The notes under the pieces: model-generated | Told to the model about the DNA's origin: nothing | Databases searched by the model: none | Seen by the model: only the letters and a program-made list of their open reading frames with translations | Part shown: piece after piece, positions 1 to 48,640 of the stretch | Layout: each line of letters starts with the position of its first letter | How positions within the stretch are numbered: the first letter of the stretch is position 1 | NCBI GenBank assembly: GCA_937931795.1 | Contig: CALHAP010000180.1 | Coordinates: 1 to 48,640 of the forward strand | From: an uncultured Paracoccaceae bacterium | GTDB taxonomy: Bacteria > Pseudomonadota > Alphaproteobacteria > Rhodobacterales > Rhodobacteraceae | DNA length: 48,640 nt | Reading direction: 5' to 3' | Made by a program: the position numbers and the translations under genes

Positions 1-1257
1 GACGCACTCGACCGACCCGAGGCCGCGACACAAAGCTATCTGCAAGCGGCACAGCACCAAACCGCGTTCTACGGGCTTCTGGCCTCGGATCATCTGGAGC
101 TATCGCTGGATCCTGCACTGGCGGGGCGCGAACAATTTGCGGACTGGAAAACTTCGGGCTTTGCCAACCGTGATCTGGTGCAGGCGCTGCGTCTGCTACT
201 GGACGTGGGCGACAGGCGGTCTGCCACGTTGTTCACCGCCCATATGGCGGCCACGTTTGAGCGGCAACAGATCGGGCAATTGGGCGATATGCTGACCGAT
301 CTGGACGAGACCTATCTGACCGTGTTGGCCGGCAAAGCCGCCGTTGAGCGCGGTATTCTGATCCCTGCGCATTATTTCCCCCTGCATGACGTGGCGGCCC
401 TCGACCTACCCGTAGAGCCTGCGCTGACCCTGTCGATTGCGCGGCGCGAGAGCGAATTTAACATCGGTGCCGGGTCGCCTGTGGGGGCGCTCGGTATGAT
501 GCAATTGATGCCTGGCACAGCGCGCGAAGTCGCAGGCGAGCTGGACCTGCCCTATTCGCGCCCCCGTTTGACGTCCGATTGGCGCTATAATGCGCAATTG
601 GGCGCGCAGTATTTGGCCAACCTAGAGGCCACGTTTGGCCCCTCTCCAGTGATGATCGCGGCAGGCTATAACGCTGGTCCATCGCGGCCGCGCACATGGA
701 TGACGCAGCGCGGCGATCCCCGGCGGGATCAAATCGACATCGTGGATTGGATCGAGTTGATCCCGTTTACCGAGACCCGGAATTACGCGATGCGGGTGAC
801 AGAATCGATCCCCATCTACCGCGCGCGCCTGACGGGGCGCACCGGCCCGGTTCAATTTCGGGCCTTGCTGGTGGGGGCGCCGCCGATGCTGCGCCCCGTC
901 GCACGGCCTTTGGTCGATCAAGACGAAGCGCCTAGCCCCCTGACGCCACCGCAGGGTGACAGATCGCCGGTGGTCTTTATTCCCGCTGCCGATCCCACGA
1001 TCCGCACGGAACCCCGCCGCACGCCTTTGCGCCCGATTGGTCGCCCGGTGGGGGCCGACAGCCAAACGCCGCGCACCATCGTGCGCCCCATCGTACTGGA
1101 CACGCCCGCGATTGAGCCTGCGCCCACCCTCAACTTGCCCGAAGATGATGAAGCAACACGCGTTGAGCGTAGAACACCGCCGCGCCCCGCAATGCGGCCC
1201 GAGCCAGACACTGTGCCGATCCCACGCCCCACTGCGCGACCCAATCCCCGCAACTAG
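1..1257 (+). CDS. Lytic transglycosylase (SLT domain), 5' truncated by window start
   Basis: Frame is open from base 1. SLT motifs 'ARRESEFN', 'GALGMMQLMPGTA', 'YNAQLGAQYL', 'AAGYNAGPSR'. Pro/Arg-rich C-terminal tail. Confidence 0.9.
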   Translation, partial: DALDRPEAATQSYLQAAQHQTAFYGLLASDHLELSLDPALAGREQFADWKTSGFANRDLVQALRLLLDVGDRRSATLFTAHMAATFERQQIGQLGDMLTDLDETYLTVLAGKAAVERGILIPAHYFPLHDVAALDLPVEPALTLSIARRESEFNIGAGSPVGALGMMQLMPGTAREVAGELDLPYSRPRLTSDWRYNAQLGAQYLANLEATFGPSPVMIAAGYNAGPSRPRTWMTQRGDPRRDQIDIVDWIELIPFTETRNYAMRVTESIPIYRARLTGRTGPVQFRALLVGAPPMLRPVARPLVDQDEAPSPLTPPQGDRSPVVFIPAADPTIRTEPRRTPLRPIGRPVGADSQTPRTIVRPIVLDTPAIEPAPTLNLPEDDEATRVERRTPPRPAMRPEPDTVPIPRPTARPNPRN

Positions 1258-2114
1258 CGACTGCGGCTGCGCACAATCGTAAACACACCCGATGCTACGA
1301 CGATGGCGGCCCCAATCGCCGTGTGGGTCTCCAGCGTTTCGCCAAATACGGCGATGCCGATCCATGCCGCGAACACCAATTGCAGGTAGGCAAAGGGCTG
1401 CACGACGCTGGCTTCGACCACTTCATAGGTCTTGATCAGCAAGAAATGCCCCGACGCGCCAGCCACGCACAGCAGCGCCATCCATCCCCAATCTCGCGTC
1501 ACCATCGGCTCCCAAAACCAGATGCCAACGCACGTGGTACAGACAGCCCCCACGGTGCCTGTCCAAAAGAAACTCGCCGCCGCCGTGTCCTTGCGCGCCA
1601 CATAACGGGTGAGCAGGCTATAGAGCGCGAACATTGACGCCGCGGCAAAGGGCAGAATGGCTGCGGGCGAGAACACCGCAAATCCGGGGCGCAATATGAT
1701 CAAAACACCGATGAACCCGATGCCGATGGCAAACCACCGTGCAGGTCCGACCTGTTCGCCCAAAACGGGACCAGAGAGGACCGCGATGATCAGCGGGTAG
1801 GCTGCAAAAATTGCGTGGCTCTCGACCAACCCGAGCGCCACAAACCCCAGGATCATCACGCAGATCTCAAACGACAACAGCGCCCCACGAAACGCCTGCA
1901 CATAGGGCTGATCAGTTCGGGCCGCCGCCCGCAAAGACCCTGCCTGCCGCCGCGCAATGGTCAAAACGAAGGCCGCAAAGAACCAATAGCGGATCATCAC
2001 AACTATCAACACGTTGTATTCGCCAGCCAAATGCCGCGACAAACCGTCTTGGATAGCAAAGATCGCCATCGTGACGATCATCAGTGTGATACCAAGGCGC
2101 GCGTCATTCCGCAT
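1254..2114 (-). CDS. DMT-superfamily (EamA) transporter
   Basis: 286 aa, multiple hydrophobic segments, EamA-like duplicated architecture; overlaps the preceding stop by 4 bp (convergent). Confidence 0.85.
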   Translation of the reverse strand: MRNDARLGITLMIVTMAIFAIQDGLSRHLAGEYNVLIVVMIRYWFFAAFVLTIARRQAGSLRAAARTDQPYVQAFRGALLSFEICVMILGFVALGLVESHAIFAAYPLIIAVLSGPVLGEQVGPARWFAIGIGFIGVLIILRPGFAVFSPAAILPFAAASMFALYSLLTRYVARKDTAAASFFWTGTVGAVCTTCVGIWFWEPMVTRDWGWMALLCVAGASGHFLLIKTYEVVEASVVQPFAYLQLVFAAWIGIAVFGETLETHTAIGAAIVVASGVFTIVRSRSR

Positions 2115-2754
2115 TTGGCATGACCCCGACGCTCATGTGACGCTTGCGTCCAAACCCCGGCACACGGCGCACCTCGAACCCCGCATCCGCCAGCGCGCGG
2201 CGCACATGGCCTGCGGCAGTATAGGTCGCAAAGGTGCCCCACGGCTTGGTATGCGCGCCGACCTGCGTCATCACATCCGCCCCCCACATCTGCGGGTTCT
2301 TGGCAGGCGAAAACCCATCCAGAAACCACGCATCCGCCCGACCCTGCCACGCAGGCAATGTGTCGCGAATATCGCCCACTATGATCTCCAACGAAACCGC
2401 TCCAGCCTGCGGCAATTCCCGCGCAGACCATGCGGCGAGCGACGGAAAAGCCGCCAACGCGTTCCGCCTGTCAGCATCTGCCATCGGATACCGCTCGAAA
2501 CTGGTGAAGCGCAGGGGGGCGCGGCAGCCGGCGGCCTCCCACGCGGCCCAAGTGGCCAGAAAGTTCAGGCCCGTCCCGAACCCCAGTTCAGCAACATGCA
2601 GCGGCGCGTCCCAGCGGTCGTGCAGGTCGTTGCCCGCTAAAAACACATGCTCGGTTTCCGCCAAACCGTCGTGAAGCGAGAAATATGGATCGTCAAACCG
2701 CGTCGAGATCGGGATGCCGTCGCGCCATTCTAACTCTGCCCACTGGTCTGTCAT
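2104..2754 (-). CDS. mnmD: tRNA (mnm5s2U34)-methyltransferase, MnmD-type
   Basis: 'LAELGFGTGLNFLATW', 'FTSFERYPM', 'DAWFLDGFSPAKNPQMW', 'GTFATYTAAGHVRRALADAGFEVRRVPGFGRKRHM' are hallmark MnmD/MnmC1 motifs. Confidence 0.9.
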   Translation of the reverse strand: MTDQWAELEWRDGIPISTRFDDPYFSLHDGLAETEHVFLAGNDLHDRWDAPLHVAELGFGTGLNFLATWAAWEAAGCRAPLRFTSFERYPMADADRRNALAAFPSLAAWSARELPQAGAVSLEIIVGDIRDTLPAWQGRADAWFLDGFSPAKNPQMWGADVMTQVGAHTKPWGTFATYTAAGHVRRALADAGFEVRRVPGFGRKRHMSVGVMPNAE

Positions 2755-2803
2755 CGCGCCCTACCCTACACCTGAGATCAGACCATGCGAAAGGACAGCG
2801 CCC

Positions 2804-3808
2804 GTGGCAATCACTGATATCATCGTGCGGGGGGCGGGTATCTTTGGATTGTCTTGCGCGTGGTCGCTGGCCCGGCGCGGCGCGCGGGTGCAGGTCGTCG
2901 ACCCCCATGGCATCGGGTCCGGATCATCAGGGGGCATCGTCGGCGCGCTCAGCCCGCATGTGCCCGAAAACTGGAACCAAAAGAAAGCGTTTCAGCTTGA
3001 AAGCCTGCTCATGGCCGCAGACTATTGGGCCGAAGTCGAGGGCCTGACAGGTAAAAGCGCTGGCTATGCGCGCTGTGGCCGGTTGCAGCCCTTGGCCGAC
3101 GACCGCGCGGTTGACCTCGCACAGGCCCGCGCCGTCAGCGCCACAGAGATTTGGGGGGATGCGGCCCATTGGGAGGTGACGCGCGCCCCTGACGGATGGG
3201 CACCCAACAGCGCCACAGGGCTGGTCATCCACGACACATTGTCGGGGCGTATTCACCCGCGTATGGCGCTGGCCGCATTGACCGCAGCGCTCGCGCGCGA
3301 GGGCTGCACAGTGGTCCCTGAAACAGACGCTGCGGGCCCGACGCTCTGGGCCACGGGGCTGGCAGGTCTGGCAGATTTACCGAACCCCGGCGTCGGGGTG
3401 AAGGGGCAAGCCGCCCTGTTTGATCTCGATATGCGGGACCATCCCCAGATTTTCACCGACACCCTGCACATCATTCCACATGCGGATGGCACCACGGCTG
3501 TGGGCTCAACATCCGAGCGCACATGGACGCAAGACGAGCCCGACGACGCCCTCGATGATGTGATTGAGCGGGCACGGACGGCGATGCCGGTCTTGCGACA
3601 GGCGCAGGTCATCGAACGCTGGGCCGGGATCAGGCCGCGATCATCGACGCGCGCGCCAGTGTTAGGACACCACCCACAGCACACTGGCGACTTCATCGCC
3701 AACGGTGGGTTCAAAATCGGCTTCGGCATGGCCCCGCTGGTGGGCGAGGTCATGGCCGATTTGATCTTGGATGGAACCAACCGTATCCCGCAGGATTTTG
3801 TGGCTTAG
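2804..3808 (+). CDS. FAD-dependent oxidoreductase (DAO family, MnmC2-like)
   Basis: N-terminal Rossmann 'IIVRGAGIFGLSCAWSLARRGARVQVVD', 'GSGSSGGIVGALSPH'; likely GTG start at 2804; divergent from mnmD. Confidence 0.8.
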   Translation: MAITDIIVRGAGIFGLSCAWSLARRGARVQVVDPHGIGSGSSGGIVGALSPHVPENWNQKKAFQLESLLMAADYWAEVEGLTGKSAGYARCGRLQPLADDRAVDLAQARAVSATEIWGDAAHWEVTRAPDGWAPNSATGLVIHDTLSGRIHPRMALAALTAALAREGCTVVPETDAAGPTLWATGLAGLADLPNPGVGVKGQAALFDLDMRDHPQIFTDTLHIIPHADGTTAVGSTSERTWTQDEPDDALDDVIERARTAMPVLRQAQVIERWAGIRPRSSTRAPVLGHHPQHTGDFIANGGFKIGFGMAPLVGEVMADLILDGTNRIPQDFVA

Positions 3809-4335
3809 GTGGCGGCTTTCAACCGCTCCATCAACTGGGTCAGGAACTTGATATAAGCCTCACCCGTCAGGTGCCCGTCGTCGTTAAACTCGTTGTGCGC
3901 GCCACCGACCAAGACCTCGGGGCCGTTCAGAACATGCGCATCAAAAGGCACCATCATCAGGCGCAGCGCCGATTGGGCGCGCTCTCCGCCCGACCGACCG
4001 GCGGTGGCCGAGATCAGTGCCACAGGTTTGTCTTTCCAGACCTTTCCTTCGGTCCGGCTGACCCAATCGAGCGCGTTTTTCAGCACACCGGGGGGCGCTT
4101 TGTTATATTCAGGCGTCGAGATCACCACGGCATCTGCGGCAGCGATCTGATCTGCGAGCGCTTGGACAGAGGCGGGAATACCCTGCGCCTCTTCGACATC
4201 GCCATTGTAAAGCGGGATAGTCAAATCCGCGAGGGTGAAGGGGTCGGCGCCGAACAAACGCCCCGCCTCATGCACCAGTTTTGTGTTCAGCGATGCGCCG
4301 CGCAGCGATCCAGAAATTCCTAGTAGGGATGCCAT
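3805..4335 (-). CDS. NADPH-dependent FMN reductase family protein
   Basis: 'LLGISGSLRGASLNTKLV', 'VISTPEYNKAPPGVLKNALDWVSR' flavodoxin-like FMN-binding motifs. Confidence 0.88.
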   Translation of the reverse strand: MASLLGISGSLRGASLNTKLVHEAGRLFGADPFTLADLTIPLYNGDVEEAQGIPASVQALADQIAAADAVVISTPEYNKAPPGVLKNALDWVSRTEGKVWKDKPVALISATAGRSGGERAQSALRLMMVPFDAHVLNGPEVLVGGAHNEFNDDGHLTGEAYIKFLTQLMERLKAAT

Positions 4336-4461
4336 GATGTCTCTCCTCAAATCTATGTTGAGACAAGAGGTATCCTGCTTCGCGCATAAGACAAGAACGG
4401 ATAGCCCAGCATCAGCGCAGAGGGGATTGGCGAATATCGAACACCAGCGTCGGACCTGTGG

Positions 4462-5283
4462 TCAGGCGGTCGGCGAATAAGCCTGGACCATAACGCGTTC
4501 CATCTCAGCCACGATATCGTCGCCCTCTCCGATCACCGCATCTGCGGCAATCATCTCGGACAGACCGGGCACCTCGTCGGTGACATGACCGCTGACAACA
4601 ATCGTGGCAGAGGGGCGTTCGACACGCACGGCCAAGATCAGACGGATCAATGCCACCACGGCATCTTCACGACCCGCAGAAAAGCCAAAAATCAGATGAT
4701 CATGCGCAAGGCACGCCTCGACCAAGGCGTCGTGATCCAACCCCGTCAGCAGGTCGATTTCCCAACCTTTGTCACGCAGCATCGCGGCGGCCATTGTCAC
4801 ACCCAGCGTATGGGTCTCGCCCGGCACAGATGCGAGAAACGCGCGGCGGGGGTTTTCCGGCACAGGATGTGCAATGGGGACTTCTTGGCGCAACTGGCGG
4901 ATGATCGTGAAAATCCGGCCCACAGCGACGGTCATCTTGAGAAAGCCGATCTCGTCGCGCTCCCACATCTCGCCCAATTGGCGCGACGCACCTGCAATCG
5001 TATGCAGATATAGGGTATCAAGCGACACCCCATCGCGGCGTTCCTGTGCGATGATCCGGCCGGCGTCTTGCGGTTCAGAAGACAGCAAGGCTTGGCAAAA
5101 AGCGTCAATGCTGACGTCGAGACGGTCCAGTTCAACAGGACCGCGCAACCGCATCGCTAGGCGGTAAACCGCCTCATCCGCCAAAACGCGGACCGCTTTT
5201 GCGGGCAAATCAGCGGATTTGTCGCGCGCCGCTCCCTGCGCACGATCCGCATCATTGTCCTGACGACGTCCCCCATTGCTCAC
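4462..5283 (-). CDS. Cobalamin (B12)-binding domain regulator, PpaA/AerR-like
   Basis: 'GETHTLGVTMAAAMLRDKGWEIDLLTG' B12-binding (ExHxxG), 'FGFSAGREDAV'. GTG start at 5283 inferred; the ORF is open to an ATG at 5451. Confidence 0.75.
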   Translation of the reverse strand: MSNGGRRQDNDADRAQGAARDKSADLPAKAVRVLADEAVYRLAMRLRGPVELDRLDVSIDAFCQALLSSEPQDAGRIIAQERRDGVSLDTLYLHTIAGASRQLGEMWERDEIGFLKMTVAVGRIFTIIRQLRQEVPIAHPVPENPRRAFLASVPGETHTLGVTMAAAMLRDKGWEIDLLTGLDHDALVEACLAHDHLIFGFSAGREDAVVALIRLILAVRVERPSATIVVSGHVTDEVPGLSEMIAADAVIGEGDDIVAEMERVMVQAYSPTA

Positions 5284-5481
5284 GCAATAATCCGATGCTT
5301 TCAGTTCCCTAACCCACACGCGGCGAACGTGTATCGGCAGGACTTCAATCGCCTGCAAAGCCAGAATACCATAGAATGCACAATTTTGCGAACGCAACCA
5401 AAGGGCGCGGCGATTTGTCCACCCCAAGGATCTGCAAACGAAGCGCGTCAAATCTAAGAATTGAAGAAAAGCGAGGCTCCG

Positions 5482-5913
5482 ATGATCCGATTTTTTGCTC
5501 TTACAGCCCTAATCACCTGCTGTGTGGCGATCAAATCCAATGCGCAAGAAACCGTTCCGTTTCAAACGGTGGCCCTGACAGAGCGGTTTGGCGACAGCAA
5601 TTGGCAGTTGATAGAATTGGGCGATCAAAGGTTCGCGCCAACCTATCAATCTGAACCCATCGTCATGGCAAACGGTCAATTCCATGTGGTGACCCCCTGC
5701 GGCACGGTCGCATTGCCAATAGATTTAGATGCAACCCCGCCCGACAATGAACCACGCGCGGCGCCGCAGCCCTGTATCGCTCTTCATACGATCGCGTACG
5801 ACGTGATCTACGTCTTACGCGCAGCCACCGAAATCACAGTGCTGCCAGAGGGCAGTCTGGTGATCGAAAGTCAAAACGGGCGCGTCGCATTGCGCCAGAT
5901 CAATGACAATTAA
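5482..5913 (+). CDS. Hypothetical secreted protein
   Basis: Signal-peptide-like N-terminus 'MIRFFALTALITCCVAIKSNAQE'; stop abuts the cobO stop. Confidence 0.6.
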   Translation: MIRFFALTALITCCVAIKSNAQETVPFQTVALTERFGDSNWQLIELGDQRFAPTYQSEPIVMANGQFHVVTPCGTVALPIDLDATPPDNEPRAAPQPCIALHTIAYDVIYVLRAATEITVLPEGSLVIESQNGRVALRQINDN

Positions 5914-6543
5914 TCAAAATTCAACACCAATTTGCGCTTTGATCCCGGATCGGAACGGATGTTTGACCAACTCCATTTCCGTCACGAGATCAGCCAGTTC
6001 GATTAAATCGTCATGCGCGTTGCGCCCTGTCAGCACCACATGGGTCATGGGGGGCTTTTCATCGCGCAGAAATGCGACGACCTCGGCAATCGACACATAA
6101 TCATAGCGGATCGCGATGTTGATCTCGTCGAGCAACACCATCGCATTGGCGGGATCGCGGATCAGCTCTTTCGCCTTGGCCCAGGCGGCCTGCGCCATTT
6201 CGGTGTCGCGCGATTTGTCTTGGGTTTCCCAGGTGAAGCCTTCGCCCATGGTGTGAAAGGCGCATTCATCGCTGAACTTGGACAGGATCAAATCACGCTC
6301 GCCCGTGCTCATCCCGCCTTTGATGAACTGCACCACAGCGCAGGGCATCCCATGGGCGATGCAGCGAAAGATCATCCCAAACGCAGCAGAGGATTTGCCT
6401 TTGCCTTTGCCCGTATTGACGATCACCAACCCCTTTTTGTCGGTTTTCGAGGCCATGATCTTGTCGCGCGCGGCTTTTTTCTTGGCCATTTTCATCGCGT
6501 GGCGGGCGTCGTCGGGGTTTGCGGGGGCGGTCTCATCGGTCAT
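5914..6543 (-). CDS. cobO: Cob(I)yrinic acid a,c-diamide adenosyltransferase
   Basis: 'GLVIVNTGKGKGKSSAAFGMIFRCIAHGMPCAVVQFIKG', 'VLLDEINIAIRYDYV', 'VVLTGRNAHDDLIELADLVTEM'. Confidence 0.95.
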   Translation of the reverse strand: MTDETAPANPDDARHAMKMAKKKAARDKIMASKTDKKGLVIVNTGKGKGKSSAAFGMIFRCIAHGMPCAVVQFIKGGMSTGERDLILSKFSDECAFHTMGEGFTWETQDKSRDTEMAQAAWAKAKELIRDPANAMVLLDEINIAIRYDYVSIAEVVAFLRDEKPPMTHVVLTGRNAHDDLIELADLVTEMELVKHPFRSGIKAQIGVEF

Positions 6544-6605
6544 GGCGCAGGGCTCCTATTTGCCTAGCCGCACCATCACCGATCACCGCCCCCGCGACAA
6601 GGGGA

Positions 6606-6770
6606 TCAGCGCAAACCGCTGAGCCGTATCTCCGTCCGGCGACGTTCTGCCAGATCACGCTCGGCACGCCACCCATGGGTGGGTGCGGGTCTGTGCCGCC
6701 AATGTGCGGGAACGTCCCATGTGTTTTGCAGTGTTGCCGATGTGAATGTGTTGGCCCATATTGAAAGCAT
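6606..6770 (-). CDS. Candidate small protein (54 aa), divergent from the LysR gene
   Basis: 'MLSIWANTFTSATLQNTWDVPAHWRHRPAPTHGWRAERDLAERRRTEIRLSGLR'; purine-rich RBS-like 'AAAGGA' just upstream of the ATG. Not recognised as a known family. Confidence 0.4.
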   Translation of the reverse strand: MLSIWANTFTSATLQNTWDVPAHWRHRPAPTHGWRAERDLAERRRTEIRLSGLR

Positions 6771-6854
6771 TGGTTTTCCTTTCTTGGTGACTATGCCCAA
6801 GATTACCTTTGTGTACCGCCGCAAAGCGAGTCAGGATGATTTTTAACATGTTAG

Positions 6855-7739
6855 ATGAACTTATATATGAATTGGCGTGACACCCCGTCTCTGGCGGCCT
6901 TGCGCGCGTTCGAAGCGGCAGCCCGTCATGGCTCGCTCAGTCGGGCTGCGGATGACTTGAATGTGACCCATGCAGCCATCGCCCAACATCTACGTGCCCT
7001 AGAGGCAGACCTTGAGACACCACTGATGCACCGCGCCGGGCGGGGTATGCGGCTGACACCGGAAGGCAGCGCGTTGGCAACTGAGCTGAACGCAGGTTTC
7101 GCGCAAGTCATCGCAGGCGTGCGCGCCATTCGCGATGACGCGGGCAGCCGCCCCCTTGCCGTGACGCTGACCCCGAACTTCGCCGAAAACTGGCTGATGC
7201 CGCGCATGGGTGGATTTTGGGCGGCACATCCCGATATCACCGTGTCGCTCACCCCCAGCAATGCATCCGTCGATCTGCGCCGCGATGGCTATGATCTGGG
7301 GCTACGCTATGGCAAAGGCGATTGGCCCGGTGTGACTTCCGAGATGCTGGTGCCCGTCGATTTCATCGTGGCTGGCGCGCCAGCACTGGTGGCAGAGCGC
7401 CGGGACGCGACATTGGATCAGCTCAGCGAGCTGCCGTGGTTATTCGAAGCGGTCCATACCGAACAGCGCAGTTGGGCGGTGGCCAATGGTCTTGATGAGA
7501 CCCGCGCCAAAATCCGCGAGATGGCAACGATGAGCATGGTCATGGCAGCCGTGAAATCTGGGGCCGCGCTGTCCGTCTTTGCGCGGGCCACGATTGAGAC
7601 GGACCTCGCGCGTGGCACTTTGGTGGGTCTACAAGAGGCCGCACAACCGGGGATCGGCTACCATCTGATCCGCCCATCGGGCATCCAGACCAAAGCGGCA
7701 AAGACATTTGCGGCATGGCTGCGCGGCCAAGCGGCATGA
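6855..7739 (+). CDS. LysR-family transcriptional regulator (GcvA-like)
   Basis: N-terminal HTH 'LAALRAFEAAARHGSLSRAADDLNVTHAAIAQHLRALEADLETPLMHRAGRGMRLTPEG'. Confidence 0.92.
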   Translation: MNLYMNWRDTPSLAALRAFEAAARHGSLSRAADDLNVTHAAIAQHLRALEADLETPLMHRAGRGMRLTPEGSALATELNAGFAQVIAGVRAIRDDAGSRPLAVTLTPNFAENWLMPRMGGFWAAHPDITVSLTPSNASVDLRRDGYDLGLRYGKGDWPGVTSEMLVPVDFIVAGAPALVAERRDATLDQLSELPWLFEAVHTEQRSWAVANGLDETRAKIREMATMSMVMAAVKSGAALSVFARATIETDLARGTLVGLQEAAQPGIGYHLIRPSGIQTKAAKTFAAWLRGQAA

Positions 7740-8194
7740 CCACGGCATTTGTTCTGGGGGCCGCAGTTTGGCCGGGTGGCCCCTCGCCCACACTGAAACG
7801 CCGCACCCTGCATGCAGCAGGTTTGTGGGAGGCGGGCGTCGTACGGCATCTGGTGGTCTGCGGCGGTTTGGGCAAACACCCACCCACTGAGGCCGCTGTG
7901 ATGGCAGACATCTTGACCAACTACGGCGTGCCAAAGGATGCAATCACCATTGAGGACAGGTCGACCACGACCGAGCAAAACATCGCAAACGCGGCAGCGC
8001 TGGTCGGGGCGACGGCGGTGGTCATCGTGACCGACGCCTATCATGCACCCCGCGCGCGGCTTATCGCGCGGCGGTTAGGGCTAAAGGCAACCAGCAGCAG
8101 CCCACCCTTGCGCGGCAGCAACATGCGCCAAGTGATAAAATCCGGGCTGCGCGAATGTCTGGCCTATGCGGCCTATCGGTCTGGTCTGCGCTAG
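7736..8194 (+). CDS. YdcF family (DUF218) protein
   Basis: 'FVLGAAVWPGGPSPTLKRR', 'LVVCGGLGKHPPTEAAVM', 'DRSTTTEQNIANA', 'VIVTDAYHAPRARLIARRLGL'. Confidence 0.85.
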   Translation: MTTAFVLGAAVWPGGPSPTLKRRTLHAAGLWEAGVVRHLVVCGGLGKHPPTEAAVMADILTNYGVPKDAITIEDRSTTTEQNIANAAALVGATAVVIVTDAYHAPRARLIARRLGLKATSSSPPLRGSNMRQVIKSGLRECLAYAAYRSGLR

Positions 8195-8198
8195 GGGT

Positions 8199-8228
8199 TG
8201 TGGGGGGCGGCAAAAGCCGTCCCCCCAA
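8199..8228. terminator. Hairpin between convergent genes (possible bidirectional terminator)
   Basis: GGGGGGCGGC-AAAA-GCCGtCCCCCC stem-loop, one bulge, between the ydcF-like and EF-hand genes. Confidence 0.5.
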
Positions 8229-8236
8229 CAGCCACC

Positions 8237-8851
8237 TTAGGGGCGTGCGCGGCGGCCACGATCCTCAGGGGACAACGCGCCGTCACCATTGCGATCCAAC
8301 CGCTCGACCATCTGCCCAAATCGCCCGTCGATCTCGTCTGTGGTGATCTCGCCCGATGCATCTGCATCCAGCTCTTGGAAGGCATCCGCCATGCGGGGCT
8401 GCATCTGCGCGTTGAACAGAATGGCGAACTCTTCCAACCCGATGCTGCCGTTTTGGTCCGCATCTGCGGAGCCCACTTGGGTCGCGAGGTAGGCGTTGAT
8501 CTCGTCTTGGGTCACTGCGCCATCGGCATCCGCGTCAGCGGCCTCGAACACAGCGGTGGCCTCGGTTGGGCCAAACACGCCCAAAACCTGGCGACCACCG
8601 CCCCGGCGTTCACCGCGCGGGTGATCTCCGCGATGACGACGCTCTTCTGCGCCCCGACCACGACGGTCGCCGCGCTCACCACGTTCGCGCCGTTCTGCGC
8701 GCTCGGCCCCGTCGCCACGCTCTCCGCGGGCTTCTGATTGCGGGGCGTCGGCCTCATTTTCCAAGGTTGTGCTTTGGGCAGTAGCAATCGCGGTGCCGCT
8801 GATGGTCAGGGCCAAGGCGAGGAAACCGACAGGGTATGTGAACTTGGTCAT
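8237..8851 (-). CDS. Exported EF-hand domain protein with an Arg/Gly/Glu-rich linker
   Basis: Signal-like 'MTKFTYPVGFLALALTISGTAIATAQS'; EF-hand loops 'DADADGAVTQDE', 'DADQNGSIGLEE', 'DADASGEITTDE', 'DRNGDGALSPED'. Confidence 0.85.
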   Translation of the reverse strand: MTKFTYPVGFLALALTISGTAIATAQSTTLENEADAPQSEARGERGDGAERAERRERGERGDRRGRGAEERRHRGDHPRGERRGGGRQVLGVFGPTEATAVFEAADADADGAVTQDEINAYLATQVGSADADQNGSIGLEEFAILFNAQMQPRMADAFQELDADASGEITTDEIDGRFGQMVERLDRNGDGALSPEDRGRRARP

Positions 8852-9039
8852 ATGTATCTCCAACTGTGTTTGGCGGGGCACCAGCGCCCTGCCCAAATGA
8901 TCTGGGACCGACATGCACGATGCGCGAGAGGCACGCGAGGCCTGCTTTGTCGCCGTTCGTCGCAGGCCACTGCCCTGATACATTTTGCGACAACTTTCTG
9001 TCCCAAAACGGTTCGCATGACGCACAAGGGGCGGTACAG

Positions 9040-9765
9040 ATGGGTATGACAGAGCCACACACGCCCCTGATCCTCGTCGTCGATGACGCCCGCGACATCC
9101 GCGATCCACTGGCGCAATATCTGCGCAAGCAAGGGTTCCGATCCCGCGCCGTGCCTGGCGCTGCCGAGGCGCGCGACGTCTTGGGCGACGGCGGCGTTGA
9201 TCTGGTGATCTTGGATGTGATGATGCCCGGCGAAGATGGCTTGAGCCTCTGCCGCTGGATTGCGGGACGCGGTGGGCCGCCCGTCATTTTGCTGACCGCT
9301 ATGGCGGATGAGACCGACAAGGTCGTGGGCCTAGAGCTGGGCGCAGATGATTATATCGTCAAACCCTTTGCCCCGCGCGAGCTGTTAGCACGCATCCGTG
9401 TGGTGCTGCGCCGCGCGCCACCCGCCCCCACGCAGATCGACGCCACACCCCGCCGCTTTGCGGGCTGGACCTTTGATCCTGTGGCCCGCACGTTGCTGCA
9501 CGCCGACCGACCGCCTGCCGAGCTGACCTCGGGCGAGGCAAAGCTGCTGGGGATTTTGCTCAACAATCCGCGCGTCGTGATGTCCCGCGACAGGCTGCTC
9601 GCGGCCACCACCGGGCGCGATGCGAAACCCTATGATCGGGCCGTGGACAATGCGATCGGGCGGTTGCGACGCAAACTAGAACAAGACCCCGCACATCCAA
9701 AATTGCTGCTGACAGAATGGGGCGGAGGCTATGTCTTGGCCGCCGATGTCGAGGACGTGACATGA
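9040..9765 (+). CDS. OmpR-family response regulator
   Basis: Receiver 'LILVVDDARDIRDPL', 'DLVILDVMMPGEDGL', 'LLTAMADETDKVVGLELGADDYIVKPF'; C-terminal winged helix. Confidence 0.93.
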   Translation: MGMTEPHTPLILVVDDARDIRDPLAQYLRKQGFRSRAVPGAAEARDVLGDGGVDLVILDVMMPGEDGLSLCRWIAGRGGPPVILLTAMADETDKVVGLELGADDYIVKPFAPRELLARIRVVLRRAPPAPTQIDATPRRFAGWTFDPVARTLLHADRPPAELTSGEAKLLGILLNNPRVVMSRDRLLAATTGRDAKPYDRAVDNAIGRLRRKLEQDPAHPKLLLTEWGGGYVLAADVEDVT

Positions 9766-11060
9766 AACGCCTGCTCCCCTCGGGTTTGGCCGGACGGTTC
9801 GTTCTGCTGCTGACCGTCGCCCTGATCTTGGCCAATGCTGTCGCCCTCATCTTGCTAGCCTCGGAACGCGACAGATTAGGCCGTGCCGCACGCGAAGAAG
9901 GGGCCGTGGCGCGTTTTTTGGCACTCGCCCCATTGCTTGACGGGACATCCCAAGCAGAACGCGAACGCCGCATCAGAGCAGCAGGTCAACGGGGCGCGCG
10001 GCTGACCCTGTCCCAAACACCCAACGTCGCCGCAGACGTCAGCGGTGTTCGCGCCCGCGCGCTGGCCGAAGTGTTCGAGGCCACATTAGAAGGGCGCGCG
10101 CTGCGGTTGGCCGATGCCCCAAGACGCAATGCGCTGGACATATCTGTCGCCCTCTACGCCCCCGACGCTTGGCTGAACGGCGTACTCAATCTGGGACCAC
10201 CCCCCCGACGCACAGGTGGGTTTGAGATGGTGATCGTGGCATTGGGCCTGTCGCTGCTGGCGGTTTTGGGCGTGGGATTGGTGTTCGTGCGGCAACTGAC
10301 GCGGCCCTTGGCAGACTTAGCACAGGCCGCACGCGCGGCAGGGCGCGGCGACCGCAGCGCACGGATGCCCGAGGAAGGTGCGGCAGAACTGCGCGAAGCG
10401 GCCACAGCGTTCAACGACATGCAGGCCCAGATCGCCCGGTTTGACGCCGAACGCACCCGCACCTTTGCCGCCGTGGGCCACGATCTGCGCACCCCGATCA
10501 CCAGCCTGCGCATCCGCGCCGAAATGCTCGACCCCGAGGACGGCGCTCCGATGATTGCCACCTTGGAAGACATGCAGGTCATGGCCGAAGGGCTGGTGGC
10601 ATTCGGCACGGGCACCCACGCCACAGAAGACCGCCAGCCGGTTGATCTGCACGCTTTGGTGACGCGCCTTTGCACTGAACGCGGTGCGCAAATCGGCAAC
10701 ATCGCCCCCGCCGTGATCGACGGCCACCCTGTTGGACTGTCGCGGGCAATAGGCAATCTGATCGACAACGCTCTGCGGTTCGCGGGCTCTGCCACCGTCA
10801 GCGTAGAGGACAGCCGCGATGCCGTCTGTATCACCGTCGAAGACCGAGGCCCCGGCATTCCAACGGAACGGTTAGAGGCCGTGCAAGACCCGTTTGTACG
10901 CGGCGACCCATCGCGCAACACGCAGACAGGGGGGGCCGGTTTGGGGTTATCTATCGTGCGGACCGTGGCCGTGGATCATGGTGGTGAGTTGATATTGGCA
11001 AACCGCGATGGGGGTGGCTTGCGGGCCACAATACGACTACCGCGTAAAAGCCGTGCCTAA
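9762..11060 (+). CDS. Sensor histidine kinase (HAMP, HisKA, HATPase_c)
   Basis: H-box 'FAAVGHDLRTPITSLRIRAEM', N-box 'NLIDNALRF', 'DRGPGIP', 'GAGLGLSIV'; ATGA-type overlap with the response regulator. Confidence 0.93.
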   Translation: MKRLLPSGLAGRFVLLLTVALILANAVALILLASERDRLGRAAREEGAVARFLALAPLLDGTSQAERERRIRAAGQRGARLTLSQTPNVAADVSGVRARALAEVFEATLEGRALRLADAPRRNALDISVALYAPDAWLNGVLNLGPPPRRTGGFEMVIVALGLSLLAVLGVGLVFVRQLTRPLADLAQAARAAGRGDRSARMPEEGAAELREAATAFNDMQAQIARFDAERTRTFAAVGHDLRTPITSLRIRAEMLDPEDGAPMIATLEDMQVMAEGLVAFGTGTHATEDRQPVDLHALVTRLCTERGAQIGNIAPAVIDGHPVGLSRAIGNLIDNALRFAGSATVSVEDSRDAVCITVEDRGPGIPTERLEAVQDPFVRGDPSRNTQTGGAGLGLSIVRTVAVDHGGELILANRDGGGLRATIRLPRKSRA

Positions 11061-11074
11061 TACGCAGTAAAAAT

Positions 11075-11151
11075 TGGCGATCCGGGAAGGACTCGAACCC
11101 TCAGCCTGCAGATTAGAAGTCAGCTGCTCTATCCAGTTGAGCTACCGGACC
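11075..11151 (-). tRNA. tRNA-Arg (anticodon TCT)
   Basis: Reverse complement GGTCCGGTAGCTCAACTGGATAGAGCAGCTGACTTCTAATCTGCAGGCTGAGGGTTCGAGTCCTTCCCGGATCGCCA; 7-bp acceptor, T-arm GTTCGAG, encoded CCA. Confidence 0.95.
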
Positions 11152-11195
11152 GCTCGGGGGAACCCATACAAAACGCGAACGGGTTTGCCCAGCCT

Positions 11196-11510
11196 CTAAT
11201 GCGTCCAAACACCACGCCTGTGGGTGGCGAAATTATCGCCGTAGCCACCGGGGCGGATGTTGTGTTTGCGGGTCTTTGGCTCTTGGACCACGGCGTCGAT
11301 GCCGTTGTCGCGCGCGTAGCTGACAGCCGCCTCTTTACTGTCAAAGGCCATTTTGACCTGCGTTTGCGTGTCAGACGACGATGTCCAGCCCATCAGCGGG
11401 TCGATCTCACGACGCGCGCCTTGCGCAAATTCCAGCATCCAAGCATCAGTCTTGGCGGTGCCCGATTGCATGGCGGTTTTGGCTGGCTTGTAGATTCGTG
11501 CGTGCATCAT
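11196..11510 (-). CDS. ETC complex I subunit (NDUFS4-like conserved region)
   Basis: 'MHARIYKPAKTAMQSGTAKTDAWMLEF', 'DPLMGWTSSSDTQTQVKMAFDSKEAAVSYA' fit the NDUFS4-like family. Confidence 0.88.
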   Translation of the reverse strand: MMHARIYKPAKTAMQSGTAKTDAWMLEFAQGARREIDPLMGWTSSSDTQTQVKMAFDSKEAAVSYARDNGIDAVVQEPKTRKHNIRPGGYGDNFATHRRGVWTH

Positions 11511-11564
11511 CGTCTCCAGAGCTTCGGCCTGTGTTATCGGCAAAAAGCGCCCAAATCGCAAGCC

Positions 11565-12797
11565 TTATGACGCCCATTCACCGGCGCGCATCACAGGTGT
11601 GCGGCTGCCATCAGCGCCAACGCCATCAATGTCGATCTGCCCCGACCCGATCATCCAGTCGACATGAATGATGCTGCCATTGCCCCCGCGCTGTTTCAAC
11701 TCTTCGGGTGACAACGTGCCACCGCCCTCAATCGTGTCCGCATAGCATTGCCCCAACGCGATGTGGCTGGCCGCATTTTCGTCGAACAACGTGTTGTAAT
11801 AGAGCAAGCCCGATTGCGAGATCGGCGAGGAATGCGGCACCAACGCCACCTCCCCAATGCGACTGGCCCCGTCATCTGTGGCCATCAGCTTGCGCAGCAC
11901 CTCTTCGCCACTGGTGGCCGTCGCATCGACGATCCGCCCCGCCTCGAACCGGACTTGGATACCGTCGATCACCGTGCCGTTGTGCGCGAGCGGTTTGGTC
12001 GAGGACACGGTGCCGTCAACCTTGAACGCATGCGGGCAGGTAAAGACCTCTTCGGTAGGGATATTGGGTTGGAACACCACGCCGTTTTTGCCCAGCGTCG
12101 CCCCGCCTTTCCAGATGTGCCCATCTGCCAGCCCCAGCATCAGATCGGTGCCCGGCCCCGCGTAATGTAGCGCGGTAAAGGCGTGATCGTTGAGCCAATC
12201 CACCCGTTTTTTCAGCTCGACCGTGTGATCGGCCCAGTTCTGCACCGGATCATCGCCTGCAACACGGGATGCCGCGAATATCGCATCCATCAGCGCCCCT
12301 TGGGCCGCGTCCGGCTCGAGATCAGGAAACACCATCGCGGCCCATTCGGGCGTCGGGTAGGCGATGATGTTCCAGTTGACCTCCATGCCGACGACCGGGT
12401 CCATCGCGGGTTTGGCGGCGATGGACGAGGCTTTGCTGACGCGGCCCACGATATCGGGGTCTTGACCTGCCAGCAGCATCGGATTGTCAGCCTTGATCGC
12501 CATGCGCGCGGCCCCGTCTTTGAACGCCTGACCCATGCCTTCGAACAGCCAGCCTGCGGCCTTGTCAAAGCTCTGATCGCTCGCATTTTCAAACCGCGCC
12601 AAGGTCACCTCGTCGTCGCTGAGGATCGGCGTCACAACGCCCGCGCCCGCCTTGTAGGCATGGGCCACGACGCGGCGGACCAGCGGCAGCGCGGCAGTCG
12701 AAGCCGTGAGGATCAGGTCTTGGCCCTCTTGGATATTGAGGCCCGTGCGCACGGCCACTTCGGCCAATCGGTCGAGCTTTTGGGGATCAATGGTCAT
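11565..12797 (-). CDS. Aminopeptidase, M29 family
   Basis: 'LNIQEGQDLILTAS', 'NWNIIAYPTPEWAAMVFP', 'VFTCPHAFKVDGTVSSTKPL', 'MIGSGQIDIDGV'. Confidence 0.9.
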   Translation of the reverse strand: MTIDPQKLDRLAEVAVRTGLNIQEGQDLILTASTAALPLVRRVVAHAYKAGAGVVTPILSDDEVTLARFENASDQSFDKAAGWLFEGMGQAFKDGAARMAIKADNPMLLAGQDPDIVGRVSKASSIAAKPAMDPVVGMEVNWNIIAYPTPEWAAMVFPDLEPDAAQGALMDAIFAASRVAGDDPVQNWADHTVELKKRVDWLNDHAFTALHYAGPGTDLMLGLADGHIWKGGATLGKNGVVFQPNIPTEEVFTCPHAFKVDGTVSSTKPLAHNGTVIDGIQVRFEAGRIVDATATSGEEVLRKLMATDDGASRIGEVALVPHSSPISQSGLLYYNTLFDENAASHIALGQCYADTIEGGGTLSPEELKQRGGNGSIIHVDWMIGSGQIDIDGVGADGSRTPVMRAGEWAS

Positions 12798-12849
12798 GCG
12801 ACACCTCGGTCAGTTGTTTGATCGCAACCTAGGCATCTGGCCCATCACG

Positions 12850-13368
12850 TCAACCGCGCCGCCGCCGGAGCAGGTGGCGGATCATCAGCCCCAGAATGCC
12901 AAAGCCCGCGAGGGTGCCCAGCATTGATCGGTTCACCGTCGCCGTGCTGGCGGCATCGACGAGGGCTGCGGTGATGCCATCCGGCCCCGCCGCCAACATC
13001 CGCGCGACGTGCAGATTTTCGAGGTAGTCGAACGAGGCCGTGACGCCGATAATCAGCCACATGACAGGCCGCACCCACTCGGGCGCGTCACTGGTGTAGC
13101 GCCAGACCAAAAACGCGAGGGCGCAGGCCGCGAGCATCGGGAACGGGATTTCCAACCAACGGTGGAGGCCCTTATATTGGGCGCGGCCCAAGTCACTGAG
13201 CACGGTCAAAAACGCCTGCGCATCATGCAAATCATAGCCCTGCGACCGCAGATCAAAGGGGCGCAAACCGCCCGCCTCGGTCTCGATGATCGGCAGTGAC
13301 CAGAATGTCAGTACCAGATAATTGACCAGCGTCACCACAAACAGCGCGATGACGCCCGCGCGCATCAC
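12850..13368 (-). CDS. Hypothetical membrane protein
   Basis: 172 aa with about four hydrophobic segments; overlaps the aroA start by 4 bp. Confidence 0.7.
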
Positions 13369-14717
13369 TGGTTGCTGCGCGTGATTTGCGCGCCTAGCTC
13401 CGCCATCAACGGCTCGAAAATCGGGAAGGACGTGGCGACAGGGCCCGCATCATCAACCGTCATCGGGTTTTCCGTGGCCATGCCCATCACCAAAAATGAC
13501 ATGGCGATCCGGTGGTCCAGACGGCTCTCAACCGTGGCACCGCCGGGCACATCGCCGTGGCCGCGCCCGGTGACCGCCCACCAATCCTCGCCTTCATCGA
13601 CACTGATGCCCGCCGCGCGCAGACCCTTGGCCATCGCGTCAATCCGGTCGCTTTCCTTGACCCGCAGCTCCCGCACGCCGCGCATCATGGTCTGGCCAGT
13701 GGCAAAGGAGGCAACGACAGACAGCACCGGATATTCGTCAATCATGCTGGCGGCACGCTCGGGCGGCACCTCGATTCCCTTGAGATTGGGCGAGAATTTC
13801 GCGCGCAGGTCGGCGACAGGTTCGCCCCCTTCTTCGCGCAGGTTCTCGTACTCCAGATCAGCGCCCATCTCGCGCAGCGTCGTGAACAGGCCCGCACGGG
13901 TGGGGTTCAACCCGATGTTGGGGACCAACACGTCGGATCCTTCGACGATCAGGGCCGCACAGACCGGAAACGCGGCAGAGGACGGATCACGGGGGACGGT
14001 GATCTCTTGTGGGCGCAACTCGGGCTGACCCACGAGCGTGATCACGCGGCCTTCATCGGTGTCCTCAACCGTGATCTCCGCGCCAAAGCCCGCGAACATC
14101 CGCTCGGTGTGGTCCCGCGTCGCTTCCTTTTCGATCACCACGGTCTCACCCGGCGCGTTTAGACCCGCAAACAGCACGGCGGATTTCACCTGTGCAGAGG
14201 GCACGGGCACGGTGTAACGCACGGGCACGGGGTCGGCTGCCCCCACGATGGTCATCGGCAAACGCCCCTCGGCGCGGCCCACGGATTGGGTGCCGAACAA
14301 AGCCAACGGGACGGTGACACGGCCCATCGGGCGGCCATTGAGCGAGGCGTCCCCGGTAAATGTCGCGGTGATCGGCGAGGTCGCCATCGCCCCCATGATC
14401 AGGCGCACACCGGTGCCGGAATTGCCGCAGTCAATCACTTGGGTAGGCTCGGCAAATCCGCCAACGCCCACACCATGCACCGACCAAGCGCCGCCGCCGT
14501 GGTTGATGACCTCGGCCCCGAAGGCCTCCATCGCGCGGCCCGTGTCGAGCACGTCGTCGCCCTCCAGCAACCCGGTGATCCGTGTCTCGCCCACGGACAA
14601 TGCGCCTAGGATCAACGAGCGGTGCGAGATGGATTTATCGCCCGGCACATTGGCCACGCCCCGCAGGCCAGCGGCCTTGCGCGATGTCATCGGGATGGGG
14701 GTGCCGTGTGCGGACAT
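13365..14717 (-). CDS. aroA: 3-phosphoshikimate 1-carboxyvinyltransferase
   Basis: '[18 protein letters not shown]', '[14 protein letters not shown]', '[13 protein letters not shown]', '[20 protein letters not shown]', '[12 protein letters not shown]'. Confidence 0.97.
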
Positions 14718-14736
14718 GGGGTGCGATCCTTTGGGG

Positions 14737-15441
14737 TCAGGGGGCGGAGTAGGTCAGGTAATGCGGGGTGCGGCCCTCGCGCAGGGCTTTTTGCTCGTAG
14801 CGCGTAGACAGCCAGTCATCCCATGCGGTGAAATCTGGCCCGCTGACGTGGGTAAAGCCAGCCTGCGGAACCTCTTCCAGCGTTTGGCGCACGTAGTCTT
14901 CGATATCGGTGGCGACACGAAACTCGGCACCTGCGGCCAAACATCGGGCCAATGGCACTAGGTGGTTTTGCGTCACAAATCGACGCTTGTGATGGCGGGC
15001 CTTTGGCCATGGGTCGGGGTAATTCAGGAACGCTTTTTGAATGCTGCCTTCTGGGATCACATCCATCAGATCGCGCGCATCGCCGGGGTGGACCGCGAGG
15101 TTCGTCACACCCGCCGCTTCGATCTTGCCCAGCAGTTGAGCGACACCGTTCATGTAAGGCTCGGCGCCGATGATCGCGATGCCCGGATAGCGCTGCGCCA
15201 TATGCACCAGATGCTCGCCGCCACCAAAGCCGATCTCTAGCCACACAGGCTTGCCGTCAAACCGAGCGTCCAAATCCAACGGGGTGCGGTCCGGGTTCAC
15301 GTCAAAGCCCACAGGCCCCGGCGATAGCGCCCCCAAATCCCGTTCCAACCGCTCGACCTGCAACTTGTTGAGGGTCTTGCCATGGATGCGCCCATGGAAA
15401 TTGCGCCACGGCGCGCCGGAGGGATGTTTGGTGTCAGTCAT
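14737..15441 (-). CDS. trmB: tRNA (guanine-N7-)-methyltransferase
   Basis: '[20 protein letters not shown]', '[14 protein letters not shown]', '[17 protein letters not shown]'. Confidence 0.95.
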
Positions 15442-15585
15442 ATGCGGCAGGTAGCAAAGGGGGTCTGAGGGCGCAAGCGCAGGCTGAAACGCGTAAGCTG
15501 TCCCGCACAATTGTTTGACCCTCTCTTTGGCGCATGCCACACCGTTGCGACCAAGACCGCACACCAGATTTCAGGAGACGCATCC

Positions 15586-17730
15586 ATGTCCTACGCCACC
15601 ATCAAAGGGTTATCCGTCGACACTGCGTTTCAGACCTTTGTCGAGGGTCAGTGCCTGCCCGGCACGGGGGTCACAGCCGACCAATTCTGGACCGGATTCG
15701 CCGGGATCGTGCGGGATTTCGCGCCGCGCAATGCAGCGCTGTTGGCCAAACGGGCGGAGTTGCAGACCCAAGTCTCGGAATACTTCGCGACGGGTAAATC
15801 GACAGCGCCTGCGGACCAAGAAACGTTCCTAAAAGACATCGGCTATCTCGCGCCCGAAGGCCCGGATTTTCAAATCGACACCGCCAACGTGGACCCTGAA
15901 ATCGCGCAGATTTGCGGGCCACAACTGGTCGTGCCGATCACCAACGCGCGCTTTGCGCTGAACGCCTGTAACGCGCGCTGGGGTAGCTTGTATGATGCGC
16001 TCTACGGCACCGATGCGCTGGGGGATTTGCCGCAAGCAGGTGGCTTTGATCCCGAGCGCGGCGCCCGAGTGATCGCATGGGCCAAGGCGCATTTGGATGA
16101 AGCAGCGCCACTAAACGGTGCGGCTTGGGCAGATATCACGGACATCAGCATTGACGGCGCAGCCCTAGCACTTGCCACCAAGGACGGTACTGTCGCTTTG
16201 GCAGATGCGGCGCAATTTGTGGGCCACAGCACGGACAAAGACGGTCTCCAGATTTACCTCTCGGCCAATGGCTTGCTGATCGAAATCCGCATCGACGCCA
16301 GCACCCAGATCGGCAAAACTGATCCTGCGGGCATCTCGGACATCCGCCTAGAGAGCGCGCTGTCGACGATCATGGATTGCGAAGACAGCGTGGCGGCGGT
16401 CGATGCCGAGGACAAAATCCTCGCCTACACAAACTGGATGGGCTTGATGAAGGGGGATCTGTCCGAGACCTTCTCCAAAGGCGGCAGTCAGATGACACGC
16501 CGCATGTCGCCCGACATCGCCATCACCAACGCAGACGGCACACCCGGCACGCTCAAAGGCCGCGCGCTGATGCTGGTGCGCAACGTGGGCCACCTGATGA
16601 CAACGCCCGTCGTCTTGGACGAAAACGGCGCTGAAATCGGCGAAGGCCTGCTGGATGCCGCCGTCACCGTGATGCTCGCCATGCATGATTTGTCCAAGTC
16701 AGACGGCGCACGCAATTCCACGCAAGGCTCGGTCTACATCGTGAAACCCAAGATGCATGGGCCTGAAGAGGTTACCATGACCGACGATCTGTTCACGGCC
16801 GTCGAGGCGATGCTCGGCCTGCCGCAGAACACCGTCAAGCTGGGGATCATGGACGAAGAACGCCGCACCAGTGCGAACCTGCGCGAATGCATCCGGGCCG
16901 CCAAACACCGCGTGGCCTTTATCAATACGGGCTTCCTAGACCGCACCGGCGACGAGATGCACACCGCGATGCAAGCGGGCACGATGATGCCCAAGGCGGG
17001 GATGAAATCATCCGCTTGGCTGACTGCGTACGAGAACCGCAATGTCGATATCGGGCTGGCCTGTGGTTTGGCCGGGCGCGCGCAGATCGGCAAAGGCATG
17101 TGGGCGGTGCCTGACCAGTTGGCCGAAATGCTGCGGGTCAAGTCCGGCCACCCGCAATCGGGTGCGAATTGTGCATGGGTGCCCTCGCCCACAGCCGCCA
17201 CATTGCACGCCACGCATTATCATAAAATTGATGTCAAAGCGCGCCAAGCCGAGATCACAGCAGGCGGCGCGCGCAGCACATTGGCCGAGCTGCTGACACT
17301 GCCACTGACGGACCCCGCGACACTAACACCCGAAGCGATTGCGTCAGAGGTGGACAACAACGCGCAGGGCATCTTGGGCTATGTGGTGCGCTGGGTCGAT
17401 CACGGTGTGGGCTGCTCGAAGGTGCCCGACATCAACGACGTCGGCCAAATGGAAGACCGCGCCACCTGCCGGATCAGCTCGCAGTTACTAGCCAACTGGC
17501 TGGAACAAAGCGTGGTGACCGAAGCACAAGTGATGGACGCAATGCGCCGCATGGCCGCCAAGGTCGACGCCCAGAACGCAGGCGATCCAACCTACAAACC
17601 CATGGCCGGCAGCAACGACAGCCTGGCCTTCCAAGCCGCCTGCGATTTGGTGATCAAAGGCACAGCACAGCCGTCAGGCTACACAGAACCGCTGCTGCAC
17701 GCCTACCGGGCGCGCGTGAAAGCACAATAA
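15586..17730 (+). CDS. glcB: Malate synthase G
   Basis: 'LESALSTIMDCEDSVAAVDAEDKILAYTNWMGLM', 'IVKPKMHGPEEVTMTDDLF', 'MDEERRTSANLRECIRAAKHRVAFINTGFLDRTGDEMHT'. Confidence 0.97.
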   Translation: MSYATIKGLSVDTAFQTFVEGQCLPGTGVTADQFWTGFAGIVRDFAPRNAALLAKRAELQTQVSEYFATGKSTAPADQETFLKDIGYLAPEGPDFQIDTANVDPEIAQICGPQLVVPITNARFALNACNARWGSLYDALYGTDALGDLPQAGGFDPERGARVIAWAKAHLDEAAPLNGAAWADITDISIDGAALALATKDGTVALADAAQFVGHSTDKDGLQIYLSANGLLIEIRIDASTQIGKTDPAGISDIRLESALSTIMDCEDSVAAVDAEDKILAYTNWMGLMKGDLSETFSKGGSQMTRRMSPDIAITNADGTPGTLKGRALMLVRNVGHLMTTPVVLDENGAEIGEGLLDAAVTVMLAMHDLSKSDGARNSTQGSVYIVKPKMHGPEEVTMTDDLFTAVEAMLGLPQNTVKLGIMDEERRTSANLRECIRAAKHRVAFINTGFLDRTGDEMHTAMQAGTMMPKAGMKSSAWLTAYENRNVDIGLACGLAGRAQIGKGMWAVPDQLAEMLRVKSGHPQSGANCAWVPSPTAATLHATHYHKIDVKARQAEITAGGARSTLAELLTLPLTDPATLTPEAIASEVDNNAQGILGYVVRWVDHGVGCSKVPDINDVGQMEDRATCRISSQLLANWLEQSVVTEAQVMDAMRRMAAKVDAQNAGDPTYKPMAGSNDSLAFQAACDLVIKGTAQPSGYTEPLLHAYRARVKAQ

Positions 17731-17733
17731 ATC

Positions 17734-17763
17734 AAAAAGGCCGGGTCAATGCCCGGCCTTTTT
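17734..17763. terminator. Rho-independent (probably bidirectional) terminator
   Basis: Perfect stem AAAAAGGCCGGG-TCAATG-CCCGGCCTTTTT between convergent glcB and metK. Confidence 0.92.
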
Positions 17764-17808
17764 CACACTAGGTCGCTCAATAATGCGGTTGGGGTCTGTA
17801 CGGTCGCC

Positions 17809-18990
17809 CTAAACCTCACCCTTCAGCGCATCCGCCAGATCAACCCGTTCCCAGCTGAACCCGCCATCCGCCTCGGGCGCGCGGCCAAAGTGGCCGTAAG
17901 CTGCTGTGCGCTGGTAGATCGGGCGGTTCAGGCCCAGATGGGTGCGGATGCCTTGCGGTGTCAGGTCCATCACGCGACCCACGGCGCGCTCGACGGCTTC
18001 GTCGGCGACCTTTCCCGTGCCGTGGGTATCGACGTAGATCGACAGCGGCTCGGATACGCCAATCGCGTAGCTCAGCTGCAAGGTGCAGCGTTCCGCCATG
18101 CCCGCCGCCACGATGTTTTTCGCCAAATAGCGCGCGGCATAAGCGGCGGAGCGGTCGACTTTAGTCGGGTCTTTGCCCGAAAACGCGCCTCCACCATGCG
18201 GGGCCGCACCGCCGTAGGTGTCCACGATGATCTTGCGCCCCGTCAGGCCTGCGTCCCCGTCAGGGCCGCCGATGACAAAGACGCCCGTCGGGTTCACCCA
18301 CCATTTTGTGGCCTCGGTCAGCCAGCCATCGGGCAACACCTCGCGGATATAGGGCTCGACGATGTCGCGGATATCAGCGCTGCTCTGGGCCTCATCGGCG
18401 TGCTGCGTGGATAGCACAATCGAGGTCACGCCCACAGGCTTGCCACCTTCGTAGCGCAGTGACAATTGGCTCTTTGCATCGGGGCGCAGGGTTGGCTCGG
18501 TTCCGTCTTTGCGCACCTCGGCCAGCCGCCGCAGGATCGCGTGAGAATATTGGATCGGCGCTGGCATCAGCGCGTCGGTCTCGGTGGTGGCATAACCGAA
18601 CATGATGCCTTGGTCGCCCGCTCCTTCGTCCTTGCCCACGCTCGCATCAACGCCTTGGGCGATATGCGCGGATTGGCGGTGCAGCAGGTTCGTGACCTCG
18701 ACCGTCGCGTGGTGAAATTCGTCCTGTTCGTAGCCAATGCCTTTGATGCAGGCGCGGGTGATATCCTCGACGCGCTCTAGGTATTGGCTCAGCTTGGCGG
18801 GGTCCGACAGGCCCACCTCACCGCCGATCACAACGCGGTTGGTGGTGGCGAACGTCTCGGCGGCAACGCGCGCTTCGGGTTCTTCGGTTAAAAATGCATC
18901 GAGAACAGCGTCCGAGATTTGGTCACAGACCTTATCCGGGTGCCCCTCTGATACAGATTCAGAGGTGAAAATATAGGCGTCGCGTGGCAT
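17809..18990 (-). CDS. metK: S-adenosylmethionine synthase
   Basis: '[27 protein letters not shown]', '[12 protein letters not shown]', '[23 protein letters not shown]'. Confidence 0.98.
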
Positions 18991-18996
18991 GAGATG

Positions 18997-19040
18997 TGCT
19001 CCAGTAAAATAGATCGTCACGTCAGGAAGCCGTTGTGACA
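18997..19040 (-). promoter_or_regulatory. SAM/SAH riboswitch candidate in the metK 5' leader
   Basis: Minus strand TGTCACAACGGCTTCCTGACGTGACGATCTATTTTACTGGAGCA: TCACA..TGTGA-type stem, 'ACGGCTTCCTGACGTGA' core, terminal 'TGGAGCA' overlapping the SD region 7 nt before the metK ATG. Matches the remembered Rhodobacterales SAM/SAH consensus. Confidence 0.88.
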
Positions 19041-19055
19041 GCAGATGAATTAGGC

Positions 19056-20573
19056 CTAGGCGGTGCCCCGTGGCGCGTCAATCGGTTTCCGCCGACCTGC
19101 GCCAATTGACCATAGGGCCCAGAGACCTAGTAAAAGCACCACCGAACCTTCGCCAAACCGAGTATAAGGCGGCGGCGCAATCGCGGGCGGCAGGCGCAGG
19201 TCAAGCGCGCCACGCGTGTTCAACGCCATTTGCCCAATCACGTGACCGTAGGGATCAATGATCCCTGATATGCCAGTATTGGCCGCGCGCACCACAGGCA
19301 GCCCTTGCTCAATCGCGCGCAAGCGGGCTTGGGCGAAATGCTGGGCGGGGCCTGCGTAATTGCCAAACCACGCGTCGTTGGTGATCAGCAGGATCAACTG
19401 CGCGCCATCGCCCGCCGCATTGACCTCTTCGGCAAAAATCCCTTCGTAGCAAATGAGCGGCACCGCCGCACCCACGCCCGGAATATCCACCAGATGCAAA
19501 CCATCGCCCGCGCCATAACCGTTATGGGGACCGAGCAACCCAATGCTAGCCCCGAGCCGCGCCAAAATATCCGCAAACGGGATATACTCACCAAAGGGGA
19601 CGAGATGGGATTTGTCATAGCTGTCCGTGATCTGCCCATTCTCACCAACGACGGACAACGTATTGTAATAGAAGGCCACTTCGCGTCTTAGCCCACCTAC
19701 GACGACAGGCGCACCACGGGCCGCAATCGCGATATCGGACAAGCCAGCACTGCCGCTCTCAATCGCGTAAGGAACAGATGTTTCAGGCCAAACCACCAGA
19801 TCGGGCACAGTTCCAGCGCCAGTCATCTGCACGGAATTGGCGAAAAACTGATCCCTGTGCCCCTCGGCCCATTTCAGATCTTGCGGCGCATTGGGCTGGA
19901 TGATGCGGACGATCGGGTCGCCACTAAAATCACGGGTTACAGCCACAGGCGTCATCCCGAGATAAAGCCCCACCACGGTCACAACCGCCAATGCCCGCCC
20001 CCACCGCCACCGGGCGGTCGACCAAACGGCAGCCACGGCGAGGGTCAGGAACGTCAGGGCATGCGGCCCCCCGAAAGCTGCAAGGCGGGCTACCGGCGTA
20101 TCAATCCAGACATGCCCAATCAGCGCCCATGGGAATCCGGTGAACAACAAAGACCGCGCCATCTCGGCCAAGGTCAGGCCCAACACCAACCCCCGTTTTG
20201 ACAGCCGCCCACGTCCGATCTGTGCGGCCAACGCAAAGCCGAACCCCCAAAACACGGCGGCCCCCGCTGCCATCAAGATCAACGCAAAGGGCGCCATCCA
20301 TCCATGGCGCGCGATATCAACGAGGAATGGTTCGACGATCCAATGCAATGAGACCGCGAAATAGCCCAAACCCAGCATCCAGCCCCGCCCAAACGCGCGG
20401 CGAAAGCCCAGCGCGCGTCGGGGTCGCGCCCAAGCGAATGCGACGGACAAAGCGATCAACGTCAGCGGCCATAACCCCCAAGGGGCCTGCCCCAGCGCCG
20501 CGACGACACCGCAAAGGATCAGTATCAGCAAGCCCCAGCGCCGCCTCGGGCCACCACCCAGTGCGCGCTGCAT
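19056..20573 (-). CDS. lnt: Apolipoprotein N-acyltransferase
   Basis: 'WPETSVPY', '[15 protein letters not shown]', 'PLICYEGIF', '[38 protein letters not shown]'. Confidence 0.96.
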
Positions 20574-20577
20574 GTGC

Positions 20578-21477
20578 CTAGGCCCCGGTGGCGTCGGTCG
20601 ACCGCACACGCACGCGTTTGATACGGCGGGGGTCGGCGTCGATCACTTCAAATTCATGGCCCTCGGGATGGGCGATCACTTCGCCGCGCACGGGCAATTG
20701 GCCGGCCAACATGGTCACCAGACCGCCCAAAGTATCAACCTCTTCCTTGTCGATCTCAGGATGGGCGCGCAGGTCATGGCCCATTTCCTGCTCGAACTCA
20801 TCCAGCGGGGTTTTCGCCAACGCCAGCCAGACACCGGGTTTTTCTTGGGCAAAGGTCGTGGCCTCGTCGAGATCATGCTCATCCTCGATCTCGCCCACAA
20901 CTTGCTCGATCAGATCCTCGATGGTGACCAAACCGTCAACACCGCCGTATTCGTCAATCACGAGGGCCATATGGGTCCGGTCCGCCTGCATCTTTTGCAG
21001 CAAAACACCCAAGGGCATAGAGGGCGGCACAAACAACAATGTGCGGATCATCGCGGTCAGCGAAAAGGCTTCACCACCGCCATTAAACCCGTGTTTGAGG
21101 GCAAAATCCTTCATATTGATGAACCCGAGCGGGCTATCGAGCGTGCCATCGAACACCGGCAACCGGGTCAGACCGCTGGCGCGAAACACCTCGACCAGCT
21201 CATCTTTGGAACTGCTTAATGGCACGGCAACGATATCGGCGGTGGGGATAGCCACGTCTTCGACGCGCATACGGCGCAAGTTCAACAGGCCGGGCGTCGG
21301 AACTGTTGGGCCGTGCGCACCAGTGGCCCCGGTGCTGGCCAAGACAGGGGTGGCTTTTGGCGACAAGGCCGCTTTCACACGCGATAAAAACCCTGAGGGA
21401 GGCTCCAAACTGGCGCTGTCTTCGTCTGTCGACGCACCGGTTGCGCTTGTCTCAGCGCCCAAACTCGTATCGCCCAT
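20578..21477 (-). CDS. CBS-domain hemolysin/CorC-like protein
   Basis: 'DEYGGVDGLVTIEDLIEQVVGEIEDEHD' and CorC_HlyC C-terminal region; adjacent to lnt and ybeY. Confidence 0.92.
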   Translation of the reverse strand: MGDTSLGAETSATGASTDEDSASLEPPSGFLSRVKAALSPKATPVLASTGATGAHGPTVPTPGLLNLRRMRVEDVAIPTADIVAVPLSSSKDELVEVFRASGLTRLPVFDGTLDSPLGFINMKDFALKHGFNGGGEAFSLTAMIRTLLFVPPSMPLGVLLQKMQADRTHMALVIDEYGGVDGLVTIEDLIEQVVGEIEDEHDLDEATTFAQEKPGVWLALAKTPLDEFEQEMGHDLRAHPEIDKEEVDTLGGLVTMLAGQLPVRGEVIAHPEGHEFEVIDADPRRIKRVRVRSTDATGA

Positions 21478-21514
21478 CGTACCTTTCCAAATGGCGGTCA
21501 ACCCGCCGACGTTT

Positions 21515-22009
21515 TCACTCTACCCTATATGGATCAGCAATGCCTAGCCCAGCAAGGATATCAACCTCTATTCCTTCCATCAGTGCCGCATCGGCGTCAC
21601 GCTCGTGGTCAAACCCCATCAGATGCAGCACGCCGTGGACGATCAAATGGGTGATGTGGTCAGCAGGTGCGCGCCCAGCCTCAGCAGCCTCACGGTGGCA
21701 GGTCTCATAGGCAAGCGCGATATCCCCGATCTCGACATCTGGCCCGATCTGTAGGTTTGGCATAGCACCATCAGCCTCGGCACCGCGTTCCTCGGACGGC
21801 CAACTGAGGACATTCGTAGGCTGCGGTTTGCCACGAAAATCGGCGTTTAGGTCAGCGATGCGAGCATCTGAACAGGCGAGCAGACTGATCTCGGCCTCGG
21901 CGATATTCAACCGCGCCATTGTCGCGCGTGCTGCCCCCTCCGCACTCGCCTCTAGTCCACTGTCAGACCAGCGGGCGTCCTCGATCAAGACATCGGCCAA
22001 AACTGCCAC
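21515..22009 (-). CDS. ybeY: rRNA maturation endoribonuclease YbeY
   Basis: 'NADFRGKPQPTNVLSWPS', 'HLIVHGVLHLMGFDHERDADAALME' (HGxLHxxGyDH). Confidence 0.96.
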   Translation of the reverse strand: MAVLADVLIEDARWSDSGLEASAEGAARATMARLNIAEAEISLLACSDARIADLNADFRGKPQPTNVLSWPSEERGAEADGAMPNLQIGPDVEIGDIALAYETCHREAAEAGRAPADHITHLIVHGVLHLMGFDHERDADAALMEGIEVDILAGLGIADPYRVE

Positions 22010-22012
22010 GCC

Positions 22013-23023
22013 CTAGCCTTTGGCCTCGGCGGCCTCGTAGGCTTTGATGATCGCGGCCACCAGCGGATGGCGCACAACATCGTCAGCGGTGAAGTAGTTA
22101 AAGCTGATCTTGGGGATGCGGTTCAGCAGGCGTTCGGCATCCGACAGGCCCGAAGACACACCGCGCGGCAGATCGACCTGCGTGCGGTCGCCGGTGATCA
22201 CCATACGGCTGCCCTCACCCAGACGGGTCAGAAACATCTTCATCTGCATCGACGTCGCATTCTGCGCCTCATCCAGCACGACAAAGGCATTGCTAAGGGT
22301 CCGGCCACGCATAAACGCGAGCGGCGCGATTTCGATCACCTTTTCTTCCAGCATTTTCGCCAGTTGTTTGCCCGGCACAAAATCGTTCAGCGCATCATAG
22401 AGCGGCTGCATATAGGGATCGACCTTGTCCTTCATATCGCCGGGCAGATAGCCCAGTTTTTCGCCCGCCTCGACGGCAGGGCGGCTGAGGATGATTTTAT
22501 CGACATGCCCGCCCAGAAACATGTTCACGCCGACGGCCACGGCCAGATAGGTCTTGCCCGTGCCCGCAGGTCCGATGCCAAAGGTCAGCTCGTTGTCGAA
22601 CAAGTTTTGCACGTAGCGTTTTTGGGCATCTGTGCGCGGTTCGACCAGCTTCTTGCGGGTTTTGATCTCGACGCGGTCCGCCGCGCCCACGCCAGCCATT
22701 TCCAACTGATCAGGATCCTGCACCGTCGGGGTCATCCGCAGCTCGCGGTCGATATCAGCCATCTCGACGGCTTTCCCGGATTCCAGCCGCAGATACAGCG
22801 CCTCTAACGCAGCAACTGCCAGCGGTCCGGTCTCGTCGCTACCGATCACATCCAGATGGTTGCCGCGCCGGATGATCTGCACGCCCAAATGGCTCTCGAT
22901 CGCGGTCAGGTTGCGGTCAAACTCACCACACAGCTCGACCAACAGGCGGTTATCTGGAAACTCAATGGCGCGGGCCATGCCGCTCGGGGTGGTCACGGCG
23001 TCTGTTACGATGGGTGCGGTCAA
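22013..23023 (-). CDS. PhoH family ATPase
   Basis: 'GIGPAGTGKTYLAVAVGV', 'RPAVEAGEKLGYLPGDMKDKVDPYMQPLYDAL', 'VVLDEAQNATSMQMKMFLTRLGEGSRMVITGD'. Confidence 0.96.
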   Translation of the reverse strand: MTAPIVTDAVTTPSGMARAIEFPDNRLLVELCGEFDRNLTAIESHLGVQIIRRGNHLDVIGSDETGPLAVAALEALYLRLESGKAVEMADIDRELRMTPTVQDPDQLEMAGVGAADRVEIKTRKKLVEPRTDAQKRYVQNLFDNELTFGIGPAGTGKTYLAVAVGVNMFLGGHVDKIILSRPAVEAGEKLGYLPGDMKDKVDPYMQPLYDALNDFVPGKQLAKMLEEKVIEIAPLAFMRGRTLSNAFVVLDEAQNATSMQMKMFLTRLGEGSRMVITGDRTQVDLPRGVSSGLSDAERLLNRIPKISFNYFTADDVVRHPLVAAIIKAYEAAEAKG

Positions 23024-23106
23024 TCGGTTCTCCGGGGGATCAAAAGGACGGGTTCAATGCCACATAGCTTGAACCGTTGGATATCCAGACGCAAGGTGCG
23101 GCACCT

Positions 23107-24420
23107 CTAACCAATGATGCGCCCTGTCAGCGAATTTGTCATTGCGTTGAGGATTTCGACCTTGTGGATTTCACCGCGCAGCTCGCCCTCAGCCTCGACA
23201 TGGACGGCGTGCAGATGCTCGGATTTACCGCCCCATTGACCGGGTGTGCGACCGCGTTTTTCAAACAAAACAGTCGTGGTTTTGCCAACCATGCCCTCTT
23301 GGGCTGCGACCTGTTGCTCCTTGAGCAAGGCTTGCAAGCGCTGCAACCGCTCGTCCATCACAGCCAGCGGCAGTTCGGGTTTTTCAGCGGCGGGGGTGCC
23401 GGGACGGACGGAATATTTGAACGAATAGGCCATCCCGTAATTCACCTCGCGCACCAGCGCCATCGTGTCCTCGAAATCGGCATCGGTCTCACCGGGGAAG
23501 CCTACGATAAAATCGCTCGTCAGCAGAATATCAGGCCGCGCGGCGCGGATACGCTCAATAATGCGCAAGTACTCTTCGGCGGTGTGCTTGCGATTCATCG
23601 CCTTGAGGATGCGGTCACTGCCCGATTGGACGGGCAGATGCAGGTAAGGCATCAGTTTGGGGTTGTCGCCGTGGGCCGCGATCAGCGCGTCGTCCATGTC
23701 ATTGGGGTGGCTGGTGGTGTAGCGAATACGCTCCAGCCCGTCGATCTGCGACAATTGCGAGCAAAGACCCGCAAGACCGCCCTCGCACCCGTGATAGGCG
23801 TTCACATTCTGACCCAGCAACGTGACTTCGCGAACGCCATTTTCGACCAAGCCGCGCGCCTCGTCGATGATCCGGTCCGCTGGGCGGCTGACCTCGGCAC
23901 CGCGGGTGTAGGGGACGACGCAGAACGCGCAGAACTTGTCACAGCCCTCTTGGATCGTCAGGAACGCGGCGGGCGCGCGGGCGACCTTGGGGCGGGATTT
24001 CATCACCTCGAACTTGTCGTCCTCGGGAAAATCGGTGTCGAGGGCGCGTTTGCCGGTTTGGATGCGCGCCTCCATCTCGGGCAGGCGGTGGTAGCTTTGT
24101 GGGCCAACGACGAGGTCAACCATCGGGGCGCGTTTGACGATCTCTTCGCCTTCGGCCTGCGCCACGCAGCCAGCAACAGCGATTTTCAGATCAGGATTGG
24201 CAACCTTCAGCGGTTTGATCCGGCCCAGATCGGAATACAGCTTTTCGGCTGCTTTCTCGCGAATGTGACAGGTGTTGAGCAGCACCATATCGGCCTCGGA
24301 TTGGTCCTGCGTTGTCTCGTAGCCCTGCCCGGCCAACGTCTCGGCCATCCGTTCGCTGTCATAGACATTCATCTGGCAGCCGTAGGTTTTGATGAACAGC
24401 TTTTTCGGCACGTTGGTCAT
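23107..24420 (-). CDS. miaB: tRNA-2-methylthio-N6-dimethylallyladenosine synthase
   Basis: '[15 protein letters not shown]', '[19 protein letters not shown]' radical-SAM CxxxCxxC, C-terminal TRAM. Confidence 0.97.
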
Positions 24421-24504
24421 CGGGCACATCCTCGCAAAAGACCGCAAAATCAAGGGTGGTGTCTACGCGGGACAGCCCTGCAATGCAATCGTCGCGGGGC
24501 GGCG

Positions 24505-25002
24505 TTATGCAACCTGCGGCAAAGGGGGTGCGGCCATCGTGCTGAAATCATCGCGGTGTACCGAACTCCACGCCCAATCATGGGGCCGCACCACCAACCC
24601 CGCACGCACGGGGGCCATGATGATACGTTCGCGGTAGCGGCAGTATTCGGCGGTATCGCGCATCAAATGCGCCTCATACCCCTGCCGCCAAATACCCTTG
24701 TCGCCCTTTCTGGCGGGTTTGGCGGTCTCAGGGGCGGGCACATGCCGCGAGAATACCGATTTGATCAGCCGCCAGCGTTGGGCGTAATTCGTATCACCAT
24801 CGGGGAAATGCAGGATCGTCAGAAATTCACCGGGCAGAACCACCGCGTCGGTGATGACAAACGGCCATTGCCGCATCCCCAACCGCAGCGCCATGCGCCA
24901 CACATCGACCCGCTGGATCAGCAGGTTTGAGGCGGGCTGCGCGAGGCGCAGGTGAAAGAAGTGCGTGTTATCGCCGAGCGAGAATCGAGGTGCATAGGTC
25001 AT
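24505..25002 (-). CDS. RayT-like (REP-associated tyrosine transposase / Y1-type) protein, apparently lacking catalytic residues
   Basis: Family framework 'HFFHLRLAQ', 'RWRLIKSVFSRH', 'KGIWRQGYEAHLMRD', 'APVRAGLVVRPHDWAWSSVHRD'. Canonical 'PDHLH' appears as 'PGEFL', and the Tyr-containing 'YI..NPV' appears as 'RIIMAPV'. Confidence 0.7.
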   Translation of the reverse strand: MTYAPRFSLGDNTHFFHLRLAQPASNLLIQRVDVWRMALRLGMRQWPFVITDAVVLPGEFLTILHFPDGDTNYAQRWRLIKSVFSRHVPAPETAKPARKGDKGIWRQGYEAHLMRDTAEYCRYRERIIMAPVRAGLVVRPHDWAWSSVHRDDFSTMAAPPLPQVA

Positions 25003-25050
25003 ACCTCATAATGGGGCCGTCTTGGTTAATTGCGACTTAACAGCAATACA

Positions 25051-25485
25051 TCAGCGACGGCGTAAGCGGATCACCACATCGACCTTGGAAACCTCGGCCC
25101 CATCTGGCGCGTCTGGCAGGCGGCGAATTTCCAAATCCTCGGCTGGCGCATCGGTTAAATCGCCGGTATCTTCCCAGTAGAAATGCGGGTGGTCGGACAT
25201 ATTGGTGTCGAAATAGCTTTTTGATCCATCGACCGTGATTTCGCGCATCAATCCAGCCGCACAAAAGGCGCTGAGCGTGTTGTAGACCGTCGCCAGCGAG
25301 ACTTTCTCACCGCATTCAGCGACCAAATCATGCAGGCTCTCGGCGGTGACGTGGCGGTTTTTACCGTCGCCTACGAGCACCTCTGCCAAGACCAGACGTT
25401 GGCGCGTCGGGCGCAAACCAGCGCCCCCCAACCATAGGGCGGCACGGTCATCGCAAAGCGGGGTACATTGATCAATCTTTTCCAT
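25051..25485 (-). CDS. irr: Fur-family iron response regulator Irr
   Basis: '[15 protein letters not shown]', '[22 protein letters not shown]', '[13 protein letters not shown]'; adjacent and divergent to fabA. Confidence 0.9.
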
Positions 25486-25603
25486 ACGTCATCAATATAG
25501 GGAGGGCTGTGAGCAAAATCCAACCCAAAATGCGGCCCTTGCGCCCCGGAATCGCGGGATGATACACCTCAAACAACCGCTGCAATTCAGGAATATCTCC
25601 GCC

Positions 25604-26113
25604 ATGTCCGACTATCCGCGCCAATTTGACAAAGATGATCTGCTGAAATGTGCGCGAGGAGAGCTGTTTGGCCCCGGCAATGCGCAGCTGCCCGCGCCGC
25701 CAATGTTGATGATGGACCGGATCACCGACATATCGGGCGACGAAGGCGCGCATGGCAAAGGGCACGTAGTGGCCGAGTTCGATATCACGCCCGATCTGTG
25801 GTTCTTCGACTGCCATTTCCCCGGCAACCCGATCATGCCCGGCTGTCTGGGTCTCGATGGGTTGTGGCAGCTGACCGGCTTTAACCTCGGGTGGCGCGGC
25901 TGGCTGGGGCGCGGGTATGCGCTGGGGGTCGGTGAGGTCAAACTGACCGGCATGGTGCGCCCCGACCGCAAAAAACTGACCTATAAGATCGACTTCACCA
26001 AAGCCCTGCAAACCCGCCGCCTGACCATGGGCGTGGCCGACGGCATCGTCGAAGCAGACGGTGAAGTGATTTATCAGGTGAAAGACATGAAAGTCGCATT
26101 GAGCGAGAGCTAA
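25604..26113 (+). CDS. fabA: 3-hydroxydecanoyl-[ACP] dehydratase/isomerase
   Basis: '[16 protein letters not shown]', '[28 protein letters not shown]'. Confidence 0.96.
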
Positions 26114-26118
26114 GCCCT

Positions 26119-26670
26119 ATGATCTGGCGCGCATTGGCAGCATTGGCGATCTGTGGCGGGTTGGTCGGCTGCGACGACCTGAAACCCGCGCGAATCCTGT
26201 CGCCCGAAAGCTACGGGATGGTCTGCACCTCGGCGCATGTCTGTATCGACGACACCACACGTCTGGATGAAGCGGTCGCATTGCGCGCAGCGGCGGTGAC
26301 AGCCATCGAGCGGCAGTTTGGCCCGTTCACCACGCCACCACGGGTTTTGTTCTGCACCACGGACGCCTGCTATGCGCAGTTTGCGAACACCGGCACCTTG
26401 GGGATCAACTTTGGCACCTATGGGGCCGTGATCGCACCACGGGGCTGGCGAGATTATATTGTGCGACACGAATTGATCCACCATGTCCAAAACGAACGGT
26501 TCGGATCATGGCGCGCGTCGCGCCTGCCACGGTGGTTTATCGAAGGGATGGCCTATTCGCTCAGCGACGACCCAAGACGTCCCTTGCCCGGCGCAGGTAT
26601 CGAAGACTACCGGGCACGCTATGAAGCCTGGGAAGCGGCGGGCAATATATGGACAACCCCGCCGAGCTGA
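26119..26670 (+). CDS. Putative lipoprotein / zinc-metalloprotease-like protein
   Basis: Lipobox-like 'LAICGGLVGC'; HExxH 'VRHELIHHVQNERFG' followed by 'PRWFIEGMAYSLSD'. Confidence 0.65.
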   Translation: MIWRALAALAICGGLVGCDDLKPARILSPESYGMVCTSAHVCIDDTTRLDEAVALRAAAVTAIERQFGPFTTPPRVLFCTTDACYAQFANTGTLGINFGTYGAVIAPRGWRDYIVRHELIHHVQNERFGSWRASRLPRWFIEGMAYSLSDDPRRPLPGAGIEDYRARYEAWEAAGNIWTTPPS

Positions 26671-26880
26671 GGCGTGCAGTTAGATTTGCGGCGGCACGTT
26701 GGACGTTTCGGACATAAAAGTGCCTGAAATGATCTGATTTCGGCAACAGTAGCAGTGGATTTGTCAAAACTGCACCAGCCACAAAAACAATGACCAATTC
26801 AAATACGGATTGTGACACATTCTAGCCCTTTTCCAAGGCGAATGGACGATTAGAAACGTTAACTTGTTAGGAAGACCCCC

Positions 26881-27387
26881 ATGTTTAAAGTCCTCGCCAC
26901 AACCGCCGCTCTGGCTGTTGCCGCCTCTACTGCCTCTGCCGCTGTTGTCGACGCGTTCGAGCTTGATGTCACATCTGCTGCAGGCACTGACTCCAGTGCA
27001 GTTCTCGCGGATGGTCAAACATATATGCTGACCGTGTCTGGCACATTCATGATCGGCTCAAACCAGACACGCCACGTGACAGACGCCGAATATTTCAACC
27101 TCGGCTCGACGCCTTTGAACCCGCTCGATCGCGTAGTTCGTCGCGAGCTGGGTGTCGGTGTTGATGGTGCTGACATTGATTTTGGTGCTTACAGCGCCGA
27201 CAACGTCTACAGCGCGCTGATCACTGGCGACGGCAGCACGATCAACGTGTTCTTCGCAGATTCCAACTACCGCGACAACACTGGCAGCCTGTCGGTTGAA
27301 ATCTCGTCCGTTCCTCTGCCAGCGGGTGCCGCTTTGCTCCTGACAGCTTTGGGCGGTCTGGGCATCGCGCGTCGTCGCACAGCCTAA
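26881..27387 (+). CDS. VPLPA-CTERM sorting-domain protein
   Basis: Signal peptide 'MFKVLATTAALAVAASTASAAV'; C-terminus 'VPLPAGAALLLTALGGLGIARRRTA'. Confidence 0.85.
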   Translation: MFKVLATTAALAVAASTASAAVVDAFELDVTSAAGTDSSAVLADGQTYMLTVSGTFMIGSNQTRHVTDAEYFNLGSTPLNPLDRVVRRELGVGVDGADIDFGAYSADNVYSALITGDGSTINVFFADSNYRDNTGSLSVEISSVPLPAGAALLLTALGGLGIARRRTA

Positions 27388-27411
27388 ACGGCACGACAAC
27401 CACTCACGCAG

Positions 27412-27443
27412 CGCCCGTATGACTATGGTCATGCGGGCGTTTT
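27412..27443 (+). terminator. Rho-independent terminator after the VPLPA-CTERM gene
   Basis: CGCCCGTATGAC-TATG-GTCATGCGGGCG followed by TTTT. Confidence 0.8.
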
Positions 27444-27541
27444 GCGTTGAGACCGACCGCAAATAATCCCCGCCGCATTTGACCTTGTAGGCCACCGGGC
27501 CGCTGGCCTAAAATGGACCTGTCTAAATGTAAGGATCATTC

Positions 27542-28771
27542 ATGCGCCGCGTCGTTGTCACAGGTCTGGGGATCGTCTCCCCCATCGGAAACTCGGCCGA
27601 AGAGGTCACAGCCGCGCTGAAGGCAGGCACATCCGGCGTCGTCGCCTCGCCCGAGATGGCCGAACAGGGGTTTCGCAGCCAAGTCGCGGGCACCCTGAAA
27701 ATCGAGATCACCGAGCATGTCGACAAACGCCGCCTGCGTTTCATGGGCCCCGGTGCCGCCTATGCGCATATCGCGATGGAGCAGGCGATTGCCGACGCAG
27801 GTCTGACCGAAGCCGACGTGATCAACGAGCGCACAGGCTTGATCGCAGGTTCGGGCGGGCCATCGACATCCGCGATGTTCGCGGCCCACCAATCGGTGTT
27901 GAAAACCAACGCCACCAAGCGCATCGGGCCGTTTGCGGTGCCCAAAACCATGTCCTCCACAATCTCCGCCAACCTCGCGACAGCGTTCCAGATCAAGGGG
28001 ATCAACTATTCGATCACCTCGGCCTGCTCGACCTCGCTGCATTGCATCGGCAACGCGGCAGAGCAGATTATGATGGGCAAACAAGACGTGATGTTTGCAG
28101 GCGGCGGCGAAGAACTGGACTGGACGCTGTCGTGTCTCTTTGACGCGATGGGCGCGATGAGCAGCAAGTACAACGACACGCCCACCCGCGCCTCCCGCGC
28201 CTTTGACGCCGACCGCGACGGGTTCGTGATCGCAGGCGGCGGGGGCATCGTGGTGCTGGAAGACTTGGAACGCGCTCAGGCACGTGGCGCGAAAATCTAC
28301 GCGGAAATCACCGGCCTCGGCGCCACATCCGACGGCGCCGACATGGTGGCCCCCAGCGGTGAAGGCGGCGAGCGGGCGATGCGTCTGGCCTTGCAGTCGA
28401 TCCCGGACGGGCGGGCGGTCAGCTACATCAACGCACACGGCACCTCGACCCCCGTGGGCGACGTCGGCGAGGTCGAAGCCGTGCGCCGCGTATTTGGCGC
28501 GGGCACAACGCCGCCCATCAGCTCGACCAAGTCCATGACCGGCCACTCCCAAGGGGCCACGGGCGCGCAAGAAGCGATCTACTGTTTGCTGATGCTCAAC
28601 GGCGATTTCATTGCCCCCTCGATCAATGTCGAAACACTGGACCCCGCGCTCAACCCCGCCGAGATCGCCACCTCGCTGGTCGAAAACGCCGGGCTGGATA
28701 CGGTGATGACCAACAGCTTTGGGTTTGGGGGAACGAACGGGTCGATGTTGATGAGTAGGTTTGAGGGGTAG
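27542..28771 (+). CDS. fabB: 3-oxoacyl-[ACP] synthase I
   Basis: '[16 protein letters not shown]', '[23 protein letters not shown]', '[18 protein letters not shown]', '[14 protein letters not shown]'. Confidence 0.97.
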
Positions 28772-28786
28772 AGAAAGAGTCGACCA

Positions 28787-29206
28787 TTGGGATTGCTAAA
28801 AGCTACGGCCAGACTTCTTGCACTGGCAATTCCGTGTGCCTTTATTTTAGTAGGATATGCGCTTAAAGAACCACCAACAATTCCGTTAACCTCTAACGAA
28901 ATTGCTGTTGATGTAGTCTCAAATACATCGTGGACCAACGTGTGCTTCTTCGGTGGAAATAGCTCCATGACTCCCCAAAAAAACAGCGGGGGGCTCGAAG
29001 ATTGCTGGCGTGACCGGACACACAGTGAGAATAAGACTTACCTTGTTTTCTTTGATCAGAGTGAAATTTGTGAGGTCCACACGTCTCAAACGCATTTCCT
29101 CGTCCGTTTCGACGCAGATATGCGTTGTTTCTCAAGCAGCGAAACAGAAGGACTACAAATTAAGGTGTCGGGTGACGTGTTGCGGCTAAATTTCGAATAT
29201 GATTAG
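28787..29206 (+). CDS. Orphan hypothetical protein with an N-terminal hydrophobic segment
   Basis: 139 aa, TTG start; visibly more AT-rich than neighbours; contains Cys residues and a signal/TM-like N-terminus. Confidence 0.5.
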   Translation: MGLLKATARLLALAIPCAFILVGYALKEPPTIPLTSNEIAVDVVSNTSWTNVCFFGGNSSMTPQKNSGGLEDCWRDRTHSENKTYLVFFDQSEICEVHTSQTHFLVRFDADMRCFSSSETEGLQIKVSGDVLRLNFEYD

Positions 29207-29289
29207 TTCTCAGATTGAAACTCGTTAGCAAAACTTGACCTCACCCCCCAAACCCGCCACTCACTCCACCAATCAAACGGGGGCCACAT

Positions 29290-30078
29290 ATGACCATTTC
29301 AATGACCGGAAAACGCGGGCTTATCATGGGGGTCGCCAACGAGCGCTCGATCGCATGGGGCATCGCCAAAGCCATGTCGCAGGCGGGCGCGGAACTCGCG
29401 TTCAGCTATCAGGGCGAAGCCTTTGGCAAACGCCTAGAGCCGCTCGCAGCCTCTGTCGGATCGGACCTGATGGTCGATGTGGATGTGACGGACGAGGCCA
29501 GCATGGATGCGGCCTTTGCCGCCCTCAAAGACAAATGGGGTACGATTGATTTCGTCGTCCACGCCATCGCGTTCTCGGACAAAAACGAGCTGACGGGCCG
29601 GATTAGCGACACGTCCCGCGCGAACTTCCAGAACTCGCTGACGATATCCTGCTTCAGCTTTATCGACGTGGCCAAACGCGCGTCGCAGATGATGCCCGAC
29701 GGCGGCACCCTGCTGACGCTGACCTACCAAGGGTCCAACCGCGTCACACCGTTTTACAATGTCATGGGCGTGGCCAAGGCGGCGCTGGAAAGTGCGACGC
29801 GCTATCTGGCCAATGATCTGGGACCGCAAGGCATCCGCGTCAACGCAATCTCGCCCGGCCCGATGAAGACACTGGCAGGGGCGGCCATCGGAGGCGCGCG
29901 CAAGACGTACAAGCACACAGATGCAAATGCGCCGCTGCGCTCGAATGCGACGCTAGAGGCGGTGGGCGGCACAGCGGTCTATCTGGCGTCGGACGCGGGG
30001 GCCTGCACCACGGGCGAAATTATCCGGGTCGATGGCGGCTATCATGTGCTGGGCATGCCGCAGAGCGACAATATCTAA
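29290..30078 (+). CDS. fabI: Enoyl-[ACP] reductase (NADH)
   Basis: 'GKRGLIMGVANERSIAWGIAKAM', 'YNVMGVAKAALESATRYLANDLGPQGIRVNAISPGPMKTLAG'. Confidence 0.97.
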   Translation: MTISMTGKRGLIMGVANERSIAWGIAKAMSQAGAELAFSYQGEAFGKRLEPLAASVGSDLMVDVDVTDEASMDAAFAALKDKWGTIDFVVHAIAFSDKNELTGRISDTSRANFQNSLTISCFSFIDVAKRASQMMPDGGTLLTLTYQGSNRVTPFYNVMGVAKAALESATRYLANDLGPQGIRVNAISPGPMKTLAGAAIGGARKTYKHTDANAPLRSNATLEAVGGTAVYLASDAGACTTGEIIRVDGGYHVLGMPQSDNI

Positions 30079-30135
30079 AATGGGCTTGGCCGGGGGCCAT
30101 AGATCACACCACGGCCTCGTATCAAATACCCTGCC

Positions 30136-30660
30136 TTAAATACCCTCAGCGCAGGCTTCGAGCAAATCGCCGATATAATCCGGGTCGATCTTGACGCCCG
30201 AGGCGAGCAGCGATGCCAAGAAACGGAGCATCATCACGGATTCGTCCGCCGTTACCGGGTCTTTGGTCAAAATATCGACCTCAAGCCTGCCCATCGCACG
30301 GCGCAGATCCTTGATCCGCACGTCAAGTGCCGCCAATTCCTCGGCCGCGCCCAATACCAAAACGGGCGGCTTCCCTTGGTCACGCGCCATCTTGCGCGCC
30401 CAAGCGGGGCCTTCGTTCAATTTGGGATACAGCCCGTCATCAATGGCCTGCACATCAGTGGGCGCAAGCGCTGTTTCTTTCAAACGCAGCGCTTCCATCA
30501 GGGTCGTCTGGCGTCGAGACAATTCACGGACCCGCTGCGCAAACCCTTGGTGTTGCTGCATATCAGCAGCCCAAGTTTCATCGACGCGTGGTCCGGTGGC
30601 CGCCACAACGGGGGCCGGGGAGATACGGTGGCTTTCCTTAATATCGAACAGCGCACTCAT
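30136..30660 (-). CDS. Hypothetical protein
   Basis: 175 aa ORF 'MSALFDIKESHRISPAP...' with no family recognised. Confidence 0.6.
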   Translation of the reverse strand: MSALFDIKESHRISPAPVVAATGPRVDETWAADMQQHQGFAQRVRELSRRQTTLMEALRLKETALAPTDVQAIDDGLYPKLNEGPAWARKMARDQGKPPVLVLGAAEELAALDVRIKDLRRAMGRLEVDILTKDPVTADESVMMLRFLASLLASGVKIDPDYIGDLLEACAEGI

Positions 30661-31057
30661 GGCTTTTCTCACTCTCAATGTTCATCGCGGCGAAATGGCT
30701 GCGATATGGAAACAATTGACTGTGAAATGTCCAAAATTTTGAACGAATTGTGACGCTCGCGCCTTACTCAATAAAATATGCTTAACAAATGAGGGGTTTA
30801 GCCGAAGATCCTTCACCACCACGCTGACCACAACACGTAAGAAGCCCTTATTTCATGGCCTTTCAGCCGCACCGCTGGTCCGGCAAATTCTTTGGCATAA
30901 AAATGACACTGTTACAAAAAATTTACAAAAAAGCCGGGCAATACGCGCCATCACCCGTCTCGCACTTTCAAATTCTTGTTCTTTTTGAGACGGATAGTCT
31001 CTATTTTGATGCCACATTGGAAACGATGGGCGATCAATGTGACCGCCCCCACAGGCC

Positions 31058-31486
31058 TCAATCAATACGCACAATCGTGAAATCAAAGCGCAGGTCTTTG
31101 CCCGCCAGCGGATGATTGGCATCCAGCACGACCGTTTCCTCGCCAATCGTCACCACCTGCATGAGCAAAACCTGTCCGTCCTTGGTCTGCATTTGCACCT
31201 GCCCGCCTTCCGTCAACGGCACGGTATCTGGGAAAAAGCTGCGAGGCACATCTTGGCGTCCCCCTTCGCGCACCGGGCCATACGCCTGATCGCTGGGGAT
31301 ATCGACGACCTTTTGGTCGCCTTGCGCCATCCCCATCAGCGCCGCGTCAAGACCCGCAATCACATGGCCCACGCCCACAGTAAACTCCAACGGATCGCGC
31401 CCCTCAGAGCTGTCGAACACCGTCCCGTCGGTCAGCGTGCCGGTGTAGTGGATGGCGACGGTGTCGCCCTGTTTGATCGCGGTCAT
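31058..31486 (-). CDS. FKBP-type peptidyl-prolyl cis-trans isomerase (SlyD-like)
   Basis: 'GDTVAIHYTGTLTDGTVFDSSEGRDPLEFTVGVGHVIAGLDAALMGMAQGDQK', 'LDANHPLAGKDLRFDF'. Confidence 0.94.
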   Translation of the reverse strand: MTAIKQGDTVAIHYTGTLTDGTVFDSSEGRDPLEFTVGVGHVIAGLDAALMGMAQGDQKVVDIPSDQAYGPVREGGRQDVPRSFFPDTVPLTEGGQVQMQTKDGQVLLMQVVTIGEETVVLDANHPLAGKDLRFDFTIVRID

Positions 31487-31619
31487 GGTGTCATCCCTTT
31501 GGTTTCACGCTGCTTAACAGCCCCGCCAGCCCGCGCCAAATAATATCAGACACAGGGTCCAGTTTTCGCTTTCTTTCACCCGAGGCTCTCGGCACTCTGA
31601 CCGTTGAAGGAGACAGCAG

Positions 31620-32297
31620 ATGCCAATCACCACTGCCATTTTCGACGCCTACGGCACGCTGTTTGACGTCAATGCCGCCGCGAGAATGGCCGCCTCCGAA
31701 CCCGCGCATGCTGCCCTCGCCGATCATTGGCCCCAAATCGCGCGCGACTGGCGGCTGAAACAATTGCAATACACATGGCTGCGCGCTGTCGCAGATCAGC
31801 ATTGTGATTTCTGGCAGGTCACCTGCGATGGTCTCGATTGGGCGCTAGAGGCCGCAGGTCTGCAAGACGACGCCACCCGCGCCCGCCTGTTGGCCCTCTA
31901 CCGTGAGCTGGCCGCCTACCCTGAAGTCGCCACGATGCTGAGCACCCTCAAATCACGCGGGTTGAACACCGGCATCCTGTCAAACGGCTCGCCGCATATG
32001 CTCACCTCAGCCGTCAACTCGGCGGGCCTCACCGACAGTCTCGACGCGGTTCTGTCGGTCGAAGATGTCGGCGTCTTCAAACCCCACGCCCGCGTCTACG
32101 ACATGGTAGGCGCACGCTTCGGCTGCGCCAAGGGTGAGGTGCTATTCGTGTCCTCCAACGGTTGGGACGCCGCAGGGGCTGCGGGCTACGGGTTCCAAAC
32201 GGCGTGGGTCAACCGCGCGGACGAACCAGTTGATCGCCTCCACGCGGCCCCGCACCACATCTTACCCGATCTCATCACAATACCAGATTTGTGCTAG
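31620..32297 (+). CDS. Haloacid dehalogenase type II (HAD)
   Basis: 'FDAYGTLFDVNAA', 'GILSNGSPHML', 'SVEDVGVFKPHARVYDM', 'FVSSNGWDAAGAAGYGF'. Confidence 0.92.
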   Translation: MPITTAIFDAYGTLFDVNAAARMAASEPAHAALADHWPQIARDWRLKQLQYTWLRAVADQHCDFWQVTCDGLDWALEAAGLQDDATRARLLALYRELAAYPEVATMLSTLKSRGLNTGILSNGSPHMLTSAVNSAGLTDSLDAVLSVEDVGVFKPHARVYDMVGARFGCAKGEVLFVSSNGWDAAGAAGYGFQTAWVNRADEPVDRLHAAPHHILPDLITIPDLC

Positions 32298-33127
32298 TGC
32301 CTGATTTTATCACAACAGACGGCACCCGCTTGCACTATTCCGATCTTGGCGATGGCCCAGTTACGCTTTGCCTCGCAGGCTTGACCCGCAATAGTGCAGA
32401 TTTCCAACATGCCCTCCTGCATTTGTCAGGTCGCATCCTTTGCATGGATTACCGGGGGCGGGGCCAATCCGACTGGGCCGATCCTGCCACCTACACGATC
32501 CCGCAAGAGGCCCATGACGCGTTGGCCCTACTTGATCACCTTAACATCCCACGCACCAGCATCTTGGGCACATCACGTGGCGGCCTCATCGCGATGGTGA
32601 TCGCCGCCACTGCCAAGGACCGGCTGACGGGCGTGGCCCTCAACGACATCGGCCCCGAGCTGGGACAGGCGGGCCTCGACGTAATCCGCGACTACATCGG
32701 TATCCCGCCACCGTTTCGCACTTATGCCGAGGCAGCCGAGGCGCGGGCCAAAACGTGGGTGCAGTTCCGAGACGTGCCCATGTCGCGCTGGTTGGCCGAG
32801 GTCGAAGCGCACTACGCCGAGACCCCCGACGGCCTCACCCTGCGCTACGACCCCGCCTTACGCGATGCTGTGCTGGCAGCAGGCGAGGCACCCCTGCCCG
32901 ATATGTGGCCACTGTTTGATGCGCTGGATGGTCTGCCGCTGGCGGTGATCCGAGGCGCAAACTCTGACCTTCTAACGCTTGAGACCACGCAACAGATGCA
33001 AACCCGTCGCCCCGACATGCGGCTGGCGATTGTACCAGATCGGGGGCATGTGCCGTTCTTGGACGAGCCAGAGGCCCTCGCCGTGTTGCGGGACTGGCAA
33101 GCCGACATTGCAAAGGACACGTTATGA
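32291..33127 (+). CDS. Alpha/beta hydrolase
   Basis: 'LGTSRGGLIAM' nucleophile elbow, 'MDYRGRGQSDW', 'IVPDRGHVPFLDEPEAL'. Confidence 0.88.
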   Translation: MLVPDFITTDGTRLHYSDLGDGPVTLCLAGLTRNSADFQHALLHLSGRILCMDYRGRGQSDWADPATYTIPQEAHDALALLDHLNIPRTSILGTSRGGLIAMVIAATAKDRLTGVALNDIGPELGQAGLDVIRDYIGIPPPFRTYAEAAEARAKTWVQFRDVPMSRWLAEVEAHYAETPDGLTLRYDPALRDAVLAAGEAPLPDMWPLFDALDGLPLAVIRGANSDLLTLETTQQMQTRRPDMRLAIVPDRGHVPFLDEPEALAVLRDWQADIAKDTL

Positions 33128-34092
33128 TCGACGACATCCGCGCCGCCGCCAAACGCATCGCAGGCCATGTGGTTCGCACGCCGCTGCTAGAATCTGACGC
33201 GCTCAACGCCGCCGCAGGTCGCCGCGTCTTGGTCAAAGCGGAATGCCTTCAAAAGACCGGCTCGTTCAAAGCACGCGGCGGGTGGTCCGCCGTCTCGAAC
33301 CTCACAGACGACCAGCTCGCCAAGGGCGTCATCGCCTTTTCCTCGGGCAACCACGCCCAAGGGGTCGCCCGCGCCGCCCGCGCCCATGAGTGCCCCGCCG
33401 TGATCCTGATGCCCCGCGACGCGCCACAGGCCAAGATCGACGGCACCCGCGCGCTGGGGGCCGAGGTGATCCTGTTCGACCGCGCCAATGACGACCGCGA
33501 CGCATTGGGGGCCAAGCTAGCGTCTGATCGCGGTCTGACCCTGATCAAACCCTTCGACAACCTCGACGTGATCGCGGGCCAAGGCACCGTGGGCCTAGAG
33601 ATCGCCGCCCAAGCCGCTGAGTTGGGCGTGACCGAGGGCCAAGTCCTCGTCTGCTGCGGTGGCGGTGGGCTGACATCCGGCGTGGCCCTCGCCCTAGAGG
33701 CCGACGCCCCTGCCATGCGGGTCCATCCCGTCGAGCCTGCGGGGTTCGACGATGTCACCCGCTCGCTCGCCCACGGCACGCACCAACGCAATGCCGCGCT
33801 CGCAGGCTCGATCTGCGACGCGATTGTCACGCCCACGCCCGGCGACCTGACCTTTCCACATCTCAAACGCCTCTGCGGGCCGGGCATCGTGGTCACCGAC
33901 GCCGAGGCGCAGCAGGCCATGGCCGCCGCCTTCACCCACCTCTCGCTCGTCACTGAGCCGGGGGGCGCCGTGGCACTCGCGGCCGCCCTTTTCCATCCGA
34001 ATGACCTGACCCACGACACAATCATCGTCACGATCTCGGGCGGGAACGTCGATGCCAGTCTCTTTGCCGAGACAATCACCGCCTATGTCTGA
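33124..34092 (+). CDS. Threonine/serine dehydratase (PLP, fold type II)
   Basis: 'LVKAECLQKTGSFKARGGWSAV', 'SSGNHAQGVARAA', 'CCGGGGLTSGVALAL'. Confidence 0.9.
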   Translation: MIDDIRAAAKRIAGHVVRTPLLESDALNAAAGRRVLVKAECLQKTGSFKARGGWSAVSNLTDDQLAKGVIAFSSGNHAQGVARAARAHECPAVILMPRDAPQAKIDGTRALGAEVILFDRANDDRDALGAKLASDRGLTLIKPFDNLDVIAGQGTVGLEIAAQAAELGVTEGQVLVCCGGGGLTSGVALALEADAPAMRVHPVEPAGFDDVTRSLAHGTHQRNAALAGSICDAIVTPTPGDLTFPHLKRLCGPGIVVTDAEAQQAMAAAFTHLSLVTEPGGAVALAAALFHPNDLTHDTIIVTISGGNVDASLFAETITAYV

Positions 34093-34882
34093 GGTCCGCC
34101 GCGTCACATCGGGCGGCGTCAGCCTGCACACCAAGGTTGAGGGACAGGTAGACGGCCCCTGCATCGTCTTCGCCAATTCGCTCGGCACAACGCTCGAGAT
34201 CTGGGACAACGTCCTGTCCCACCTGCCCCCCGGCCTGCGGATCATCCGCTACGACAAACGCGGCCATGGGCGCTCGGATGTGCCAGACGCGCCCTACACG
34301 ATGGGCCAGCTGATCAGCGACGCCGAAGCGGTCTGCGACGCACACAACGTCCGGGACGCGGTCTTCGTCGGCCTGTCGGTCGGCGGCATGATCGCCCAAG
34401 GCCTCGCGATCAAGCGCCTCGATCTGGTGCGCGCCATGGTCCTGTCGAACACAGCCGCCAAGATCGGCACGCCCGCGCTCTGGTCCGACCGGATCGCCGC
34501 GATCGAGCGGGACGGTTTGGAGGCGCACGGCGACGCGATCATGGACCGCTGGTTCGGCCCCGATTTCCGCAATTGCGCGGGCGTTACCCGCTGGCGCAAC
34601 ATGCTGACCACCACGCCACTGGCCGGCTATCTGGGCACCTGTGCAGCCATCGCGGGCACCGATTTCTACACACCCACGTCTGGCTTGCGCCTGCCGACAC
34701 TGGGAATAGCCGGCACTAATGACCAAGCGACCCCGCCCGATCTGGTTCGCGAAACGACGGATCTGATACCGGGCAGCGCGTTCGCGCTATTGCGCCGCGC
34801 AGGCCACCTGCCGTGCGTCGAGCAGCCAGAGGTCTACGCGGGGCTGTTGGGAGATTTTCTGATGAAAGTGGGGCATATGTGA
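34085..34882 (+). CDS. pcaD: 3-oxoadipate enol-lactonase
   Basis: 'IVFANSLGTTLEIWDNVLSHLP', 'RYDKRGHGRSDVPDAPYTM', 'FVGLSVGGMIAQGLA'. Confidence 0.88.
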   Translation: MSEVRRVTSGGVSLHTKVEGQVDGPCIVFANSLGTTLEIWDNVLSHLPPGLRIIRYDKRGHGRSDVPDAPYTMGQLISDAEAVCDAHNVRDAVFVGLSVGGMIAQGLAIKRLDLVRAMVLSNTAAKIGTPALWSDRIAAIERDGLEAHGDAIMDRWFGPDFRNCAGVTRWRNMLTTTPLAGYLGTCAAIAGTDFYTPTSGLRLPTLGIAGTNDQATPPDLVRETTDLIPGSAFALLRRAGHLPCVEQPEVYAGLLGDFLMKVGHM

Positions 34883-35000
34883 AGGAAGAGGGCGGCGACC
34901 GCCCGTCGATCACCGCGCACAATTGAGCAGATTTACCGGATTTTCTGTCTCCTATCGCCGAGCCGCGACACGCATTATCGACACAAACGCCAAGCATTTC

Positions 35001-35035
35001 TGACCCAGACCGGACCTTGGGACCAGTCTGGGTCA
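35001..35035. repeat. Inverted repeat downstream of pcaD
   Basis: TGACCCAGACCGG-ACCTTGGGA-CCAGTCTGGGTCA: 13-bp arms with one mismatch. Confidence 0.7.
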
Positions 35036-35070
35036 AGGGCGGTAGGGCGGACAAAGTGACGTTCTAGAAC

Positions 35071-35463
35071 TCAGCTCGCAAAGTACGCTATTGCCACTCC
35101 AACCAAAACAACCCTGATCGCTATGCTGAATGTCGAATAGCCCAATCGCACCCGTTGTTCTGACATCGGGATATTCATGTGAACCGTTGGACGTGACCAT
35201 GGATTGAAGCCAAATTGATAGCTTTCTGTTTTTGTGATTAGTTGCAGCACCTCAGCAGGAATGAACCATTGCTTAGTCTTAAACAGCGTTGCTGAGTCAA
35301 TCTCGTCGAAAGGCACAACCCAAGAACCACAGGATATTTTGTCCTCATAAACTTTAAAGGATTCCCTCTTAGAGCCTATCCATTTTGCAGAATATTCAGG
35401 AGTGCTATCGACACCTTTGATGGCCTTGCAGAAACAGCTATACTTAAGTTTGGATGATGCCAT
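35071..35463 (-). CDS. Orphan hypothetical protein with a C-terminal TM segment
   Basis: 'MASSKLKYSCFCKAIKG...SIAIRVVLVGVAIAYFAS', AT-rich. Confidence 0.55.
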   Translation of the reverse strand: MASSKLKYSCFCKAIKGVDSTPEYSAKWIGSKRESFKVYEDKISCGSWVVPFDEIDSATLFKTKQWFIPAEVLQLITKTESYQFGFNPWSRPTVHMNIPMSEQRVRLGYSTFSIAIRVVLVGVAIAYFAS

Positions 35464-35664
35464 TCTTGATCGTCCTCGTTGACAACTGCGTCCATGAAGC
35501 AAGGATATAGCTCTGCCAGACGTTTACCATGATGAGAGGAATGTGAGGAAAATGGGGCGGCTTTTCAACTCGTTTAGATGCCACAGTTCGGGGTAACTAA
35601 GGGCTCATTTTCCTCTTTCGCTGCAATCTGCATGAAAGGCAGCTTTATTGATTTTCAAAAATTG

Positions 35665-35724
35665 GCCACGTTATGTCACGGACAAGGTCAAGCACATCTG
35701 ACGTTTGACACCGACCCTGAGCAA
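35665..35724. repeat. Left copy of island-flanking direct repeat
   Basis: GCCACGTTATGTCACGGACAAGGTCAAGCACATCTGACGTTTGACACCGACCCTGAGCAA, similar to 48582-48640. Confidence 0.8.
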
Positions 35725-35767
35725 CCACCGCTTGCACCCCTCACCCCGCTCTGACATCCCTGCCCCC

Positions 35768-35985
35768 ATGACCGCCACACCCTTTGACAGCCCGTTGTAC
35801 CGCGATCTCTTCACTGACCGAGAGACCGCCACGTTGTTCACCGACACCGCCGAGCTGCGGGCGATGTTGCTCACGTGGGGGGCCTTGGCTTTGGCGCAGG
35901 CCAAACACGGATTGATCCCCGAGACCGCCGCCCACGCGATCCAGCGCGCGGCGATGGAAATCCAAATTGACCCTGCTGTCATTCA
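35768..35985 (+). pseudogene. pcaB: 5' fragment of pcaB (3-carboxy-cis,cis-muconate cycloisomerase)
   Basis: 'MTATPFDSPLYRDLFTDRETATLFTDTAELRAMLLTWGALALAQAKHGLIPETAAHAIQRAAMEIQIDPA', then loss of similarity where the antisense transposase begins. Boundary approximate. Confidence 0.8.
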
Positions 35986-36241
35986 GAGCGTTCATAATGT
36001 CCGCCCACAGGCCTGCCAGGGTCCAACATCGAAACTGACGGTAAGCGCTGGACCAATTGCCAAATTCACCAGGTAAGTCGCGCCATGGCGACCCGGTCCG
36101 GGTAATCCAGAAAACACCATCTAAAATAAGTTGATGGATGGACGGTTTGCGCCCATTAAGGGTGCGGAACACAAGAAAAAGGCATCCAAAAATCGCCCAC
36201 CCCTCGCCAGACATAAGGTCTTGGACCAAGTGGTTCGCCAT
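35985..36241 (-). mobile_element. Truncated IS5-family (IS427-like) transposase N-terminal fragment
   Basis: 'LILDGVFWITRTGSPWRDLPGEFGNWSSAYRQFRCWTLAGLWADIMNALNDS', then fused to antisense pcaB; no remainder of the transposase seen. Confidence 0.85.
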
Positions 36242-36465
36242 ATCAGATACCAGCTTAAATCACGCCTCCGCCACTTTGGGGATACCCTTGCTCCACACGG
36301 CCTAATCGCCTCTCACCCCCCGATCTGGGCTTGGTGCGTTTGATACATAAGGCCGGGAAAAAGGAAACTTTGCTCCACTGTTGTTGACGACTGCCTTTAC
36401 GAATACTCTTTTGCCAACGAAACGAGGGCCCGTTCCGGCATAAAACCTGTCCGTAGATACCGAGG

Positions 36466-37143
36466 CTATTCGCCATCCGCCGCTGGCGTGTTTTGCCGAG
36501 GGCCGTAGTCTGCAAATGCAACAATAACCTCAGACATCTGATCATCCGTCAACAGCGTGGGCGTGCCGGTCATTTGGGCAAGCGTATAGACCCGCGCGAG
36601 GTTTTCGAGCTCTTCCATGCGCCACAGCGCACGCGCGAGGGTTTCGCCGGTGACAATTGCGCCGTGGTTCGCCAGCAGGCAGGCGCGCCGGTCTGTCAGT
36701 GCTTTGGTGGCCATCTCGGCCAGCTCACGGCTGCCGAACAGCGCATAATCGACCAGCGGGACATCATTGCCCCCAAATGCTGCGACCATGTAGTGACACG
36801 CAGGGATCGGGCGGCGCTGAATGGCCAGCGCGGTGGCATGGGCGGGATGCGCATGGACGACCGCGATTTGGTCCGGGTTCGCCCGCAGGATCGCCTGATG
36901 AAAGCGCCATTCACTGCTGGGGGGATAGGTCCCTGTCAGATCTGGGTCGCCATCAAGCGGCACGCGGCACATCATGTCGGGCCGCAAATCGTCATAGGGC
37001 ACGCCCGAAGGGGTAATGATCATCTGATCCCCGCACCGGACCGAGATGTTACCAGAGGTGCCTTGGTTCAAACCTGATGAGACCATCCACCGACAGCCAT
37101 CTATGATAGCCTGACGCAGGGTCTGATCGGCATCCGGCGTCAT
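36466..37143 (-). CDS. Class II aldolase/adducin family protein (candidate methylthioribulose/deoxyribulose-1-P aldolase)
   Basis: 'NQGTSGNISVR', 'MIITPSGVPYDDL', 'VVHAHPAHATALA', 'CLLANHGAIVTGETLARA'; adjacent to mtnA/mtnK. Confidence 0.9.
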   Translation of the reverse strand: MTPDADQTLRQAIIDGCRWMVSSGLNQGTSGNISVRCGDQMIITPSGVPYDDLRPDMMCRVPLDGDPDLTGTYPPSSEWRFHQAILRANPDQIAVVHAHPAHATALAIQRRPIPACHYMVAAFGGNDVPLVDYALFGSRELAEMATKALTDRRACLLANHGAIVTGETLARALWRMEELENLARVYTLAQMTGTPTLLTDDQMSEVIVAFADYGPRQNTPAADGE

Positions 37144-38135
37144 GGCGCATCCTGCAACAAAAGCGCGGCCGAGGCCGAACACGTGACAAGATGCGTGACA
37201 TAACCGCCCAGCATGGCAGCGCGCGTGGCGGGCACGCGGTCTATGCCCGCTGACACCAACATGCCCATATCCTTGTCGCGCATTTGATCCAGTGAGACAC
37301 CGATCATCCGGTCTTCGATCGGGGCAGGCATGGCCGCACCGTCTTGATCAATGATGCGCCCGCAAATCACGCCCGCAGCCCCTTTGTCGCGCATCTGCGC
37401 CAGCGTTGCGTGATCCAACAGGCCGGTCATGGCGATATGGCTGTCGGGGTCGGTTGTCCCAGCAGCAAAGATTGTCTTCTTGCACTGCGCAACCTTTTCA
37501 AGCTGATGGGCGATCATTGGTTCTGCTTTCAGCGTCTCGCAAAGCTCTGCCGAAGACAGCAAAAGCGGGGCGTGCAGGTTGTCACATTTTGCCCCGAACC
37601 TTTGCGCCAGTGTAGCCGCACAGTTTTCTGCGGCAAAACCGATTTCCGAGGGCTTCGAGCCGATCAATTGCACGATGGTCACATCCTCCAACGCCAGCTT
37701 GGGGGCGATTTCAGCCAAGCGGTAGATCGTCTCGCCCCATGCGATGCCAAGCTGGTCACCGGGGTTCAAAAAGTTGGGCAACCAATCCGAGGCGGCTTGC
37801 ACAACCCGCTCTTTCGAGCGGCTGGCAGAAGCTATGTCCGTGGGGACGATCAAGGCATCCTCGATGCCAAACTTGGCTTTGAGATCAAAGGCCAGCTGGT
37901 TATTGCGAAAAACATCGCTGTCCAACGTCACGCGCACATAATCGCGGCGGCGTGCTTCGGCCAGATAATTCACCACCGATGCGCGGCTGATATTCAGGCG
38001 CTTGGCGATGTCCCCTTGATTGAGGCCATCATGGAAATAGAGCCATGCGGCTTCGATGATATTGTCCTCAAGGCGTGACACACGACCCAAGCTGCTACCA
38101 GTTGGTTTCGGCGGGACCGCGGCTGGTGCTGGCAT
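37140..38135 (-). CDS. SorC/DeoR-type sugar-binding transcriptional regulator
   Basis: HTH 'AWLYFHDGLNQGDIAKRLNISRASVVNYLAEARRRDYV'; sugar-binding 'LGIAWGETIYRLAE', 'GDVCGRII'-like region 'AAGVICGRIIDQDG'. Confidence 0.93.
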   Translation of the reverse strand: MPAPAAVPPKPTGSSLGRVSRLEDNIIEAAWLYFHDGLNQGDIAKRLNISRASVVNYLAEARRRDYVRVTLDSDVFRNNQLAFDLKAKFGIEDALIVPTDIASASRSKERVVQAASDWLPNFLNPGDQLGIAWGETIYRLAEIAPKLALEDVTIVQLIGSKPSEIGFAAENCAATLAQRFGAKCDNLHAPLLLSSAELCETLKAEPMIAHQLEKVAQCKKTIFAAGTTDPDSHIAMTGLLDHATLAQMRDKGAAGVICGRIIDQDGAAMPAPIEDRMIGVSLDQMRDKDMGMLVSAGIDRVPATRAAMLGGYVTHLVTCSASAALLLQDAP

Positions 38136-39239
38136 CTAGGCCTCCGGTTTGGACAGATCTGGGAACATCGAGGCTAGCGCTTCGGGGGTCGCCTTACAGA
38201 TGCCGCGTTCCGTGATCAAGCCTGTGACCAAGCGGTTTGGGGTGACGTCAAAGGCCGGATTGCCGCCCGGCGTGCCTTCGGGGGTGACTTGCACAACACC
38301 AAGTGTCCCGTCCTCAAACGTGCCTTGGATGTGGGTCGTTTCGCGGGGGCTGCGGTCTTCAATTGGGATCTCGGCAACGCCGTCATCAACGGTCCAGTCG
38401 ATGGTGGGGGACGGCAGGGCCACATAAAACGGCACGCCATTATCATGGGCCGCTAGCGCCTTGAGATAGGTGCCGATCTTGTTGCACACGTCACCACGCC
38501 GCGTCGTGCGGTCGGTGCCGACGATCACCATGTCGACCTGCCCGTGCTGCATCAAATGCCCGCCCGCATTGTCGGTGATATAGGTGTGAGGAACCCCGTG
38601 GCTGCCCAGCTCCCACGACGTCAGCGCGCCTTGGTTGCGGGGCCGCGTTTCATCGACCCATACATGCAGCGGGATGCCCGCGTCATGGGCGTGATACATC
38701 GGGCTGGTGGCTGTGCCCCAATCGACGGTGGCGATCCAACCGGCATTGCAATGGGTTAGCAGGCGCACAGGTTCGCCTGCGGGCTTCTTGGCGGCAATCT
38801 CGCGGATCAGGGTCAATCCGTGTTCGCCAATCTGACGGTTGATCTCGACATCCTCATCGGCAATGTCATGGGCCATCGTTAATGCTGCAATCGCCCGGTC
38901 CGCGGGGGCCAAGGTGCGCAGTGCCGCGCGGCACCGGTTCAACGCCCATCGCAAGTTGATAGCTGTCGGGCGCGTTGCATTCAAGCAGTCCCACGCGGCA
39001 TCCATGTTTCTGTCGGACGGGTCAAGTTTCATCGCCAATGCCATACCGTAGGCCGCCGTGGCCCCAATCAACGGCGCGCCACGCACACGCATCTCAACGA
39101 TGGAATCCTCAAATTCCTTCATTGTCTTGACCTGCCGGATCACGAATTCATAGGGCAGCGAGCGTTGATCGATGATTTCCAGAACATCATCGTCATGGTT
39201 CCACCACAGCGAGCGGTAGTGCGTGCCTTTGACCTTCAT
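38136..39239 (-). CDS. mtnA: S-methyl-5-thioribose-1-phosphate isomerase
   Basis: 'DQRSLPYEF', '[21 protein letters not shown]', '[17 protein letters not shown]', 'DNAGGHLM', '[37 protein letters not shown]'. Confidence 0.95.
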
Positions 39240-40492
39240 AGGAAATCCTTTTCATTGAATGCCCGCGCGAGCGATGTCAGGTCTTTTGGTGTGTGCAGCG
39301 TGTCTGCCGTCAAAATCAGCGTTGTGCCCATTTCGATATTGCGGGCTTCCAGCGGGGCGCGGATGCTGGTGTCTTCGATACTTTCAAAGTCAGCGTTGTG
39401 GGCCAGTGATAGGCAGCGGCGGTGCATCTCGATCCCGCAGAACCGCAGGGCATCTGACCAGATGCCCTCCAGCACAGCGTCACATGCGCTTGCGCTGCTC
39501 TGACCCTGATCCTCGAACAACGCTTGGGAGTACAACATGCCGGTCCGCTCTGTCTGCCACAGGTGGCGGAATTCCTGCTCAAACGTCGTAAAGCAGTCTT
39601 CGATCACGCTGAGGATCCACGTTTGATAGGTGGCCAAATCGGTGCCGCGATGAGCAGGCTGGCTAAAGTAGGCCATCAGGTAGTTCGCCGCTAACATCCC
39701 AATATCGAACCCCATCGGCCCGTATTGCGCAAACTCAGGGTCGATGACGCGGCTTTGCGTGTCTATCGACATAATAGACCCCGAATGCAGGTCGCCATGC
39801 AGCATCGTCTCTGTGGTGCTGGCAAATTTCGCCAGCATGGATTGCGCGACACGTTTGAGGTCAATGTTGGCGCGCAAACTTCTGACAATCGGGTCCAGCT
39901 CAGGCGTATGATTGTTCATTTCGGCATCAAAATAGGGGTCCGTAAAAACCAACCCTTCGGTGATCGCGGGGATTTCGACATTGCCCGCGAACAGCGCAAC
40001 ATCGGCTTTTTTGTCAGGACTTTTCATCGACAATTCAGAGCCACGAAACGCCATGCGGGCACAAAAGGTGCCGCAGAACGCGCCCAAACCCGCAACTGTC
40101 TCGCCTGCGATCAGCTTGGTGCGCAAGATCACATGCGGCGACAAAAACTCCATCACGATCAGCGCCTGATCTTCGTCGAAATGATAAATTTCGGGCACCG
40201 ATCCGGGGTCGCGCAGCGCCTGACGGGTCAGCGCGTGGTATTCATAATAAGCGCGGTACAGCGGCAGCGGCCAACTGTCGCCCACCAGCCGCACGTAGGG
40301 CAGAGCCTGCTTGACGATCACGCTGCCTTTGGCGCTTTGCACAATGAACACGAGGTTCAGGTTGCCGTCACCAACCTCTCTGACGCTCCACTGCTGCGCA
40401 TCTTCACCTAGCTGTTCTATCAACGCAGGCAGATGCGCCAGCCGGTCCGGGAGGGTCTGCGTATCGAGTGCAAGATAGGCTGTCTGTGTCAT
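39236..40492 (-). CDS. mtnK: S-methyl-5-thioribose kinase
   Basis: '[12 protein letters not shown]', '[19 protein letters not shown]', '[12 protein letters not shown]', '[28 protein letters not shown]'. Confidence 0.95.
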
Positions 40493-40534
40493 TGGATCCC
40501 TCCTGTTAGCCCCCTAATTCATGCTGAAACTATG

Positions 40535-40567
40535 CATTTAGTCAATAGACAGATAAGTTGACAAATG
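40535..40567. promoter_or_regulatory. Divergent control region: inverted repeat / back-to-back -35-like elements
   Basis: CATTTAGTCAA-N12-TTGACAAATG; arms contain outward-facing TTGACT (minus) and TTGACA (plus) between mtnK and the ABC operon. Confidence 0.6.
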
Positions 40568-40634
40568 AATATTCTAAGCCCTACGCTAAAGTTCTGGCGG
40601 GGTGTTTGCCCCAATCACAGGATGAACGGCACAG

Positions 40635-42146
40635 ATGAAAACCTGCGAAATCATAGGTCTAGAAAAGTCCTTTGGCGGGAATCACGTTTTGCGCGGCATT
40701 GATATGCATCTGAGCGCCGGTGAGGTGGTTGTCCTTATGGGGGCTAACGGTGCTGGCAAGTCAACGCTGGTCAAAGTGCTGTGCGGTTTTCATGACCATG
40801 ATGGTGGCAGCATGCAGCTTGACGGGGTTGCCTATTGCCCCGCCGACGCGGCTGATGCGATTTCACACGGCGTTGTCACGGTGCACCAATCCATCGACGA
40901 CGGGGTGATCCCCGATCTGGATGTGGCAACCAACCTGATGTTGAACCAGCTGACAGAACCGGGCGCCGGGCTGCTGGTGCGCGACGGCGCGCTGCGGCGT
41001 GCTGCGCAAAAGGTGGCCGATAATATGGGGCTTCGCATGGATGTGCGCACCAAGGTCGCGGACCTGTCCGTGGCTGACCGGCAGATGATCGCGATTGCGC
41101 GCGCCATGGCCTATGACCCCAAGGTTCTTATCCTTGATGAACCCACATCGTCACTGTCGGCGTCAGAGGCGGACAGGTTGTTCACGCTGGTCGACCGCTT
41201 GCGCACGCAGGGCGTGGCGATCCTGTATATCTCGCACCGCATGTCCGACATCCGCCGCATCGCGGACCGGATCGTGTGCATGCGTGACGGTGAAATCTCC
41301 GGCACCTTTGAGCACGCCCCGCTGGACTATAGTGGCGCTGTCACCGCGATGCTGGGCCACAGCATGACCGATGTGGACATCGACGTGCAGCATGGTGGGC
41401 AACCCATTCTGGAGATCGACGCCCTCTCTTTGTCAGGTAGTGCGCAGACCGTTTCGTTCAGCGCACAGGACGGTGAGGTCATTGCGATCACGGGCCTTTT
41501 GGGCAGCGGCAAGAGCGCATTGGCGGATATCATCTTTGGTCTTCAAAGCCCTAAGAGCGGACAGATGCGGATCGCAGGGCAACCCTACGCGCCGCAAAGT
41601 GCGGCGCAGGCTGTCGCGGCTGGGGTCTTCATGTCGTCCAAGGATCGCAGCACCAACGCGGTGATCCCCGACTTTGACATTGCCAACAACATGACGCTAC
41701 CGTTTCTGAGCCAGTTCAGCCGCGCAACACTGCTTAGCACCCGCGCGCAACGCGCAGCGGCCCAGGACATGATCGCCCGCCTAGGGATCGTTTGCCAATC
41801 AGATGACGATGGCATCGGGACGCTGTCTGGCGGCAACCAGCAAAAGGTGATGATCGGACGGTGGCTGCTGAAAGACTGCCGCGTGCTACTGTTGGATGAG
41901 CCGTTTCAAGGGGTCGATATCGGCGCGCGTCGCGACATTGGTGCGCATATCCGCGCGACTGCCAAGGGGCGGGCAACTTTGGTCTTTGTGGCCGAACTGG
42001 ACGAAGCGCTCGAGATCGCTGACCGGATTATTGTGCTGAATGAAGGCGCAATCGCAGGCCAACATGAAAACCGCGGCGTGGATATGGAGGCACTGATAGC
42101 ACAGGTCTCTGGCCCCCTTGGCGCGCAACAACAAGTGAACACATAG
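40635..42146 (+). CDS. Sugar ABC transporter ATP-binding protein (RbsA-type, two ABC domains)
   Basis: 'LMGANGAGKSTLVKVLCG', 'LILDEPTSSLSASEADRLF', 'ITGLLGSGKSALADIIFG', 'LSGGNQQKVMIGRWLLKDCRVLLLDEPFQGVDIGARRDI'. Confidence 0.96.
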   Translation: MKTCEIIGLEKSFGGNHVLRGIDMHLSAGEVVVLMGANGAGKSTLVKVLCGFHDHDGGSMQLDGVAYCPADAADAISHGVVTVHQSIDDGVIPDLDVATNLMLNQLTEPGAGLLVRDGALRRAAQKVADNMGLRMDVRTKVADLSVADRQMIAIARAMAYDPKVLILDEPTSSLSASEADRLFTLVDRLRTQGVAILYISHRMSDIRRIADRIVCMRDGEISGTFEHAPLDYSGAVTAMLGHSMTDVDIDVQHGGQPILEIDALSLSGSAQTVSFSAQDGEVIAITGLLGSGKSALADIIFGLQSPKSGQMRIAGQPYAPQSAAQAVAAGVFMSSKDRSTNAVIPDFDIANNMTLPFLSQFSRATLLSTRAQRAAAQDMIARLGIVCQSDDDGIGTLSGGNQQKVMIGRWLLKDCRVLLLDEPFQGVDIGARRDIGAHIRATAKGRATLVFVAELDEALEIADRIIVLNEGAIAGQHENRGVDMEALIAQVSGPLGAQQQVNT

Positions 42147-43163
42147 ATGACGCGCGAGACCCTTCTTAACTTTGCGATCCGGTTCGGCTTTCTGATCCTG
42201 CTCTTTGGACTGGTGATCTATTTCAGCCTGTCGGCCAACGGCTTTGCATCGCCCCGCTCTGCGGCGTTCATCCTGCAATCCGTGGCGATCACGGGCATTT
42301 TGGCACTGGGTGTCACCTGCACCTTGGTCGTGGACGGGTTCGATTTATCCATCGGGTCGGTAGCGACATCCGCGTTGATGCTGTCGGCTTATGCGATGGT
42401 CATTCTTGAAATGTCAGCCGGATCCGCGGTGCTGCTGTGTTTGCTGATGGGGGCCGTTGTTGGGCTGATCAACGGGCTGTTAATCGTGAAGTTCAAGGTG
42501 CCGGACCTGCTGGCGACGCTCGGGATGATGTTCCTGTTGATCGGCTTGCAGCGCATCCCGACGCAGGGCAATTCCATCGCCACGGGCATGAAATTGGCCG
42601 ATGGCAGCACCGCCGAAGGAACATTTTCGGCAGCATTCCTATGGCTGGGGCGGCACCGCTTTGATCTGGTCGTCGAACGGTTGGTGCCGATGCCTGTGGT
42701 CATCTTCTTGATCACTGCTGTGGTGATCTGGGTGTTTCTTGAGCTGACCCGCCATGGCCGCCTGATGTACGCCATCGGATCGAACGAGCGTGCCGCCGCC
42801 TTGGTCGGCGCCAATGTGAGCCGCTATAAAATTGCGGCCTATATGATTTCGGGTGTCACCGCCTCTATCGGGGGCATCTTACTGGCCGCGCGGCTGGGGC
42901 GTGGTGATATCGCCAGCGGGAATAACCTGCTGCTCGACAGTGTGGCCGCTGCTTTGATCGGGTTCGCCGTGTTGGGTGCGGCGCGCGCAAATGCCTTTGG
43001 CACCGCAATCGGTGCGCTGTTTGTGGGCATCTTGTTGCAGGGTCTCACGATGATGAATGCCCCATACTACACCCAAGATTTCGTCAAAGGCGCGGTGCTC
43101 GTTCTGGCCCTTGTCTTTACCTTCTACCTGAGCGCCAAAAGAAGCGCGGGTGGGAAAACCTAA
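42147..43163 (+). CDS. Sugar ABC transporter permease (RbsC-type)
   Basis: 'GVTCTLVVDGFDLSIGSVATSALM', 'TRHGRLMYAIGSNERAAALVGANVSRYKIAAYMISG'. Confidence 0.95.
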   Translation: MTRETLLNFAIRFGFLILLFGLVIYFSLSANGFASPRSAAFILQSVAITGILALGVTCTLVVDGFDLSIGSVATSALMLSAYAMVILEMSAGSAVLLCLLMGAVVGLINGLLIVKFKVPDLLATLGMMFLLIGLQRIPTQGNSIATGMKLADGSTAEGTFSAAFLWLGRHRFDLVVERLVPMPVVIFLITAVVIWVFLELTRHGRLMYAIGSNERAAALVGANVSRYKIAAYMISGVTASIGGILLAARLGRGDIASGNNLLLDSVAAALIGFAVLGAARANAFGTAIGALFVGILLQGLTMMNAPYYTQDFVKGAVLVLALVFTFYLSAKRSAGGKT

Positions 43164-43188
43164 AACCAACATAATGGGAGGAAAAATT

Positions 43189-44229
43189 ATGTTACGACGT
43201 CAGGCTATGAAACTCATGGGGTCGGTCGCGCTGTTGACCGGATTGGGCAGTGCGGCAGTTGCAGACATGCCTGCCCCATTGGACAATGCAGGCGATGTAA
43301 AGATTGCCTTGGTGCGGTATCTGTCCACAGGCGACTTTTTCCAGTCCTATCTGTCTGGCGTGGAGACGCAGGCGGCGGCCATCGGCTTGGACCTGCGGGT
43401 GTTTGACAGCCGTCAGGACGCAGCCCTTCAGGCGGATATGGTTGATCAGGCGATCGCATTGGGCGTGGACGGGATTATCATTCAGCACGGGTTGACGGAG
43501 TCGATGAAAGACGCGGCTCAACGCGCTGTTGATGCAGGCATCAGTGTTGTGGCGTTTGATGTGAACGTCGAAAACGAGGCCATTCCGCAAATTGAACAGT
43601 CGGACTACCTTCTGGGCAAGCTCGCGTTGGAGCAGGCATTGGCTGATCACGGCAACGCCTTTACGGCGGGCTATGTCTATGTCCCCGGTATCGCGCCGCT
43701 GGATCGCCGCGATGTGGCGTGGGAAGAGGTGAGAGCTGCCAATCCCGACATCACCGAAGCGGCTGTGTTCGGCACGCTCGACAACCCGATTGCGAACTCT
43801 GTTGCGAACCAGGCCCGTTCGGTTTTGCAGGCAAATCCGAATATCTCGGTTGTCTTCGCACCCTACGATGAATTCGCCAAAGGCGTGAAAATCGCGGTGG
43901 ACGAGGCTGGCATGACCGATGACGTGGATATCTATTCCGCCGATGTCTCTACCGCTGACATTTCAGCGATGCGCGAGCCCGGTTCTGCATGGGTTGCGAC
44001 GGTTGCGACCAACCCATCGGTTGTGGGCGAGGTTTCGGTGCGTGCCCTTGCGCTGCTGCTGACAGGCGAAGACCCCGGCGCCAGCGTTGTGGTCCCACCG
44101 ACCTTGATCACGCAGGATTTTCTGAATGAGCAGGATATCCGCAATATGGATGATCTGGGAGCAAAGATGCCCCAATTCCAACACGCGGATGTGGCGATGG
44201 CCGATTGGATGCCACTGCCTGTGCGCTAA
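43189..44229 (+). CDS. Sugar ABC transporter substrate-binding protein (RbsB-like)
   Basis: Signal peptide; 'SRQDAALQADMVDQAIALGVDGIIIQHG', 'AVDAGISVVAFDVNV', 'VFAPYDEFAKGVKIAVDEAG'. Confidence 0.93.
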   Translation: MLRRQAMKLMGSVALLTGLGSAAVADMPAPLDNAGDVKIALVRYLSTGDFFQSYLSGVETQAAAIGLDLRVFDSRQDAALQADMVDQAIALGVDGIIIQHGLTESMKDAAQRAVDAGISVVAFDVNVENEAIPQIEQSDYLLGKLALEQALADHGNAFTAGYVYVPGIAPLDRRDVAWEEVRAANPDITEAAVFGTLDNPIANSVANQARSVLQANPNISVVFAPYDEFAKGVKIAVDEAGMTDDVDIYSADVSTADISAMREPGSAWVATVATNPSVVGEVSVRALALLLTGEDPGASVVVPPTLITQDFLNEQDIRNMDDLGAKMPQFQHADVAMADWMPLPVR

Positions 44230-44291
44230 GCACCTCGACTGCGGCTCACCCGGTGTGGTGGGCCGCAGATCATGCCTTCAAGGACTAGACG

Positions 44292-44735
44292 ATGCTTATT
44301 GGAATTGACCCTGAAACCACGCCGGACCTGCTGCATTGTCTTGCCCAGATGGGTCACGGGGACGAAATTGCTGTGGTGGATGCGAATTATCCGGCGGTAG
44401 CCACGGCGGCCTTTTGTACGCACACGGCGGTTTTGCGGTATCCGGGCCACGATGCGCCCCAGGTCATCGACATCATCACCAAACTCATGCCGATTGACCC
44501 CTTCCACGACTATGCGGCGCTGCGCATGCAGGTGGATAATGCGCCCGATGACATGAACGCGGCCCATACCGCCGTTTGGGACATTTTAAATGCCCGCAAG
44601 CCCCAAGACGCGGCGTTGTCGAGCCTTTCACGGCAAGAGTTCTACGCACAGGCCCGGCGTAGCTTTGCTGTTGTTCAATGTCAGGAAGCCCGCCCATTTG
44701 GCTGCTTCATTCTACGCAAGGGTGTCATTTTCTAG
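44292..44735 (+). CDS. RbsD/FucU-family mutarotase
   Basis: 'MLIGIDPETTPDLLHCLAQMGHGDEIAVVDANYPAVA' closely follows the FucU N-terminus pattern. Confidence 0.92.
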   Translation: MLIGIDPETTPDLLHCLAQMGHGDEIAVVDANYPAVATAAFCTHTAVLRYPGHDAPQVIDIITKLMPIDPFHDYAALRMQVDNAPDDMNAAHTAVWDILNARKPQDAALSSLSRQEFYAQARRSFAVVQCQEARPFGCFILRKGVIF

Positions 44736-44819
44736 GCCCTCTTTCACCCGTTCCCCGACCTCATGGTCCTTAGCCTTATCGAAACCGACGAACGAAGTTG
44801 GTCCAAGCGGAGTTTTGCA

Positions 44820-45752
44820 ATGAAGAACGAAAAGACCACCGAGGACATCGCGCTCGGTATCCGCAGGCGTGTGTTTGAACACGCAATGCGCAACAATGGC
44901 GGCTATCTCAGTCAGGCCTGTTCGGCAGCTGAACAGCTGGCTTGGCTGTATAATGAAGAGCTGAACCTAGGCGCCCCCACGTTGCCGATGATCCCCAAGC
45001 CGTTCGAGGGCGTGCCCCATGCGGACAATCCCAACTACCATACTGGCGCGGGGTACAATGGCCCGTTTGAGGCGGATCTCGACCGGCTGTTCATCGCCCC
45101 TGCGCATTATGCGCTGGTGGCCTACGCCACGTTGATCGAGGTGGGTCGCATGGCCCCCGAAGGATTGGAGATGTTCAACAAGGACGGCTCTAGCGTCGAG
45201 ATGATCGGGGCCGAACATTCACCCGGCATGGAGGTACACAACGGCACTCTGGGCATTGGGCTGTCCACCGCCGCTGGTCTGGCATGGGGCCGGCAGAAAC
45301 GCGGCGAGACAGGAAAAACATGGGTTTATATGTCAGACGGTGAAGTGCAGGAAGGCCAGACTTGGGAGGCGATCCAGTGTTGCGCGCATCACAAGATTGA
45401 CAGCGTCAAAGCGATTATGGACGTGAACCGCCAGCAATGTGACGGCGCGATGGACAGCGTGATGGAAGTGGGTGATATCCGCGCCAAGATGGAGCAATTC
45501 GGTGCCGTCGTGGCCGAATGTGACGCCCATGATTTGAACGCCATGCGGGATGCGGCACGCACCCCGCACGCGGGCAAGCCGCTGATCATTCTAGCCCATT
45601 CCAACCCGTTCCACGCGATGCCGATCTTGGAAGAACGCTTTCCACGCCTGCACTACGTGCGTTTCAAATCCGAAGAAGAACGCGCGCGGATGAACACCTC
45701 TATTGCGGACGCTTTGGGCGTCGACCCCATTGACTACGAAGGAGCCCACTGA
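44820..45752 (+). CDS. Transketolase, N-terminal (TPP pyrophosphate-binding) subunit
   Basis: 'GAEHSPGMEVHNGTLGIGLSTAAGLAWGRQKRGETGKTWVYMSDGEVQEGQTWEAIQCCAHHKIDSVKAIMDVNRQQCDG'. Confidence 0.95.
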   Translation: MKNEKTTEDIALGIRRRVFEHAMRNNGGYLSQACSAAEQLAWLYNEELNLGAPTLPMIPKPFEGVPHADNPNYHTGAGYNGPFEADLDRLFIAPAHYALVAYATLIEVGRMAPEGLEMFNKDGSSVEMIGAEHSPGMEVHNGTLGIGLSTAAGLAWGRQKRGETGKTWVYMSDGEVQEGQTWEAIQCCAHHKIDSVKAIMDVNRQQCDGAMDSVMEVGDIRAKMEQFGAVVAECDAHDLNAMRDAARTPHAGKPLIILAHSNPFHAMPILEERFPRLHYVRFKSEEERARMNTSIADALGVDPIDYEGAH

Positions 45753-46756
45753 TGGCCGAAATGGTATCGCGCCCCTATGAGCGCGCCTTTGAAAAACACG
45801 CGCTCGCCAATCCGGATGTGCTGTGTCTCTCGGCGGACCTGACCTCGTCTTGCGAGATCGACAAATTCCGCGACAATCACCCCGATCAGTTCCTGTCGCT
45901 GGGCATGGCCGAACAGAACATGATGAGCTTTGCAGGGGGCCTTGGCCTTGCCGGTTACCGCCCGTTTATCCACACGTTCGGCGTTTTTTGCTACCGCAGG
46001 CCCTATGATCAATTGATGGCCTCTATTGCTTATCCACGCCGCAAGGTGCGCATTATGGGGTTCCTGCCCGGCATCACCACGCCCGGCGGCATGACCCACC
46101 AAGCCATTGAAGACATTAGCGTCATGCGCTCGATGCCGAACATGACGATCCTTGAGACAGGCGATGCGACCGAGGTCGAAAGCATCTGCGAAGCCGCCGA
46201 CAGCATCGACGGTCCGGTCTATTGCCGCGTGTTGCGCGGGTCGATGCCGCGCTTGTTCGACACGCCAATTGTAGTGGGGCAAATGCGCGAGATCAGCATG
46301 GGCGACGACGTCCTGATCGTCACTGCAGGTATCACCACTGAAGAAGCGATGCGCGCCACCAAAGCGTTGGAAGGCGCGGGTGTCTCGGTGCGGCATCTGC
46401 ATCTCAACACGATCAAACCCTTCGATGCGGCCACAATGCTGGACCACATCAACAGCGTAAAAGGCGGGGTGGTCACGCTCGAAAACCACGTCACCGAAGG
46501 CGGCATCGGGTCGCTCATGGCCGAGATCATGGCCGACAACGGCGTGGGCAAGAAGTTGAAACGTCTGGGCCTCAATGACACCTATGCCCACGGCGGCAGC
46601 CGCGCCTACCTAATGCGCTACTACGGGTTGGACGCGCTTGCGCTGACCCAAGGGATCGAAGAGTTGATGGGCGAAAAGCTGGGCATTACAGAACAAGACC
46701 TGTCAGAGGCCCGCGTTGACGCGGTGCATTCGCTGGCCAAGGCAGAGGGCCTGTGA
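45752..46756 (+). CDS. Transketolase, C-terminal (pyrimidine-binding) subunit
   Basis: 'LGMAEQNMMSFAGGLGLAGYRPFIHTFGVFCYRRPYDQL', 'GITTPGGMTHQAIEDISVMRSMPNM', 'TLENHVTEGGIGSLMAEI'; TGATG overlap with the upstream subunit. Confidence 0.95.
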   Translation: MAEMVSRPYERAFEKHALANPDVLCLSADLTSSCEIDKFRDNHPDQFLSLGMAEQNMMSFAGGLGLAGYRPFIHTFGVFCYRRPYDQLMASIAYPRRKVRIMGFLPGITTPGGMTHQAIEDISVMRSMPNMTILETGDATEVESICEAADSIDGPVYCRVLRGSMPRLFDTPIVVGQMREISMGDDVLIVTAGITTEEAMRATKALEGAGVSVRHLHLNTIKPFDAATMLDHINSVKGGVVTLENHVTEGGIGSLMAEIMADNGVGKKLKRLGLNDTYAHGGSRAYLMRYYGLDALALTQGIEELMGEKLGITEQDLSEARVDAVHSLAKAEGL

Positions 46757-47886
46757 TGGACCGCTTTACCGTCACCTACCGGATCGTGGCCGAAGATGAC
46801 GCGGACGCGGCGGCACGGGCCGAGGCGATCGCCTTGGAAGACACGCTCGAAATCCCCCGTGACGTGGTGCCAGCGGGTTACATCGAAGACGTTGTGTTGG
46901 GACAGGTGCAGAGCGTGACGGCCAGTGGCAGCGGCGTTTGGACAGCCAAGATCGGCTATCACATCGACGCCGTGGGGCGCGAATTGCCGCAACTGCTGAA
47001 TGTCATCCTTGGCAATGCCTCTATTCTGCGGGGCGTGAAGGCTGTTGATCTGACCCCGAACGATGATCTGCACGCGCGCTTTCCCGGCCCGCGTTTTGGC
47101 GCGGCGGGCCTGCGGCAGCTGACGGGCCGCAAGACCGGCGGGTATGTCTGCCCGGTGATCAAACCGCAGGGGTCGTCGTCTGAAACCTTGGCGCGGCTAT
47201 GCTACCTGACGGCTGCGGCCGGAGCGGACATTATCAAAGAGGATCACGGGCTAGCCAATCAGGACGCGGCCCCCTTCAAAGACCGGATCAAGGCCTGCGC
47301 GGCGGCCGTCGCTCAGGCCAACAATGAGCGCGCCGATCAGGGCGATACTTCGCGCGCGCTGTACTTTGCCAATATCGGCGGGCACGGCGATCAGGTCCGC
47401 GATATGGCTTATTACGCCAAGGACGCGGGTGCCGAGGGGATCTTGGTCATCCCCGGCCTGTTTGGTTTTGACGCCATCAATCGCTTGGCGCAGGACGCGG
47501 AGTTGAACCTGCCCATCATGGCACATCCCAGCCATCTCGGGCCGTACGTCCTGTCGCCCGATCATGGGTACGGGCATGGTATGCTGTTTGGTCAGTTGAT
47601 GCGTCTCGCAGGGGCGGATATTTCGGTGTTCCCGAACTACGGTGGACGCTTCGGGTTTAGCCAAGACGAATGCATGCGGATCGTTGAGTCGTGCCGCGCG
47701 CCGGATGGTATCGGCCCCGCCATGCTGCCCAGCCCCGGCGGCGGCATGAGCATCGACCGCCTGCCAGACATGGCCGCGCATTACGGCGCGGATTGCGTTT
47801 ACCTTCTGGGCGGCAGCCTATTGCGGTATGGCGAAAACATCGGGGACGCCATCCGCGAAATGCGGGACGGGTTAAATGCCGCCTAG
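46753..47886 (+). CDS. RuBisCO-like protein (form IV RLP)
   Basis: 'VCPVIKPQGSSSETLARLCYLTAAAGADIIKEDHGLANQ', 'IMAHPSH', 'DCVYLLGGSLLRYG': RuBisCO-large-subunit fold motifs with substituted active-site residues. Confidence 0.95.
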   Translation: MMDRFTVTYRIVAEDDADAAARAEAIALEDTLEIPRDVVPAGYIEDVVLGQVQSVTASGSGVWTAKIGYHIDAVGRELPQLLNVILGNASILRGVKAVDLTPNDDLHARFPGPRFGAAGLRQLTGRKTGGYVCPVIKPQGSSSETLARLCYLTAAAGADIIKEDHGLANQDAAPFKDRIKACAAAVAQANNERADQGDTSRALYFANIGGHGDQVRDMAYYAKDAGAEGILVIPGLFGFDAINRLAQDAELNLPIMAHPSHLGPYVLSPDHGYGHGMLFGQLMRLAGADISVFPNYGGRFGFSQDECMRIVESCRAPDGIGPAMLPSPGGGMSIDRLPDMAAHYGADCVYLLGGSLLRYGENIGDAIREMRDGLNAA

Positions 47887-47975
47887 ATGACAGCAATGGG
47901 CGACTTGGAGCCCAAATTGACTTCATGCGCCCATCACAAATATCGTCAGTCATCGGCAGATGATGGAGAAAGAGC

Positions 47976-48362
47976 GTGGCACGCGAGACGATTGCAGACT
48001 TTTGGGATGCTATGGGTTCCAATGATTTTACTTATGCCAGCACACGGCTGCATCCAGATTTTGAATACTACATGCCTCAAACCCGAGAATACTTGCGTGG
48101 ACGTTCGGATTTCGCCGCGTTGAACGACAGTTATCCCGCTGAAGGAAAATGGATATTCTCCGTCCAATCCATCGTTTCAGATGGCCAGAATGCGGTGTCA
48201 GATGTAGTAATCACAAATGGCGCGATGAAGGCCCGTGCAGTTACTTTTCACACCCTGCAAGACGGATTGATTATACGTCAGAAAGAATATTGGCCTGAAG
48301 ATTATCCAGCACCTGACTGGCGAAAAGAGTGGGTCAAGACGGTAGACGTGGTGCCATTTTAG
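47976..48362 (+). CDS. Nuclear transport factor 2 / SnoaL-like protein
   Basis: 'ETIADFWDAMGSNDFTYASTRLHPDFEYYMPQTREYLRGRSDFAALNDSYP'; GTG start. Confidence 0.7.
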   Translation: MARETIADFWDAMGSNDFTYASTRLHPDFEYYMPQTREYLRGRSDFAALNDSYPAEGKWIFSVQSIVSDGQNAVSDVVITNGAMKARAVTFHTLQDGLIIRQKEYWPEDYPAPDWRKEWVKTVDVVPF

Positions 48363-48581
48363 CGTTGATCGCTTTGTCCGCAGTCTGTGAATTCGACCGT
48401 TGATCTTCGCTGCGGTCTGCATGAATGACCGGTGCTTCCCCCACACGGCAATATCAGACTTTACGCTCACGCAGCATTTTTCGCGCGGCATGCGCGCGCA
48501 GCAAGATTTTGACATTTCTAGTGTTGGCTCCCTTCCCGGCCTTCGCCGCGTCCTGCGCCAACGTCGGCGTAGCAAATTTTA

Positions 48582-48640
48582 GCCACGCGTTGTCACGTAA
48601 AGGTCAAGCACATCCGACGTTTGACGCCGACCCTAACCAA
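48582..48640. repeat. Right copy of island-flanking direct repeat (runs to window end)
   Basis: GCCACGCGTTGTCACGTAAAGGTCAAGCACATCCGACGTTTGACGCCGACCCTAACCAA, similar to 35665-35724. Confidence 0.8.

Follow-up and report, generated by a model that had tools for sequence, protein, structure and literature searches.

The window analysed here, a stretch of 48,640 nucleotides from an uncultured Paracoccaceae bacterium, contains a RuBisCO-like protein (RLP) gene preceded by the genes of a split transketolase and of a sugar importer on the plus strand, and a divergent group of sugar-salvage genes on the minus strand. The features of the locus are the following:

36466–37182, minus strand: class II aldolase, FucA-like (PF00596; FucA models 213 and 198 bits), a candidate Ald2-type ketose-1-phosphate aldolase and not MtnB
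37140–38135, minus strand: DeoR/SorC-type sugar-binding transcriptional regulator (PF04198; DeoR/LsrR models)
38136–39239, minus strand: MtnA, S-methyl-5-thioribose-1-phosphate isomerase (TIGR00512, 423.2 bits, cut-off 279)
39236–40492, minus strand: MtnK, S-methyl-5-thioribose kinase (TIGR01767, 461.6 bits, cut-off 275), divergent from the ABC-transketolase-RLP operon
40635–42146, plus strand: ABC importer ATPase, RbsA/AraG type (model match), first gene of the plus-strand operon
42147–43163, plus strand: ABC importer permease, ribose/arabinose type (PRK09512/AraH-type models)
43150–44229, plus strand: ABC importer periplasmic sugar-binding protein, start uncertain (PF13407, Peripla_BP_4)
44292–44735, plus strand: RbsD/FucU-type sugar mutarotase (PF05025; L-fucose mutarotase model below cut-off)
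44763–45752, plus strand: split transketolase N-terminal half, ThDP-binding (Pfam Transketolase_N; best PDB match 6yak); translation may in fact begin at a later ATG
45752–46756, plus strand: split transketolase C-terminal half, pyrimidine-binding and C-terminal domains (Pfam Transket_pyr, Transketolase_C; best PDB match 6yaj)
46753–47886, plus strand: RLP of a transketolase-linked sister clade of DeepYkr, predicted to be of the 5-methylthioribulose-1-phosphate 1,3-isomerase type (models, tree, alignment, AlphaFold2)

The RLP reading frame encodes 377 residues from a GTG start, with an in-frame ATG next at 46756, and its start is overlapped by the stop of the transketolase C-terminal half. It matches the Pfam RuBisCO_large model at 55.8 bits (cut-off 30.1), PRK09549 at 1e-53 and the PDB entry 3qfw at 1.6e-57, and a scan of species genomes found it kept in 68 further loci, at 87% to 42% identity; it is therefore not a chance frame. 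Some other recurring ORF clusters, which overlap known genes on the opposite strand, were discounted as antisense frames. By record title, the relatives in the 68 loci are nearly all alphaproteobacterial, and many marine and soil alphaproteobacteria carry the protein. One title, that of locus L035 (Enemella evansiae, an actinobacterial name), looks wrong, and locus L042, labelled Gammaproteobacteria, may be misbinned. Structure prediction with AlphaFold2 gave a pLDDT of 94.8 from an alignment of 70 sequences, compared with 62 from three sequences, and the PDB structure closest to the model is again 3qfw (TM 0.86–0.92), an R. palustris RLP which, on sequence grounds, we take to be RLP1. Elsewhere in the window, a 128-residue ORF lies 3′ of the RLP at 47976–48362 (plus strand) and has no NCBIfam match, and a 168-residue protein at 26881–27387 (plus strand) bears a VPLPA-CTERM sorting signal.

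The active site was examined in an alignment of 70 sequences of the window clade and 15 DeepYkr sequences, together with MtnW, Photo, NonPhoto/OiaX and RuBisCO rows. The RuBisCO positions E60, T65, W66, N123, K175 and K177 correspond to E29, I34, P35, N88, K137 and Q139 of the window RLP; K201, D203, E204, H294 and R295 to K162, D164, H165, H258 and P259; and H327, K334, S379 and G403/G404 to V292, R299, G329 and G353/G354. The first-pass annotation had read K175, K201, D203, H294 and the GG phosphate loop as kept, and K177, E204 and R295 as changed to Gln, His and Pro, all of which is seen in the alignment. The replacement that it described for the H327/K334 region holds for H327, now Val, and needs refinement for K334, which is not simply lost but aligns with R299, an Arg invariant in the window clade and DeepYkr. 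Bona fide RuBisCOs of forms I–III have the metal triad K201/D203/E204 together with R295, H327 and K334; with H165, P259, V292 and R299 in the window RLP, the alignment does not restore the full set of catalytic residues. These residues support the earlier prediction: the protein is a form IV RLP, expected to bind a sugar phosphate and to enolise it, and it cannot work as an ordinary RuBisCO. The companion proposal, that the active site is unlike known ones, is not supported: every landmark change is also present in the DeepYkr group, R. palustris RLP1 included, K137, K162, D164, H165, H258, P259, R299 and G353/G354 are common to all 15 DeepYkr rows, and the DeepYkr isomerases carry the same signature (KPQG, K[E/D]DH, HP, NxGGRF, GGSL). 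Overall, the window RLP is only about 32–36% identical to the group of the characterised isomerases, and it has a loop (approximately residues 264–275) absent from them, a similar one being found in L203, a cupin-linked RLP.

Clade placement, which had been considered undecidable by eye, was addressed by phylogeny. In a maximum-likelihood tree the window RLP falls within a group of 27 sampled transketolase-linked RLPs (support 84/80), whose sister group is formed by the 15 DeepYkr RLPs, including 3qfw (100/99); the two groups are joined at 100/100. The window clade is thus sister to the R. rubrum/R. palustris group and not nested inside it. MtnW branches next outward (100/97), and Photo and NonPhoto/OiaX stand apart, the latter as a clade with 100/99 support. 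A second tree, to which L203 was added (an RLP of a non-member of the class, which shares 42% identity with the window RLP and precedes a cupin gene), agrees; the transketolase-linked group has a support of 76/84, and L203 falls just outside both groups, weakly placed. The support for the transketolase-linked RLPs as a single clade is moderate, and the position of L203 hints that the cupin pairing is ancestral and the transketolase pairing derived. OiaX, the 3-oxo-isoapionate-4-phosphate decarboxylase of the apionate pathway, is likewise a sugar-catabolic RLP of alphaproteobacteria, but its clade keeps E204 and K334, both of which are replaced in the window RLP; this assignment was rejected by the separate clade and the model score (65 bits, cut-off 700), and the Photo and NonPhoto placements were ruled out by tree and model scores.

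A more telling feature than the active site, missed by the first-pass annotation, is the constant pairing of the RLP with the split transketolase and with methylthioribose-salvage genes. The transketolase C-terminal half lies directly upstream of the RLP in all 67 loci that could be judged, the 68th beginning at a contig end, and the distance between them is 0–7 nucleotides in nearly all. MtnA was found in at least 51 of the 68 loci, MtnK in at least 49, and a class II aldolase or RhaD-like aldolase-dehydrogenase near the operon in at least 32, these counts being lower bounds because many of the fetched flanks end early. This transketolase subfamily occurs in 26 of 298 genomes of the family, 19 of which also carry the RLP, always adjacent when coordinates were compared. 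A different partner accompanies the DeepYkr RLPs: a cupin methylsulfurylase stands beside the RLP in 13 of 14 loci, fetched without selecting for cupin, and the 14th ends at a contig edge. The linked cupin 1-methylthioxylulose-5-phosphate methylsulfurylase that marks the MTA-isoprenoid shunt is absent from the transketolase-linked loci (0 of 72), and a search of the organism's own genome, 82% complete and searched without a positive control, returned no cupin homologue.

The new element is the partner, a split transketolase in place of the cupin. The DeepYkr RLPs of R. rubrum and R. palustris are proven 5-methylthioribulose-1-phosphate 1,3-isomerases, whose products are 1-methylthioxylulose-5-phosphate and 1-methylthioribulose-5-phosphate at 3:1 (PMC5893883). 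RLP1 of the MTA-isoprenoid shunt (RPA2169) shares with the window RLP the E204 to His, R295 to Pro and K334 to Arg changes and the 3qfw fold; the window's gene set goes beyond that of DeepYkr by an importer, a mutarotase and MtnK, and so looks catabolic. There is a second resemblance, to the DHAP shunt (MtnK, MtnA and Ald2, with the regulator MtnR in E. coli), since MtnK, MtnA, a class II aldolase and a DeoR-type regulator adjoin on the minus strand; in the window the aldolase is only a candidate, and the plus strand adds the ABC importer, mutarotase, split transketolase and RLP. The open-access papers searched cover the MTA-isoprenoid shunt, sulfoglycolytic transketolases and the DHAP shunt, and none was found to report an RLP-transketolase pairing; most subscription journals and preprints lay outside this search, so novelty is unproven.

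The closest PDB entries to both transketolase halves are those of the split enzyme of Carboxydothermus hydrogenoformans (6yak for the N-terminal and 6yaj for the C-terminal half), which is likewise made of two chains with the ThDP motif and the catalytic Glu. The window enzyme keeps the ThDP motif (SDGE...N), the catalytic Glu (GMAEQN), the His of THQ and the first active-site His. Unlike the C. hydrogenoformans enzyme, it is without the GHP His (VEMIG instead) and the GEDG Asp (TPGG instead), and it adjoins an RLP or a sugar kinase/oxidoreductase cluster; the H461 position is also changed. In canonical transketolases the GHP His and the GEDG Asp contact ketose hydroxyls, the former (H100 in E. 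coli) contacting the C1 hydroxyl of the donor. Their loss would fit a substrate without a C1 hydroxyl, and it is not specific, as both residues are also missing in another split-transketolase group (L141–L144). That group, together with L164 and L165 (28–37%), lacks the GHP histidine, has NonPhoto-type RLP matches in three of its four genomes, and is possibly an apulose-4-phosphate transketolase. The sulfoglycolytic SqwGH is also a split transketolase acting on a sulfur-bearing deoxy sugar; the two systems are alike, by description, in combining such an enzyme with a sulfur sugar, but the SqwGH substrate is a sulfonate and its pathway has no RLP, whereas the window pathway would handle a thioether, has an RLP and is encoded among other neighbours.

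Methylthioribose is a sulfur sugar left from S-adenosylmethionine. We interpret the locus, with moderate confidence, as a catabolic operon for methylthioribose, and probably for related 5-deoxypentoses, in which the RLP acts before the transketolase; the linkage of the genes is observed and the chemistry is deduced from it. The free sugar would enter through the ABC importer and have its anomers equilibrated by the RbsD/FucU protein, after which MtnK would give the 1-phosphate and MtnA 5-methylthioribulose-1-phosphate. As in the DeepYkr RLPs of R. rubrum and R. palustris, the RLP would then use metal-assisted enolisation to shift the carbonyl group of this ketose from C2 to C4, yielding 1-methylthio-xylulose-5-phosphate. 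Judged from homology, uptake and the MtnK, MtnA and RLP steps are likely. It is also likely that the RLP product is the substrate of the split transketolase, which would take the place of the R. rubrum cupin and cleave the C2–C3 bond, so that glyceraldehyde-3-phosphate leaves and a C2 unit stays bound to ThDP. As C1 would carry CH3S, methanethiol could be eliminated from the ThDP enamine to leave an acetyl unit, in the way that water is lost in phosphoketolase and sulfite in sulfoacetaldehyde acetyltransferase; by this analogy, methanethiol release by the transketolase is conceivable, with somewhat less than an even chance, and otherwise the C2 unit would be released or transferred. No genes for the use of acetyl phosphate or methanethiol were recognised in the operon. 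The complete oxygen-independent route, from the RLP through 1-methylthioxylulose-5-phosphate to glyceraldehyde-3-phosphate and acetyl with elimination of methanethiol by the transketolase-like enzyme, which would recover carbon as well as sulfur from methylthioribose or from its S-oxide, is put forward tentatively. The FucA-like aldolase would form a parallel DHAP-shunt branch; it could also drain the same intermediate, which counts against the main reading.

Variant loci bear on the substrate. In L022, L029, L035 and L036 a purine nucleoside phosphorylase, a 5′-deoxyadenosine/MTA-type deaminase and MtnA precede the transketolase-RLP triad, the phosphorylase and deaminase replacing MtnK. Such a gene set is what the pathway would require if it were fed by nucleosides, as phosphorolysis would give the 1-phosphate without MtnK. 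A BisC-family molybdopterin S/N-oxide reductase adjoins the triad in L022, L035, L040, L064, L065 and L088, which suggests S-oxide (methylsulfinyl) sugars as substrates. Arsenosugars and 5-methylthioxylose were considered as further natural substrates; nothing found bears on either. The transketolase also occurs without an RLP. The organism's own genome has a second split pair (G000:C14:1-18000, locus L161), with a C-terminal half 87% identical to that of the window, among a different sugar ABC importer, a BisC-type reductase, two Zn-dehydrogenases, a xylulokinase-like FGGY kinase and an AraD/FucA-type gene, whose full-length homologue in L064 scores best as L-ribulose-5-phosphate 4-epimerase, just under the cut-off. 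Similar RLP-free clusters are found in L191–L195. This gene content suggests that the transketolase takes a D-xylulose-5-phosphate-like substrate, formed either from a ketose-1-phosphate by the RLP or from a free ketose by a kinase. More distant split-transketolase relatives (about 43–52%), also without an RLP, are present in L163, with an FGGY kinase, an ABC importer and a SorC regulator, and in L196.

Other readings of the operon were weighed as well. The main substrate could be 5-deoxyribose, derived from the 5′-deoxyadenosine of radical SAM enzymes, in which case the RLP would form 1-deoxyxylulose-5-phosphate, to be split by the transketolase into glyceraldehyde-3-phosphate and an acetaldehyde unit or fed into isoprenoid and vitamin synthesis. 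Pathways of MtnK, MtnA and class II aldolase handle this sugar besides methylthioribose (PMC10986504, PMC12632272), and one variant cluster has a deaminase related to 5′-deoxyadenosine deaminase; but the six loci with a BisC-type S-oxide reductase next to the triad argue for a sugar that carries sulfur, and the nearest characterised RLPs use a methylthio sugar, which makes this reading unlikely.

A different, new enolisation by the RLP, with the transketolase acting earlier or on another sugar (for example, exchanging a C2 unit with an aldehyde that the aldolase produces), would agree with the aldolases found near the operon and with the ability of transketolases to run in both directions, and we know of no assayed enzyme in this RLP subfamily. 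All landmark residues nevertheless match those of proven isomerases, and the RLP-free transketolase copies with a xylulokinase-like kinase and an AraD-like gene suggest a substrate of the xylulose-5-phosphate type; we consider this reading improbable. An ordinary MTA-isoprenoid shunt, with the cupin encoded elsewhere and the transketolase serving another sugar, agrees with the type of RLP and is very improbable given the cupin searches described above and the near-constant transketolase-RLP junction over the 68 loci, a gene order that already makes it unlikely. An MtnW-like enolase of classical methionine salvage is scarcely credible: the best NCBIfam model is an MtnW-type enolase, and MtnK and MtnA are present, but the score is 182.3 bits against a cut-off of 409, the RLP lies outside the MtnW clade with His instead of Glu at E204, and, of the classical set (MtnB, MtnC or MtnW/X, MtnD), the adjacent aldolase is not MtnB, reaching 60 bits with the MtnB model (cut-off 137), and MtnD (ARD) was searched for with no match in the own genome and none above the cut-off in the 46 family genomes, own and 45 related. 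The loss of MtnD was dropped as a mark of replacement of the classical pathway, as it is missing in all 46 genomes with or without the transketolase.

In the loci examined, DeepYkr-type RLPs have two mutually exclusive partners, a cupin or a split transketolase, and the reading of the operon as a methylthioribose catabolic system provides a likely function for the whole sister group of RuBisCO-like proteins. If correct, it would describe a route for methylthioribose catabolism that needs no oxygen and might set free methanethiol, a volatile of interest for the marine sulfur cycle. It would also provide a case in which a transketolase-type enzyme uses a ketose without a C1 hydroxyl.
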